Assembly: GCA_030248225.1 (NCBI GenBank)
Contig: JASANE010016008.1
Coordinates: forward strand, 1-64,000
Origin: Trileptium ribeirensis
Lineage: Eukaryota > Nematoda > Enoplea > Enoplida > Thoracostomopsidae
DNA length: 64,000 bases
Direction: 5' to 3'
Every line of letters starts with the position of its first letter. The first letter of the stretch is position 1. Shown here in pieces: positions 1 through 64,000 of the stretch. Below the pieces are notes generated by a model that was not told where the DNA came from, made no database searches, and worked only from the letters and a program-made list of their open reading frames with translations. A program made the translations under genes and the position numbers.

Positions 1-1380
1 CTGGAGATAGTACTCGCCAAACAAAAGAAATTTCGGAAAATGTAGTTTTTGAGTTGTTCTGAAGTAATGTTGTCCTGAGATATATTATCTTGTTACCTAG
101 CTGCAATATACAGCCCTTGTACATGGCATAAACCAACGTACTTACAGTAATGATATAAACCGAATAAGCCTCTCACTAGACAATAACGTGAAAACTTCAT
201 ATTTGTATGTAGCAAGCCATTGCATTTCATAGTCTTACTTATAACTAAGTATAGCAAACATTTATAAATAGAGTGACATTGCTAACCCAACGGTCTTCGC
301 GTAGTATATCGGTAGTATTATTCGGCATCGCGTTTAACACTGAACATTCTAGGTCTCACAAATAAAACACCACAAAATGCGTTATTAACCACAAAATTAT
401 ATTGCTAACACAACGAAATACACGGTATTCCCATAAACACAGTAGGTATATATATATTCCCAATGTTCTTGATTCAAAGGCTTCTATAACAGTACTATAA
501 TCAGTATGTCAAAAATATTGAAAAAGCTTGCTTTTCGAAGCTTTGACTAAAGCTCGGACTTTAGTGAAGTCGTATTCTGTAACCTATTTATCATGGTCTC
601 ACCGATGTAATTGATTTTTTGCTGGATTTTCGTGAACGACACTAGACGTATTCAGATAACTCTAAGATAACGTGAACATAAATATAATATCAGCTGTGGG
701 GAAAACGATATGTGTCATCGAAAAGGAACTGAAATTTGCTAAAATTTTTAAACTAAATTTGTCGCAAAACTGGAATGCCTGGTCTACTGGAAAAAGATTA
801 AAAATGACACTAGATAAGATCCTCATGTATCTTATTATATTACAAATTTGAGATTTCAACCTACCTGCAATTTCATGCAAGTTGATGAGGAAAATGCTGA
901 ATCGATCTATTAAGAGATTCCAATTTTTAATGATTCAACAGTTTTCGTTCAGGAACGTAAGGTCGTGCAGTCAAATGTATGATGTCGTGCACTCAGAACC
1001 TAAATAGCAACATACCAAAAGTCACTTCAGTAAATTTTGACAATGTTTTCCACACATACTTATACAAATGATATAAGTTTACACACCCTTATATTACCAT
1101 AACAGATGCTGATAACAGTAGAAAATAGTAAAATAGATTTATAAATTCGTATTTATACCGAGATCGCTAGTACACATTAAGAGAAATGTTTATAGTCATT
1201 GGCGAAACCGATCCGACCATCCGCTGCTGATTTTTATAACGAGTAAAAGCTACAAATATTTACACTAGCTATGTGATTTTGATTAAATTATACAAAAACA
1301 ATATGTATTGAAAATGTACGTGCACAAAAATTAACAATGCCGCAGTACAGTTTTGGCGCAGTGTTGGATAAACGGCCAAA
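1..1380. repeat. Outer inverted repeat, left arm (continues off the window edge)
   Basis: This stretch reads as the diverged reverse complement of 3790-6290. Positions 1-130 match 6150-6290, 160-360 match 5940-6130, 440-560 match pieces of 5290-5870, 660-960 match 4850-5180, and 1230-1375 match 3825-3930 and 4530-4600. The order is preserved and the arms differ by many substitutions and indels, so the pair is old. I see no credible gene in the arm; the short ORFs in it are not conserved in the other arm. Confidence 0.75.
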
Positions 1381-1383
1381 GTA

Positions 1384-2077
1384 CGATTTAGGTGTAGTGA
1401 CGGAGCCCGATTATTGAATTTTTCCCGTGGGAAAAGTTATGGGGCAAAATGACGTCATTTTGGCACATTTTCGGGCACACCATCCAGTTTTGCGACTTTT
1501 CTCAATAAGTCAACGCGGTATCCGCAAACTAATAGGCCTATTCCATGTAGCTTTACCCAGGGCCTTCCAATGATATATAACAAGTTTTTCAACTCTTCCC
1601 AATCTGGAGTCTCCTCAAGCTTATAGTTGGCGCCAAATTTCATATTTTGTGAAAAGTCGTGGGAAATGCACCTAAATGTGTGCTTATTGTTGGTTTTAGT
1701 GTCGGATATGGGGTTTCCTGGGCCAACAAGCTGATTGCGAGTGTCAAAAATATTGTGTGGGAAATATTTTTCACACTGCTGCTTCATACTTGGTATGAAA
1801 AATGAGACTTTGTTCTGAAATGTCGGTTTAAATTCTTTACACGTTCATTTTCACGGTCAAGATATCGTCTTTTCACTTGTATGATGTTTTGTCTACTGCA
1901 TACGTTGGCTATCAAAAGAGGCGGCGTAACTATGACCCATCACTCACGGTTTATATAATGCTGCACCTGCGTACTGTGTGTAGGCTTTGTTTGCGTGTGC
2001 TTTCTACAACAGACTTCGGGAGATTGTTCTCACGACTCCAATTCTGGCTCGCAAGCGAGGTTCACTAGTATATAGCA
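1384..2077. repeat. Inner foldback element, left arm
   Basis: This arm is nearly identical to the reverse complement of 2756-3440. It begins with CGATTTAGGTGTAGTGACGG and ends with CACTAGTATATA. The two arms (694 and 685 bp) differ by only a few substitutions and small indels, far less than the surrounding outer arms, so this is a younger structure nested in the older one. A 110-codon minus-strand ORF at 1455-1787 has a diverged, prematurely stopped copy in the other arm at 2969-3235. It matches no family I know and may simply be an open stretch of the repeat. Confidence 0.85.
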
Positions 2078-2214
2078 TCTAACATTATAACAATTTTCAA
2101 CATAGACGACTTATGACGACATCTTTGTGCATGATATCTTTATGAGACGATAACTGCCAAGTCACACTGGTCAGCTAGAACGTCGTGATCGCTTTCGGAG
2201 TTATTCCCATATCC

Positions 2215-2560
2215 ATGGTTGATGAGATTGATGATCGACCCTGCCACCTAGCGTTTCGATCCAGGGAGGATCGACCCGCCACTTAGTGTTTCGATCCAGT
2301 GATGATCGACCTGGCCACCTAAAGTTTTGATCCAGTGATGATCAACCCCGCAACCTAGCGTTTCGATCCAGTGATGATCGACCAAGCTCGTGTCGATTCA
2401 GTGATGATCGACTCAGCCACTTACCGTTTCGATTCAAGTGGTGATCGACCCCGCCTCCTGCTTTTCGGTCCAGAGTTCCTCGCCACTCCAGCCGTTATTC
2501 GACCCAAAACGCCACCTAGCATTACTCTCCAGTGGTGATCGATCACGTGAGCGTTTCGAA
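2215..2560. repeat. 36-bp minisatellite in the loop of the foldback element
   Basis: About seven to eight imperfect copies of a roughly 36-bp unit built on GATCGACC, CCACCTAGCGTTTCGATCC and AGTGAT. The copies drift in sequence and length towards the right. The array occupies the unpaired loop between the two inner arms. Confidence 0.8.
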
Positions 2561-2755
2561 CGGCTCCTAAATCTAGTCAGCTAAATCTAAATCTAGTTCG
2601 CTAAATCAAGTCACCCAAACCCATAGTCAGCTCCACTTGGCTATAAAATATAGAAACCGTAGCAGCACAACCGATTTATAGATTAAATTTCATTGAAGTC
2701 CTAGGCCATGTAATTACAATATTTTCAATCATATGGCACATAATGTATATACTAC

Positions 2756-3440
2756 TATATACTAGTGAAGCTCGCTTGCGAGCCAGAATTCGAGTGGTGA
2801 GAACAATCTCCCGAAGTCTGTTGTAGAAAGCACACAAACAAAGCCTACACACAGTACGCAGGTGCAGCATTATATAAACCGTGAGTGATGAGTCATAGTT
2901 ACACCCGCCTCTTTTGATAGCCAACGTATGCAGTAGACAAAACATCATACAAGTGAAAAGACGATATCATGACCGTGAAAAGAACGTTAAAGAATTTAAA
3001 CCGACACTTGAGAAAAATCTCATTTTTCATACCAAGTATGAAGCAGCAGTGTGAAAAATATTTCCCACACAATATTTTTGACACTCGCAATCAGCTTGTT
3101 GGCCCAGGAAACCCCATATCCGACACTAAAACCAACAATAAGCACACATTTAGGTGCATTTCCCACGACTTTTCACAAAATATGAAATTTGGCGCCAACT
3201 ATAAGCTTATAGACTCCAGATTGGGAAGTAGTTGAAAAACTTGTTATATATCATTGGAAGGCCCTGGTAAAGCTACATGGAATAGGCCTATTAGTTTGCG
3301 GATACCGCGTTGACTTATTGAGAAAAGTCGCAAAACTGGATGGTGTGCCCGAAAAATGTGCCAAAATGACGTCATTTTGCCCCATAACTTTTCCCACGGG
3401 AAAAATTCAATAATCGGGCTCCGTCACTACACCTAAATCG
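2756..3440. repeat. Inner foldback element, right arm
   Basis: Near-perfect reverse complement of 1384-2077. It starts at TATATACTAG and ends at CACTACACCTAAATCG. Together the arms and loop form a foldback unit of about 2.06 kb. I could not define target-site duplications, because the sequences bordering the two ends do not match. Confidence 0.85.
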
Positions 3441-3789
3441 ACCATTGCGGCTCGAATCAGCTATCTTGCATCAAAATCTGCCCATCCGTTATCGAGATCC
3501 AGGTGCAACAGACATACAGACACACACACAGACAGGACCTCCTCAACCCCCTCTCCAGAGCCAAAATTGAAAATTTTCGTTCCACTCGCGAGCGAAGCGA
3601 GCTCGCTTCGCTTTCTCATTCACTCGAATTCAATTATATACACAATGAACAGGTTCATGTTTCGCAATATTTAACACTTGCGGAAGCGTAGAAATACGTT
3701 AACCAGCGTAATGGTATTTGACCTAGTCTCGCATCGCATGTTGGTCGCCATTTTAGAAGGGTGGTTACGTTGTGAAATTAAAAAAATTT
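3441..3789. other. Spacer between inner and outer right arms, with a 22-bp perfect palindrome
   Basis: About 350 bp with no counterpart in the left half of the inverted repeat. It contains a CA/GACA-rich run near 3510-3535 and a perfect 22-bp palindrome at 3591-3612, centred on GAGCTC. I see no gene in it. Confidence 0.6.
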
Positions 3790-6290
3790 ATCACACATGC
3801 TAATTATGAGTTTAAAATATTTGGCTGCGATTTATCCAATACTTGCGCCAAAACTGTACTGCGGCATTGCTTTGTCAATTTTTGTGCAAAATTCTAAACA
3901 TTTTCAATACATATTGTTGGAAAATACCTACATATTTGAAAAACGTTTAAACCGCACGGCTTTTGGTCATTCATATTTTGTCAAATCTCTTTTGAGGTCT
4001 TACAACTAAATCCCAGTGTTATGCTAACACAGAAACTTTTGGTTATTAATTTTTAAACTGGTAAAAATCACGTGACCACTATTCATGTTGTAATTCATGA
4101 CGTGGCAATATCTGATGCAGCTATTGCATCAGCCTGATGCGATACATTGCATCATCTTGTGTGCGCGTTCCAGAAGTATTTAGCTCATGGTCCTCCCTTT
4201 TTCGCACTTGGTTCTACATGATTAATTATTGTTTCACTTAATGTTCAATAAATGGTTTAGGTTTATTCTGAAATACAACAAATATCTAATGTTATCGACA
4301 CTGTAGCAGCAGTAGCGGGTTTCTTTAGTATTATAGATATTCATGTCTGGCTTGACTGGTAGTATCAAACACTGAAACAAACCTTTACATTTTATTAGAC
4401 CTGATATTGAAGTGTTTTACAAAATTTCAGAACAAAGTCACAGCCTTGATAAAAGACGGCTGTGACAAAAACACCAATTGAAACTCACATCATACTTACC
4501 GTATATCCAACTGCCGAAGTTAGTACGTACTTGTATCCTTTATTTAAAATCACATAGCTAGTGCAAATAAATCTCAATATAGCTTTTAACCGTGATAACT
4601 AAGCAATGCATAGTCGGATTTGCATGACCGACAGCTCAAAATATTTCTCTTGCTGTGTTTTATCGACTCAGTTTTATAAGTCTATATACACGTTGTCTTT
4701 TTTACTGTTATGTCATGGTTTTGGCCATTTCACTTTACGTAAGCTTTTTAATATTATTTGCAACAGGAGTATGTGTGGAATGGCTTAGCCAATTTTACTG
4801 AAGTAACTTTTGGTTAATGTTAATTAGGTTCTACGTGTTAGTGAATATATTTGACAGCACGATCTTCCGTTTGTGAACGAAAACTTTTCAATCATCATTA
4901 AAAATTGAAATCTGTGAACAGTTCTATTCGAATTTATGGTATCACTTGTACGAAATTGCAGGCAAGTTGAAATCTCTGATTTGTCATATCAAAATACTTG
5001 AAAACCTTGACAGTTGTCATTTGTAATATTTTTCCAGTGAAACCGGTATTTCACTTTTCTATTTTTTAATTTATTTCAAAATTTTAGCAAATTTCATTTC
5101 CTCTCAAGCGACACACATATCGCTTGCCTAAAAGCTGATAATAAATTTGTGTTTATGTTGCCCTAAAGTTATCTATTACATCTTGTGCCTTTCACTTATA
5201 CCTATCAATAAATTAATACACATCGGTGAAACCATGTCCTTAAAGCTGCAATAATTAGGCTGCAGAAACGGCTTTAACTCAAACATTCGAAAACCAAGCT
5301 TTTTTAATATTTTTGACATACTGAACCTGTGTCAAGGTCGTAAATAATAATCGACGTGGTGTCATTGCTTACCTGTCATTTGTTTTCCTTAACGAAAATC
5401 AGTAACAAGTTGGGCCGCAGAAACTAAGATTATATTTTCATCAATTATTTCTGCTTTCAATTACGCATAATTGAACCAAAGTAATCAACAGGTTAATAGT
5501 CTTGTTGCTAATTTTTTCGAGTTCATTACTAACAATGTCCGTATAACTTTGACATTATTGTGTTAAACAACTCAAGCTTATAACTCAATCATTAGACTGG
5601 AAAGTTGAGAAATATAGGTGCTATTTACTAGTATTATAATAATTATCATTATTACTATAATTATCATTATTTTAATTATCCTTTGTGGTTGCTGAAAATA
5701 GCTTTCGATCAAAAACTAATCACAATGAAAATGGCCGTAGTGCTGTAAACCTCCTAAAAGAGCTAGCTTTATGTATTTTTGCAAGAATATGCTCAACTAG
5801 GACTGTTATAGAAGCCTTTGAATCAATAACATTGGGAATAAAAATATGCCTACTGTGTTTATGGGAATACCGGGTATTTCATGGTTTTAGCCATTTAATT
5901 TCGTTTTTAATTACGCCTTGTACGGTACATTTTAGTTGTGTGACCTAGAATGTTCAGTGTTAAACGCGATGCCGAATAATACTAGATACTGCGCGAAGAC
6001 CGTTGGGTTAGCAATGTCACTCTATTTATAAATGTTTGCTATACTCGTCTAAGTAAGACTATGAAATGCAATGGCTTGCTACATACAAATATGAAGTTTT
6101 CACGTTATTGTCTCATGAGAGGCTTATTCGGTTTATATCATTACTGTAAGTACGTTGGTTTATGCCATGTACAAGGGCTGTATATTGCAGCTAGGTAACA
6201 AGATAATATATCTCAGGACAACGTTATTCAGAACAACTCAAAAACTACATTTTCCGAAATTTCTTTTGTTTGGCGAGTACTATCTGCGAG
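3790..6290. repeat. Outer inverted repeat, right arm
   Basis: Diverged reverse complement of 1-1380 and longer than it. The stretches near 3940-4490 and 5335-5790 have no clear match on the left and are either insertions here or deletions there. No convincing coding exon was found. The short ORFs at 4606-4788 and 5685-5948 lie wholly in the repeat. Confidence 0.7.
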
Positions 6291-6510
6291 TAACAGCATA
6301 TCGTCGATGGCCATTTTTAAGGCTTATGCTGCTATGCCATAATGCACACCGTTAATATTTACCGTAAAGCTGAAAAAGGATCACAGTTTTATTATTGAAT
6401 TAATATCTTAATACACATATGTTAAGCACCCAACGATAATAAGTGTTTATATAAATAACAAAATACTTGTTTGTGCAATTTTTGCATTACATTGATAATT
6501 TTTCTTACAG

Positions 6511-6624
6511 ATACGGGCAGTTTGGACAAGAGAGTTGTAGTTGTTAAAACATCATCAAATCCGCAACTAATAACACTGAATTCGATCAATAAATGGACAG
6601 ATAAACATTATTTTTGCGAAAAAT
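6511..6624 (+). CDS. Exon: C-terminal end of a C-type lectin domain
   Basis: A 114-nt exon bounded by a good acceptor (TTTTTCTTACAG) and a consensus donor (GTAAGT). It is phase 1 at both ends. The translation ends in WTDKHYFCEK, the typical close of a C-type lectin fold: a tryptophan, a short gap, then F-C-E, where the cysteine pairs with one earlier in the domain. Earlier residues include an N-P/N-S stretch (SSNPQLITLNS) preceding the W. The rest of the domain is not visible upstream because the foldback repeat occupies that region. It may belong to the same extracellular protein as the sushi exon at 8595, since both use phase-1 junctions and spliced directly the frame would stay open. I infer a secreted or cell-surface glycan- or ligand-binding protein. 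Confidence 0.6.
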
Positions 6625-6668
6625 GTAAGTAATATTTTTAACACTACTATAAGAATAGAATAAAACAC

Positions 6669-6720
6669 AGGTGTCCAAGGTTCGCCGGCTTAGGGGACAA
6701 CCGGTTCCGGCCCAGCGGGT
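6669..6720 (+). repeat. Head of a dispersed repeat also present at 62.22 kb
   Basis: The motif TGTCCAAGGTT followed by CGGCTTAGGGG occurs here and again at 62224-62250, in both cases upstream of a G-rich stretch or minisatellite. This suggests two members of one repeat family. Confidence 0.5.
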
Positions 6721-6807
6721 ATATGTTTCCAAATGTCGAAATAGTATATGTATATGGAAACTATGAGCGTTGAGTTGTTTGCACTTGCAGAAATTTTTTT
6801 CGAGCCT

Positions 6808-7030
6808 TATGCGCGCAGGCGGGGGTAAGGTGCAGGACTGGGGGTAAGGCGCAGGCGGGGTTAAGGTGCAGGAGTGGGGGTAAGGCGCAGGCGGGGGTAA
6901 GGTGCAGGAGTGGGGGTAAGGCGCAGGCGGGGGTAAGGTGCAGGAGTGGGGGTAAGGCGCAGGCGGGGGTAAGGTGTAGGAGTGGGGGTAAGGCGCAGGC
7001 GGGGGTAAGGTGCAGGAGTGGGGGTGGGGG
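6808..7030. repeat. G-rich 36-bp minisatellite
   Basis: About six copies of a 36-bp unit made of two related halves of 19 and 17 bp, each containing GGGGGTAAG and GCAGG. Runs of four to six guanines recur every 17-19 bp on the plus strand. The 104-codon minus-strand ORF across it (repeats of LLHLTPACALPP) follows from the period being a multiple of three and is not evidence of a gene. Confidence 0.85.
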
Positions 7031-7984
7031 GAATAAATATTTCCTAGTGAGTTCGATCCTTAGGGAGTTTTCCACCTACCCGTTATGGAAAGCTATGATT
7101 CGAATGAATATATTTTAGTATTATTATTTTAAGAATGACAATACCAGCAATTATCATGCTATTATCAAGTTCTCTAGCCAACAAAAAGCTACGCTTTCCT
7201 ATCATACAGCAAATACATAGGGTTAAACGTTTTCAAATATCGAAGTTGTTCATACCGAAAGTACCGGGGCTTAGTTTTATTGTACTATGCCTGCCGAAAG
7301 ATGAATATGTTTCAGCTCTAGTACCGGAACAACAGCCTTTAAGCAGTTGCCTGGTATCGTCACGATGAAATTAATTTTGAAGGCTTTTTGTCCTTGAGAT
7401 TTTCAGGTAACGCGATGGTAAAAACTCAATAACTATGTTATTTGAATTCAGTAGAAGCGAAAATTTTATCATTTCTAAAATGCAACGTAACAAGTTTTTG
7501 TCCATTGTCCCTGTTACCATTACCCCGAAAAGTGAGGGTTGATAACCGCCAGAACCAGGAGGTAAGGTCAAAATTGATCGCGTCATGCCCGGCTGCTTGT
7601 GAATAGCAAGAAGCGTCATACTCTTCTCAAGTTGGCATCATAAACTCTTGATATTGTTTCAGAATAAGGGCGAAGACCTAAGTCTAAGGGGGGTAGTAGG
7701 TGCCTCAAGGAGGCGAGGTCTATGGTCTCCCTAGTATAGGTCAGCGGTCGGCGTTGGGGATAGGTCATCAGGGGGAATAATTTTCGGAATTTTTGGCGAC
7801 TCAAAATTTTTCTTAATATCACTGACAGAAAGTGCTGAGTATCTTTCCTCATATATTTTAAAAGCTACGACATTTTTTTAAACATCGTACATAGTTCAAT
7901 AATTTGAGCTTTTGATACTAGCTAGTACAATAAACCTAGGGATAGTTGAAATATTTCATTAACCCTTTTGCCTCCTGAATTAGT
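7031..7984. other. No gene recognised
   Basis: Putative intron or intergenic sequence. ORFs at 7135-7368, 7371-7619 and 7616-7852 have no recognisable domains and no plausible splice framing. Confidence 0.4.
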
Positions 7985-8178
7985 GTGTAATGTTTTGAAC
8001 AATGTTTTGAACAATGTTTTGAATAATGTTTTGAACAATGTTTTGAACGATGTTTTGAACAATGTTTTGAACAATGTTTTGAACAATGTTTTGAACAATG
8101 TTTTGAACAATGTTTTGAACAATGTTTTGGACAATGTTTTGAACAATGTTTTGAACAATGTTTTGAACAATGTTTTGC
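7985..8178. repeat. 12-bp minisatellite (AATGTTTTGAAC)n
   Basis: About sixteen copies of AATGTTTTGAAC with a few single-base variants. Because the unit is a multiple of three, both strands are open (NVLN repeats on plus, LFKT repeats on minus). Neither is likely to be translated. Confidence 0.9.
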
Positions 8179-8594
8179 AGTACCGTCGGATTGAATGAAG
8201 GAGATTCCGGTAAGCTAGCCAGTACGCTATATATCAGCTGTTAGACAGTTGGCGAGTATCAATGCATTCGCTTACTCACGCCTCATGGCACATTCAAATA
8301 GGGTATCAAATGTATCATGATCGGCTAACAATGCAGGCTGTATCGAAATGTTCCTTTTTCTTGATTGACTAAAGTGATAGCCTACGAAATTTTCAACACA
8401 GTCAACATGTTCGAATTGACCAAAAATAGGAAAATATACTTAAAATTTAAGCTGAAATTTTGATGAATATTTTGACGAGGTTTGCGCTCATATTGTGAGT
8501 AAAAGTATGAACGTGTGAAACTGCCTTTTGTAAGTTTTAGCTGTTTACATAATTCAACCGCAAATACCGATTGTCACGGTACATTTTTCTTTAG

Positions 8595-8792
8595 TTATTG
8601 GAGAATGTATAGCAAGGTGCGACGACATTGACACTTCAGTGTTGCTAAATATCAAGTACAGTCAACAAAATCCGATACTTCCATTTAGCGTTGCTGAGTT
8701 CACTTGTGCCGCCGGTAATGATATAGTCGGAGCAAACAGCGCCACATGTCTACAAAACGGAACCTGGAGCAATGAACCACCAATATGCCAAA
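8595..8792 (+). CDS. Exon: sushi (CCP/SCR) domain
   Basis: A 198-nt exon flanked by a pyrimidine-rich acceptor (TTTTTCTTTAG) and a donor GTGCGT, phase 1 at both ends, the standard phase for mobile sushi modules. The translation has the expected pattern: a first Cys (ARC), a hydrophobic/Tyr segment (IKYSQ), a middle FTCAAG, then ATCLQNGTWSNEPPICQ, in which the C-x-n-G-x-W-s-x-x-P-x-C ending is diagnostic. The sushi fold is a roughly 60-residue beta-module with two disulphides, found in complement regulators, selectins and adhesion proteins. Its neighbour exons here are C-type lectin parts, so the gene is probably a mosaic extracellular or membrane protein. The full transcript cannot be assembled by eye. 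Confidence 0.8.
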
Positions 8793-9440
8793 GTGCGTAA
8801 AATATTAAATCGTAATATATGTTGTGTATATAGAAATATTTTGTTTGCTTCCGTTAAGCCGGATAACGCTTGACTTAATTTGCATGTCACACAATGTTTA
8901 ACAAACTTTAAGCAGCACAAGTCCGAATATGTTATTGCCAACGAATAAAGCAAAGCTACTATCTAGCAGCCCCGTCGCATCATAATGCATCTCGTGAGTA
9001 ATAAAAATACGAACGAAATCGACGATTGCGCGATAAGTAAAAGTTGAAACATAGGCAGCAGTGCGTTCCAAGATTTGTACGCACCGTTTGTGAAGAGTTC
9101 AAACCAGTGCGATAGCACGAGTTTGAACGAGTTTCCGTGCATGCACCCTTTTGAAGGTACTGTTACCTATGCTACAACTGACTTGCTATATAGCTAACCG
9201 TGCATTCTGACATTTGTATGCACGGATTTATTACATGTACTATATTACAAAGTTAGTAAACACAACTACGCTTCACTACGTGCGGTTTAGTCCCATAATA
9301 GTCTAGTTTTGGATTAGCTAAACGATAGATAAGAATTGAATATGTCAACAAATCTGGAAAACATATACGTTTGGGTAAGCTCACAATTGCACTCTTAAAT
9401 TCATTAAGTTTGCATCACGGCTAACGTTGAACAAAACGCT

Positions 9441-9500
9441 GCCGGCGCGACGACTTCGAACCCGAACCGTTTGCGTTAGAGCAACGCTCTCGAATCACGG
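9441..9500 (-). repeat. tRNA-like fragment, possible SINE relic
   Basis: On the minus strand the segment contains GGGTTCGAAGTC, close to a polymerase III B box, preceded by an anticodon-arm-like pairing GCGTT/AACGC. No acceptor stem or clean D arm is visible, so it is not a functional tRNA. It could be the head of an old SINE. Confidence 0.25.
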
Positions 9501-9754
9501 AGGTAAGACGGTGCTGCTGCTCAAATCCTTAAAGGCTTCTCGAGGCGTAAGCAAATAACAAGACGCAACTAAACGGTCGCAGCGCAATCAAGCTAGACAA
9601 TGTACTGCATTTATTTTATTAAGGTGCACCAGTTAAATCATAGGTGTCGATAGGGGGTAGGCGGTGGTAGCACCCCTAAGCGTCGTACTCCCCATGCCAT
9701 ATTCACCCCATTTCCACCGGTAAAGGCTCCGCCGATAGTGCGCCGCGGATAAGT

Positions 9755-9840
9755 ATAGCAAAACTTAGCTAAATTGAAGTCAAACCGGCAAAAACTGGAG
9801 TAGAATTGGCAACAATTGGGTAAAATTAGTAAAAATGTCG
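9755..9840. repeat. Dispersed A-rich repeat (GCAAAATT family)
   Basis: Cryptically periodic sequence of GGCAAAAATTGG-like words following GCGCCGCGG. Similar blocks occur at 12384-12490, 20460-21020, 28735-28815 and 63396-63478. Confidence 0.45.
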
Positions 9841-12383
9841 ACCCCTGACGATTTTGCTAATAACGACCTCACCCCGCCGACAAACCCCCCGCTCACAGTC
9901 TCTCTTCCCAAGCCGACGACACCTGTGAGTTAAACGGTTAAAACTCGGCACAATCCAGTTATTTCTGGATAAATAATTACTAATGGTGATTGGGCTTAAC
10001 ATAGAAATGCCAGTAAAATCGCATTGATAAAATAAAACTATTAAAAAACTGTATAGAGAAAATTGATGCAAACAATAGTGACGTATAAAATTCTGGTACA
10101 ACTAATGTTTCAGGTGGCAATATCATTCTATTTTGCAATGAATTTTATACCGTTATAAAGTTACAGAATGTTTGTTATAGTTATAATTATTGTAGCACTA
10201 TCATTCGTCCTGTTCAGCTGCTGAAGTTTGTGTAGACTGTAGTTTTACTAGCTGACATTCCCGTGTACATGCACAAATACAAATTTCGAATTGCTCGTTT
10301 TCAGTGAGAAGTTTTTCGATAAAAAATCATTTGTATAGTTTTGGTACCTGCCTGTTGCATATAGCTTAGAATTATTTTGCTGTTTGTTGCCAATAGCAGA
10401 AAGGATTTTCCAAACCAACTGTTGCAGTTGGTCATTTTGTACCTACCATAAACACAATGCGATCGTTGCGATTGGCATTCCATCGGCTGCCATTGGAAGG
10501 GACCAATTCGAGACAAATAAAATGGAGGCTTCGAATAATAAATAATCGTAGTTCTACTGTAATAACAATCATGGTTTATGTCACTGTTATGGGTCGGATT
10601 TATATCGTGATAAAAAAGAACAGCTTAGAGTGCGGGCTGCGGGGTTTGGGGGCGGCAGCCCCCGACTTAGCCTAAGGCTTAGTATATGGATCGTATGAGG
10701 ACCGTAGCTTAGGTTAAGGCTAAGGCTTAGTATATCGAGAACGGCATATCGCTTCCACCCCTAAAAGTTACATTGACCGCAATAATTATAGATTATACAC
10801 ACTTAATTTATCTTGTCATTGGTTCATTTATTACAAATATATTAAGTATCACGTTCTAGGCTGTTACATTGAGAGAATATGTCTTTCGTTCTTGTTAAGC
10901 AATACTAGTGCAAGGAATTGTAGTAAATTACCATAGTTATAAGGTCGTGTCAATAAGTTATTGTGACTAGAATTTAACCTCGAAGCCGCTGGTAAACGCC
11001 CCATATTATCAGTCAATCGAACAAAATTACTACTGATGAAAATCATAAGCAAATTGTCGATTTTGCTGATTCGGACAAAAGAATTTTGAATGTACTTTTG
11101 CGTTCGTTTCGGTATCTAGTGTAAGAAAGTGATTTATAAATCGACATTTTTTGCCAGGGCTGTTTAATAAAGAAGGATGTGATCATACTTTCATATTTTC
11201 AGCTCACAAATAAAATAGAATGGATAGATTTTTATTTTTCGTTTTTTAAAATTTGAAGATTTGATTTGAACACCATTCAGGGTTTTGGCACTATATTCTT
11301 TGAACGAAACCAAGAAATCGGAATTGAAAAATTTGAGGACAAAATTTTTTTAACAATATTGTGAAAGAGAACATTCAGATTTTAAATCAATGGTTTTTTC
11401 ACGATTTTCCAATTAAAACTTTTAATCGGATCACATTCAGACTTTTAATTTCAAACTTTGTAACGGAATTCTGAACGTGTTAATGCATCTTAACTTGAAA
11501 ATATGAATGGGCAAGAGAATATTTGTAGTTGCCAATTCGCTAAGACACAGAAGTTTATAGTATATGGATGTTTATGTTTGCTTCATTCATCACAAATGAA
11601 AAATATATCTATTTATAGTTAACAAATACAGAAAAAACAAGTTCGGCTGCTTACTTAAGGCTAACATTTATTTAGAGTGTTTGATGTTGTTGTTCTTAAA
11701 GGGAAGGTGTCACACTAGTGCATAGCGTTAAAATCGTATTAACCGAATAAAAATTACAGACTCTCGTCCAAATAACTTTAAGGGTCATAAGTGAAAATGG
11801 TTATCGGCATACTAAAACAACACTTTAGACTAAGTTTATGTTCTTATATGAACTATATAGCAAGCCTAAATTTAAATGGGGGGGGGGTGCGCAGCTATAG
11901 CAATCGACACCCATGCACTGGACTGTTCCCATTTCGTACGTTATGACACATTGCCTCTCAAGATTGTTATGGCCGACGGGCTGTTAGCAGAGAAATAGGT
12001 GCATGTGGAAACTCTCTGAAATAATTCCATCCTCCTAAGGCTATACCACTATCTCGGGGATTCCCAATATTGGTTAGTTTATCTTATACGTTTGAGCAGA
12101 AGTGAAAACAGAATGGGTCCCCAGCTAAGAAACAATTGGTTATAATAGGGTCTAAGTAATTATCCACCGGAATAGCACGATTTGCTTTCGCTCTAATTAC
12201 GCCACAAAGATAAATATAATGTAAGGTTTTATAATGTAAGCTATTATATATGTATAACTGTTTACATATGAAAGAGTCTTACTCTTTACAACATGGAATT
12301 TTACTTTTCCATATCGGGTAGGGTTAATACCTCTAATAGTCGAACACACTGCTGTCATAATTGCTACCTCGCTGCTCCAGAGG

Positions 12384-12490
12384 CGAGCGCGCGCAAAATC
12401 TTAGCAAAATGAGGTTAATTGGCAAAATTGGTGCCAATTCGCAAACATTGGGAGAAATTTTGCGAAACCAAAAACTTTGAGAAAATTGGC
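12384..12490. repeat. Dispersed A-rich repeat (GCAAAATT family)
   Basis: Begins with GCGCGCGCAAAATCTTAGC, then AAAATGAGGTTAATTGGC and further GCAAAATT words. The same head-to-tail order is seen at 63396-63478. Confidence 0.5.
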
Positions 12491-12751
12491 TGTTCCCTTC
12501 TGCTGTATTCAGCTACCCGCCTTTCAGTCCATCCACTAAACCGAGCATCAATAATGCTTGATACCTAAATTTATGAAGAAATTGTACGAAGTAGTGGAAT
12601 TTAGTACTTGCGTCGCAGATTGTTCGATTGTTTCGGAAATGTAGGCTGACAAGACTTTTCATTTAGTGTTTTGAAAAAGTCAAAAAACAATGTTACTGTC
12701 GCCTGAAGTAAATATATATTTCATAATTTCATGCATGCATCCAAATTGTAG

Positions 12752-12937
12752 GTACCCTGTGCGGTGGTTCATTTCTACAATACGATGGCTGCTGTTATAC
12801 GTTCTCGACTAAAAAGGTTGAATTTTTTGAAGCCGAGCATGCTTGTAACACTATCGATACACATCTAGCAGCTCCAACGTCACAAGCTGAATCTCAGTTT
12901 ATTCGAGACGTTATGATTGTGAAGGGAAATGAAGATG
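12752..12937 (+). CDS. Exon: N-terminal half of a C-type lectin domain
   Basis: A 186-nt exon with an acceptor ending ATTGTAG and a donor GTAAAT, phase 1 at both ends. The translation shows the opening of a C-type lectin fold: CCYTFSTKKVEFFEAEHAC (the W/Y-x-A-x-x-x-C helix region), then a T-H-L-A-A-P segment equivalent to the usual G-x-L-A-x-I, and SQAESQFIRDVM matching the E-x-x-F-I/L helix. The remaining part, with the WIGL core and calcium-binding QPD/EPN-WND motifs, would be on a later exon that I could not find with confidence before 21.6 kb, so carbohydrate-binding ability cannot be judged. Confidence 0.75.
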
Positions 12938-13621
12938 GTAAATTTGAGTTTTCTCATTTTAGCTGCATGATATTCCAAAAGTAACAGCGTTTGTAATATT
13001 AAACTTGGCGGAAACATTGAAAAATTACAGGAGCAAATTTTAACGTTTTAAAATATACCTTTTTATTCATTGTTAGATCCTAAAGTTCAAAATTCGACAA
13101 GAACTCAAAGGCAAAATTCAGTTTTTGGACCTAAACTATTTGATATGGATATATCAGTTCAACTGTTAAAAATTTTGTATGTAATAATAACATGTTCTAA
13201 AAGGTACGTGTGAGCATAACAACACTTTGAAATCATAAAGTTCCTACAAAATAAGGTAACTCGAACAACTAGAAGAACGAAGGTGTTGCAGCCAAAATAC
13301 TCAATTTATTTTTTGTATTGATAGACTCCTTATGCTATAGAGAACACAGTTATGTGTTTTACTAGGTTATTACAGCTTATTAGGTTATTAAAGCAATTTT
13401 TTGAAGGAATATACAGCAATCCAATGCCTTGCGATTTTTAAATCACTATATTAAATTTCGATTCGCTACGTGCATAATTCCGACACATGTTTATAAATTC
13501 GACATCCTAGTAAGTATTCACACCCAGTTCGGTAAATTATTGATCAAAATATTACATATAGTTTTTTTAAGATGTATATACAAGTTACGCTGTCGATACA
13601 TATATATGCACGTTTCGTGAT
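12938..13621. other. No gene recognised (probable intron)
   Basis: AT-rich sequence without recognisable exon, RNA gene or strong repeat. Confidence 0.4.
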
Positions 13622-14035
13622 ACAAGCCATCATGGCGAAGAAGGGGTAAGACCAATGTCGCGCTTACGACATTCCAGTGATACAAATATGCATGCGACGG
13701 TGTCTCTGCGTTCTATATGAAAGATCATGTCTACGAATTAGTAGAAACCAATTCTGTGAAAACAGTTCAAGCCATTATGGCGAAGAAGGGGTAAGACCAA
13801 TATCGCGCTTACGACATTCCAGTGATACAAATATGCATGCGACGGTGTCTCTGCGTTCTATATGAAAGATCATGTCTACGAATTAGTAGAAACCAATTCT
13901 GTGAAAACAGTTCAAGCCATTATGGCGAAGAAGGGGTAAGACCAATGTCGCGCTTACGACATTCCAGTGATACAAATATGCATGCGACGGTGTCTCCGCG
14001 TTCTATATGAAAGATCGTGTCTACGAGTTAGTAAA
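13622..14035. repeat. 145-bp tandem repeat, about three copies
   Basis: Three consecutive copies beginning near 13630, 13775 and 13920, each containing GGCGAAGAAGGGGTAAGACC and GATACAAATATGCATGCGAC. The first two copies are almost identical and the third decays after about 14010. The repeated 62-codon ORFs inside come from the repeat itself. Confidence 0.9.
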
Positions 14036-16535
14036 CATCAATTCTATGAAAACAGTTCAAACCATCATATCGTAGAAGGTGTGCCCCATTACGACATGCG
14101 ACCATCCTCCTTCGACATTTAAAGTCCCCCTTACGTATGCCGCACAATTCATATGATATTAAATCTTTTTATATACACCGAAAATATTGTGGATCCTAGG
14201 ACACTACCGTGCTTGCAAACCACGGTGCTGGAAAGTCCCACGAAATGATATGATTAACGTTGACCTGAAAAAACACTGTTGACTAAAAAATCTTTAATCT
14301 AGCTTAGAAAATTTAACTGATATTCCCAGTTTTAGTAGATTTGTGATAAATTGGAAAAGTATCTAAAGCTTTTACGAAATCGATACAATTGGTATCTTTT
14401 GAGTTCCCTGAACCGATAATTTTGGTTCAGGTCTAGATGCATTTCAATATCTGCGTAGATTTTGAATGTTTTGAAAGAAAATTATGCTTTTATTACATAT
14501 GGCGTATATATTAGCGAGTTGTACAAAAACAGGTTTAATAACCACGGCATTGTCATTCTTAAAAGTGTAATTTGGCCTTCCAATGCCACAGTAATTCTTC
14601 CAGAAACTTCGTAATGTCTCGCGCTCTCTTCGTGTCTGAATCGGAAAACGATAAACTCAATGACGAACAGCGTGGAGCGGTAGAAATTGCGGCAAGAAAG
14701 GGTGCCAAATTATAGATATATCTGAGAACTTTTTAGAAGAATAGTGGTGTAGTGACAGCCGTATCTGGCTGTTTCATACTGCTAAGAGTATACCGGGAGT
14801 GATACAATTTCATGACCTGGAGGAGCTCAAATTACCTGCTGGCTGCATTCCAACTAAATCCAGGGGATCCACCAGTTCAACTCGGGATACCACTAGCATT
14901 GCAGTGTCTCAACTGCACTGTCGTGCAGTTGAGTTAACACCAACTTTTTAGTCGATGTTGCTGTGTTCCAATGGCTGACTGGTTAGAACTAAAGATTCTG
15001 CAGCGTGCTTAAATTCCCCGACAGGATCAACTCATGATACGGGAAAATAAAATGGCAAGCACTAAAACTGTGAAAAGCTGAATCTGGGCATGCATAGCAC
15101 ATAGCCTAGCGGGCAAACTGAGATAAAACGAAAAGAACCAAACTCAGCGATCGACTCGCTCCAAAGTGAAATCGGGGTTTTGCACTCGCTCGGTTTAGGG
15201 CCGAAATGGCACGGGCGAGGCAATTAGTTTTCTTTATTGGGATGGGGGTAAACAATTTAACTTTTTAGATGCGGGAACACAAGGTGTTTCTCCCGCACGG
15301 ACACTGATCGGATACTGGGATAGCGCCTTCCATCGGCTTATTCTGACCATGCTCAATTTTGGGTATTGGCCTCGACAGAAGACCATGTCATTGTACAATG
15401 GTGAACACCGGTAAACTTAATTGTTTTATTAAAGTAGTCTTTTGGGGCTTGAAACTGGTGCATTACCGCAAAACTAAGCGTTCACGTCACCAGATGGGGT
15501 CGGCGGAATTTTGCTCGGCTGGGGGCCTTGTTCCTCCAGCAAAGTTTTTTGATCATAAGGGGGTCAGGATGGTCACCTACTGTTTTTCCAGTCAGTCGTC
15601 CTAATAAAATTTGTGTTCAAATGAGATGTCTACAGCGTTTGTCTAAACGCTCTAAAGTCAAAGCCAAGCAATTAAACCGAAGTGATCCCTAGGCAACATT
15701 GCCACGTAAACAGCAAACAGCGAATCTTTTGTGTTCCCAAATTTTCTTAACTCAATAGAATAAAAGAAATTTTAAGGGCTTCCTAAAGCCCGACGGAGGC
15801 TAGTCCTCCGTCCCTAATCTGCGTTTCTGTTCAGGCTCAAACACGGCATGAGCATTGAACAATCCACTAAAAGCTACAACTTTGGAACCCATAATAGCAA
15901 GCGATTGAACAAATCCCTACTTCTGTGGCGTACACGTTCAACAAAATTTTACCGTAGTCGGCCCAGGAAAATTTCGACGATCCTAACTCAAAACCAGCAG
16001 TACCGCGGGTGAACCTGGACGAGAAGCGTCCGTCGGTGGTGTCCTACGTAAGACCACGGGGAATCAGAAACTTCCGATTGGATGATTAGTCGCAAGTTGC
16101 TCTGTGCAGGTGCTCCTAAATCGCCTAACGTCTCTACGTCGAAACTCGATATTAGTGATTGATTCCAGATAAGGTGGTGTCTCACATTTCGGTGGGGACT
16201 GGAAGGGTTAGAACGAGAATGTTTATTCCCTATGGGCGGGGGGCGCGCTCGTCAGAAGGTTACTAAACGAACGGCCTGTTACTCTTCAATTGACAGGAGA
16301 ATAAACCCCTGCTATCGCTAGACCTTCCTCATACTTACAAACGTGATTGATCCTTGGAGGAGCACCAGCTGAACCCACTTCGCGAAGTATACCACCTGCG
16401 CGGAAATCTTTCGTCCATCGAGTCGATCCGAAAGCGAAAACGAAAAGCGAAAAAGCACCAAAGCTACTTGAAAACCTTGAGCGATACGTCATTTGGCGGT
16501 TGTTGTTTTTATCATATTGCTCGTTCCCCGACCGG
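14036..16535. other. No gene recognised
   Basis: 2.5 kb without a supported feature. A 34-codon open stretch starting at an ATG at 14613 has coding-like composition (its middle reads NDEQRGAVEIAARKGAK) but is bounded by stops, with no splice framing. It may be a transposon relic. Confidence 0.35.
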
Positions 16536-16539
16536 CATG

Positions 16540-16915
16540 GAGTGAAATTTTTATAACTTTCTTGGTTTTGTTCAAATATGTTTCACTATCGAATCCAAAA
16601 CTGGAATAAAAGTTGCGACGCTAAGTTTATTTTACCATTAACTGTGGACCGAGTTGGCTCAAGTATTCTCACTCCATGCCGGTCGGGTTGAAATTTTATA
16701 GCTTTCCTGGTTTTGTTCAAATATGTTTCACTATCGAATCCAAAACTGGAATAAAAGTTGCGACGCTAAGTTTATTTTACCATTAACTGTGGACCGAGTT
16801 GGCTCAAGTATTCTCACTCTATGCCGGTAGGGTTGAAATTTTATAGCTTTCCTGGTTTTGTTCAAATATGTTTCACTATCGAATCCAAAACTGGAATAAA
16901 AGTTGCGACGCTTGT
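16540..16915. repeat. 147-bp tandem repeat, about 2.5 copies
   Basis: Copies start near 16543, 16689 and 16836, sharing GGTTTTGTTCAAATATGTTT, CACTATCGAATCC and, in the first two, the AACTGTGGACCGAGTTGGCT tail. A few substitutions separate them. Confidence 0.9.
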
Positions 16916-19900
16916 ATTTATTATAATAATATATATAAGCACCTGCAAAATAAATGATTCAAAACTACTACTGAAATCATGTCAGTCTAAATATTAAAAA
17001 ATTTTTTAATCCTGTGGGTCACCCAGTGAGTCGTGCCGGCACGGAGACTGTTGCAGCAATGCGGTATGTAATTGACCCAATCAGTCTCCAGGTCGGGTGT
17101 ATGACTCTTCTTCAGTCGACCGTTTGCGTTGGGTTCAAAGATTTTAAGAAGTTGATTATCATAGTGGCTGACTCTCCACATCATCGCTATAGGCAGATGT
17201 GCATTTGTAACTGCTGCCTATAAAAATGTCCAGTCCTAAGACTATGTTTTTTATAATTATCAAAAATTAAAATGAATTAAAAATTAAAAACAACATAATG
17301 CACGAGTTTATATTTAGCTGCGTACACGCATGTTACCCTGAGGGAAACTTATATTATATATTCATGTTACTCTGCGAATAACATATATATTATATATACA
17401 TGGATGTTACCACAGGATAACATATATAATACATACAGGTTACCCTGAAATGGATTACCTCCCCCTTTAAGTGAGGGGGATAACTGAATGTAGTATAGCT
17501 TGTTCACTGTGAGTCATATATATATATATGCTATATAGTTTTACTCGGAGGATATTATTTATACAATATGTAACATATAAGATATAGTATAATAATACGG
17601 CGTTCACGTTATAATGTCCCCAACGTTTGGAACCGATGTAGACCACACAACATCAGACACATTGAGGACATCAGGGATAGAACACCTGAAGTTTTTTATT
17701 AACTTTTTCATATGTACCTAGCTACGAGTATTGCCACTTCTCGACTGTGTCAAGCACACCGAGTCTTCTTGCAGTTTTATTAAGTGTCATTTTATCTGTA
17801 ATAACGGCACGCAGCTGCATGGCGCAACTTCCTAACACCATGCCCATACGACCCCCGGCTATCATAACCTGAAGGGTGGATCCTAAGTTTTACAATTTAG
17901 CCACTTTTCCTGGTCAGACCCTAGAAGCTATGGAGCTTAGCAGGCCGCAGGCGCGCTGCACGAGGTGTGTTCTGACCCCGCCCGATTGGTTGCGCACGTG
18001 TGTAGTATTTTGGTATGATTGCTGAGGTCCCCCAGGGAGGTTGACATCGAAACTTGCTCACAGGTCATAATGTCAAACCAATATTCCCTATGCTAAACTA
18101 ACGGAAGTTGTTTTGTCTGCCTTGATTTAAAGTAAAACGCGTGATAATTTGAGGTTTACAAAAGAAATTTTTTGAGTTCAGTTTGGTTTATTCCCTGTCG
18201 AACACTTTATCCGTTTATAGCCATGTGACCCTCGCAGGGTTCCGACATTCCCTGAGTGTTTAACGTCGGACTATCTATGTTGTATCGTGATGACTTAATT
18301 GTATTAATATCTAGTGATAAAGTTTTCCTAATAAATTTTATCTTTTGTGTGAGTGTGACTATTACGCCAGTGAGTTTGATAAGTAATTTGGTGGACCACT
18401 CTCGCTGCAATACCATTATACAACTATGTCAATATTGGCGGCGGACCGCTCGTGTCAGGGCTTGGGGTATTTTCGTCCGCAAACCGTGGCACGAAGGGTC
18501 GGCCCGTCCAGTAGGACGCACTTATAACGCCAGGAGACAAATAACGCGGGACACATCGAATGATTTTCAAGGTTTTATTTGAAATTAAATACAGTGCAAG
18601 TTAATAATTGGCACTCGGCACGATCGACGAAATAGTACAAGCGAAGGCGGTAGCGTTCTAACAATACAGGCATTCGGTCCCTCGTCTATCCAAAAAGGAA
18701 GGGGCGGTCCGAGCGACGGCGTTCCCGGAACTACCGAACCAGAAGCGATACCCGAGACGTTCATTGTCGACGGTAACCAGTTTAGTTATGGCTAGGTTCA
18801 TACGTTCTGGCGTGCTTCTAAATTCGCTGTCAATAGCGCGTGGCGCAACAAGTATTCGGAGGGTCGTGCGGGGAAGGAAGAAAACTCGTTTCATGGCAGC
18901 CAAAATACAAGCCGCACAAGCGGCACACTGTTGCTAGCACCAAAATTAGGGGCACATCTGGATTGATTCAATAGACAAGAGACACGAGTTAACACGCAAA
19001 TACGAACATGGGTTTGCAGTACGGGGCTATCGGTACGGTCACTCTACTCAACGCTACTTTCGTCCGCATCACTACGCAATTACGGATGTTTCTTCAACTG
19101 TAATGCAAGCTAACTGAAGCCCTCAATCAGTACATAACAAGCGAGATACCGTGGTAGAAGGCAAATGAGTAGCAGCTATCTATCCGTCTACGTTCCTGGC
19201 CCTATAAATTCTGTCTTGCGTCCCTATCGAATCCTCCTTATTGCTTCGCTATTATGACAGGTTCTATGCCAAGTCCAGACTATTTCGGTCTCAAAGTATT
19301 CCGACCGATACATTTTGTAGTTATTCTTCGTTGAGTTAGTATCTGTGTATATATACTCATTCTTACATTCGATATTTTTAATGGTTTATGTGAATTGTAG
19401 GGCTAAGTTTCAGACCTTGACTTTAGTCCTCCAACATTTCTACTCTAAAAATGCCTGTATAGAACAATTTTAGAAACTATTTACTATATATATTTTCTTT
19501 CTTGCGCATAAGCTTTTATCCCAAAGTTTTATCAACGTTTGTAGTATTAAATTCGGCGATTTTATTCAGATAATAACGAGGATCTGCCAAGTCAAATAAC
19601 ATCGTGTGAATATTGTTGTAGCAAGTAACATCGTGTGAATATTGTTGTAGCATTATTTCGAATGTAATCATCCGAACTCCTTATTTACTAAGAATATAAA
19701 TACTCGTCGCAAACTAATCGATAACCAAATGGTAAAGCTTAAGGTTACCGCTCTAGTCTTGTATTTTTTAATTTCTCATGAACATTGCTTTTAGTCAATT
19801 GAAATTCGGTTGACAAACACACTGCTCTGTGATTTCGAAAATTCAAGTAAAATTACCAAAATTTTTGGGAACTAAAATTTGTCGAAATAGAATTTAGTGG

Positions 19901-20454
19901 ATTATATTTGTGAACATCAAGAGCTTAAACAACATGGTCGTTTCGTTTGTGACGTTACTATTGCGTTAAATTTGTTCGCGAAAACTAAATATAATCCTGG
20001 TGCAAATTTGATAGGTATATAATAATTAGGGAACCGATTTTCTGGAAAGTGAAAATAGTCATAATTCTTTTCGAGTACAAAGTATAACTTCTTGCACTGG
20101 GATTTGATTTTACTAGTTTCGGTTAGCCAAAAACCGAACGAAATTCAGCATGTTTCCCTAACTAGGGTTTACGACTCAATATCGGTTATTACAAAATACG
20201 ATGGTTGATGGGGTCTGCTTAAGTTTACTTCGCACATAACAAATAATAGCAATAATGTTTAATAATGTATATAGGTCTGAACTTGGTGAGAGATTTAAGA
20301 CAAATAGATAAATTACTATCTTGCTATCAATAAAATATATAAGCAATAAATGTCTTAGTGGACCACAGGCGACAGCGTGTACTCCTATAGGTCGGACCCA
20401 CTTATGCTATATTTAACCCCTCTTGAGACCGCAATTCCCCTCCTTCCGCTGATT
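16916..20454. other. No gene recognised; small simple repeats
   Basis: Contains interrupted TA-rich blocks with GTTACC/GGTAACA words at 17330-17450, a short TA microsatellite near 17515-17530, and a roughly 32-bp direct duplication (AACATCGTGTGAATATTGTT) at 19599-19650. ORFs at 18207-18416, 18256-18582 and 18658-18903 resemble no family I know. Confidence 0.4.
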
Positions 20455-20459
20455 GAGCG

Positions 20460-21020
20460 CCAGAATTGCAGAAATTAAGCGAAATTTTAAAGCAAAGTTT
20501 TAGCATTTTTAACAAATTTTTTTGAAGTAAAAATATGAGTTTCTGAAAATTTCGACTCAACCATTCGCCATTTTAGCATTTTTAACAAATTTTTTTGAAG
20601 TAAAATATGAGTTTCTGAAAATTTCTACTCAACCATTCGCCCCCAGATTTAACCCTCCTCTCTAGTGAAACCGTCAAGCCCCCTAAGACCTTGAGCCCCT
20701 AAAATAGGGAAAGATGGTTCCGGTTGCGGGTGGGGTAGGCCAAAGGGCGTAGAGCCGAAATTTTCAGAAACTCATCAAGCAATCGTTTTCCCTGCGAAAA
20801 TATGCTAAAATTTCTAAAATTGTGCTAAAACTTCGCCAAAATTTTACTAGACTTGCCACAATTTTGCTGAATTTGTTAAAATTTTGCTAAAATTTAACTA
20901 ACCCTGCAAAAATTTTGCCGAAGTTCCCAAAAAGCCGCTAACATTGCTAAAATTTTGCACAAATTGCTCAAACTTTTGTAAAATTACGAAAATCTTCGCG
21001 CGTATTAGGCGCGAATGGTG
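20460..21020. repeat. Dispersed A-rich repeat with internal 70-bp duplication
   Basis: Dense TTTTGCTAAAATT-like words on both strands. A block of about 70 bp (TTTTAGCATTTTTAACAAAT onward) is present twice at 20500-20640, and part of it recurs inverted near 20760 (TTTTCAGAAACTCAT). The right end, GAAAATCTTCGCGCG, is the inverse of the head seen at 63396, so this copy lies in the opposite orientation. Confidence 0.55.
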
Positions 21021-21660
21021 TGCGGCCTCTCGGGAAAATGGTAGTGAAGGTCCGACATTTGGGGGTACCTCTAAGAACAACATCCTAAAAATTTGGTCGA
21101 ATCATGATAAATACTTTTAAATCCTAGAGATTTAATTTCGACCTTTCTATTTGATATGTACACGTGAAATATCCAGCTATCTACATTTACAGATTCAATT
21201 TTGGAATTCTTTGTCAAAACGATTGCTACGATTAGGTCCGTTAAACTAACATTTGTTTGAAAAATTGCTTGCCCTAAAATACCTAGCTAGGTTTTTCTAA
21301 CATGTATTCTGTATTGGTTTACTTGTATCCCGAATATTCTACATTTTATATAATCCATTTGCCATCTCAAATGTTTATAAAATTTTGCTGCAAATTTTAG
21401 CATATATAGCCAGCTAATTTGATATGTCATGCTTTTTTATTGCATGTCGGTTTTTTAATTCTATCGAATTATCAGCACTGCTACACAACACAATTAAACA
21501 CAATAATTCAGTAAAAATGATCAATGTGTAGAAAAACCGTAAGATCTCTAAAACCAAATATATTATTTGATTTTTAACACAAAATTGGAGACATTAATTA
21601 GTTAACTAATAATCCCGTCATTTACATTACTTTAGAAAGTTAATCAAATTTTGTTTACAG

Positions 21661-21738
21661 CTAGAGAATGCGGAAGATTTTCATTCATTAAATGGTTTTT
21701 CCCATCCCAGGATGATTCATTTGGATATCTTCTTGTTG
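21661..21738 (+). CDS. Possible small exon, phase 1-1, unidentified
   Basis: A 78-nt open segment between TTTTGTTTACAG and a donor GTGAGC. It keeps the phase-1 framing of the exons at 6511, 8595 and 12752, which is the main reason to list it. It reads ECGRFSFIKWFFPSQDD in the middle, with one Cys and two aromatic clusters. I do not recognise the domain. It could be a continuation of the lectin/sushi gene or a chance open segment. Confidence 0.35.
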
Positions 21739-21807
21739 GTGAGCAGGGCAAGTAAAGCCCGTTTCTTAATGTTAAAATCCATCTAAGTTATCTGTTATCT
21801 TCCGTAG

Positions 21808-21857
21808 CTGGACAACCAGTATTTTGGTTCAGATGTACAGATTCTGTTTATATGTGA
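21808..21857 (+). CDS. Possible terminal exon following the 21661 exon
   Basis: After a 69-bp intron ending TTCCGTAG, the phase-1 frame continues AGQPVFWFRCTDSVYM and stops at TGA. The short intron and preserved frame support a link with the exon at 21661. The peptide is too short to classify. Confidence 0.25.
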
Positions 21858-21879
21858 CATCCAGATATATACCGTTTCA

Positions 21880-22480
21880 GTGAGACTTCCCAAGCGCAAA
21901 ACTCATGCGAAGGTAAAAATGTTTCACAAAAACTCTTTCTGTTACCATCTGTATCCTAATCACAAAACACCAAGGTGATGTTGCTCATCCCAAGCGAAAA
22001 ACTCATGCGAAGGCAAAATGTTTCACAAAAACTCTTTCTGTTACCATCTGTATCCTAATCACAAAACACCAAGGTGATGTTGCTCATCCCAAGCGCAAAA
22101 CTCATGCGAAGGCAAAAATGTTTCACAAAAACTCTTTCTGTTACCATCTGTATCCTAATCACAAAACACCAAGGTGATGTTGCTCATCCCAAGCGCAAAA
22201 CTCATGCGAAGGCAAAAATGTTTCACAAAAACTCTTTCTGTTACCATCTGTATCCTAATCACAAAACACCAAGGTGATGATGCTCATCCCAAGCGCAAAA
22301 CTCATGCGAAGGCAAAAATGTTTCACAAAAACTCTTTCTGTTACCATCTGTATCCTAATCACAAAACACCAAGGTGATGTTGCGCATCCCAAGCGCAAAA
22401 CTCATGCGAAGGCAAAAATGTTTCACAAAAACTCTTTCTGTTACCATCTGTATCCTAATCACATAACACCAAGGTGATGT
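21880..22480. repeat. 100-bp tandem repeat, six copies
   Basis: Copies begin near 21888, 21989, 22088, 22188, 22288 and 22388 with CATCCCAAGCGCAAAACTCA and run to CACCAAGGTGATGTTGC. Copies differ at only one to three positions, so the array expanded recently. The period is not a multiple of three, and the overlapping ORFs are artefacts of repetition. Confidence 0.95.
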
Positions 22481-22654
22481 TGCTTACATAAAGTTCATGT
22501 TGAAAAACCCAGTATTCGTTACCTAGTATTCATTCCGTATAAAACACTGACAACCCGAGATTATTTTAATACGCTGAACAACATTTATGCACTCCCTCTA
22601 GTACATTTGTACTTCGACATTAACGTTAACATTTACAAACGCTGTTTTTCTTAT

Positions 22655-23556
22655 ATTAACACAAAATCGGACTAGCATTGATGTAGTCTGAAAGCTTTAT
22701 AACAAAACCGTTGTTATCCGTTACGGGGTGTGAATGCCTCTTATCGGAACACAAAATCGGACTAGCTTTGATGTAGTCTGAAGGCTTTATAACAAAACCG
22801 TTGTTATCCGTTACGGGGTGTGAATGCCTCTTATCGGAACACAAAATCGGACTAGCTTTGATGTAGTCTGAAGGCTTTATAACAAAACCGTTGTTATCCG
22901 TTACGGGGTGTGAATGCCTCTTATCGGAACACAAAATCGGACTAGCTTTGATGTAGTCTGAAAGCTTTATAACAAAACCGTTGTTATCCGTTGTGAATGC
23001 CTCTTATCGGAACACAAAATCGGACTAGCTTTGATGTAGTCTGAAGGCTTTATAACAAAACCGTTGTTATCCGTTACGGGGTGTGAATGTCTCTTATCGG
23101 AACACAAAATCGGACTAGCTTTGATGTAGTCTGAAAGCTTTATAACAAAACCGTTGTTATCCGTTACGGGGTGTGAATGCCTCTTATCGGAACACAAAAT
23201 CGGACTAGCTTTGATGTAGTCTGAAGGCTTTATAACAAAACCGTTGTTATCCGTTACGGGGTGTGAATGCCTCTTATCGGAACACAAAATCGGACTAGCT
23301 TTGATGTAGTCTGAAGGCTTTATAACAAAACCGTTGTTATCCGTTACGGGGTGTGAATGCCTCTTATCGGAACACAAAATCGGACTAGCTTTGATGTAGT
23401 CTGAAGGCTTTATAACAAAACCGTTGTTATCCGTTACGGGGTGTGAATGCTTCTTATCGGAACACAAAATCGGACTAGCTTTGATGTAGTCTGAAAGCTT
23501 TATAACAAAACCGTTGTTATCCGTTACGGGGTGTGAATGCCTCTTATCGGAACACA
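22655..23556. repeat. 90-bp tandem repeat, about ten copies
   Basis: Unit begins AACACAAAATCGGACTAGC and ends GAATGCCTCTTATCGG. Copies start near 22659, 22749, 22839, 22929, 23012, 23102, 23192, 23282, 23372 and 23462. The copy at 22929 lacks 8 bp (ACGGGGTG), which breaks the otherwise open minus-strand frame of 30-residue repeats (CSDKRHSHPVTDNNGFVIK core). The 205-codon minus ORF at 22967-23584 and the 92-codon one at 22656-22934 are the two halves. A repeat-protein gene is possible but less likely than a minisatellite that happens to be open. Confidence 0.95.
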
Positions 23557-25194
23557 GGGTTAATGAATACTGAATGATATGCAATCCAAATAGACTAGAT
23601 AATAAGCGTTCCGTGGTACCCGCTGCGATGACAGTGGTGGCCTTATAAGGATCACGGAAAAGAATAGATTATTTCTAAATTTTCCCACCGACACCCACAT
23701 TACTTCTGAGACTTATTGACGTTCCCAATCAAGAAGTGCTATACTAAATTTCATGGTTCTGGTTCAGCACAAGGAACAATGGTAATTCTTCGAAGAAATA
23801 GTGAGACAGTTTATCGGAAATATGCGTACAGTGTCAACGTCTGGTAATTTAATGCTGCTTGTTTGGAAAGGATACACATCAAGAAAGATATATACCCATT
23901 TTAGGAGTTTAGCGGCGAAGTTGGCATCCATAAATGGGAATAATGAAAAATTATAACAACCAGGTGCGTAGGAGGAATTGCTTTGTTTTTAGTGTTTTTT
24001 GGACCCAATTGCTCTTTAACATCGCCTATCAATAAAGCAATCTCAATAAATCAATAAACATAGCAGCTTTATCGAAATCGTGTCAAATAGCAACTAAGAA
24101 TAGACGAACAAGGACTCATCGGTAAAATTTAACGGATAATCTATGCTGTCGTACTTCAGACGTTTGAGCATTAAGCAAATATCAGGTCATTATATTATGG
24201 AAAGGATTGATAACCCACCGGTTACAGAAAATCATATACAGATAAGAAATCCTCACTTAATCAGAGTTTTGGTAAGGGCTCTGTAAATTCATTTTCGTAT
24301 AAGATGGATCAATCAAATTTATTGTGAAATAATTTTTGTACTTACCTGGACTCAGCTTCATACGCGGTTGCCGTGCAATAAAAACCATCGCCTGGTTAAC
24401 TTATTTCCCTTAAAAAATTCAGTCTAATAATAAATACATAACTATTATAGTACAGGCCGACCTTAATGTTGAGAGTTTTCCTCGAATCGATCCTTAAAAA
24501 CAACATTTACCTTCGATGTGATACCAGGGGTAAATTCCATTACGTTTTTTGATGCCCGAAAATTCATCGCTAAATAGGTTTGAAAAAAAAATAAGGCACC
24601 ATTTGTGTAAAGCGGACAGATCCTTTTTAATGTTTATACTTGGTTTGCACAACATGTTGCAATTTGCAATAATAATTGACAGAGTCAGGCATGAAAGGGT
24701 TAATAATGCTACTATGAAGTTTTTGTTAGGAAAAACAAAAGTAAAACTCTTTCAATTATTTCTACCCTAACTAAACCTAATTTTTCAAAATCGAGCTTTT
24801 GTACTACATTTATAAAATACGAAGTCTTGCTTAACGTACTTTAATACAGTTATAGTTATCCATGATATATCCCCGTTGATTCTGATATTTTAGATAGCGG
24901 AATACCGTAAAATATTTCAACAAATATTAATTTTCATTTCAATAACTTAAAATGATTGGCAAGTAGTAGAGATGACCTGTTCTAACAATAATCTAAATGA
25001 AACAAATATTGGTACGTCAAATTTTTCACAATAAAAACGAATCGGCAAAACTATAACCAGATTACAACATGAAAGACCTGAAAAGAACTATGAAATGAAG
25101 CAATAATTTGCGCGTTGACAGTATTGGCCAGAACAAGCCTTCTAATACAATAAAACCGAAAACAACGACCGATGCTTCGGAATCACTAAACACA
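23557..25194. other. No gene recognised; probable upstream region of the BarH gene
   Basis: 1.6 kb of AT-rich sequence with no convincing exon. Any promoter or 5' untranslated exon of the homeobox gene would lie here, but I see no distinctive element. Confidence 0.4.
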
Positions 25195-26056
25195 ATGGCG
25201 AAGGATACGCACCGAATAGGTTCAAACTGTGACATGCTTTCAACGTCAGCTTCGTTAGCTTGCGTTCCTCCTGTTATATGTGGTGGCGGCTCAGATGCAC
25301 AGTATGACCAAACAATCATCTCCTCACACACAGCGTTACCGTTTCCTGGACTCAACGTAGTTGACTTATCGACGATTTTAGTAATGGCAAATATCAATCC
25401 GAATGCTTTGATCCATCCGTTTTCGACTAATAACGTTTTCTCTGGAACGAACGTTAATGCTAGACTAATTAACGACAATCATTATGATGGCCGAAAAAAT
25501 GTAGAAAAAGCTATACCGCCTCGTAATTATAGCGAAGATGGTTCTGTCTTGATGCGTTTCGCGGACAAAGCATCTGTAGATACAACAAAGCAACAGACGA
25601 CGAACAGTAACTCTGCAGCTTCAACCAAATTTTCATGTTCTTTTAGAATTTCAGATATCCTGAGCAATAACGGTTCTAGGCTTTCCGATGCGGTTTTCAA
25701 TAATCCGCAAAATGATTCGGGTATAAACGCAACCCCATGTGTAGCAAACAGTACAACAGATCGCACAATGTTCGTCGACAAATCAGATCACATCAGATCA
25801 GTACAGTCGACCTGTTCACCGCGTTTAAAAGCTGTGTCTGACAATCAAAAATACACTAGTTCAATTGATTACGATGACTGTAGATTACCAGCTATAGCTA
25901 CAGTTCAAGATAGATCACCATGTTTATATCCACACAGCGGCAAACCGTTACAGATCGGTGCTGCCTGTCCTACTTTGCAGCAATCCGAACCAAGTTTCAG
26001 CCAGTTTCTTAATTATGACTTTTGTCTAAAATCGAAGGATTCATGTGACAGTTGTG
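25195..26056 (+). CDS. BARHL: BarH/BARHL-like homeobox protein, exon 1
   Basis: First coding exon of a predicted 474-aa homeodomain transcription factor (exons 25195-26056, 29023-29386, 30445-30643). BarH proteins are nuclear DNA-binding repressors used in sensory and neural cell-fate choice. The frame is open from 25099; the first in-frame ATG is 25195. The exon encodes a Ser/Thr/Asn-rich region with an FIL/eh1-type motif FRISDILS at about residues 150-157, the Groucho-binding motif that BarH proteins carry as F-x-I-x-D-I-L. The GT donors in the needed phase are poor. G|GCAAGT at 26056/26057 fits perfectly as a GC donor and gives the phase 1 that exon 2 needs. An upstream non-ATG exon cannot be excluded. 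Identity rests on the homeodomain; the link to exon 2 rests on phase, spacing and the FIL motif. Confidence 0.75.
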
Positions 26057-27479
26057 GCAAGTTACTACTACATTTCATAAATCATTTATTTTGATATCTA
26101 TAACCGCCAGCTCTAGCTTTATATATTATATTCATTTGTATTATTCTCGAAAGCACACTGTTTCGTTTTAGATATGTAAATATCGGGTAAATTTTCTAAA
26201 GAAAAAGAAAACGGAAAAGAAACTAAAGAAAAATAAGAAAGTTGAGTATATATTATTTTTTCGTAAGAGAAATTTCACACAGCAGTTTGAAATTTTTTTG
26301 GTTTGTGGCGTTTCACACGAACCTCATCTAAACGAACAATGTGGTAAAAACATATTGAGAAATTAATTGCACTCCTAAAAATTTCCCCTAAATAAATTTA
26401 CTTTTATTACAGACGAAACGTGCATCTGCTGACACGTCATAGCACATGCTTTGGTTCTTCTAACAAAGTCTTGTTTCTTCATTACAACTTTTATCAGTAG
26501 CTGCATATATATAAACAGTAACGCGTCTGGGTTCATTTGCTCAAATTGCATTACTGTTACGCTACTCGTAAAGTATAGACACTTAGCCCCGGAAATTATT
26601 TAAAACCAGCCAAGTTATACCACAGGCGCAATTATTGTGAATACAAGATGTACCACTTATTTCAATGCATATTAAGAAAATGTTTCCTCTACAAAATTTG
26701 ATTAACAAAAATATCTAAAGACTTGATTCGGGACCCGTAAATGAAATAAAGTGCTACCACACTGAAGGCTTCTCAAATCTGTTGCTATTGTTCAGTTATT
26801 GCACGCTCCGTAGCAAGTGTCAGATCTTCTCAGTTATGGTTAAGTCTTTTCAGTTCTTCTCATCTTCTCAGTCAGAAAAGCCAAACATTGGAAATCGTTT
26901 TCAACGATTCAAACGTATTCTTTATATATTAGAATATTTTAACAATTTCCTTAAAATGGACACGGCGATAGCACGTTGAAATCAATCGATGTGGCAATAC
27001 AGTTAAAAATAATTTGCGGCACAGTTATTTGTAATAATTATTGTGATTAAAAAAGAAAAGGCAGCAATATAATCTGAACAATTGGACTAGTATGGAAACT
27101 TATTATATGAGTTTTTGATGTGTATGATATACGACATGTGAGCAGGCGCGTCGCCATCCGGGGCACTGGGGGCTGGGTCTCTATATCCCTCCCCTCCCCA
27201 TCAGTTTACATCTGCAACGAAATTTCTTTTCAACATGTAACCATCACATCATATGTTGAGGGGGCCCCGGCAATATATGGGTGCCCTCTAGCAAAAAATT
27301 ATTATAGCATGTGAGTGTTCGAATAATGTAGACCTTTATAGTTCGTTGCTTTCTTTAACCATCTTCTGAAACCAACTATATAGCTAAAACGTGTGAGACT
27401 AAATTTTCGAAACGCCAATGCTAAACATAACAAACATATGATATTGAATCGCACGAATTTTTTGGCTTTCCATTGAACA

Positions 27480-28735
27480 AATTACATAACTAATGATTCT
27501 AGACTCTAGCAGCGTGACTGATTTTGAGAGAACGCACTTTTTTGGATTTCCATTACACGAATTACATGAGTAATTATTCTAGAATCTATCAGCGTGACTG
27601 ATTTTGAGGGAAAGTGACTGGCAGCATAAATTCAACAAACATTTAGCATTGGATCACACTTGTTTGGCTCTCCATTGAACAAATTACATAACTAATTTGA
27701 GAGAACGCACTTTTTTGGATTTCCATTACACGAATAACATGAGTAATTATTCTAGAATCTAACAGCGTGACTGATTTTGAGGGAAAGTGACTGGCAGCAT
27801 AAATTGAACACACACTTAGCATTGGATCATATTTGTTTGGCTCTCTATTGAACAAATTACATAACTAATGATTCTAGACTCTAGCAGCGTGACTGATTTT
27901 GAGAGAACGCACTTTTTTGGATTTCCGTTACACGAATTACATGAGTAATTATTCTAGAATCTAACAGCGTGACTGATTTTGAGGGAAAGTGACTGGCAGC
28001 ATAAATTGAACACACACATAGCAGTTGATCATACTTTTTTGGCTCTTCATTGAACAAATTACATAACTAATGATTCTAGACTCTAGCAAAGTGACTGATT
28101 TTGACAGAACGCACTTTTTTGGCTCTCCATTACACATATTACATAAGTAATGATTCTAGACTCCAACAGCATGATTGATTTTGAGAGAAAGTGACTGGCA
28201 GCATAAAATGAACACACACTTAGCATTGGATCCTACGTGTTTGGCTCTCCATTGAACAAATTACATAACTAATGATTCTAGACTCTAGCAGCGTGACTGA
28301 TTTTGAGAGAACGCACGTTTTTGGATTTCCATTACACGAATTACATGAGTAATTATGCTAGAATCTAACAGCGTGACTGATTTTGAGGGAAAGTGACTGG
28401 CAGCATAAATTGAACAAACACATAGCAGTGGATCAGACCTTTTTTGGCTCGCCATTGAACAAATTACATAACTAATGATTCTAGACTCTAGCAGCTTGAC
28501 CGATTTTGAGAGAACGCACTTTTTTGGCTCTCCATTATACAAATTACATAAATATTGATTCTAGACTCTAACAGAGTGACTAATTTTGAGGGAATTAGAC
28601 TGGCAGCATAAAATGAACACACACATAGCATTGGATCTTACTTTTTTGGGTATCTATTACACAAATTGCATAATTAATGATTCTATACTCCAACAGCGTG
28701 ATTGGTTTTGAGAAAAAGTGACTGGCAGCATTAGC
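27480..28735. repeat. Higher-order satellite: about 208-bp units made of two related halves of about 100 bp
   Basis: Two related half-units alternate. One carries ATTGAACAAATTACATAACT and GATTCTAGACTCTAGCAGCG. The other carries ATTACACGAATTACATGAGT, ATTCTAGAATCTAACAGCG and GGGAAAGTGACTGGCAGCAT. About six pairs are present, diverging to the right. One pair near 27660-27710 lacks part of a half-unit. Each half contains a CTAGA-centred palindrome (ATTCTAGAAT in the second). No protein is supported. Confidence 0.9.
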
Positions 28736-28815
28736 TTTTGCTAATTTGCGATAAAATTTTCTTAATTTCTCTAATTTTTCCCAGTTTTATCGCAATTTTT
28801 GCTGATTTTAACCTA
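28735..28815. repeat. Dispersed A-rich repeat fragment
   Basis: TTTGCTAATTTGCGATAAAA followed by further TTTTCCCAGTTTTATCGC-like words. A short member of the GCAAAATT family seen elsewhere in the window. Confidence 0.35.
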
Positions 28816-29022
28816 GGTTTCCCAAAACTTTTTTTCCACACAATGAAAAGAATGGCAAGTGCGAGGTTGCTAAGCCTTCGCGGTGTTAGCTTTGGCTTAA
28901 AGTGGTACAATTAGGGTAAAACCCAACCACCTCCCTATCGACGCATATGATATACGTATACAATGTATATGCGTACAGATGGTTTTATCTTGCACTCTAA
29001 TTACACGTATTTTGTGTTGCAG

Positions 29023-29386
29023 ATATAAGTTGTAAAGACAGCTCCACTGACAGCTTTAAAAATATTAAAATCAATGACAACAATATCTGTTCTTCTAATC
29101 CCGGTGCTCCTACAGGTTTCAGTGCTCCGTCGTCTTCACAGTCCAGTCCTATTGGATCCGGCGCCGAGCTCAGCTCAACCGGATCAAGCTTGAATAGTAA
29201 GACGTGTGGTCCACCATTATCAAAAAAATCACGCAAAGCACGCACCGCGTTTAATGATTTACAGCTTCAGACTTTAGAAGACAATTTCGTACGACAAAAA
29301 TATCTTTCGGTTCAAGATCGAACGGAACTTGCTACGAGGTTGTCGCTATCTGACACTCAGGTGAAGACGTGGTATCAGAATAGAAG
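29023..29386 (+). CDS. BARHL: BarH/BARHL-like homeobox protein, exon 2 (most of the homeodomain)
   Basis: The exon begins in phase 1 after TTGTGTTGCAG and ends in phase 2 at a GTATGC donor. It encodes a Ser-rich linker and then the homeodomain from about 29222: [19 protein letters not shown] in helix 1, [20 protein letters not shown] for helix 2, and [13 protein letters not shown] in helix 3. The stretch [10 protein letters not shown] and the Tyr in VKTWYQNRR (where most homeodomains have Phe) are hallmarks of the BarH class. The intron inside helix 3, within the second Arg of QNRR, separates this exon from the last basic residues. Helix 1 differs from typical BarH at several positions, which fits a fast-evolving lineage. 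Confidence 0.93.
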
Positions 29387-30444
29387 GTATGCAACTGTTA
29401 AACATCCTCAAATAAGTTACTTTTTTAAATATTAAAACAAACGCTGACCGATTATGGTTTTGTTAACGCCATATTTTGCGGTTTTCCAAATTGGCTTTAT
29501 CGTTGTGTGCGTACGTGGAAAAACTCATTTGTAATTACCATCACAATGTCGCGCGAATTGTATATATTTTCAGCAAGCCATAATTTTGTCACACGGTTAC
29601 CGCTTGTGTGTATCACTAGCTGTTGGACCCTGCTCAAATTCAGATTTTCACATTCAAATTTCAGAAAAAACGATAGACTAATAATATGAATTACCTGAAA
29701 TCCCATCTACCAATATCTGCCGTAGAAAAGTAAACTCAGCGTAACATTTATTGAGAAAGTTTTAGTTTGATTTTGTTAATAGAAAACTATCGTAGCTATC
29801 ATGGGAGCAGCATTATTTTGTCAAAGATCCCAGGAGCAATAGGGTAATATATATTCGAATACAAAGGCTGAAAAGCTCATACAGACAACCATAGACGGAA
29901 TCATGCTCGATCCTTTCATTCTCGCTTGCAAGATACTAGTAGTACTAACTACTTGGCACGACATGTGATACAGAGTTTTAGAAATGTTAAAATCAATGTT
30001 GTTAAAGCTTCACGTCTTTGAAAAAAAGTTATCACAAAATATGCTAACTACATGATAGTTTGAGCTTTGAAATCCAGCATTACGGTGCAAGAACTACAAG
30101 TAAATTAAGTGGAACCAATTATTGGGCAGGAACGATCCCAAGTATTAAGTTGATTTTGTTCAAATATAAATTAAGCAGCAGGACAAAACAGGAGCATTAA
30201 CATAGTTTAAACGCGTTGAAACGATGAAATACTTGTAACTGAACTTTAGTGTGAGCAAAATATAGGGTTATGTTTTTGGTAATTTTTGAAATATGCTGGT
30301 GTCATTATTTTCAAAACTTTAAGAAAATTGTCCAAATTTTTCCAGCAATTTGAATTTTAAATATAAAAATTTGACGTATGTATATATCTTGAAATTGAAA
30401 TTTATAAAATTGTGCCCTTAATACTATATTGTTATACTTTTTAG
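29387..30444 (+). other. BarH intron 2
   Basis: A GT-AG intron of 1058 bp from GTATGC to ATACTTTTTAG interrupting the recognition helix. No repeat or RNA gene was recognised inside. ORFs at 29497-29706 on both strands are not supported. Confidence 0.85.
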
Positions 30445-30643
30445 GACAAAATGGAAGCGTCAAACGGCAGTCGGCCTGGAATTGCTCGCAGAAGCCGGTA
30501 GCTGTTCAGCGATTTGTCAACTACTTCAAACAAGTCAATATTGGACCTCGTTTGCATCTGGGAATAGCCTAAATTCGTTCGCTTTCCCGTTATGTGCCTC
30601 AAAGTCTGACCCTATTCAAATTAGCAGTAACAGTAACCCCTAA
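30445..30643 (+). CDS. BARHL: BarH/BARHL-like homeobox protein, exon 3 (homeodomain end and C-terminus)
   Basis: The exon completes the split Arg codon and continues TKWKRQTAVGLELLAEAG, which matches the conserved BarH segment just after the homeodomain. The tail SCSAICQLLQTSQYWTSFAS corresponds loosely to the N-Y-S-A-L region of other BarH proteins, where an aromatic cluster follows. The protein then ends at TAA (30641-30643) after a short Ser/Asn-rich tail. The long C-terminal region with a PRVLIHGL-like end seen in other animals is missing or unrecognisable. A polyadenylation signal follows 254 bp downstream. Confidence 0.93.
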
Positions 30644-30896
30644 AGAATATCTTATCATCCTACCAAATTAACCTAAACCAACCAATGTTTATATTAAGAA
30701 TGAAAATGTATCATCATTATCTAAAGGACAATTCAGTGTGAACAATGGTGTTGGATTAAACTGATAAAAGCAAAAACTGTCAATACAGGAATAATTATAA
30801 TAATAATTTGTACAAGGCCATGCCAACCGAAATCGTCTTAGGACATTCAAGGTGACCCTGAAAAGGATCTCAGATTGCAGTTGATTATAGATGATC

Positions 30897-30902
30897 AATA
30901 AA
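30897..30902 (+). promoter_or_regulatory. Candidate polyadenylation signal of the BarH gene
   Basis: AATAAA 254 bp after the stop codon, just before the start of the 620-bp duplication at 30910. Position and spacing are reasonable. Function is inferred. Confidence 0.45.
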
Positions 30903-30909
30903 TAGCGTA

Positions 30910-32150
30910 GTGTCCAGTTCGATATCAGCAGTTGAAAGTAAACTCAGTGGGATAAAGTGAAATCAAGCGAGATCAAAAAATGAAAGCTTTAATCTTGTTT
31001 AAGCTTCTTGTTATTATCTTTATTATGTTATATTGTCGATATTGTTGGTGATAATCCAAGCTGAAACTACAGTTTTATGCGTCCGGGTTGGATCGGAGGT
31101 TCCATCATAGTGTGTAGTTGGAGTTACAGGTGCTCCATAAATTTTAGTAGAACAATATTTTGCCATTTGCAAACCATATGTAAAATTCAAGCAGCATGGA
31201 AAATACACTTTGCGGGCCTGGAAAATCTTTGCCTATTAAAGATAAACCGCATATTATACGTGTTTGATGAAAGCGAAATATCACTCAACTGATCGATCCC
31301 TGTTGTTATATATGCTGCAGTAGGCTGCAACCTACCATACGTGAAAGGTGTATGTGAAGTATACGTGGTTAAACCCTACGGGTCAAGCGCCGCACTAAGC
31401 CATATCTACCTCATTCAGCCGCTAAGGTCCTGAAGCTCGCAACTCGCCAAAGTTCCATGGTACATTTTAACAATTATGGTGAATGTTTACTACATTATAG
31501 AAAACAATTGGGATCCTAAACTAACGGTTATGTCCAGTTCGATATCAGCAGTTGAAAGTAAACTCAGTGGGATAAAGTGAAATCAAGCGAGATCAAAAAA
31601 TGAAAGCTTTAATCTTGTTTAAGCTTCTTGTTATTATCTTTATTATGTTATATTGTCGATATTGTTGGTGATAATGACTGAAGGAATTAGGTTTTATAGT
31701 ACAGGTTGGATCGGAGGTTCCATCATAGTGTGTAGTTGGAGTTACAGGTGCTCCATAAATTTTAGTAGAACAATATTTTGCCATTTGCAAACCATATGTA
31801 AAATTCAAGCAGCATGGAAAATACACTTTGCGGGCCTGGAAAATCTTTGCCTATTAAAGATAAACCGCATATTATACGTGTTTGATGAAAGCGAAATATC
31901 ACTCAACTGATCGATCCCTGTTGTTATATATGCTGCAGTAGGCTATTTCCAGGCTCTCCCATCGTGAAAGGTGTATGTGAAGTATACGTGGTTAAACCCT
32001 ACGGGTCAAGCGCCGCACTAAGCCATATCTACCTCATTCAGCCGCTAAGGTCCTGAAGCTCGCAACTCGCCAAAGTTCCATGGTACATTTTAACAATTAT
32101 GGTGAATGTTTACTACATTATAGAAAACAATTGGGGACCTAACTAACGGG
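30910..32150. repeat. 620-bp direct tandem duplication, two copies
   Basis: Copy 1 spans about 30910-31529 and copy 2 about 31530-32150. Both start TGTCCAGTTCGATATCAGCA and end near CATTATAGAAAACAATTGGG. Copies are nearly identical except for a replaced block at 31055-31085 versus 31675-31705 and another near 31330 versus 31940. A plus-strand open segment (GWIGGSIIVCSWSYRCSINF onward, ending ESEISLN) and an antisense one are shared by both copies. No domain is recognised. Confidence 0.9.
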
Positions 32151-32193
32151 TTACCTTCCGTTCGCAGCAGATATGCGACCTTAAGCCGATGGA

Positions 32194-35101
32194 CATTGGC
32201 GCAAATCTGCTATGGACTTTGGGGGGGGGTCAAAGTAAATGCCAGACTATTCATAATAGAAATTATTCCAGCGTTCTCCTGTCACTTGATGAGAAGTCCA
32301 ATATGTCTGAATTTTTTTCTAACTATCTGCAATATGATATACACTCTTTCCCTTTTCACGAAAATAATCAAGCCCACCTGTATGAGAAAATAATTCAATG
32401 TCCATTGTTCGTCAATTCAATTCGGTTGTCCCCTCTAGACTTCAAATTCACATCAAAAATGTATTTTTCCTTATGTCACTTTTTGAGATGAATTCAGCAG
32501 AAATTTGGCTGCCGTCGATGCTATCCAAGCGGTCTTGATGACAATGGCAGACAGCAAAGTTGTTCAGCCGGCGCTGTCCCATAGTTGATCGCAACCATGT
32601 TTTTAGACGACGCAGCGCACTAAAGCTGCGCTCGGCTTCAGCGGAACATGCCGGAATAACAAGACATAAACGAACCAAACGCTCTACTTGAAAAAACATT
32701 CTTCGGACCTCAGGCGTAAATTCTTTCAAAGTTATCATTGCTCCAGCTACGTCGGTGTAATTGTATTGCTGACGGAACATTTCCAGTTGAGACTCAAGCT
32801 GGTAGTCGAATTCTGGTTACAAGGATAAGCTAGCATTCAATTTTCCCTTGAGTAATGCCGATTCCAAATCTCGGTAACTTGTGAGATCCTTTTGATCGAA
32901 TCTAGATTTCAAGTTGAAGAATGCGGAGTCTAGCAGGGCATAGTACTGCTGCCGATAATATGATTCGGCTGATTCGTGATGAAACGCCGTACTAGGGTCA
33001 GAGAAGCGAGCTGGAGGTCGACGACGCCGTGGCACAAGAATTGGTTGAAGATTCATGTCAGCGACTTGTCTCTCTGTATCGTTAAAGATGATTTTAAAAG
33101 CATCCGTTGAACGTTTCATGGTCAACGCCTGACGAACAACCTCAACGGCTGAGAGCATTTCTGCCACCGTTTGATTTCGTCCTTGCATGGCATTATTCAA
33201 ATTTTCGAGCGGTTCCATAACCGACCGTGCCATAATGAGCCCTAGCAGGCTAGTTCCGTTTTCAAACCTCGCTAGCAGGCCACGGCACCTTGAAGCAGTG
33301 TTTCCATCTGAGACAGAGCTCATTGTTTCCAGAGGTTCGCAAATACCACTGTACGTTTTGAGCACTTGTACTACCGCTGGAGTGCGCACAGACCAGCGTG
33401 TTGGACACAGAGGTCTGAGCACTAAAGAAGAAGTGTTGAGTTGGGACGCAATAGCCGTAAATGTTGCACGCATTTTAACGCTATGAGAAAATAAGCTTCC
33501 AAGTTCGTTGACCAAACCTAAGCAATCAAATATGAAAGGAGATTGTTCCATAATTTCTTGAACAACGAGATTGACGCAATGGGCGCCGCAATGAACATAC
33601 ATAGCTAACGGTTGCACTTCTTTAATGCGTGCCTGAGCACCGGAGTATGCTCCACTCATATTCGCAGCGCCATCATATGTCTGACCGCGTAACTTATCGG
33701 TAGACAAGTTGAGTCGAATCATAACGTCCAATATTGCTTTCGATAATGTCTGTGCAGTCGAGTCGGGAACACTATAGAATCCAATGAACTCTTCATGGAC
33801 ACCAAAATCATCATCTACAAATCTTAAACACACACTCTCCTGCTCGTCACCCGAATCATCATCTACAAATCTTAAACACACACTCTCCTGCTCGTCACCC
33901 GAGCAATCTTGCGTGCCGTCTACAATGATTGCAAACGTTTTGTCTGCGATTTCGTTTCTGATTTGTCGTAAGACAGCATCTTAAAGCATGGAAATTATTT
34001 CATTTTGACAAGACCAGCTAGTAAAGTTGGTTTTCTTAGTTAACCATGAAGTCAGGAGAGGATCATCCTGAGCTCTTAGCTTTAGTAGCTGAATATAGTT
34101 ACCTTCGTCGTTATCATGGCCACGAAAAGCTAGGCCTTGTCTAGATAAGAACTGAATGGATGATACGAGCTTTTTCAGGCACACTTTGGCCTCAGCTCTG
34201 CTAGATTGAAGCTGCGCAGACAATAGATTGTCGATTGGGTTATTTGCTGTTGTAGTTGCTGAACACTGAAACGATGGCACTCGCTTTTTTCGTGCTTTTG
34301 AAATTTCTTCAGTGCTTTTTTCCAATTTTTGAATCCTGCAGTCGCAAATGCTGGCTCCGCTTTGGTGGCTAGATTCGATAAATTCAGCGAAGTGGCCTTA
34401 GAACAGTAAAAGCAGAGCACACCTTTAGAGGCCTGGTGATAGTGAAGCCAACTGTGCTTCGAATACCAAGCTGTTTGAAAAGTTAAATTTTTTGGCTTTC
34501 CATTAACTGTGATAATCTGCTGATCATAAAAATCATCAGTTGGCTGGTGGGGTTCTGTATATTGCGGAGAAATCGAAGCTGGTTCATCTGCTCCTGATGT
34601 GGAGTGAGTTTCTGTAGTGATATCGGTTTCAGCACTAGTAGATGGTTGTTGATGTTGCTTCTCTAAATCGTGGCGAGGCCGCTTTTGTGCTCCAGTCGAT
34701 TTTGTTAAAATTCTAGCTGATGAAGTAGAATGTTCGCTTGAATCCGAGGTTTCAGTTTCTATTTTCCGTTTAAAATATATATCAAGAGTGAACATTATAT
34801 CCTGATAATATATAACTTCCAATCTCACACTGATATATTTCTGAAATGAAAACAAATCGTTAAGCAAATTTTAGGAACGATAACAGATCAAGTATAGATT
34901 CTCTCAACATACGATTAGGGACCAGAATAGATCGTGGTTTTCGACGTCTTTCTTAGAAGTTGAATTGTAGGTTTTCATCACTCTTTCGTTATAAAGTGTT
35001 CAGTGCTCTAAAACGACAGCAAAAGACGAGATTTCGGAAATTTGGCGCAATTTATTGGGGGGGTCCGGACCCCCCCGACCCCCCCGGGATTTGCGCCTAT
35101 G
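32194..35101 (-). mobile_element. hAT-superfamily DNA transposon, inactivated
   Basis: About 2.9 kb. The terminal inverted repeats are CATTGGCGCAAATC at 32194 and, read inward from the right end, CATAGGCGCAAATC at 35101, each followed internally by a long G run, so the right end shows a C-rich block on the plus strand. The transposase gene lies on the minus strand and is broken (see its entry). An 11-bp sequence GATATGCGACC directly follows the right terminus (35102-35112) and also occurs at 32170-32180, but 13 bp away from the left terminus. It may be the remnant of an 8-bp target duplication with extra bases inserted on the left. Confidence 0.85.
32448..34795 (-). pseudogene. hAT transposase pseudogene (TTF zinc finger, DUF4371, hATC dimerisation)
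   Basis: Read from the probable start at 34795. The N-terminal region is Ser/Thr-rich with RKRPRHD-like basic residues. A TTF-type zinc finger follows (SWLHYHQASKGVLCFYCSKA, then EKSECHRF), then the DUF4371 catalytic part with IIVDGTQDCSG, TYDGAANMSG and HCGAHCVNLV, and finally the hATC region (CSAEAERSFSALRRLKTWLR). Damage: a frameshift near 34200-34300 between the zinc finger and the next segment, a TAA at 33981-33983, and another TAA at 32817-32819. A 48-bp in-frame tandem duplication at about 33794-33901 repeats SGDEQESVCLRFVDDD right after the first catalytic Asp. This is a ZMYM/TTF-like hAT lineage by domain make-up. The copy cannot produce full-length transposase. Confidence 0.9.
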
Positions 35102-37392
35102 GATATGCGACCGCCAAAATCCAGGCATAAAACCGAGGTAACATTGCGTCCATCTGAATTAACCCATTCGATCCAATAGCCCATGCACAAGCGTATCAGA
35201 ATTAAGTTGGATGATGAAGCAGACGACATACGCAGTACACAAAAGTTCTAAACTTTGCACGTAATTAAAATCAATTTGTATCGGTATAGAATAGGATCGC
35301 ACGCAACGGAAACATCTACCAAACATAATGGGCACTTGTGTTTAATAAAACCTCTACAGTAACCCAATAAGTGACGAACAATATATACCGTTATCGGTAC
35401 CCTTAGCTTTAGCCGTAGTCTAAGCTTCACATTTTTTATAAAAGCTCCCTGTTCTAAGCTGTTTTTTCTTCTAAACATATAATATATTATTCACTGTGGA
35501 TTACTATAGAGTTTTATTGCACAGGAGTGCCCTGAATGTAAGGTTTATTGCTTTTGTTGCCATGTTATTCAATTAAAATTAGTGGCGGAATGGGAAATAA
35601 AATAATCTCGCCATAAGGAAGGCCATTCAACTTTGACTATACTCATCCTTGACTTGTTTAACACAGACGCGGAACATAAAGGCAATCAGGTATCATGGCT
35701 TTCAACTTGTGTTTCACACATTTGCTGTGGTAATGTCGGTAAAAGCGTTTGCTACTAAATATAGCATAGCGTAAGATCATGTAGACATAATTAAACATGA
35801 TAGCTTAACAGCAAATATTTTAGACAAACGAGGGATTTATTGTCCAGTAGTCATAGTTCGTGCTCAAAAGTTTTAAATTTTGAAGAGTGATGATCTAAAA
35901 ATTATCATTCCATTTCTCACTGGATAAGGGATGACAGTGCCGCACTGTAGTGGACTTGGCTTATCGATCAATATTTGTGAACACGTTGTGGGCTTGAAAT
36001 ACAGACTGTAAAAAATTTCATAACTGATTATAGGCATTTGAAAAAGTAAAACGTGAAGTGCTTCGGAAAATACATACTAGATCATATGAATACTCACAAC
36101 TTGAGGACATCGATACCTACGTATATTCCACATGTTGGACATTCATGCTCATGGGGACATGGGATTATTCCCTGAAATGTCCAGTCCTACCCCTTGCTGG
36201 AAAATTCTTATCTTCCTAGAGGTAGCCCGACCCCACAATTGCAGGCAGCCTGACCACCCTGGCGGCGCCGCAGGGGCGCAAACCATAAGCGCCGATGCCA
36301 TACCTACCTCCCACCGCACACCGACCTGGCTACCGCTATCCTGGGACCCCAGACCTTGAGCGTGTATGATATTGGAACTTGTGAGACTTAATTACTGCAA
36401 ATACGATTACAACATTATATTATTTTTCTATGCTTCCGAAATTCTGTACACCTGGATTATTGTATACATACCCACCTTGTAAATGTATTCATTGAATTGC
36501 AGCACTTTCAAAACCAAAATCACTTAAATTTTGCAGTTATCCATTGTACTTTTAGTGATGTGTTGCCTGATTAGAGCATATATTGGACGTGACCTTAATT
36601 AGCGACCCATTGGAGTGATACCACTGCAAAAGCCAATATGATGTCATGAGGAAACAAATGTCTCATCACTCCAAGTTCGGGTCAAAAAAATCTATGGAAG
36701 GTTTTGCTACAAACACATAGCTAGTACACTGTCTGACAAATATACAATAATTTTTTCGAGCAAGTAACATACTTATATTGTTGACAACATCCCAGAGTTA
36801 AAGCGGTGCAAAAGCTCACTTCCATGTCGCCAAAAGCTTAAGTTTTGGTAGCCAAAGAATCTCTTTGGTTGTTAGCAAGTTTACCATTTTCGCTGCAACT
36901 TTCATACTCCATAGGATTAGAGGTTCCAACGGGCGCAATTTTAGAGCCGTTCAAGGCCGAATAGGAATCGACCTGACTCAAATATTGAAGAGTATGTCAG
37001 AAGCCCAGTCCGACCCGAATAAAAACTCAGCAGGTCCGGTCAGCTAGACCAAAAGCCCACAACTAAATCGACTTTTATTTTTGGAAATATTATTACTTTG
37101 TACGGATTACCAAATATTGAACTGTTATTGTAGCTACATGTCAATTGAAACTATGTTATATTAGTTCATAAGTATACTAAGGCTATACAGACACATGCAT
37201 AAATTTTTAGAGTATCCAATTAACGACACTGGTCTACTTTTGTTGTCATGCACGAAAAATTATATCAGCATCACCATTTTGCTATGAGCAATATATTAAA
37301 CACTACCCAGTTCTGCTGACACAGCTCTCCGATGCACTAATTATAACGATGCATTCTGTCTTACCTTGAGTAAATATTTTACTCCACGCTAG
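35102..37392. other. No gene recognised
   Basis: AT-rich sequence with one GC-rich island at 36200-36360, which includes CCTGGCGGCGCCGCAGGGGC. The 75-codon ORF there has no recognisable domain. No supported features. Confidence 0.4.
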
Positions 37393-37589
37393 TGGATCCC
37401 GGACAACTTGAATTAGAGCTCGACTTATCAACCACACGCCATTTCGGAGCTGTTGCTAACGTCGCAAAGTATCTTCGCGCTGAACCGCTACACACTGGCC
37501 CAAGTCATCCTGAGGGGCGTTACGTTATATCGATAGAACCAAGAAAATCTTCGAGTTGTAACAATTCACCAAATAATTTTGTTATCCGC
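37393..37589 (+). CDS. Possible exon of an unidentified gene
   Basis: A 197-nt open segment between CCACGCTAG and a donor GTAAGG. It starts in phase 1 and ends in phase 0. Its composition is coding-like (LELELDLSTTRHFGAVANV, then PSHPEGRYVISIEP). I do not recognise the family. No partner exon was found within several kilobases on either side, so it may be an isolated exon of a gene with long introns or a chance open stretch. Confidence 0.35.
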
Positions 37590-40200
37590 GTAAGGAACAT
37601 CTTTATTTGTATTGTGTCTATCTTAATTTATGTCGTTTCAAACTTTTGTTGCTTGATATCAAGATTCCAGGTTTTCGAAAATCGGCCGGGACCGTTTCGG
37701 TCCTAACCGTTTACTTCGACACGTAACCTTGTTGGGTATGTCTTTGACTTCAATCTCACGTGAATTGGTGCTCCTGATTATAAAACTCAAAGCGCCAATT
37801 TTAGCTCAAACTTATGTAAATTTTATGAGTTTCTGATCAATGTGCCTTTGTGTACCATTAGCTATTTTTTTAGGCAGCAAAAGTGATGACAGTCTGTTTA
37901 AAGTCAAGGATCTCTACCATTTTAAGCATTCTACAGACAAACCAGGGTGGTTTCGATAAAGATTATTGCACCATTCTGAAATACTAAGCCTACATAGGAA
38001 GCCGTAGACGGGTGTTAATATGACTGTGTCCCGCCTTTAGGGTATGTACCCCTTATAGACACTTATGACTGGAAATGCCACCCAAATCAAGTGGACGTCA
38101 CGGTCTCTCAATTCGGAAAGCCCGATACAGTTTGTTTATTTGAATCACTTACTCTAGATAACAACAATAATTAACAAAATTACAACCAAAGCACCATCTC
38201 GTCTATTCTTAGCCCCCACCAGAACATAATCAGTACTCCTAAACCGAATACACTTTTACAGTACAACGGTCGATATATCCTCGTAATATTTTAAAGAGTA
38301 TTAAAATACAGATTTTAAGCGTGATTTCTTAAACATTTACAAGATACAAGTACAGTTCACATGCAGGCATTATGCGAAACGCAAAAATCACGCAATATAG
38401 TTTCGAAGGTTGCAGAACAACCCAAATCTTTCACAAATGGTATTTCAGAAATTTCCCTGGAAAATCAGTATTACACGAAACGTCCTCAAAACAGCAAACA
38501 TCAAAGCTAATTTATCGTTGGTTATCGCATAAGGCCGACTGCTACAGTTACATACAAATTTGAAACCAGACACATGATGTAAAGCCTAACAAATGTCGAA
38601 AACAATGTTAATTCGAAAGTGGATGTGAAGTAGAAGATAATCTAGATAATCTCCGTTTTCTTATAGGCGAAATATATTTAGCTGGTAAATGGGTGTTTTA
38701 TCATAACATAGTTTTCAGAACCTAAATCAGGAGTAAAGGAGACCCATAAAAATCTATGATCAAGTTTTCTCTGACCTTACCTATGCGACCATCCGACAAT
38801 CAACAATAAAACATTTGGAAAGAAGTTAGCAAGTAAACAGTCCTCAGTTCTAATCAAATTCATATCGACTTTTTTCTTGGCGCTATGTTTTAGTTAAATT
38901 TATTTAATGTATTTTTAGATTCTTGCAGCCAAAAAATTATCAATATTAAAGGTGGTGATAGTATTGGGACCAGTCAAAAAGCTTAGGAATGAACATTTCG
39001 GCATTTCGCACCGTTTGTATCCTTGTATGACGATATTTTCGATTTTTTGTGTTGTCGGCGGCCTCCCCTTGGTACCAAAAAAATTTTGAAAATTAAAGTA
39101 CCATTTGAACCGTACTGATGAGCTAATGCTGAGTCTAAAGTTGCCCAAATCCACTGAATGTTCTTGAGTACAATGAATTGAACCTCTTAGCTGCCGCTCG
39201 CGATGCTCAGGGTGCTGAAAAGAATTTGTGTCCAGACCGTCTCTCGCCTGAAAACATTAGAAAAAGACTATGATGTGAACTGAGCGTGAAAATGAACGGT
39301 TTTCGATTGATATGTGCGTTTCATATGGGATTTAATTGGTAATTCGAGTAAGCAAGTCAAAAATATTTGTGTTCTTATAGTAAAAATAACAAATTGAGGT
39401 AGGATTTTGTTTAAAACAGCCAAAACGGTCCACTATAGAATCTCTTTATGCAACTCTGTAATATTTAACCAGTTACTATTATGACAAATGAGATTTCCAA
39501 CGAGAACTACTAGCCAAGTGGCAAAATGACTTAGGTTGTAGAACAGAAAGCGTGTATATCCAGCCAACAAGGAGGTTGATGAATACAAACAATTATAGTG
39601 TTTTGCTCAAAGAACATGTCAATAACAATGCCATCGAGCAGCCATCCGGTAACGATTTTGAATCAGGGGACAAGCTAAGGTGAAACACTTCTGACGGCAG
39701 GCTAAAGTAAGACATGGCATATCTTGGACAAGCTACGATAGAACACATCTACGAGCAAGCTAAGGCAAAACACGTAATCGAGTTGCAACCTAAATAAAAC
39801 TCTCTGTCTGCTCTTGGTTTCATAGAGAGGACGCAAAATTAATAGCGCGCTTACCCAACTGGATTTTTGACTATTATCTCTTGCAGAAGTCATTAATAAG
39901 AATGGTGGCGGACGCAGAAATGGCCGAAATCAAATAGTTTCAAATTTGTGTACACATGGCTGTAATTTAGACAGTTGGACCAGCGCAAACACAATGCTAG
40001 GTGCACTCCTACACCGTATAAATAAGAGAAATTCCGAAAATCCATCAGCTCAGTGATGGCTTACTTATGCGTGAAATTCACTGAAAAAAGACTTGTTGGC
40101 ACACATACCCGGTAAATGATGAAACTCGGATCGGTCTGTTCCATAAATACAGATGTATTATTATACATGCATTTATTTATATATGCATTATCATTTTGTT
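37590..40200. other. No gene recognised
   Basis: No exon, RNA gene or strong repeat was recognised. ORFs at 38372-38563, 38915-39154 and 39702-39893 look random. Confidence 0.4.
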
Positions 40201-40214
40201 TAATAAACGCTATT

Positions 40215-42330
40215 AAATTAGAGCGTTAGACATCCTTTTAGACCCAATTTCAAAAGTTCTTGTACAAAGCAATAGGCTCTCCGTATAACCAAGAATACTT
40301 GGTACTTAAATCGTATTGTCAATATCTAGGATTACCAACAGACTGCCTTACTTCAACATTCCGTGAAAGAAAATTGGTAAGGGAATCAAAAAGATTTATT
40401 TTGGAGATAAGCGTGCCACCGAGAGACGTCTATTTATAACACATGTACTTTCTTTACTGCAGAATAATCCGGAATTTGCTGGTTGTAAGCCGTTTATCTG
40501 TCCTGATCTAACGAGAAAGGAACGCGATCAAATGGTAAACTTCAAACTAGGTTACAAGTATGCCGCGACGAATCTGGAGATGATTTAGTCGTTCTAGTTG
40601 GTAAAATTACTAAACGTTCTGCTGGTCCCCGTCCATCGCCAGTCCAAAAATAATTACTGTGAAAATGGGAAACTGAACATTGAATCTAGTTCTGAATCAA
40701 TTAATACCTTAATTCCTGTAACTGTGCTTAATTGGCGATTTATTGGCAGTAAGATACCCGATTTACAATATTTTGTTGTAACCACCTGATATTTTTATAT
40801 GTTTATGTGAAATCTGGCCTTTAGATTATGATGATTGAGCACATGCTGTTGTATGAGACAGCAAATGTGGAAAAAGTTTTGGTGGTGGTGGTGTAATGTT
40901 GTGAATTCCCTGTGTTAATAATTATGTCATAAATAATACTATTGCAAATGAATATGTCGAGGAAATTTTTGTTAACAATTATTTGAAAAACAATGATTGT
41001 TCGAATTATGGGTCTGTTATGGAACGCCTTCAACTTAAAACTATTATCGATTATTTCAGTGGTAGACGCATTACGTAATATTGGTCTTGCTAATCACATG
41101 GCAATATTTCTAGTGCGGATTTTTATAATTCAAGCATTTCTTGGGTGGCATATCCACAAATATGTGAGGTCCAAAGTTCAAATTTTTATACTTCTGTGAT
41201 TAGGATTTGGTTTTTTACACTTTATTTCTGTGGCCACTCAGCAGGTAATGTATTAGACCTTGTGTTCGTAAACAATATTGACATGGTCTCTCAAGCGCGT
41301 AGACTTAGATATAATTCAGAGCTGAATCAGATATCTTTACATCCAACAATGACAGAGATTTTTGATGTTTTCTCAAAACTTAGTTTACATCGAAATCATC
41401 CACTTCAGTTATTATTTAAAACGGAGATTTGCTAGTTGACGACAAGTCCAATGGAATACAGACAACGGTATTTATCTTTCAACTAGCCTTGTGACTAACC
41501 AAACAGTAAACAACATTGACTTTGGCGAAGAAATATTAGCTAAATATATGAATTGTTTGGCACCTACAGTCAATTTCGGATTTGTTCTATTTGTCACTAT
41601 TTCTTATAAGCAAACGTTGTTTATTTTTGATCAAATAACTTTCTATACTGTTTACAAAATCCTTTATCCGGGGGCGTATTCCCAGTGAATGAAAAATTGC
41701 ATGTGTAATCCTTATTGATAAAAAACGTGACAAGAGTTCGGTAAACATTTACGGACTTATTAGTCTACTTTGTGTTTGTAGCAAGTTAATGGAAGCTATT
41801 GTATGAGATTCAACTGTGTCTTTTTAGAAGAGAATAGCCTGATTAGAAAAGCGCAGTTGGGCTTAAGAAAAAACAGGTCTACGACTGTACAATTGGTATA
41901 AGCCTTTAACTAGTGTATTTTGGCAGTACACCAAACCAAACTCAAAGATAACATACATTTTGACATGTCAAAGGCATTCGATTCTGCAAGTTGTCCAAAA
42001 CTTTTGAAACCACAGCTTTTTGGCGTTGCTGGTTCTTATTTTCTTAATGATTATCTAATTGGGCGACAACAAAGCATATGTAACTGTTGGCAACGCCGAA
42101 TCTGGATTCTTGCCAGCAACTTCTGAAATACATCAAAGAACTGTAATGTTGTAATTGTCTGTTATATTTCTTATATTCATTTAAGGACTTAAAATTTACT
42201 ACCTCACGCATATGTCTCAACTTGTTTGCCGATGATGCCGAACTATTCAGTTATACTTTCTGTTCATAGGAGGCGCTTGGACATTAGAAAGTACTTCTTT
42301 CCAAATCGTATTGTTCCAAACTGAAACTCA
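40215..42330 (+). mobile_element. Non-LTR retrotransposon (CR1/Jockey-like LINE), heavily decayed
   Basis: Fragments appear in the expected order but in several frames. An ORF1-end-like segment lies near 40460-40530 (KPFICPDLTRKERDQ). Endonuclease remnants are GGGV near 40880 and GNVLDLVFVNNID near 41250-41285. Reverse transcriptase motifs are KKRDKSSVNIYGLISLL near 41720-41770 (the K-G-D-x-x-x-x-N-Y-R-P-I-S-L-L block), QLGLRKNRSTTVQL near 41857, HFDMSKAFDSA at 41955-41990 and LFADDAELFSYT near 42217-42255 (the F/Y-A-D-D active-site box). Stops and frameshifts are frequent, so it is inactive. CR1 versus Jockey cannot be told by eye. Confidence 0.75.
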
Positions 42331-45105
42331 TTTCAGATTCAGTGAAAATATAGTTGAAGCCAGTTCTCGTAACAGTTTCAAAATTTCTCTGCTTTCTTAG
42401 GGGTAGTAACATAGACGCCGGCCAATCAGTCCAGCATCTTTGCTTTAACTTCTTTAGTATATTGTTTTTCCGGTGAACATATGTTAAAATATTGTTTTTC
42501 TTTATATTCTAACATAACTTTTGTCATATTTTTGCCATTTCTATTTAATACAGTGAGCACATTTTTATATAATAATAAACTTGACAAACCTAACAGTCGA
42601 TGATGATCGACGATATTGAAGAGTATGATACTCTTCAGATTTGCCATGTCAAAGCCGGGGTACGTCGCGTTCGTTTTCGCCCTTATACTCCCCCTTCTGA
42701 TTTATGACTTACCAAATTGGTCCTAAACATATCTACTCCACCAGTGTGCATTGACCACCACATCCAGAACAATCGTTCTTACATCACCAAACTATACCGC
42801 ACCCATGTTCTTGTGCCACCAAATTTACTCCCCACCAATGTTCTTGGACCACTAAATTTACCACCCCTCCCCGGCTCATTTACAGCTAAATTACACCCTA
42901 CCTATGTTCTTAGACCAACTTTTCAGACCCTGCCAGGTTTTGGAGCGCTATTTCGAACCCTCCCCATCGCCAGGTTTCTGTGGAGCCGAACATTTAAAAA
43001 ATAGTTTACCTTTTAGTCTTCGCCGTTGCGACATATGCCTGTTATAAATTAAAGCTGTCTTAGTATGAGTTTAAGCAACTGTCACAACAAAACTTTGAGC
43101 ATAGCCAAAATCAATTGTAACATACACATTAGTACTTTTAATATATTTAGCATCGCCAAATTCTAGCTTTGCGTATTGCAGCGGCCAATGTTTATTGAGC
43201 TCGTCCTGTAGACTAGTGTATGCCATTACTCGCTCGCTTTGTGACAATCCGCATGAATATGACCGACAGCTAAACATGACAGCTGTTTTCGCATGCTATT
43301 TCTGGTGTTGGCAGTAGACTGTCAAGATATAGATACATAGATACGTTGACATACAAAGTATTTCGCAAGAATTAAAGGTTAAAATTAGATATCATAAGTT
43401 TTGTAGGTATTTAACCTTATGCCGAATTTATACCATCTAATTTACAGTTATTATAAAAGACATTGGAATGAATGACATGCAATGAATCAGCTGTTTGTAA
43501 AATATCTTAGCATCTTTAGTGAGAAGTGACTGTAAGCTGCGAAGGAAACTTTGTGTTTTATTAAAACCGTAGAAAACTACGGTTCTCTACGGGGGTTGGT
43601 TTATCAGATACTACAGTTTTCGGCCACTGTTTGTAAAACACATAAAAGTGCAGCTTTTTGCAAACGTTGGTCTGTGTTACCTTTTTGATGTGTGCGGTTT
43701 TCTGTGTCGTGTTGCAAATTTGTTGCAAATTGTTCTAGTTTAATGCACGGAAGTTTTAAGGTCATCAAAAATAAATTACTGTTAGTTAGCCTTTTAAAGT
43801 GCAACTAAAATCACGTCACCGAGTGATAAGCACAAGTGAAATTAACAACTATGACCAAACACTTGTATTTTATATATTCAGTGATAAGTATCTACATACG
43901 TGTGCACAGGATATAGTTTGAGAGTTTTTGAATAATGTCGTGGCTCTACAATAATAATACATATAGTTGTCACCATTGGGTTTACCTTTATGTAATAGAA
44001 GACCTTAGTTTCGGAAGAAAGCATGTTTCCATTCTGTAACTGGTCAACTCAAAGATAAGCATGCTTGCATGCTATGTCACGTCGTAGTCAAGAGTAAACG
44101 TCACATAGGAATCTCAAAAATTATCGAAATCAATCACATAGCTAGTGTTTTCAATATTCACGTTATAAACTATGTAATTAATGAATGTTTCGTTCAATTC
44201 TAAATAACTCAGCAACCGTTCGACATATTTGGCTGAATTATTTTCTATTGGGTGGCTTTAAAGCAATATTATGCAACCTTTTCAACTGCAATATTATGCA
44301 TATATCTCCGCTTGGTCAGGAGCAGGGTCAAATAACATCATGTTTCATTCTAATATCAGACCGTTTTTGGCATTATCGTTCGTTGTGTTTGTGTGGTATT
44401 GTGTTTCAACTAGAGTCAACCGATTTAGCTCATATTTTCACAGCCGATGAGCCCTTAGGTGGCTTGCGTGTGGCAACAATATCGATGAGATATACACTCG
44501 TACGAGGAAAATGGTCGACAAGTTTAAATTTCAGTGCCAATGCGAAACCAATTTTGCTGGGTCATTTCGGTGATAAGTCTGAAAACTTCCTATCTAATAG
44601 CCGTTAATCTAAAGTTTAATATACCATGGCAAAAGCATTGCTGAACTCAGTCGAAAAGTGTCAAAATTATTTTAATTAGTTCATGAATTAAGGAGCTACA
44701 CCCCCTTATGTAAAACATTAAGTCTTAGCCTAAACTTTAACAATCAGTTCACCTGATTTTCATGTTGTACGAATCAGAAAAATAATTTTCCGAAATTTTT
44801 CCGGTTAACAAATAATTGAAAAAAATTTCATAAACATGGTTCTAATGTGGTTTTTTTATTCGCGTCGACGTGCAAAGTCAACTGGTAACAATGTTATTGG
44901 CGTTTCTTCGAAATTACCATTTTTGCACCGGAAGCGTAGGTAGAACCTAAAAGGCCCATTTCGTTATTACAGAGTATAAAATCAAATTTGTCAAAAACTG
45001 ATCCAATTTGGCTCATATGTTCACAGGCATAATCATTACGTTAGGTTTATACATGGTGCATAGTGTCGTCCTCATCGTCAATGGTCCTTTACAGTTTCAT
45101 TATCG
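42331..45105. other. No gene recognised; two weak coding-like ORFs
   Basis: A minus-strand ORF at 43071-43277 (TSLQDELNKHWPLQYAKLEF in the middle) and a plus-strand ORF at 44185-44607 have somewhat coding-like composition, but no recognised domains or clear splice sites. A hairpin (ACCGTAGAAAACTACGGT) lies at 43567-43584. Nothing else is supported. Confidence 0.35.
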
Positions 45106-45107
45106 TA

Positions 45108-45380
45108 AAGGCGTGTTCACACACTCAAGCTTTTTGCTCAAATTTTGATCTAAGTTTGAAAGCATCTTTTTTGCATTTTTGGTAAATTTGAATGTTTGAA
45201 CACTGTTCAAACTTTTCAAGAATATTCCTGTAGCCAATCACCGACCAGATACATTACTTGAAAAAGTTTGAGGTCAAATTTTGTTCTCAAATTTTGAAAT
45301 ATCCCAATTTTTCGTTAAAAAGTTGCCGTCAAATTTTGATCAAAATATGAGCAAAAGGTTTGAGAGTGTGAACACGCCTT
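45108..45380. mobile_element. 273-bp MITE with TA target duplication
   Basis: Terminal inverted repeats start AAGGCGTGTTCACAC and extend, imperfectly, about 40 bp through TTTTGCTCAAATTTTGATC. TA dinucleotides flank both ends (45106-45107 and 45381-45382). There is no ORF. The interior is rich in CAAATTTTGA words on both strands, so much of the element could fold. TA flanks suggest mobilisation by a Tc1/mariner-type transposase, though other superfamilies also make TA duplications. Confidence 0.75.
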
Positions 45381-45382
45381 TA

Positions 45383-48079
45383 GCATAAACTTTTTAAAGT
45401 AATGTATCTAAGTAAAATTCAATCATTGCTACCAACCCAACGGTCTCAGCGCACCATCTAGTATCCTGAACAGCAGTGTAAATAACCCAATATGGTACAA
45501 GATCGTAAGTGCAATATTAAACTCTAGTCATTAAACTCTAGTCAGTTTTGAATAAACAGCAAGTTTAATATGATAATCAGTTTATATAATTCTGTATTAG
45601 CTTAGTTAAAAATATAAACAGAAACGCGGTCTCACATGCACAAAGCATAGTTTTGTTTGAAGTTTCTTTACTTATGTTATGCCCAAACATTATTAGAATT
45701 AGAAAATATTTATCTTTGAGTTTCAACAAAGACAAATCACTCAAAAGTTAATATACTAATTGCCGGTATATGTCTTTGCACAGTTTGTTTAGGTCCTTTG
45801 TAACACAGGCGCAACTTTCAACTAGAACGTTCAAAACAAGCTAAAAAGTTTAAAGTACAAAAACCATTCACCCACCTCAGGGCAGAGCACAGAAAAATGG
45901 GGGTAAAGATGCACCACAAACACTACATCAAGACGAGTTAAAGTAAAGCGTATATTTTAAGTTAAATATACTTAATCGATCTTTAATCTCTGGTTTTTGC
46001 ATTTATAAAATGTACTAGTTATTTGAATTTAGGCTCTTAACTCGGCTCGGCTTACAGACAGCTCGGCGCGGTTCGGCTTTCCGAAACCTTTTATAAAGCA
46101 AAAACACAATTATAACAACCGCCGACAGCAAGAAGGGCCGAGATTAAATCAAAAGCTATAAAAAACAATGTATAGATCCTTTGGTGGTTTCTATATTACG
46201 TTTCGCTTTCTCTAATGTTATTAAATGTCAAACTTATATTATCAGGAGCCTAGGGGCCGAGAAGAGCCTGCCTTTTAATGGAACGGCCAAGCAGAACCGG
46301 GCATTGTTCAGGAAAATCCCGCTCTTTCTCACCTCTACATTATACTCTCCAACGTTTTTAGTTCTTGAGGCTTCGCTCGCTTGGATAAGAATTTTCGAAG
46401 TGTTGAGAGATGCAGATTAGTTGTAGCTTTACCTTACCATGTGTTCCCGTTCCGAAAGAGGATTGAATAATAACGACCGAGACAAAACTCGAACAGATAA
46501 AAATACTAAAACACATTAAGGCTGAAATGATCTATGACAACTTGCCTGGATTGGTAATATTAACAGCTAAAATTCTTGTATTCGTCGAAACGCATGATGC
46601 AGAGTTGGACAGGCCGCAATGTCACCTAAAAACTACCTCTAAACTTGCGAATTTTTAAATTATCATTTAACTATCGTAAATTGCGCTTGTAACATTAAAA
46701 AAATCGTAGTGAAAATACCGAAGTATTACAAAAAATTAAGAGCTAATTTAGTTACTATGCTAGCCAATAATGTATAGAACAGCTTCTTATTCCTACGCTA
46801 AATGCTAATTTGACAAATAAAGCTGGAAACTAGGTAAAATAGTATATATTCTGTTTTAAAATCCGATACCAAGATTCAGTTAGTACAGCGTAGTTCGTTA
46901 AATTACTTAATGCCTTTTACAGCACTATGCAAATGTCGTTTTGCGAATTTATCCCTATGGTTGACAGAAGTTGGATCCAAAAGTTTAAACAACACTTTTA
47001 CCATTCGTACAGGATTGCGTAATGACAAAAAAGGCTAGTTTTATATTTGGCAATCGGAAATCACGCAATATTAATGACAAAACTAGTCGGCCCCAGAGCA
47101 AATAATCATTACTCGATTTTGGCAAACAACAAAGTTTATTTTTCACCACCATCATACTGGATGGGTGTACATTGAATGTATAGGGTATTTAACATCATAC
47201 ATGTGGTTTTATACGAAATGCATCACTAAAATGCCTCAACTGGTTTTGCTGTGTTACACTATTTCTATTTAACAAGCCAATGTTTCGTGCAAAATGACAC
47301 ATTGTATACCTGTAACATGTAAAATTTTGATGTAGTAACGCCACCAGCATAATCCCTTCATTATTTGAAAGACAACTAGCAAAAAACTGATTGCAATATA
47401 ACAAGCGAAATCTCGAAATGAAATTGAAAAACAACCAAATCTTATGTATGATATTGCTTTGTAAACTAATATACTAACGGTTCAAACTTTTTGTCACGAC
47501 GAGGAATGATCGCGTTACCCTAGAGCATTATTTATTAAGCAGAAATTTTTAAAGTCCATGTGGGTTTTTTAATGCTGTCACTAAGTTTTTTATTTTAAAG
47601 GAGTTAAATGAGATGCATGGAATCATTCAATAGTCTGTGGTTGGTTTCGATTTTATTCTTTGATGAAAATCGCAATTTTCGAGTTGCAGTGGTAATTTTC
47701 GCGCTACGCTTGTCACGGCGGTTCACGAAACGTCTGTCACAAGCATACTTATGTGCAAAACATTTTCCAAAACATTTATTGGAGTTACCCATGGGTAGTA
47801 AAAACTTACAAGAAACATGATAAATGTAAGCATTAATTATCTGAGTCGAATGGTTAAAACCAGCTAGATTTTGCTGTGGGGTTTAACGAGCTAAGAACGA
47901 TTGCTATAACGAGATATAGACGATAATTTTCTGTGTTCCTTTTTCTGCATTATTCAACTTAGATCGTCATTGCGTTACGAAACGTGTACAAAATTATCCT
48001 TGCAGCAAGAATTTTTTTCGAAAATTTTCAGTACCAAAGGTAACCTCGAAAACTGTGCCATAAAGTTTCCAATTTCAGT
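45383..48079. other. No gene recognised
   Basis: 2.7 kb of AT-rich sequence upstream of the BEL/Pao element. ORFs present are short, unconserved or antisense pairs. Confidence 0.4.
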
Positions 48080-48407
48080 TGTGGTGACACGTCACCAGCC
48101 CCGTTTTATTATCGTGATATGCACGGTGTTTTGCATATCGTGAACTGTAGCTACGTTGCATATGTGTGTTTGCGATTATGTTTTTCATACGGCTGCTTCT
48201 ACTCGGTTTTTTCGTCAATCTTGTTAGATTAGTGTTTATGTTCAAAATAAATGTTTTTCTGATTTTACTAAGGCCTAGTCGTAGTTCAGAGAGACGTCTC
48301 ACGGTTCAAAAATGATTAGGCGACCTTCATTATAACTGGCGTTATTCACAATAAATTTATTCCATTTATTCAATATAACGTACCTTAACCCATCCCGTGG
48401 CGTGACA
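48080..48407 (+). repeat. 5' LTR of the BEL/Pao element
   Basis: 328 bp, TG...CA, starting TGTGGTGACACGTCACC and ending GTGGCGTGACA. The start holds the palindrome GGTGACACGTCACC, and the last 11 bp partly mirror it. AATAAA at 48246-48251 is the likely polyadenylation signal in the LTR. It also carries a duplicated GATATGCA/GCATATCG inverted pair at 48116-48140. Confidence 0.93.
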
Positions 48408-48425
48408 TGGTGCCGCAAGCCTGGA
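48408..48425 (+). other. Primer-binding site
   Basis: TGGTGCCGCAAGCCTGGA directly abuts the 5' LTR. It begins TGG, complementary to the CCA end of a tRNA, as expected for a reverse-transcription primer site. The tRNA species cannot be named by eye. Confidence 0.6.
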
Positions 48426-48859
48426 ACTTGATTGGCCAAATTTTAACGTAAAGCAGTGTTCCAGACAGTGTTTGCCGATTCGCACATCCATTAGAATGGA
48501 ATTTAGTCTTCCAGGCAGTCAATCTTCAAAGTTTGGAATAACTTTTTCAGTTCAAAATGTACGTCCAATTTGTTTTCTCGAATCCCGGGGTCATACGTCG
48601 GACACTCCCATTTCCGTTTCGTGATTACTCAGACACTAACGCCGAGCAATTGTCGGTAGCAACCCTGCTTGCATTGCTCTTCCGTCCAACTTTAGCAAGA
48701 ACTGCTAAAAACAAAAACTGCTAAATTTTTGCTTCGGTATCTTTTCCACTTGTCTTTAGCAGTTGTTGCTAAGACACCGCTTGAATCTTGAACATCCTTT
48801 CCGTCGATCTGCGTTTGTCACTAGCAGTTGTTGCTAAGACATCGCTTCGGTCGAACGCA
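48426..48859 (+). promoter_or_regulatory. Leader of the BEL/Pao element with repeated small hairpins
   Basis: Between the primer-binding site and the first gag ATG, the block TAGCAGTTGTTGCTAAGACA followed by CGCTT occurs twice (about 48761-48786 and 48823-48848). A related AGCAAGAACTGCT lies near 48692. Each can form an AGCA...TGCT hairpin. Similar CAGCA...TGCTG elements lie in the 3' untranslated region. A packaging or dimerisation role is an inference. Confidence 0.4.
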
Positions 48860-51800
48860 ATGTCCAAAGACCAGTCAACAATGTCCAAAGAGGTCAAGAA
48901 GCTTGTTAATCAACGGAAGGGATATTTGGGTAATGTCAGCAAGCATTTGAAAAAAAAATTGAACAACTTTTCGATGCGACGCTCAACGAAGAATACGCGG
49001 ATGAAATTCGCGTTTCCACGCAAATGCTTAGTGAATATCTGCAAAAATTAGAGGAACTAAGTTCAAAAATTCTCGATAATTTAGACACTGATGAAGAGCT
49101 TGAAAAAGAAGCTCTCGACTCTGCGGCAACTTCTGAACGGGTATTAATTACACTCAAAAATGCGGAACAAAAATTGGACAAATTCTATTCAAACTTGAGA
49201 GATAGTCAAAAGGATGAAGTTGGTTCACAAGCATCATCCTCCTCTAAAAAAGCTGTCACCAAGCTGCCGAAACTAGAAATTAACCCCTTCAGTGGTGATG
49301 CTATTGAGTGGCAAAGTTTTTGGGACACTTTTCAGTCTACCATAGACAACAGGAATGACCTGGAGGAAATCGATAAACTGAAATATCTGAAAAGCTTTCT
49401 TTCTGGTGACGCTCTTGCTGTGATTGAAGGTTTCCGGACGACTTCTGCAAACTATACCACCATCGTTGATACACTAAAAGAACGATTTGGAAATCCAGAA
49501 ATTGCTATCCACGCCCACTTCGAAAAATTGTTGGCTCTTCCATCCTGTCAAGCTGAAGGCGGGAAACTGCAACATGTTTACGACGAATGCGAAAAGCATA
49601 TTAGAAGCCTTGTTGCTCTTGGATTGAAGGAAGAAACCTTTGGCAAAGTTTTTTCTCCCATCATCCTTTCAAAGCTACCTCACGGAATACGGATACAGCT
49701 GTGTCGTAATAACGGTTCTCAACCGTGGGAGCTTGGACGTCTTCGACAACTGATGCGTGATGAAATTTGCGCCCGCGAAATGAGTAACCGTTTCGCCGAT
49801 GCTGGAGCGTCAACCATCCGTTCAAATCAAGCGAACAAAAAATCAAAACTGTATCCACCATCAGTAGCTACATTTACTCGCCAGATGGAGCGGAAAACCA
49901 AAATAGTTTGCAGTTTTTGCAGCAATAGTCACTTTGCTGACCGATGCAATATCTACACAACAGTAGAACAGCGAAAATCCAGACTTGACGGTCGTTGCCT
50001 CCGATGCTTAGCAACTGGCCACCGATACCGGGATTGTAAAAAATTAAACGTTTGTTTCTATTGCAAAAAGAATACCCATCATAGCAGTCTTTGTTATGAC
50101 AAGTTCGGGAGTTCCAGTAAACCGGGTCCCAACAGTCAGCCATCAAATCGAATGAATGGAGTAGCAAAATCAGTCGAAAATGGAGGATCAACGTTACTAA
50201 AAACGGGACAGCATGTTCAAATGCAAACAGCAACAGTACACTTTGAATCAGCAAATATTAACACTCGCGTGTTCTTAGACGGCGGAAGTTCCAGGTCGTA
50301 CATTACGGAGCGCCTTGCAACTGCGTTGAATGTCGTTCCCAGCGGGGAAGAAATACTCACATCAGCAAAATTTGGAGATCGTCGACGACGAACTGAAACT
50401 TTCAAGCGAACAATCGTTGAACTCGCGACACGTGAAGGGACAATATCGATTCAGGCGCTCATCACACAACATATTTGCTGTCCGATTCAAAAGTACCCAG
50501 TATCACAAGTAAACAATCCAGTACTCCAAGTAATTCCTTTGGCAGATTCATTAGTGAGCGAAGTTGAGCGGATTGAAATCGATATACTCGTGGGCCAAGA
50601 CTACTATTACGACCTTGTCGGTACTGAACGACTATCACTCAACAATGGAATGTACCTCGTTGAATCAAAGTTCGGATACCTCCTATCCGGACTCGTTCCC
50701 ACAATGGATTCTGAAGCTTATGATTCGTCAATAAGTATGTTGCAGTTGTACAACAGCGTGGAAGAACAATTCGCAAAATTTTGGTCTCTCGAAGATATTG
50801 GAGTGAAAGATATTCCTTATGACAAGGATGATGATATTGCCCTGCAACATTTCCATTCTACGGTACGTTTCTCCCCTTCGGAAGGACGATATGAGGTTAA
50901 GTGGCCCTGGAAATCGTCGTATCCAGAACTACCCACTAACTATGGTCTCGCTGCAGGTTGTCTGCGTTCTCTCGTCGAGCGACTTAAGTCAAAACCAGAT
51001 GTGATGTCACTATATGACGCAACGATACAGGATCAGATCGAAAAACGTGTGATTGAGGAAGTTTATTCAACCGATAGGAAAAACAAAGTGCATTATATCC
51101 CGCACCACCCAGTGATCCGGAAAGACAAATCAACGACAAAATTGCGCGTAGTATACAATGCCTCTGCTAAAAGCGGAAAAGATCAGCCAAGCCTTAACGA
51201 CTGCCTTTTGCGAGGCCCAGTTTTTTTAGCCGATCTGTGTGGAATGCTAATGCGCTTTCGGCTACATGCGATTGGCATATGTTGCGATATCGAAAAAGCT
51301 TTTCTGCAGATTCAGTTGCAAGAATCAGAACGCGATTGTACCCGCTTCTTGTGGTTAAAAGATATCACGAAGCCTGTTTCAAAATCCAATCTAATCACTT
51401 ACCGATTTTGTCGCGTGCCATTTGGATTTGTTTCGAATCCTTTTTTATTGCAAGCTTGCGTTCGATACCACTTAACTCAGCAAAATTGTTCGGTTGCTTC
51501 GGATATAGCGAATAACATCTACATGGACAATGTTATTACTGGTGTCCATACAATCAAGAAGGCCATTGAATATTATGAGAAAGCTAAAACAGTCTTCAAT
51601 AAAGTGTCTATGAACCTTTGTGAATGGTACACAAATAGTCCACAATTGAGATCAATGATCCGCTCAAACGACCATGGAAAAGATAACCACCCCAAGGTAC
51701 TTGGAATGGATTGGAATACTCAAACCGACACGCTCACATGTGTCATGCACAAATCAGCTGACAATACAAGTCTTGTCACTAAACGATCAATGTTTCAAGC

Positions 51801-54195
51801 CTTATCAAGCCTATTTGATCCATGTGGCTTGTTTGCCCCCGTTTCTGTTCGTGGAAAAATACTCATGCAACAACTTTGGGCGGACAAAATCGGGTGGGAT
51901 GATGAAGTCTTGGACAAACATGCGAAAGATTTTCGAGATATTATGACCGATTTGTCAAAAATAAACAGCATCGAAATAGCTCGTATAATATGTGAAGCGT
52001 GTGCATTGGATAACTCTAGTTATAACGAAATCCACTGCTTCTGTGATGCGTCGAAAAAAGTATATGCTGCCGTATTGTATTTACGAACACAAACAGGTGC
52101 AAACGTATGCACCAGTCTCATCTTCTCGAAAACGCGATTGGCGCCTATGAAGAAAATCTCACTGCCTCGCCTTGAGCTAATGGCGGTTCTTATTGGCGCT
52201 CGAATGGCAAATTATGTCATAAACGAGCTTGCAATTACGATAAAAAGAACAGTGGTCTGGTCGGATTCCAAATGTGTGCTTCACTGGATTCACGGTGATA
52301 AGCTATTAACGACGTTCGTCCAAAATCGCGTGAATGAAATAAAGCAGCACAAATTTAACTTTAGATATGTGCCCACGACCATAAATCCAGCGGACATGCC
52401 CACGCGTGGGGTGTCGATAGATGACATAGCGCATTCGTGCATTTGGTGGAAAGGTCCTCAATTCCTTCTACTGTCGGAAGGAATGTGGCCTGAAAATCTG
52501 TTTCACATGGAACCAGTTGTACCGGAGTTGGAACTAAAGCCTGAAGTGGCACTGGCAGTTGTTGCCACACCACCATTAGGAATTGGTAGCGTTATTGATA
52601 TTACTCGATATTCATCCATTGAAAGGCTTCATCGCGTCACTGCATGGTTGCTCCGGTTTATCCAAAACTGTCGATTGAAATTGAACTCCGATACTTGTCT
52701 AACAGCCAAAGAAATCGATGAAGTCAAAACAAGATGGATTATCAACGTTCAGAAACAATCATTAGCGCAAACACGTGACTTATATAAGCATCTTTTTCGC
52801 TTTGGAATAGAAACAGATAATTTTGGTGTAATTCGGTGCCGTGGCCGTCTGGACAATTCAAGTCTTCCAACCACCGACCTGAATCCTATATGGCTGCCAA
52901 AAAATCATCAACTAACGACGTTGGTTATTATCCAATGTCACGAAAAACTGTTTCACGCTGGAGTTCGACACACTCTAGCACAGCTTCGAACCGAATACTG
53001 GATCCCACAAGGACGATCCCAGGTCGAAAGGGTGCTCCGGCAATGCATCATCTGTCGAAAAGCAACCGGAGGACCATTCCGAATGCCTAATAGTCCACCA
53101 CTTCCGTCTTTTCGGGTCAGTCGTACCGACCCTTTCTCTACGATTGGTGTGGATTATCTCGGTCCACTGCTCGTTCGACCTGACACGAATCAAGATGGGA
53201 CGGGACAAGTTATCAAAGTGTGGATCGTCTTATTCACTTGTGCCGTTATCCGAGCAGTACACCTAGAAGTGGTAACCGGATGTACGGCGGAGGAATTTCT
53301 CCTTAGTTTTCGTCGTTTCATTTCACTTTACGGCATTCCAAAGGTTGTTGTGTCCGATAATGCAAAATACTTCAAATCTTCCGCTGCTTTTCTGACCTTT
53401 ATCTTTCAGACTTCTAGATTTCGTGACTTTTGTTCCACAAATTCCATTTCTTGGAAAAACATTCCGTCACTTGCGCCCTGGATGGGTGGCTTTTATGAAC
53501 GTCTCATAGGATCGGTCAAAAATTCTCTTCGTAAGGCTCTTCAAAAACGATGTCTGCGTCTAACCCAGCTCCAAACACTGACATTTGAAGTTGCAGCGAT
53601 CGTTAATTCCCGGCCTCTTGTCTCGTCAAACCTGGATGTGGGAGAAATAGCGCTCACTCCCGCCCATTTTCTTGCTAAAGTTGGGCGTGTTAGCGCACTA
53701 CCATCCATTGAGGTTGAAGAATCTTCATTTGATCAATCTAATAGGTCTAAACTTCTGCTTCAAACGTGGCTTAAAGGCCAAAAGCTGTTAGATCAGTTTT
53801 GGGTTTCTTGGCATAAGGAATATTTGGTTAGCCTTCGAGATATACCAAGAGTGACCTTGAACAGCAGAAATGTTAGCCATATTCCCGTAAATCCAGGAGT
53901 TGTTGTATTAGTTAAAGAACCAACCCCACGAGCTTGCTGGCGAATAGCCAAGGTGGTTGAAAATCACGTCGGAGCCGACGGCGAAGTGAGGTCTGCTACA
54001 GTTCGATTGGGTAACGGTCGAACCATTACACGTCCTTTGAAGCTCCTATATCCAATTGAAGACAGTGGTACGGGAGACCATGTGGCACCAGACACAGTTT
54101 CCACCCGGTCTAGTAAGCCGCAGCGCAAACCAGTCACAAAAGCAAGACTGGCTATCCGTCAGCAAGCGCAGTCAGTCGAAAACTGTGACGATTAA
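48860..54195 (+). CDS. BEL/Pao Gag-Pol polyprotein
   Basis: The continuous open frame is 49024-54195 (1723 codons). The likelier initiation codon is 48860, in a different frame that reads into the Gag N-terminus and meets an A9 run at 48950-48958, after which the long frame continues. Residue numbers follow the 49024 ATG. Gag capsid-like DUF1759 is at about 80-230, with three zinc knuckles at about 296-355 (CSFCSNSHFADRC, CLRCLATGHRYRDC, CFYCKKNTHHSSLC). The protease motif FLDGGSSRSYI has Asp419. RT has CCDIEKAF near 755 and YMDN at 833-836. RNase H runs from about 1002, with PRLELM and VVWSDSKC. Integrase has its H2C2 finger (HEKLFHAGVRH to CIIC) from about 1306 and catalytic Asp1377, Asp1445 and Glu1492. 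A DUF5641-type C-terminus ends the protein. All domains are open and the catalytic acids are present. Confidence 0.93.
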
Positions 54196-54295
54196 CGTAT
54201 GTACTATTCAGTCTATTTCCTTTAAGTTTCACAAGTTATTCATTGTATTAGCTCGTCTATTTCACAAGTTATTTAATAGCCTATAGTCGACAATT

Positions 54296-55444
54296 ATGCC
54301 AGTCTATGTTGATCCCACTCACCCGCTTTCCCGATTTCACCTGTTTGATCCAATTAAACTGCACGGAATTGAGTTCACATCGATTGAAGCAATTTTTGGC
54401 TACTTGATGCTGCTTCAACATGACATGCTGGACGAAGCCGAAATGATGCTCCACACAACCTCGGTCCTTCAGCACCCTAACGCTATCTACGGTTGGATCC
54501 GAAATCTTTTCGAGTTTTCCAACACCAAAATCAATCCTTCATGGCGATTTAAAGCTCCAGAAACCTATCTTCGCATTATGTGGGACCTTATAAAACACGG
54601 GAACAATCCATTCTACAACGAAATGGTTCGATTGTGCGACGAAGACATGACACATCTATCCTTTTGTGTGCCGTCAGGCAATTGTTTTGTGTGGGGTAGC
54701 GGTCTTCGATTGTCACAGGCACAGGAGACAAATGCACCATACCCTGGTCAAAACTTGTGGGGAAAACTGTTGAAAAAGCTGCTGCGAAAATGGCACCGAG
54801 ATGAATTCAAAGTCCGACATTCAGCTAAACGGATGTTCTTACAGCCTGTGCTTCCGCTATCAATATACACAAAAACTGTGCTGGTGCTGGCTGACAGCCA
54901 AATGCGTCAGGTCATGACAGTCAGCGGAGGCGAAGTAATTGCCATTTCAGGCGGTCAATACAATACCATAGCTGATACCATTCGCCAACGCCAGCTGAAT
55001 TTGTGCGATTATCGCTACGTCATTGTTAGTTGCGGAGTCAACGACGCTCGCCGTTCTCCAAGCGCGTGGAAGGGATCGTGGCAGCCCCTTCGCGACACGT
55101 TACGTTCTGTCACCAATCAGCATTCGACAATAGTTCTTCTCAACACAGCTCTCGATATTCCAACTGCCAGAAATGTGCGACGTCATAACAGATGGATTTG
55201 TCAATCAGTCCGATCGGAGTTCGCACGCAGCGATAATTTCAAAATCGTTTCGTGGACCGGTAGAAAATCCCGCCCATTCTTGCTGAACAACGGTCAAATT
55301 GACCCACGGTTCTTCTTTCAAGACAATTTTCACGTCAATCATAGTGGTTTTCGTCTGCTGTGGGGCCGATGGTGCAAAAAGCTACCTGGTCTGCGTGCTA
55401 TTCCAGTAGTCCTATCGCCAAACCTCTACCCACATGGTCACCAC
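54296..55444 (+). CDS. NADAR-SGNH hydrolase fusion encoded by the BEL/Pao element
   Basis: A 383-codon ORF in the env position, 100 bp after Gag-Pol and inside the LTRs. Residues about 10-168 resemble NADAR (YbiA/DUF1768): FTSIEAIFGYLML with Glu31 where the family has a catalytic Glu, a conserved-type Trp region at 83-96, VWGSGL at 132-137, and QNLWGKLLKKLLRKW at 152-166. NADAR enzymes hydrolyse N-glycosidic bonds in riboflavin intermediates or ADP-ribosylated bases. Residues about 193-365 resemble an SGNH/GDSL hydrolase: LADSQ (Ser201), a glycine-rich turn SGGQ (Gly219-220), SCGVNDARR (Asn249) and DNFHVNHSG (Asp343, His346), the full SGNH set. I see no signal peptide, membrane segment or furin-like site, so it is not an envelope protein. 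The NADAR assignment is less certain than the SGNH one. No translated-looking overlap with Pol exists, so how it is expressed is unknown. Confidence 0.85.
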
Positions 55445-55856
55445 TAATTTGCCCGATTAACACAAGCACTTGGACAATAAATCATTCTTCAGTGCCAGCA
55501 GATTGTTGCTGCACAAGTGTATCAATAAAATTTGGATGAACAACGTCGTCTGAAGGGTGGATGGTTTGAACTGGACTCAGAGTCATCAACCGTGCTGTGA
55601 GTTAACATTACTTTATATTTAGCGCCAGCAGTGATTTGCTTGCGAATATTAGCTCAAATGGAATGAAAATGAAGTTTAATTTTGATTGCTTTACTTATTT
55701 TGTAGCGCCAGCAGTGATTTGCTGCGCATCTTCATTATGTCGCCACGAATATGAAACTGAATTTGAATTTTGACTTTCAATCCGATTAAAGTATCCATAT
55801 AAATATTCACATTTTTGTGTGAATTACGTACCATTTCCATTCAAACTCTGGGGGAG
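55445..55856 (+). promoter_or_regulatory. 3' untranslated region of the BEL/Pao element with hairpin repeats and polypurine tract
   Basis: Contains three copies of a GCCAGCAG...TTGCTG motif (about 55493, 55623 and 55706), the last two sharing TAGCGCCAGCAGTGATTTGC. AATAAA occurs at 55480. The polypurine tract GGGGGAG sits at 55850-55856, immediately before the 3' LTR, and would prime plus-strand synthesis. Confidence 0.5.
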
Positions 55857-56184
55857 TGTGGTGACACGTCACCAGCCCCGTTTTATTATCGTGATATGCA
55901 CGGTGTTTTGCATATCGTGAACTGTAGCTACGTTGCATATGTGTGTTTGCGATTATGTTTTTCATACAGCTGCTTCTACTCGGTTTTTTCGTCAACCTTG
56001 TTAGATTAGTGTTTATGTTCAAAATAAATGTTTTTCTGATTTTACTAAGGCCTAGTCGTAGTTCAGAGAGACGTCTCACGGTTCAAAAATGATTAGGCGA
56101 CCTTCATTATAACTGGCGTTATTCACAATAAATTTATTCCATTTATTCAATATAACGTACCTTAACCCATCCCGTGGCGTGACA
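55857..56184 (+). repeat. 3' LTR of the BEL/Pao element
   Basis: 328 bp, the same length as the 5' LTR. I see two substitutions relative to it (CATACAGCTGC for CATACGGCTGC, and GTCAACCTTG for GTCAATCTTG). Confidence 0.93.
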
Positions 56185-57639
56185 TATATTATATCTTCAT
56201 TGTGTATCGTTAAAGACATTATTCTTAATAACTCATCTAGATACTTTGCAATCGAAAATCTAACGAAGAATTTTGCATATGTGCATGAATATTACTCTAA
56301 AAAATTGCGGAATTAAGATACTATAGGAGGTTAAAAATATAGAAACAATGATAGGACCGTTTAATGTAAAGCATTGCGACCACTGAAACGACTATGACGA
56401 TGTTGCCACTAACAATAAACATACCTAATATTTTAACTGGCAACTAGCTCAGTAGACAAAATATATTCAACATTATTAAGATCATGTCAACGTGTCGAGG
56501 TAATTTTGACGCTTTATTATTACTAAACATTATTATCAAAATAATATATTGCCATCGGATTTATCATTAGTCACGCGTAGACCAACGACTTTTTTATTGT
56601 TAGCAAACGTGAAAAGAAGAGCATATATCTATTTAGTCAAACGTCTAATTCTTATTTTGACACAGTGTATGAAGAACACGTCACAAACAGCAAGCATATA
56701 CTGATTTAGCTTTACATGGTGTAATGTGTGATGCAGTCTGTGTGCGATACCGCATAATAAGAGCCAGTGTTATACATTTCGCTGCACTTATTTGAAGCAA
56801 TAATCACTGCATGACGCCATCTCGAGCGAATAAAATAAACTCAAGATCTACTTTTATACAGCAAAACTTATGGAGATAGCTGAGTTTGGTTTAAAAGGAA
56901 GACATCACAACAGTTTGTATCGTTGCAGCTTATATCGATCGATCAAAGAATGCCTCCAGGCACTTAGCTAAGCCGGTGCATGTGACTCGAGAAAACTATT
57001 GCTCCGTTAATGCTCTGTCTACGCATAAACAGGTCACCTACATTGGTTTTGTTGTCGTAAGGTTTCGGATAAAGACTTGAAAATTGCATGGACACACCGG
57101 AGATTTAGCTGAGCACCAGTGGGTTTAAGATTCTTTTCGGCATGCTTGTAGGTTAGCGTATGTACCCCTATTTGTGGCTAATACTACACTTAAATAACCA
57201 AAACTTTACCAAAACCTTTTTCAATCCTACATTTACTACATTTTCAATCCGTTTTAACAAATTTTCATTACCACCACCAATTTTAATCGTATATGTTACC
57301 ATAGTCCCTCTGGTTAATCTGACTATCTTATAATAATATATTTTCGCCAGGCTTCCACATTAAGGTCTTTAAATATTTCACAGCGTACCTCTCCGCTGCT
57401 TTGCGGGAAAGAGTTTATTAACCCAAAAGCTGGGGCCACCACTTATAACTGGTGGTTTTAAAGGACTTGAGCACCTTAAGTAGTCAGGAGGTGCTTACAA
57501 TGCCGTATTATACCGCAAGACCATAATGGGGGAGTTCGCTCTCGGCCTTCCAATTCAGACCTAAATTATCACTTTGGACATGAGCAGACTTCGACTACCA
57601 CCTCAGTTATACCTACTAAGGCCTTTAATGCCCATTTTA
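56185..57639. other. No gene recognised
   Basis: AT-rich. It includes an inverted pair CCACCACTTATAACTGGTGG at 57438-57457, and shorter hairpins possibly belonging to the 5' region of the retroelement that follows. Confidence 0.4.
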
Positions 57640-60200
57640 AATCAGTTTGCGTCACATGCCAACATTTACTGCCTAGTCCGAAATTTTGAGAAGCTTTCTC
57701 TAAGAATTGTTTTCAAGTACTTGATTACAATACCAATAGATTTACCACCTTCAGACATACTGTTTTGAACTGTAAAACTAAAAATATTATTTATTTAATT
57801 TCATGCGCTAAATGTAATATACAGTATATAGGTGAAACCAGTAGATTGCTCAAAGAACGTTTCAGAGAGCATAAAAATGCTGTATTAAATAATAACAAAA
57901 AACGTAGTAAAGTGTTTCAACAATGGTATATGCTCAACTTCCGACATGAGAGTTCAAATCATTGAAAAAATTGATGACAGCATTGAACTCCAAAGTGACA
58001 GTGACAAATACAGAGTGAGTCGCTCTGGATAGGTACACTTTGTAGCAAATTAAGTCCGCAGAAATGGATGAAAATAAGTCTACATTTTTAACCTTCAAAA
58101 TACTCCTTGTTTTCTAAAATTTCATATAAAAAAGAAACTTGAACCTAGACGGTGTAGAATAGTTCATAAATTAAATCATGTAGGAGATATTGCTAAGGAC
58201 TTGAACTCTGCCCATAACAAAGGCTGAATTTCCTTTAAACGTGAAATGGTCAGTACTGTATTAAACAGCTGTAATAAGAATGTAAGCATCTTATTTAACA
58301 CTCTTTCAGACCACAATTACCGATTACCTGAATGTGTTAAGAATAGTTTGTCAGATTTAATAGATTATCGATGTGAATTAAACTTCAGTAATTCTGGATA
58401 CTATAAAAAGGATTATATATATTATATACAATACTCGGATATAAATTTTAAACATAAAGTTTTTGACGACATAAGACTTAATAAAATAATTAAGCAACCT
58501 GAAATCGTTGACTGTTATCCTACTAATTTTTACATTGATAAGAATCTGAAAAATTATTCCAAACTTGTTGTTTACAAGATATTGTTCCTCGTGCAAGATT
58601 ACAAAATATTTTTAAGAACGGTCCTAAGTATCGATTCAATGAAGCTTTTTGTGCAGATAAATTTATTGGTGGTCTTTTTTCTGATATTACTCGGTACTGT
58701 GATTTAGTAGAATCAAGGACAGGTATCCAATCGAAATTTTGCAAGAATTGATCGAACGTATTCGTTGGCACAATCCGTACAAGACTAGATACATTGTCAT
58801 TCGGTTCCACATACGGAATTTATCAAGACTTTCTAAATCTAAGAACTAATCGTATGCTACAAAATTTGAAAGAAAAATATGTGCTGATAAAGCTAGTCAA
58901 AACGACTTATTCATATGCAACTAATTTTAGATCGAACAAATTCTGCGAGAACTCGAAAATAAAGTAAATAGCTTTGCAACTTATGACGAAATTGATCTAC
59001 CTAAACATGTGGTTATTAAGCACCTCGTCAGGATCAATCTGCAGTTCGATATACATACTGATGATTGTGACCTACAGCAATTGTGACATACAGATTGTTA
59101 CATACAGAAGGTTGTCACCTACAGATTACTCTTTATAGAAATAATACCCAAAGTGCATAAAACGACTATTAAGTTCATTGTTATTATCAGCATTAAAGTA
59201 GCTCTCTCCAAGAAGCTATCCAAAATCCTTTGTTCAGCCCTGAAGCTGGTACAAAATAAACTAAACAAACACAATAACACCTTAAAAATGCACTGGCATA
59301 AACCCCTTCTGGATTATAAACAGCAACCAGAAGATTTTGGAAAAATAGATAATATAAATCCCACATATAATTTTCGAACTATCAATACACATCTTTCGCA
59401 TGGTGATATTATTACCACTTTTAAACAATATCTAGGACTAGCTTTTAACAAAATGACAACTTATTTGTTTGGGTTTCCAAATACAAAAAGTATTGGACGT
59501 ATAATAAAAAAGTAGACCGAAACATTACCAATTAAATAACTGTGACATACTCGATATGTTGATGTGCTTGTCAAGAATACTGATTTTAAGGTCTTTAAGA
59601 CCTTTAATTTTAAGGAAATAAGGTCTGCAGACAACTTATCGGAATCCCGATGGGTACGGATGCTGCCCCATACACCATTTATTCATATTTGCACAATTAT
59701 GACAGTAACTTTTTACCCAAAAAATGTGAACTTTCGTAGAGACAAGCATTAACCTCTCATGTATACGTATAGATATATCGATGATCTTACATTGATTAAC
59801 GACGACGATGGTTTCGAAAAATAATATAAAAAATATATCCCGATGGTTTAAAACTATGCAAATTTAACACTAGTAATAAAAATTCAAACGTTTTAGACCT
59901 AAACATTGCGTTAGATCACGGTAAAGCACGATTAAAACTTTATGACAAATTGAAAGACTTTAATTTTAAAATTTACACATTTCCTCACTTCGCAAGAAAT
60001 ATTTCAGTCACAGTGTTTCAGGATATTATTTTCAGTCAACTTAGCAGGTTCATCAGCATAAACAGTGAGTTATGTGGACTTGAAAATGACTAAAATGAAC
60101 TAAAAGTAATGTTGAAGGATAGAGGTTATCCATGCAGAATTTTAAAAACTCACCTAATAAAGCTAAAAGATCTCCAAATTTTATACAAATCTTTGTAACC
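57640..60200 (+). mobile_element. Penelope-like retroelement with GIY-YIG upstream of RT (Naiad-like layout), decayed
   Basis: Segments in several frames read in order. A Cys motif CVTCQH lies near 57650. A GIY-YIG nuclease at 57765-57960 reads NIIYLISCAKCNIQYIGETS with LLKERFREHKNAV, followed by SLWIGTLCSKLSPQKW near 58020. A linker holds GPKYRFNEAFCADK near 58620. RT pieces are KVHKTTIKF near 59150, KKLSKILCSALKLVQNKL at 59204, GIPMGTDAAP near 59649 and the active site YRYIDDLTLIND near 59770-59805. An RT C-terminal part DFNFKIYTFPHF lies near 59960. Many stops and frameshifts mark it as dead. Most Penelope-like elements place GIY-YIG after RT. The order here matches the permuted clade described in many invertebrates (Naiad group). 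Confidence 0.75.
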
Positions 60201-60379
60201 CCAACCTTTAATAACCAAACAACAAGAATATACTCATAATTACTTAAACACTTACAGTTCTTATAATATTCTCAGTTACAATTTATTGTAGATAGTCTTA
60301 CTCGAAAAAGAATTTCATATATATGTAATGATGACTACATTCGTAAGGTATCACGTATCAATAATCAACGCACTGATCA

Positions 60380-61225
60380 TGCCAACTCCTCCAGTGATCA
60401 TAACCATGCTACCGATTTCCACAAAATTATCTTGACTTTATCGTAAAACGACTTTCGAAACTCGAAGATTGCATAGAAAGCGTAGAAGATTTAGCCTACC
60501 ACACGTACAAATCTGCATATAGTTAAGCTCAACATGCTTGATCGTCGAACATTTTGATACACAATCTAGAGGTAACTTAGTTATATATGTGTATTTATAT
60601 ATGATCTATCTACACCGTTGACCACATCCGTCTGGCTTTTGGGTTACATCGTTTCCGATTTCCACTTAATCTTTCCACTTTATCCGATTACTACCGATTT
60701 CCACAAAATTATCATTGACTTTATCGTAAAACGACTTTCGAAACTCGAAGATCGCATAGAAAGCGTCGAAGATTTAGCCTACCACACGTACAAATCTGCA
60801 CATAGTTAAGCTCAACATGCTAGATCGTCGAACATTTTGATACACAATCTAGAGGTAACTTAGTTATATATGTGTATTTATATATGATCTATCTACACCG
60901 TTGACCACATTCGTCTGGCTTTTGGGTTACATCGTTTCCGATTTCCACTTAATCTTTCCACTTTATCCGATTACTACCGATTTCCACAAAATTATCATTG
61001 ACTTTATATTAAAACGACTTTCGAAACTCGAAGATCGCATAGAAAGCGTCGAAGATTTAGCCTACCACACGTACAAATCTGCACATAGTTAAGCTCACCA
61101 TGCTAGATCGTCGAACATTTTGATACACAATCTAGAGGTAACTTAGTTATATATGTGTATTTATATATGATCTATCTACACCTTTGACCACATCCGTCTG
61201 GCCTTTGGGTTACACCGTTGACCTT
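60380..61225. repeat. 283-bp tandem repeat, about three copies
   Basis: Units start at the CTACACCGTTGACCACAT junctions near 60610, 60893 and 61176, with a partial first unit from about 60380. Each contains ACGACTTTCGAAACTCGAAG, TTTAGCCTACCACACGTACA and the TAGTTATATATGTGTATTTA tract. It lies directly after the Penelope-like element and may be its amplified 3' tail. The repeated 63-codon ORFs come from the unit. Confidence 0.9.
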
Positions 61226-61317
61226 GTAATTGGTTAGATCTTTTGATCTCTGTACTATTAAGTAGATTTGTGCGGTTTTTCCGCCTGATATCATCTTTAT
61301 TTTATATCACTTTTAAT

Positions 61318-61460
61318 CATTTTAACCTTGGTACTAGTAAGTATTTTGGGGCGGACAGCCGCAGTTTATCATATGCATGTAAAACACTAACCAATTTTTT
61401 TAACCTTGGTGCTAGTAAGTGCCTTGGCGCGGGTTACCACAATATATCACCCGTAAATTA
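61318..61460. repeat. Short diverged direct duplication
   Basis: TTTAACCTTGGTACTAGTAA at 61320 and TTTAACCTTGGTGCTAGTAA at 61400, with similar following bases. Two copies of about 80 bp. Confidence 0.55.
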
Positions 61461-62215
61461 TATACTTCAAATTTTGACCACATTTTTGGAAGTGGACATA
61501 AAATCCCAGTCAAAATATCTTTTTATCTGAGCATATTCCCGCAACCGTTAGGAATGTTTCATCAAAATGATACCATTCAGGTACTGAATGGCTGATTATT
61601 AATGGACATAGTCTTTGATTGTCCTGACTGATATCTTCACTTTTTCAATCTAAACTAATTTATAATCTCAATGCACGTTACATCCGCGGCTTTTGTGAGC
61701 TTTAGCCATTAAGATTTTCTTGCGGTTTAAGCAACAATTCCAACAATATCCCTTAAACGTCTACATCGGTTTTTGACGGTATCACAATTTTACCTCAGCA
61801 TGTTAGTAAAATGTAATACATTTTAGGGACAAGGTTTGATCATGTATTACATATATTTTATTGACATACTACATACATACTTATCGTAGCTATTTCTCAA
61901 AAATCTCGTCGTGCTGCGTCTAATGGTACTAAAAAGTGTTCCTATTTCTCCAAACCTCACCGATTTTGCTGGGGAGACTAACTAAAAAAGCCCCTCATTT
62001 CATTATTATGGGTCATATGATATGAAAGTTTCGTTTCGGAGTAGGCAAAGGATCACGAATAGCTATTTCTGCTGTACGTAGAGGTAAAGCAAGGAATACC
62101 TTCGTTTGATAGATGCCTTCTGCCATTCGCGCCTCATATTTTTTTACAGTTCACATTTTAACCAGTGAGTGTCATGTTCAAAACAAATGCTTCGTATTGA
62201 GATATTAAGTGTCAA
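61461..62215. other. No gene recognised
   Basis: AT-rich sequence without a supported feature. Confidence 0.4.
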
Positions 62216-62221
62216 CACCAT

Positions 62222-62925
62222 AGATGTCCAAGGTTAGTCGGCTTAGGGGGGATACTGGGGGGGGAGGATGTCGTTGGGAGGGAACTCCTCACGGAGTAAA
62301 AAGGAGGTCTTCAAGGGGTATGAGGCAGACAAATTTTTGCCAATTTTACCCTAATTTTTGTCGATTTCAACCCCAATGCATCGTTTCCAGAGATCTCTGT
62401 GTACCAATTGCACACCGTAAAGATATTGCAAAGACGATATATTTTCATCCTGTTATTGCAGCGCATAATGATTTTCTACTTTTGGTTCGAACAATAGCGT
62501 TGCACATAAATATAGATGTTGCAAAAACGTTTTCTTTTAGTGCAGCAAACAAAGCAACCATATCGTTGTTGCAACATCAGTAGTTTACCCAATGCTATTG
62601 TAGCGACGATATAATATAACATAAATGCAGAGACAGTGGTTCGCTCGTAGCAGTCACGAATATATGTAATTTAAACAAAACTTAAATTTATGCAGTTTAT
62701 GCTAAAAATTTTCCGCTAGCGTTCGTCGCGCGGTGGCGCAAGGTGAGGGGCGTGGGTGAGTGCGAAGCCTTCGGAGGGAGGGGGTTGGTCCCAAACCTTC
62801 GGAGGGGGGTGCGAAGCCTTAGGACGGGTTGCGAAGCCTTCGGAGGAGGGTGCGAATCATTCGGGGCTGTGCCAAGCCTTTCTGGAGCGATGCGAATCCT
62901 TCCGGTGGGGGGCTAGGTGTGAAGT
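62222..62925. repeat. Dispersed repeat with G-rich head and GCGAAGCCTTCGGAGG minisatellite
   Basis: Begins with the TGTCCAAGGTT...CGGCTTAGGGG motif shared with 6669. About six degenerate units of roughly 20-26 bp containing GCGAAGCCTTCGGAGG occur at 62760-62920. The ORFs at 62224-62583 and 62756-63070 have low-complexity or unrecognised translations and are not supported as genes. Confidence 0.55.
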
Positions 62926-63395
62926 CTTCAGAGAGGACTTAAATGGACAAATATGGTCTAGGGACACCCCTAGCGACACCTACAGTTACACTATTGATGG
63001 CCGCGGTCCGGTCCGGACAGAAAAATTTATTCAAGTTGCATTACTAGGAAATGAAATTGGCCGCGAATGATTGTAAATTTACGTCAATTTAATTAATTAA
63101 GGTCTAATTTTAACCATATCAAAAGCATAACTCCTACGAGATTCGACTTGGCTGATTGCACATAACGTGGAATTTATTACAATCAATCACTTTTAGCTGA
63201 AGCATATTCTGCTTATATGACGTTTCATAGAACTGCTACATCTTGAACTACGACAGTACATAAATTGATATATACCATGCATGCAGAAGCCGGAGATCAG
63301 GCTGAATACTCACTTCAGGTCTCAGACCCCGGCCTTGATATACCCTCTGCGGGTATCCTTACCCCCATGATATTCCGCATGTCCCCCCGTGCCAA

Positions 63396-63478
63396 CCGCG
63401 CACAGAAGATTTTAGCAAAAATTGCAAAAATAAGGTTAAAATTAGCAAAAATAAGCGGTACACGTGGCCAAAAATAGG
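63396..63478. repeat. Dispersed A-rich repeat (GCAAAATT family)
   Basis: Starts GCGCACAGAAGATTTTAGC and continues with AAAAATTGCAAAAATAAGG and a TTAGCAAAAATAAGCGG tail. The head matches 12384 and, inverted, 20985-21010. Confidence 0.5.
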
Positions 63479-64000
63479 TCGTCGCCTGAAGGTTTAGTCC
63501 CCACCTTTTGTGAGTACTCCCACGCACGGCGCTCTTCCCTCGAGGTTTTCTACCCTCCCCTCTGCGGCGACCACTTCCCCGCCTACCACAGTTACTACCT
63601 CGAAGCGTGATCATGTATAATATACATGTTTTATACGCACAGAGCTGTTTGTATTTTATATATTATATAATGTATATATTAGCTCATTACCTCACCATGC
63701 GTTCGCAGAGCCCTCTCATGATGACGAGGCATTCGTCTCAGTTTGTGCACGACTAAACTTAAAATGACACCGCTGACCATCCTATTTTGTTTTTTGTAAA
63801 AAAAATTTCATCACCGAACGTTTTCTTGTCGGTCAGAAAATGCTACTTTTTGTTAGCAAATACAAATGTATATACGCGAATTTTGTCGGATTTGTTTTAA
63901 CTAGGGGCTTGTTCGCAACCGGTAACTAATATATAATATGACCGTCCCGTTTATGTCACAGTTACAATAAACTTGTTCGCGAACAGAGCTGAATCCTGTT
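63479..64000. other. No gene recognised
   Basis: Contains a TA-rich simple stretch at 63615-63680. No exon or RNA gene is supported to the window end. Confidence 0.4.

Follow-up and report, generated by a model that had tools for sequence, protein, structure and literature searches.

A BEL/Pao element with a third open reading frame

The window, a 64,000-nucleotide stretch of DNA from Trileptium ribeirensis, carries on its plus strand a BEL/Pao retrotransposon of about 8.1 kb overall that is bounded by two 328-bp long terminal repeats (LTRs). The 5' LTR (48080–48407) and the 3' LTR (55857–56184) form a direct repeat with 2 differences in 328 positions. A putative primer-binding site was assigned by its position immediately 3' of the 5' LTR (48408–48425), and similar bases also follow the LTR at another locus (G000:C69). 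Sequence inspection placed a putative polypurine tract ahead of the 3' LTR (55846–55856). The internal region starts with a gag-pol ORF of 1723 amino acids (49024–54195), in which Pfam detected DUF1759, DUF1758, RVT_1, Peptidase_A17 (E 1.6e-49), Integrase_H2C2 and DUF5641. The Pao peptidase A17, DUF1759, reverse transcriptase and integrase that identify a BEL/Pao element are all present in this ORF, and both dimensions of the element fall within those of the Belpaoviridae, which have LTRs of 0.2–1.2 kb and elements of 4.2–10 kb; BEL/Pao elements are metazoan (PMC8742986). Relatives of the Pol protein share the same domains, and their named sources include Plectus, bivalves, Sycon and a few bacterial MAGs, the last of which are probably misbinned. 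No relatives of Pol were found in viral contigs. A gag-start-like frame at 48860–49024 precedes the gag-pol ORF in a different frame, with a run of A in between.

BEL/Pao elements are expected to be flanked by a short target-site duplication. None is present at either of the two full-length copies, the one in the window (flanks 48055–48079 and 56185–56209) and a second one at G000:C10160. The genome contains nine matches to the LTR: two at each of these elements, four further copies of 89–95% and one fragment of 71%. Four further LTRs of the family were inspected; three are solo LTRs with 5-bp duplications (ATTTT, ATTAA and TATGG), and the fourth is followed by internal sequence.

A third ORF (ORF3; 54296–55447 including the stop codon) begins 100 bp past the gag-pol ORF and encodes a protein of 383 amino acids, called P0001 below. 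The ORF is intact, with no internal stop. A preliminary description of this DNA had placed an intact 383-codon ORF inside a BEL/Pao element, between Pol and the 3' LTR, and the ORF itself, the Pfam matches and the LTR repeat all bear this out. The stretch from the ORF3 stop to the 3' LTR contains three similar short sequences (about GCGCCAGCAG), at 55491, 55622 and 55705. Elsewhere in the window, on the minus strand, two ORFs at 32817–34867 resemble pieces of a zinc-finger/hAT-type transposase (named by eye), and an ORF at 22967–23584 is built from ~30-residue tandem repeats.

The C-terminal half of ORF3 is a predicted SGNH hydrolase

A search with P0001 alone against 5.8 billion proteins returned no relative; such collections seem poor in eukaryotic elements. 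A profile built from 19 family members returned one, a protein of 425 amino acids on a 1744-base contig (P0123; 28% over 97%). No relatives of ORF3 were found in viral contigs.

Residues 190–383 (54863–55444) correspond to an SGNH (GDSL) hydrolase domain. PF13472 matched ORF3 over residues 215–353 with an E value of 1.5e-5 and 26 bits, below the curated cut-off of 32.9. At E ≤ 1 the same model matched 14 of the 19 family members, and one relative (L039) passed the curated cut-off with 35.9 bits; a Pfam GDSL match is missing in the members L041 (= L011), L062 and L063. The Ser, Gly, Asn and His blocks and the Asp are all recognizable. In an alignment of 31 family members the predicted nucleophile Ser201 (codon 54896–54898) is a Ser in 29 rows, the predicted oxyanion-hole Asn249 (55040–55042) is an Asn in 31, the predicted catalytic His346 (55331–55333) is a His in 30 and Asp343 (55322–55324) is an Asp in 27, and the Gly block is conserved in 30. 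Two near-identical rows (L024 and L025) have an Asn in place of the nucleophile. These residues and Gly219/220 had been named in the preliminary description together with three NADAR-like motifs (FTSIEAIF, VWGSGL and NLWGKLL), and all of them are present as it gave them.

The AlphaFold models were poor, with mean pLDDT values over the whole models of 46.3 and 46.1 (the second set combined P0001 with P0123), and the N-terminal domain was the worst part. Plain Foldseek with the first model gave no match at E ≤ 0.001, and its rows were SGNH enzymes mixed with GTPases and other proteins. In the fold comparison, 47 of the 50 matches listed were esterase, lipase, acyltransferase or thioesterase entries, which fits an SGNH fold. 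A match to nitrosuccinate lyase/CreD (NCBIfam E 0.00023, PDB E 0.00067, residues ~223–293) was rejected as short and local, and it does not fit the SGNH blocks. The domain is probably an active esterase, judging from its conserved residues. The suggestion that ORF3 encodes a deacylating enzyme is thus upheld as far as a predicted fold and residue conservation can carry it.

The N-terminal half is a degenerate NADAR-derived domain

Residues 1–175 (54296–54820) showed only faint similarity to NADAR proteins when single sequences were used. PF08719 matched ORF3 at E 0.24 over residues 132–162, with 12.1 bits against a curated cut-off of 35.1, and matched three of the 19 family members at E ≤ 1 (best E 0.021). 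A second model, phrog_1017, aligned with residues 11–174 of ORF3 at E 0.13 and also matched three of the 19 members (best E 0.081). This model is the NADAR PHROG, as YbiA and four phage NADARs match it with E values of 6.5e-36 to 7.2e-50.

Comparison of profiles gave a stronger signal. With hhalign, the 19-row profile of the N-terminal domain matched a profile of YbiA and nine phage NADARs with a score of 34.0 (P 8.4e-5), and the collinear alignment spans 136 of the 156 profile columns. The best of 150 column shuffles scored 19.4, as did the best of 29 unrelated Pol slices, and the C-terminal domain scored 13.6 against the same NADAR profile. A 31-row profile scored 35.5. Six rows from the PolB group described below reached 27.8, above the 20.2 of the best of 60 shuffles, but over only 26 columns, and an 11-row profile composed of ten BEL-borne rows and one of unknown context, with P0001 and the PolB-borne rows excluded, scored 19.4 over 132 columns, which is inside the noise (best of 60 shuffles 22.0). 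Against the PDB the 19-row profile found no significant chain (best E 0.079). The predicted secondary structure, which is of low confidence, consists of two strands, five helices, two strands and one helix, the order expected of NADAR. No NADAR structure was among the listed rows of the structural searches, for which the model was poor and the N-terminal domain barely probed. Because the profile scores exceed the noise, though not in every subset of rows, the sequence evidence supports homology to NADAR over the whole of a degenerate domain. The domain assignment made at the outset therefore stands at the level of profiles (34.0 against 19.4), whereas the single-sequence NADAR matches are weak and lie below the Pfam cut-off.

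The residues found to be important in tested NADARs are a Glu, a Lys seven residues further along and an acid close to the WG motif (E125/D171) (PMC11543638). The Glu (E31) is retained in 25 of the 29 rows that have a residue there. At the Lys position none of 30 rows has a Lys; Met, Cys, Leu, Gln, Val or Ile is found instead. The E125/D171 position has an acid in single rows, without conservation across the family. Other positions are nearly invariant, including Trp133 (29 of 31 rows), Gly136 (30 of 31), and Asn153 and Gly156 (both 31 of 31). The domain thus shares the Glu, WxxG and GxNxxG motifs with the YbiA/NADAR hydrolases and differs from them in having neither a conserved catalytic Lys nor a conserved second acid, and in its fusion to an SGNH domain (PMC11543638). 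An active ADP-ribosyl hydrolase was rejected on the non-conserved Lys and second acid; the domain is constrained, yet unlikely from its sequence to be a canonical ADP-ribosyl hydrolase.

NADAR domains also occur in trans-splicing (PMC9303266). The N-terminal domain of ORF3 might therefore be an RNA or RNP adaptor like the NADAR domains of SNA-3 in nematode trans-splicing, with the SGNH domain mainly a binding platform. The protein is basic (46 Lys and Arg versus 29 Asp and Glu), as such an adaptor could be, but a binding platform would not need such strong conservation of the SGNH catalytic residues, and we regard this explanation as improbable.

ORF3 is a standard third gene of a BEL/Pao lineage

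Homologues of ORF3 were found at no fewer than 147 distinct loci in the 687-Mb genome, some of them fragments or broken. This number results from merging the best-scored matches of P0001 (107) and of a second family member (107). The matches listed for P0001 are 27–40% identical to it, except for the second copy of the same element at 98%. A one-off capture of the ORF, a concern from the start, is ruled out by this number of loci.

We compared these loci with the best-scored 90 integrase and 127 peptidase/RNase H matches of BEL elements. In 73 of the 147 listed loci a listed BEL pol module lies upstream on the same strand (an integrase within 3 kb or a peptidase/RNase H within 6 kb of ORF3). 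At control positions within 6 kb, listed modules were found downstream on the same strand at none of the 147 loci and on the opposite strand at two. The remaining 69 loci with no listed context are joined by five loci, described below, that have a different upstream ORF. Viewed from the integrases, 52 of the 90 best-scored have a listed ORF3 31–752 bp downstream. Eight of the 38 integrases with no listed ORF3, the best-ranked ones save C16421, were read directly; all eight have an ORF3 homologue downstream, which is frameshifted in six. In the T. ribeirensis genome, ORF3 is the standard third gene of a BEL/Pao lineage and occupies the place of env in other elements. The central claim of the preliminary description, a NADAR-SGNH fusion borne by the element in the env position, thus holds for this element and, by the 52 of 90 best-scored integrases and the eight of eight read, for others.

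Env-like third genes occur in the Belpaoviridae, and ORF3 shares their place in the element; it differs from them in having enzyme-type domains and no transmembrane stretch (PMC8742986, PMC3118150). The highest hydropathy over 19 residues is 1.41. The usual threshold for a transmembrane stretch on this scale (KD19) is about 1.6. An env glycoprotein was rejected on this ground.

ORF3 also lies beside a polymerase-like ORF

The best matches of P0001 beyond the two copies of the element lie 401–758 bp behind an ORF that has C2H2 zinc fingers and motifs like those of B-family DNA polymerases. Five loci have such an ORF upstream of ORF3 (C6954, C8312, C19757, C9064 and C10326). C6954 and C10326 show the zinc fingers; for the other three, that end is missing from the contig or from the stretch read. 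The polymerase-like ORF carries FDANSLY, KLIGNNYYG and MDTDSLY, which we take to be motifs A, B and C of B-family DNA polymerases. PF03175 matched one ORF weakly (L036, E 0.0022), Pfam gave no polymerase match in the L034 and L038 pieces, and the PDB gave none for the polymerase-like ORF. A tblastn search of the stretches L034–L044 detected no BEL module. Five near relatives of the PolB-borne ORF3s lie at contig ends (C2957, C4584, C12842, C1560 and C635).

The polymerase-like ORFs that were read (L034:16-5043, L038:393-5312 and L036:533-2698, of which the two long ones have C2H2 fingers) belong to a large family that has matches on 59 contigs and is poorly detected by Pfam and the PDB. A listed ORF3 is present on five of the 59 contigs, all of which are among the closest relatives of the query, and therefore one polymerase-like subfamily carries ORF3. 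Two further close relatives, C18306 (97%) and C14805 (77%), are among the matches and have no listed ORF3.

A tree of 21 ORF3 rows unites the four PolB-group rows in one clade (100/100); one of them, L009, has an unreadable context and was grouped by similarity. The clade nests in a set of 14 rows (100/99) that also includes P0001, seven more rows borne by BEL elements and two whose context is unknown, and two BEL-borne rows fall outside this set. The sister of P0001 is poorly supported. Because the PolB clade nests among BEL-borne rows, the tree favours a BEL element as the source from which the PolB-like element captured ORF3, with a root that rests on one long-branched outgroup.

These data bear on an env-like role in entry or exit, in which the ORF3 enzyme replaces an envelope glycoprotein and moves particles across membranes. 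The env position of ORF3 would fit such a role, and for the GDSL ORF3s of rotifer Vesta elements Rodriguez et al. allow penetration through host membranes (PMC5408684). Against it stand the missing transmembrane stretch (highest KD19 1.41) and the presence of ORF3 beside the polymerase-like ORF of a different element, and we consider the role unlikely.

Selection on ORF3

ORF3 of the two full-length copies differs by six non-synonymous and no synonymous changes, and their pol has a dN/dS of 0.86; the copies show no sign of constraint since they parted and look neutral. Six other close pairs of ORF3 have dN/dS values of 0.28 to 0.69, most of them from few changes. Two between-lineage pairs gave lower values at high dS (1.2 and 1.8), and saturation affected another four pairs. 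For the BEL-borne pair L015/L021 dN/dS is 0.095 (N-terminal half 0.122, C-terminal half 0.057), and the integrase of the same pair gives 0.11. For L005/L009 of the PolB group it is 0.086 (0.051 and 0.116 for the two halves). In these pairs the constraint on each half of ORF3 is about as strong as that on the integrase. The dN/dS check that had been proposed thus points to constraint between lineages (0.086 and 0.095), while the two copies of the same element look neutral.

Constraint on both halves is what would be expected of a counter-defence enzyme whose NADAR domain removes ADP-ribose-type marks from the nucleic acid of the element and whose SGNH domain takes off a host-added acyl mark. 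Enzymes of this kind carry such domains, guanine ADP-ribosylation is reversed by NADARs (PMC11543638), and most rows retain the NADAR-site Glu. A module that counters a defence might also spread to more than one element class, and ORF3 occurs in two. The Lys missing from all 30 rows and the unconserved acid at E125/D171 speak against it. We hold this explanation to be quite doubtful, and the initial proposal that the element undoes ADP-ribosylation finds no support in these residues.

Discussion

SGNH ORF3s and NADAR domains in transposons have both been published. The fusion of the two, its BEL/Pao home and its sharing between element classes were not found in searches of the open-access literature, and a review of NAD and ADP-ribose systems in viruses makes no mention of a retrotransposon, retroelement, transposon or Polinton (PMC9503650). 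The closest known system is provided by the Vesta LTR retrotransposons of bdelloid rotifers, which encode a GDSL esterase as ORF3 (PMC5408684). As in the element described here, an SGNH enzyme with intact catalytic residues is the third ORF of an LTR element, and this type of ORF is also tied to another retroelement class (Athena/Terminons) (PMC5408684). Vesta differs in belonging to a retrovirus-like clade, with no NADAR domain reported in the available text, and its sharing is among retroelements, whereas ORF3 is shared with a DNA-polymerase element (PMC5408684). NADAR domains of unknown role are present in Ectocarpus Gypsy Pol and in ORF1 of an oyster Tx1 LINE (PMC12477816). These too were acquired by retrotransposons, but they are located at the Pol N-terminus or in LINE ORF1 and, as far as the available text goes, are not fused to SGNH, whereas here the domain is part of a separate ORF in the env position (PMC12477816). 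The SGNH esterase of ZfL2-1 ORF1 is active and binds acidic phospholipids, and ORF3 resembles it in being an element-borne SGNH enzyme with a Ser/Asp/His triad and an Asn/Gly oxyanion hole (PMC3905857). ZfL2-1 ORF1 is a LINE protein with a coiled coil and with no NADAR domain reported in the available text (PMC3905857).

We put about even weight on ORF3 being a fixed accessory esterase in the env position, with a non-hydrolytic NADAR-derived module, that is exchanged between element classes and has a membrane or acyl role. In such a protein, a probably active SGNH esterase would be joined to a NADAR-derived domain whose ADP-ribosyl hydrolase activity has probably been lost. The esterase would most likely act on membranes or an acylated partner, the mode of action suggested for the LINE ORF1 esterase; the membrane role is carried over by analogy from that other esterase capture. 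This action might help to place or release the particles or RNPs of the element, and the NADAR-derived domain might bind a nucleotide-like ligand, RNA or a protein partner.

A broader reading, in which we have somewhat less confidence, is that selfish elements share the NADAR-SGNH accessory protein as a plug-in. It would be fixed in a whole BEL/Pao lineage, passed at least once between BEL and a zinc-finger/PolB-like DNA element, selected in both and acting on a host process that limits either class. Were this so, that process could involve a membrane, an acyl mark or a nucleotide signal.

Retrotransposons are known to carry enzymatic third ORFs, but these have lacked an explanation. Because ORF3 has been kept by many related BEL elements and by a different DNA element, it appears to do a useful job for them, and a need common to both element classes would narrow down its role much further than an env-like function confined to one class would. 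The findings also suggest that a NADAR domain can stay under selection after its hydrolase residues are lost, and therefore that it can do something besides the removal of ADP-ribose.
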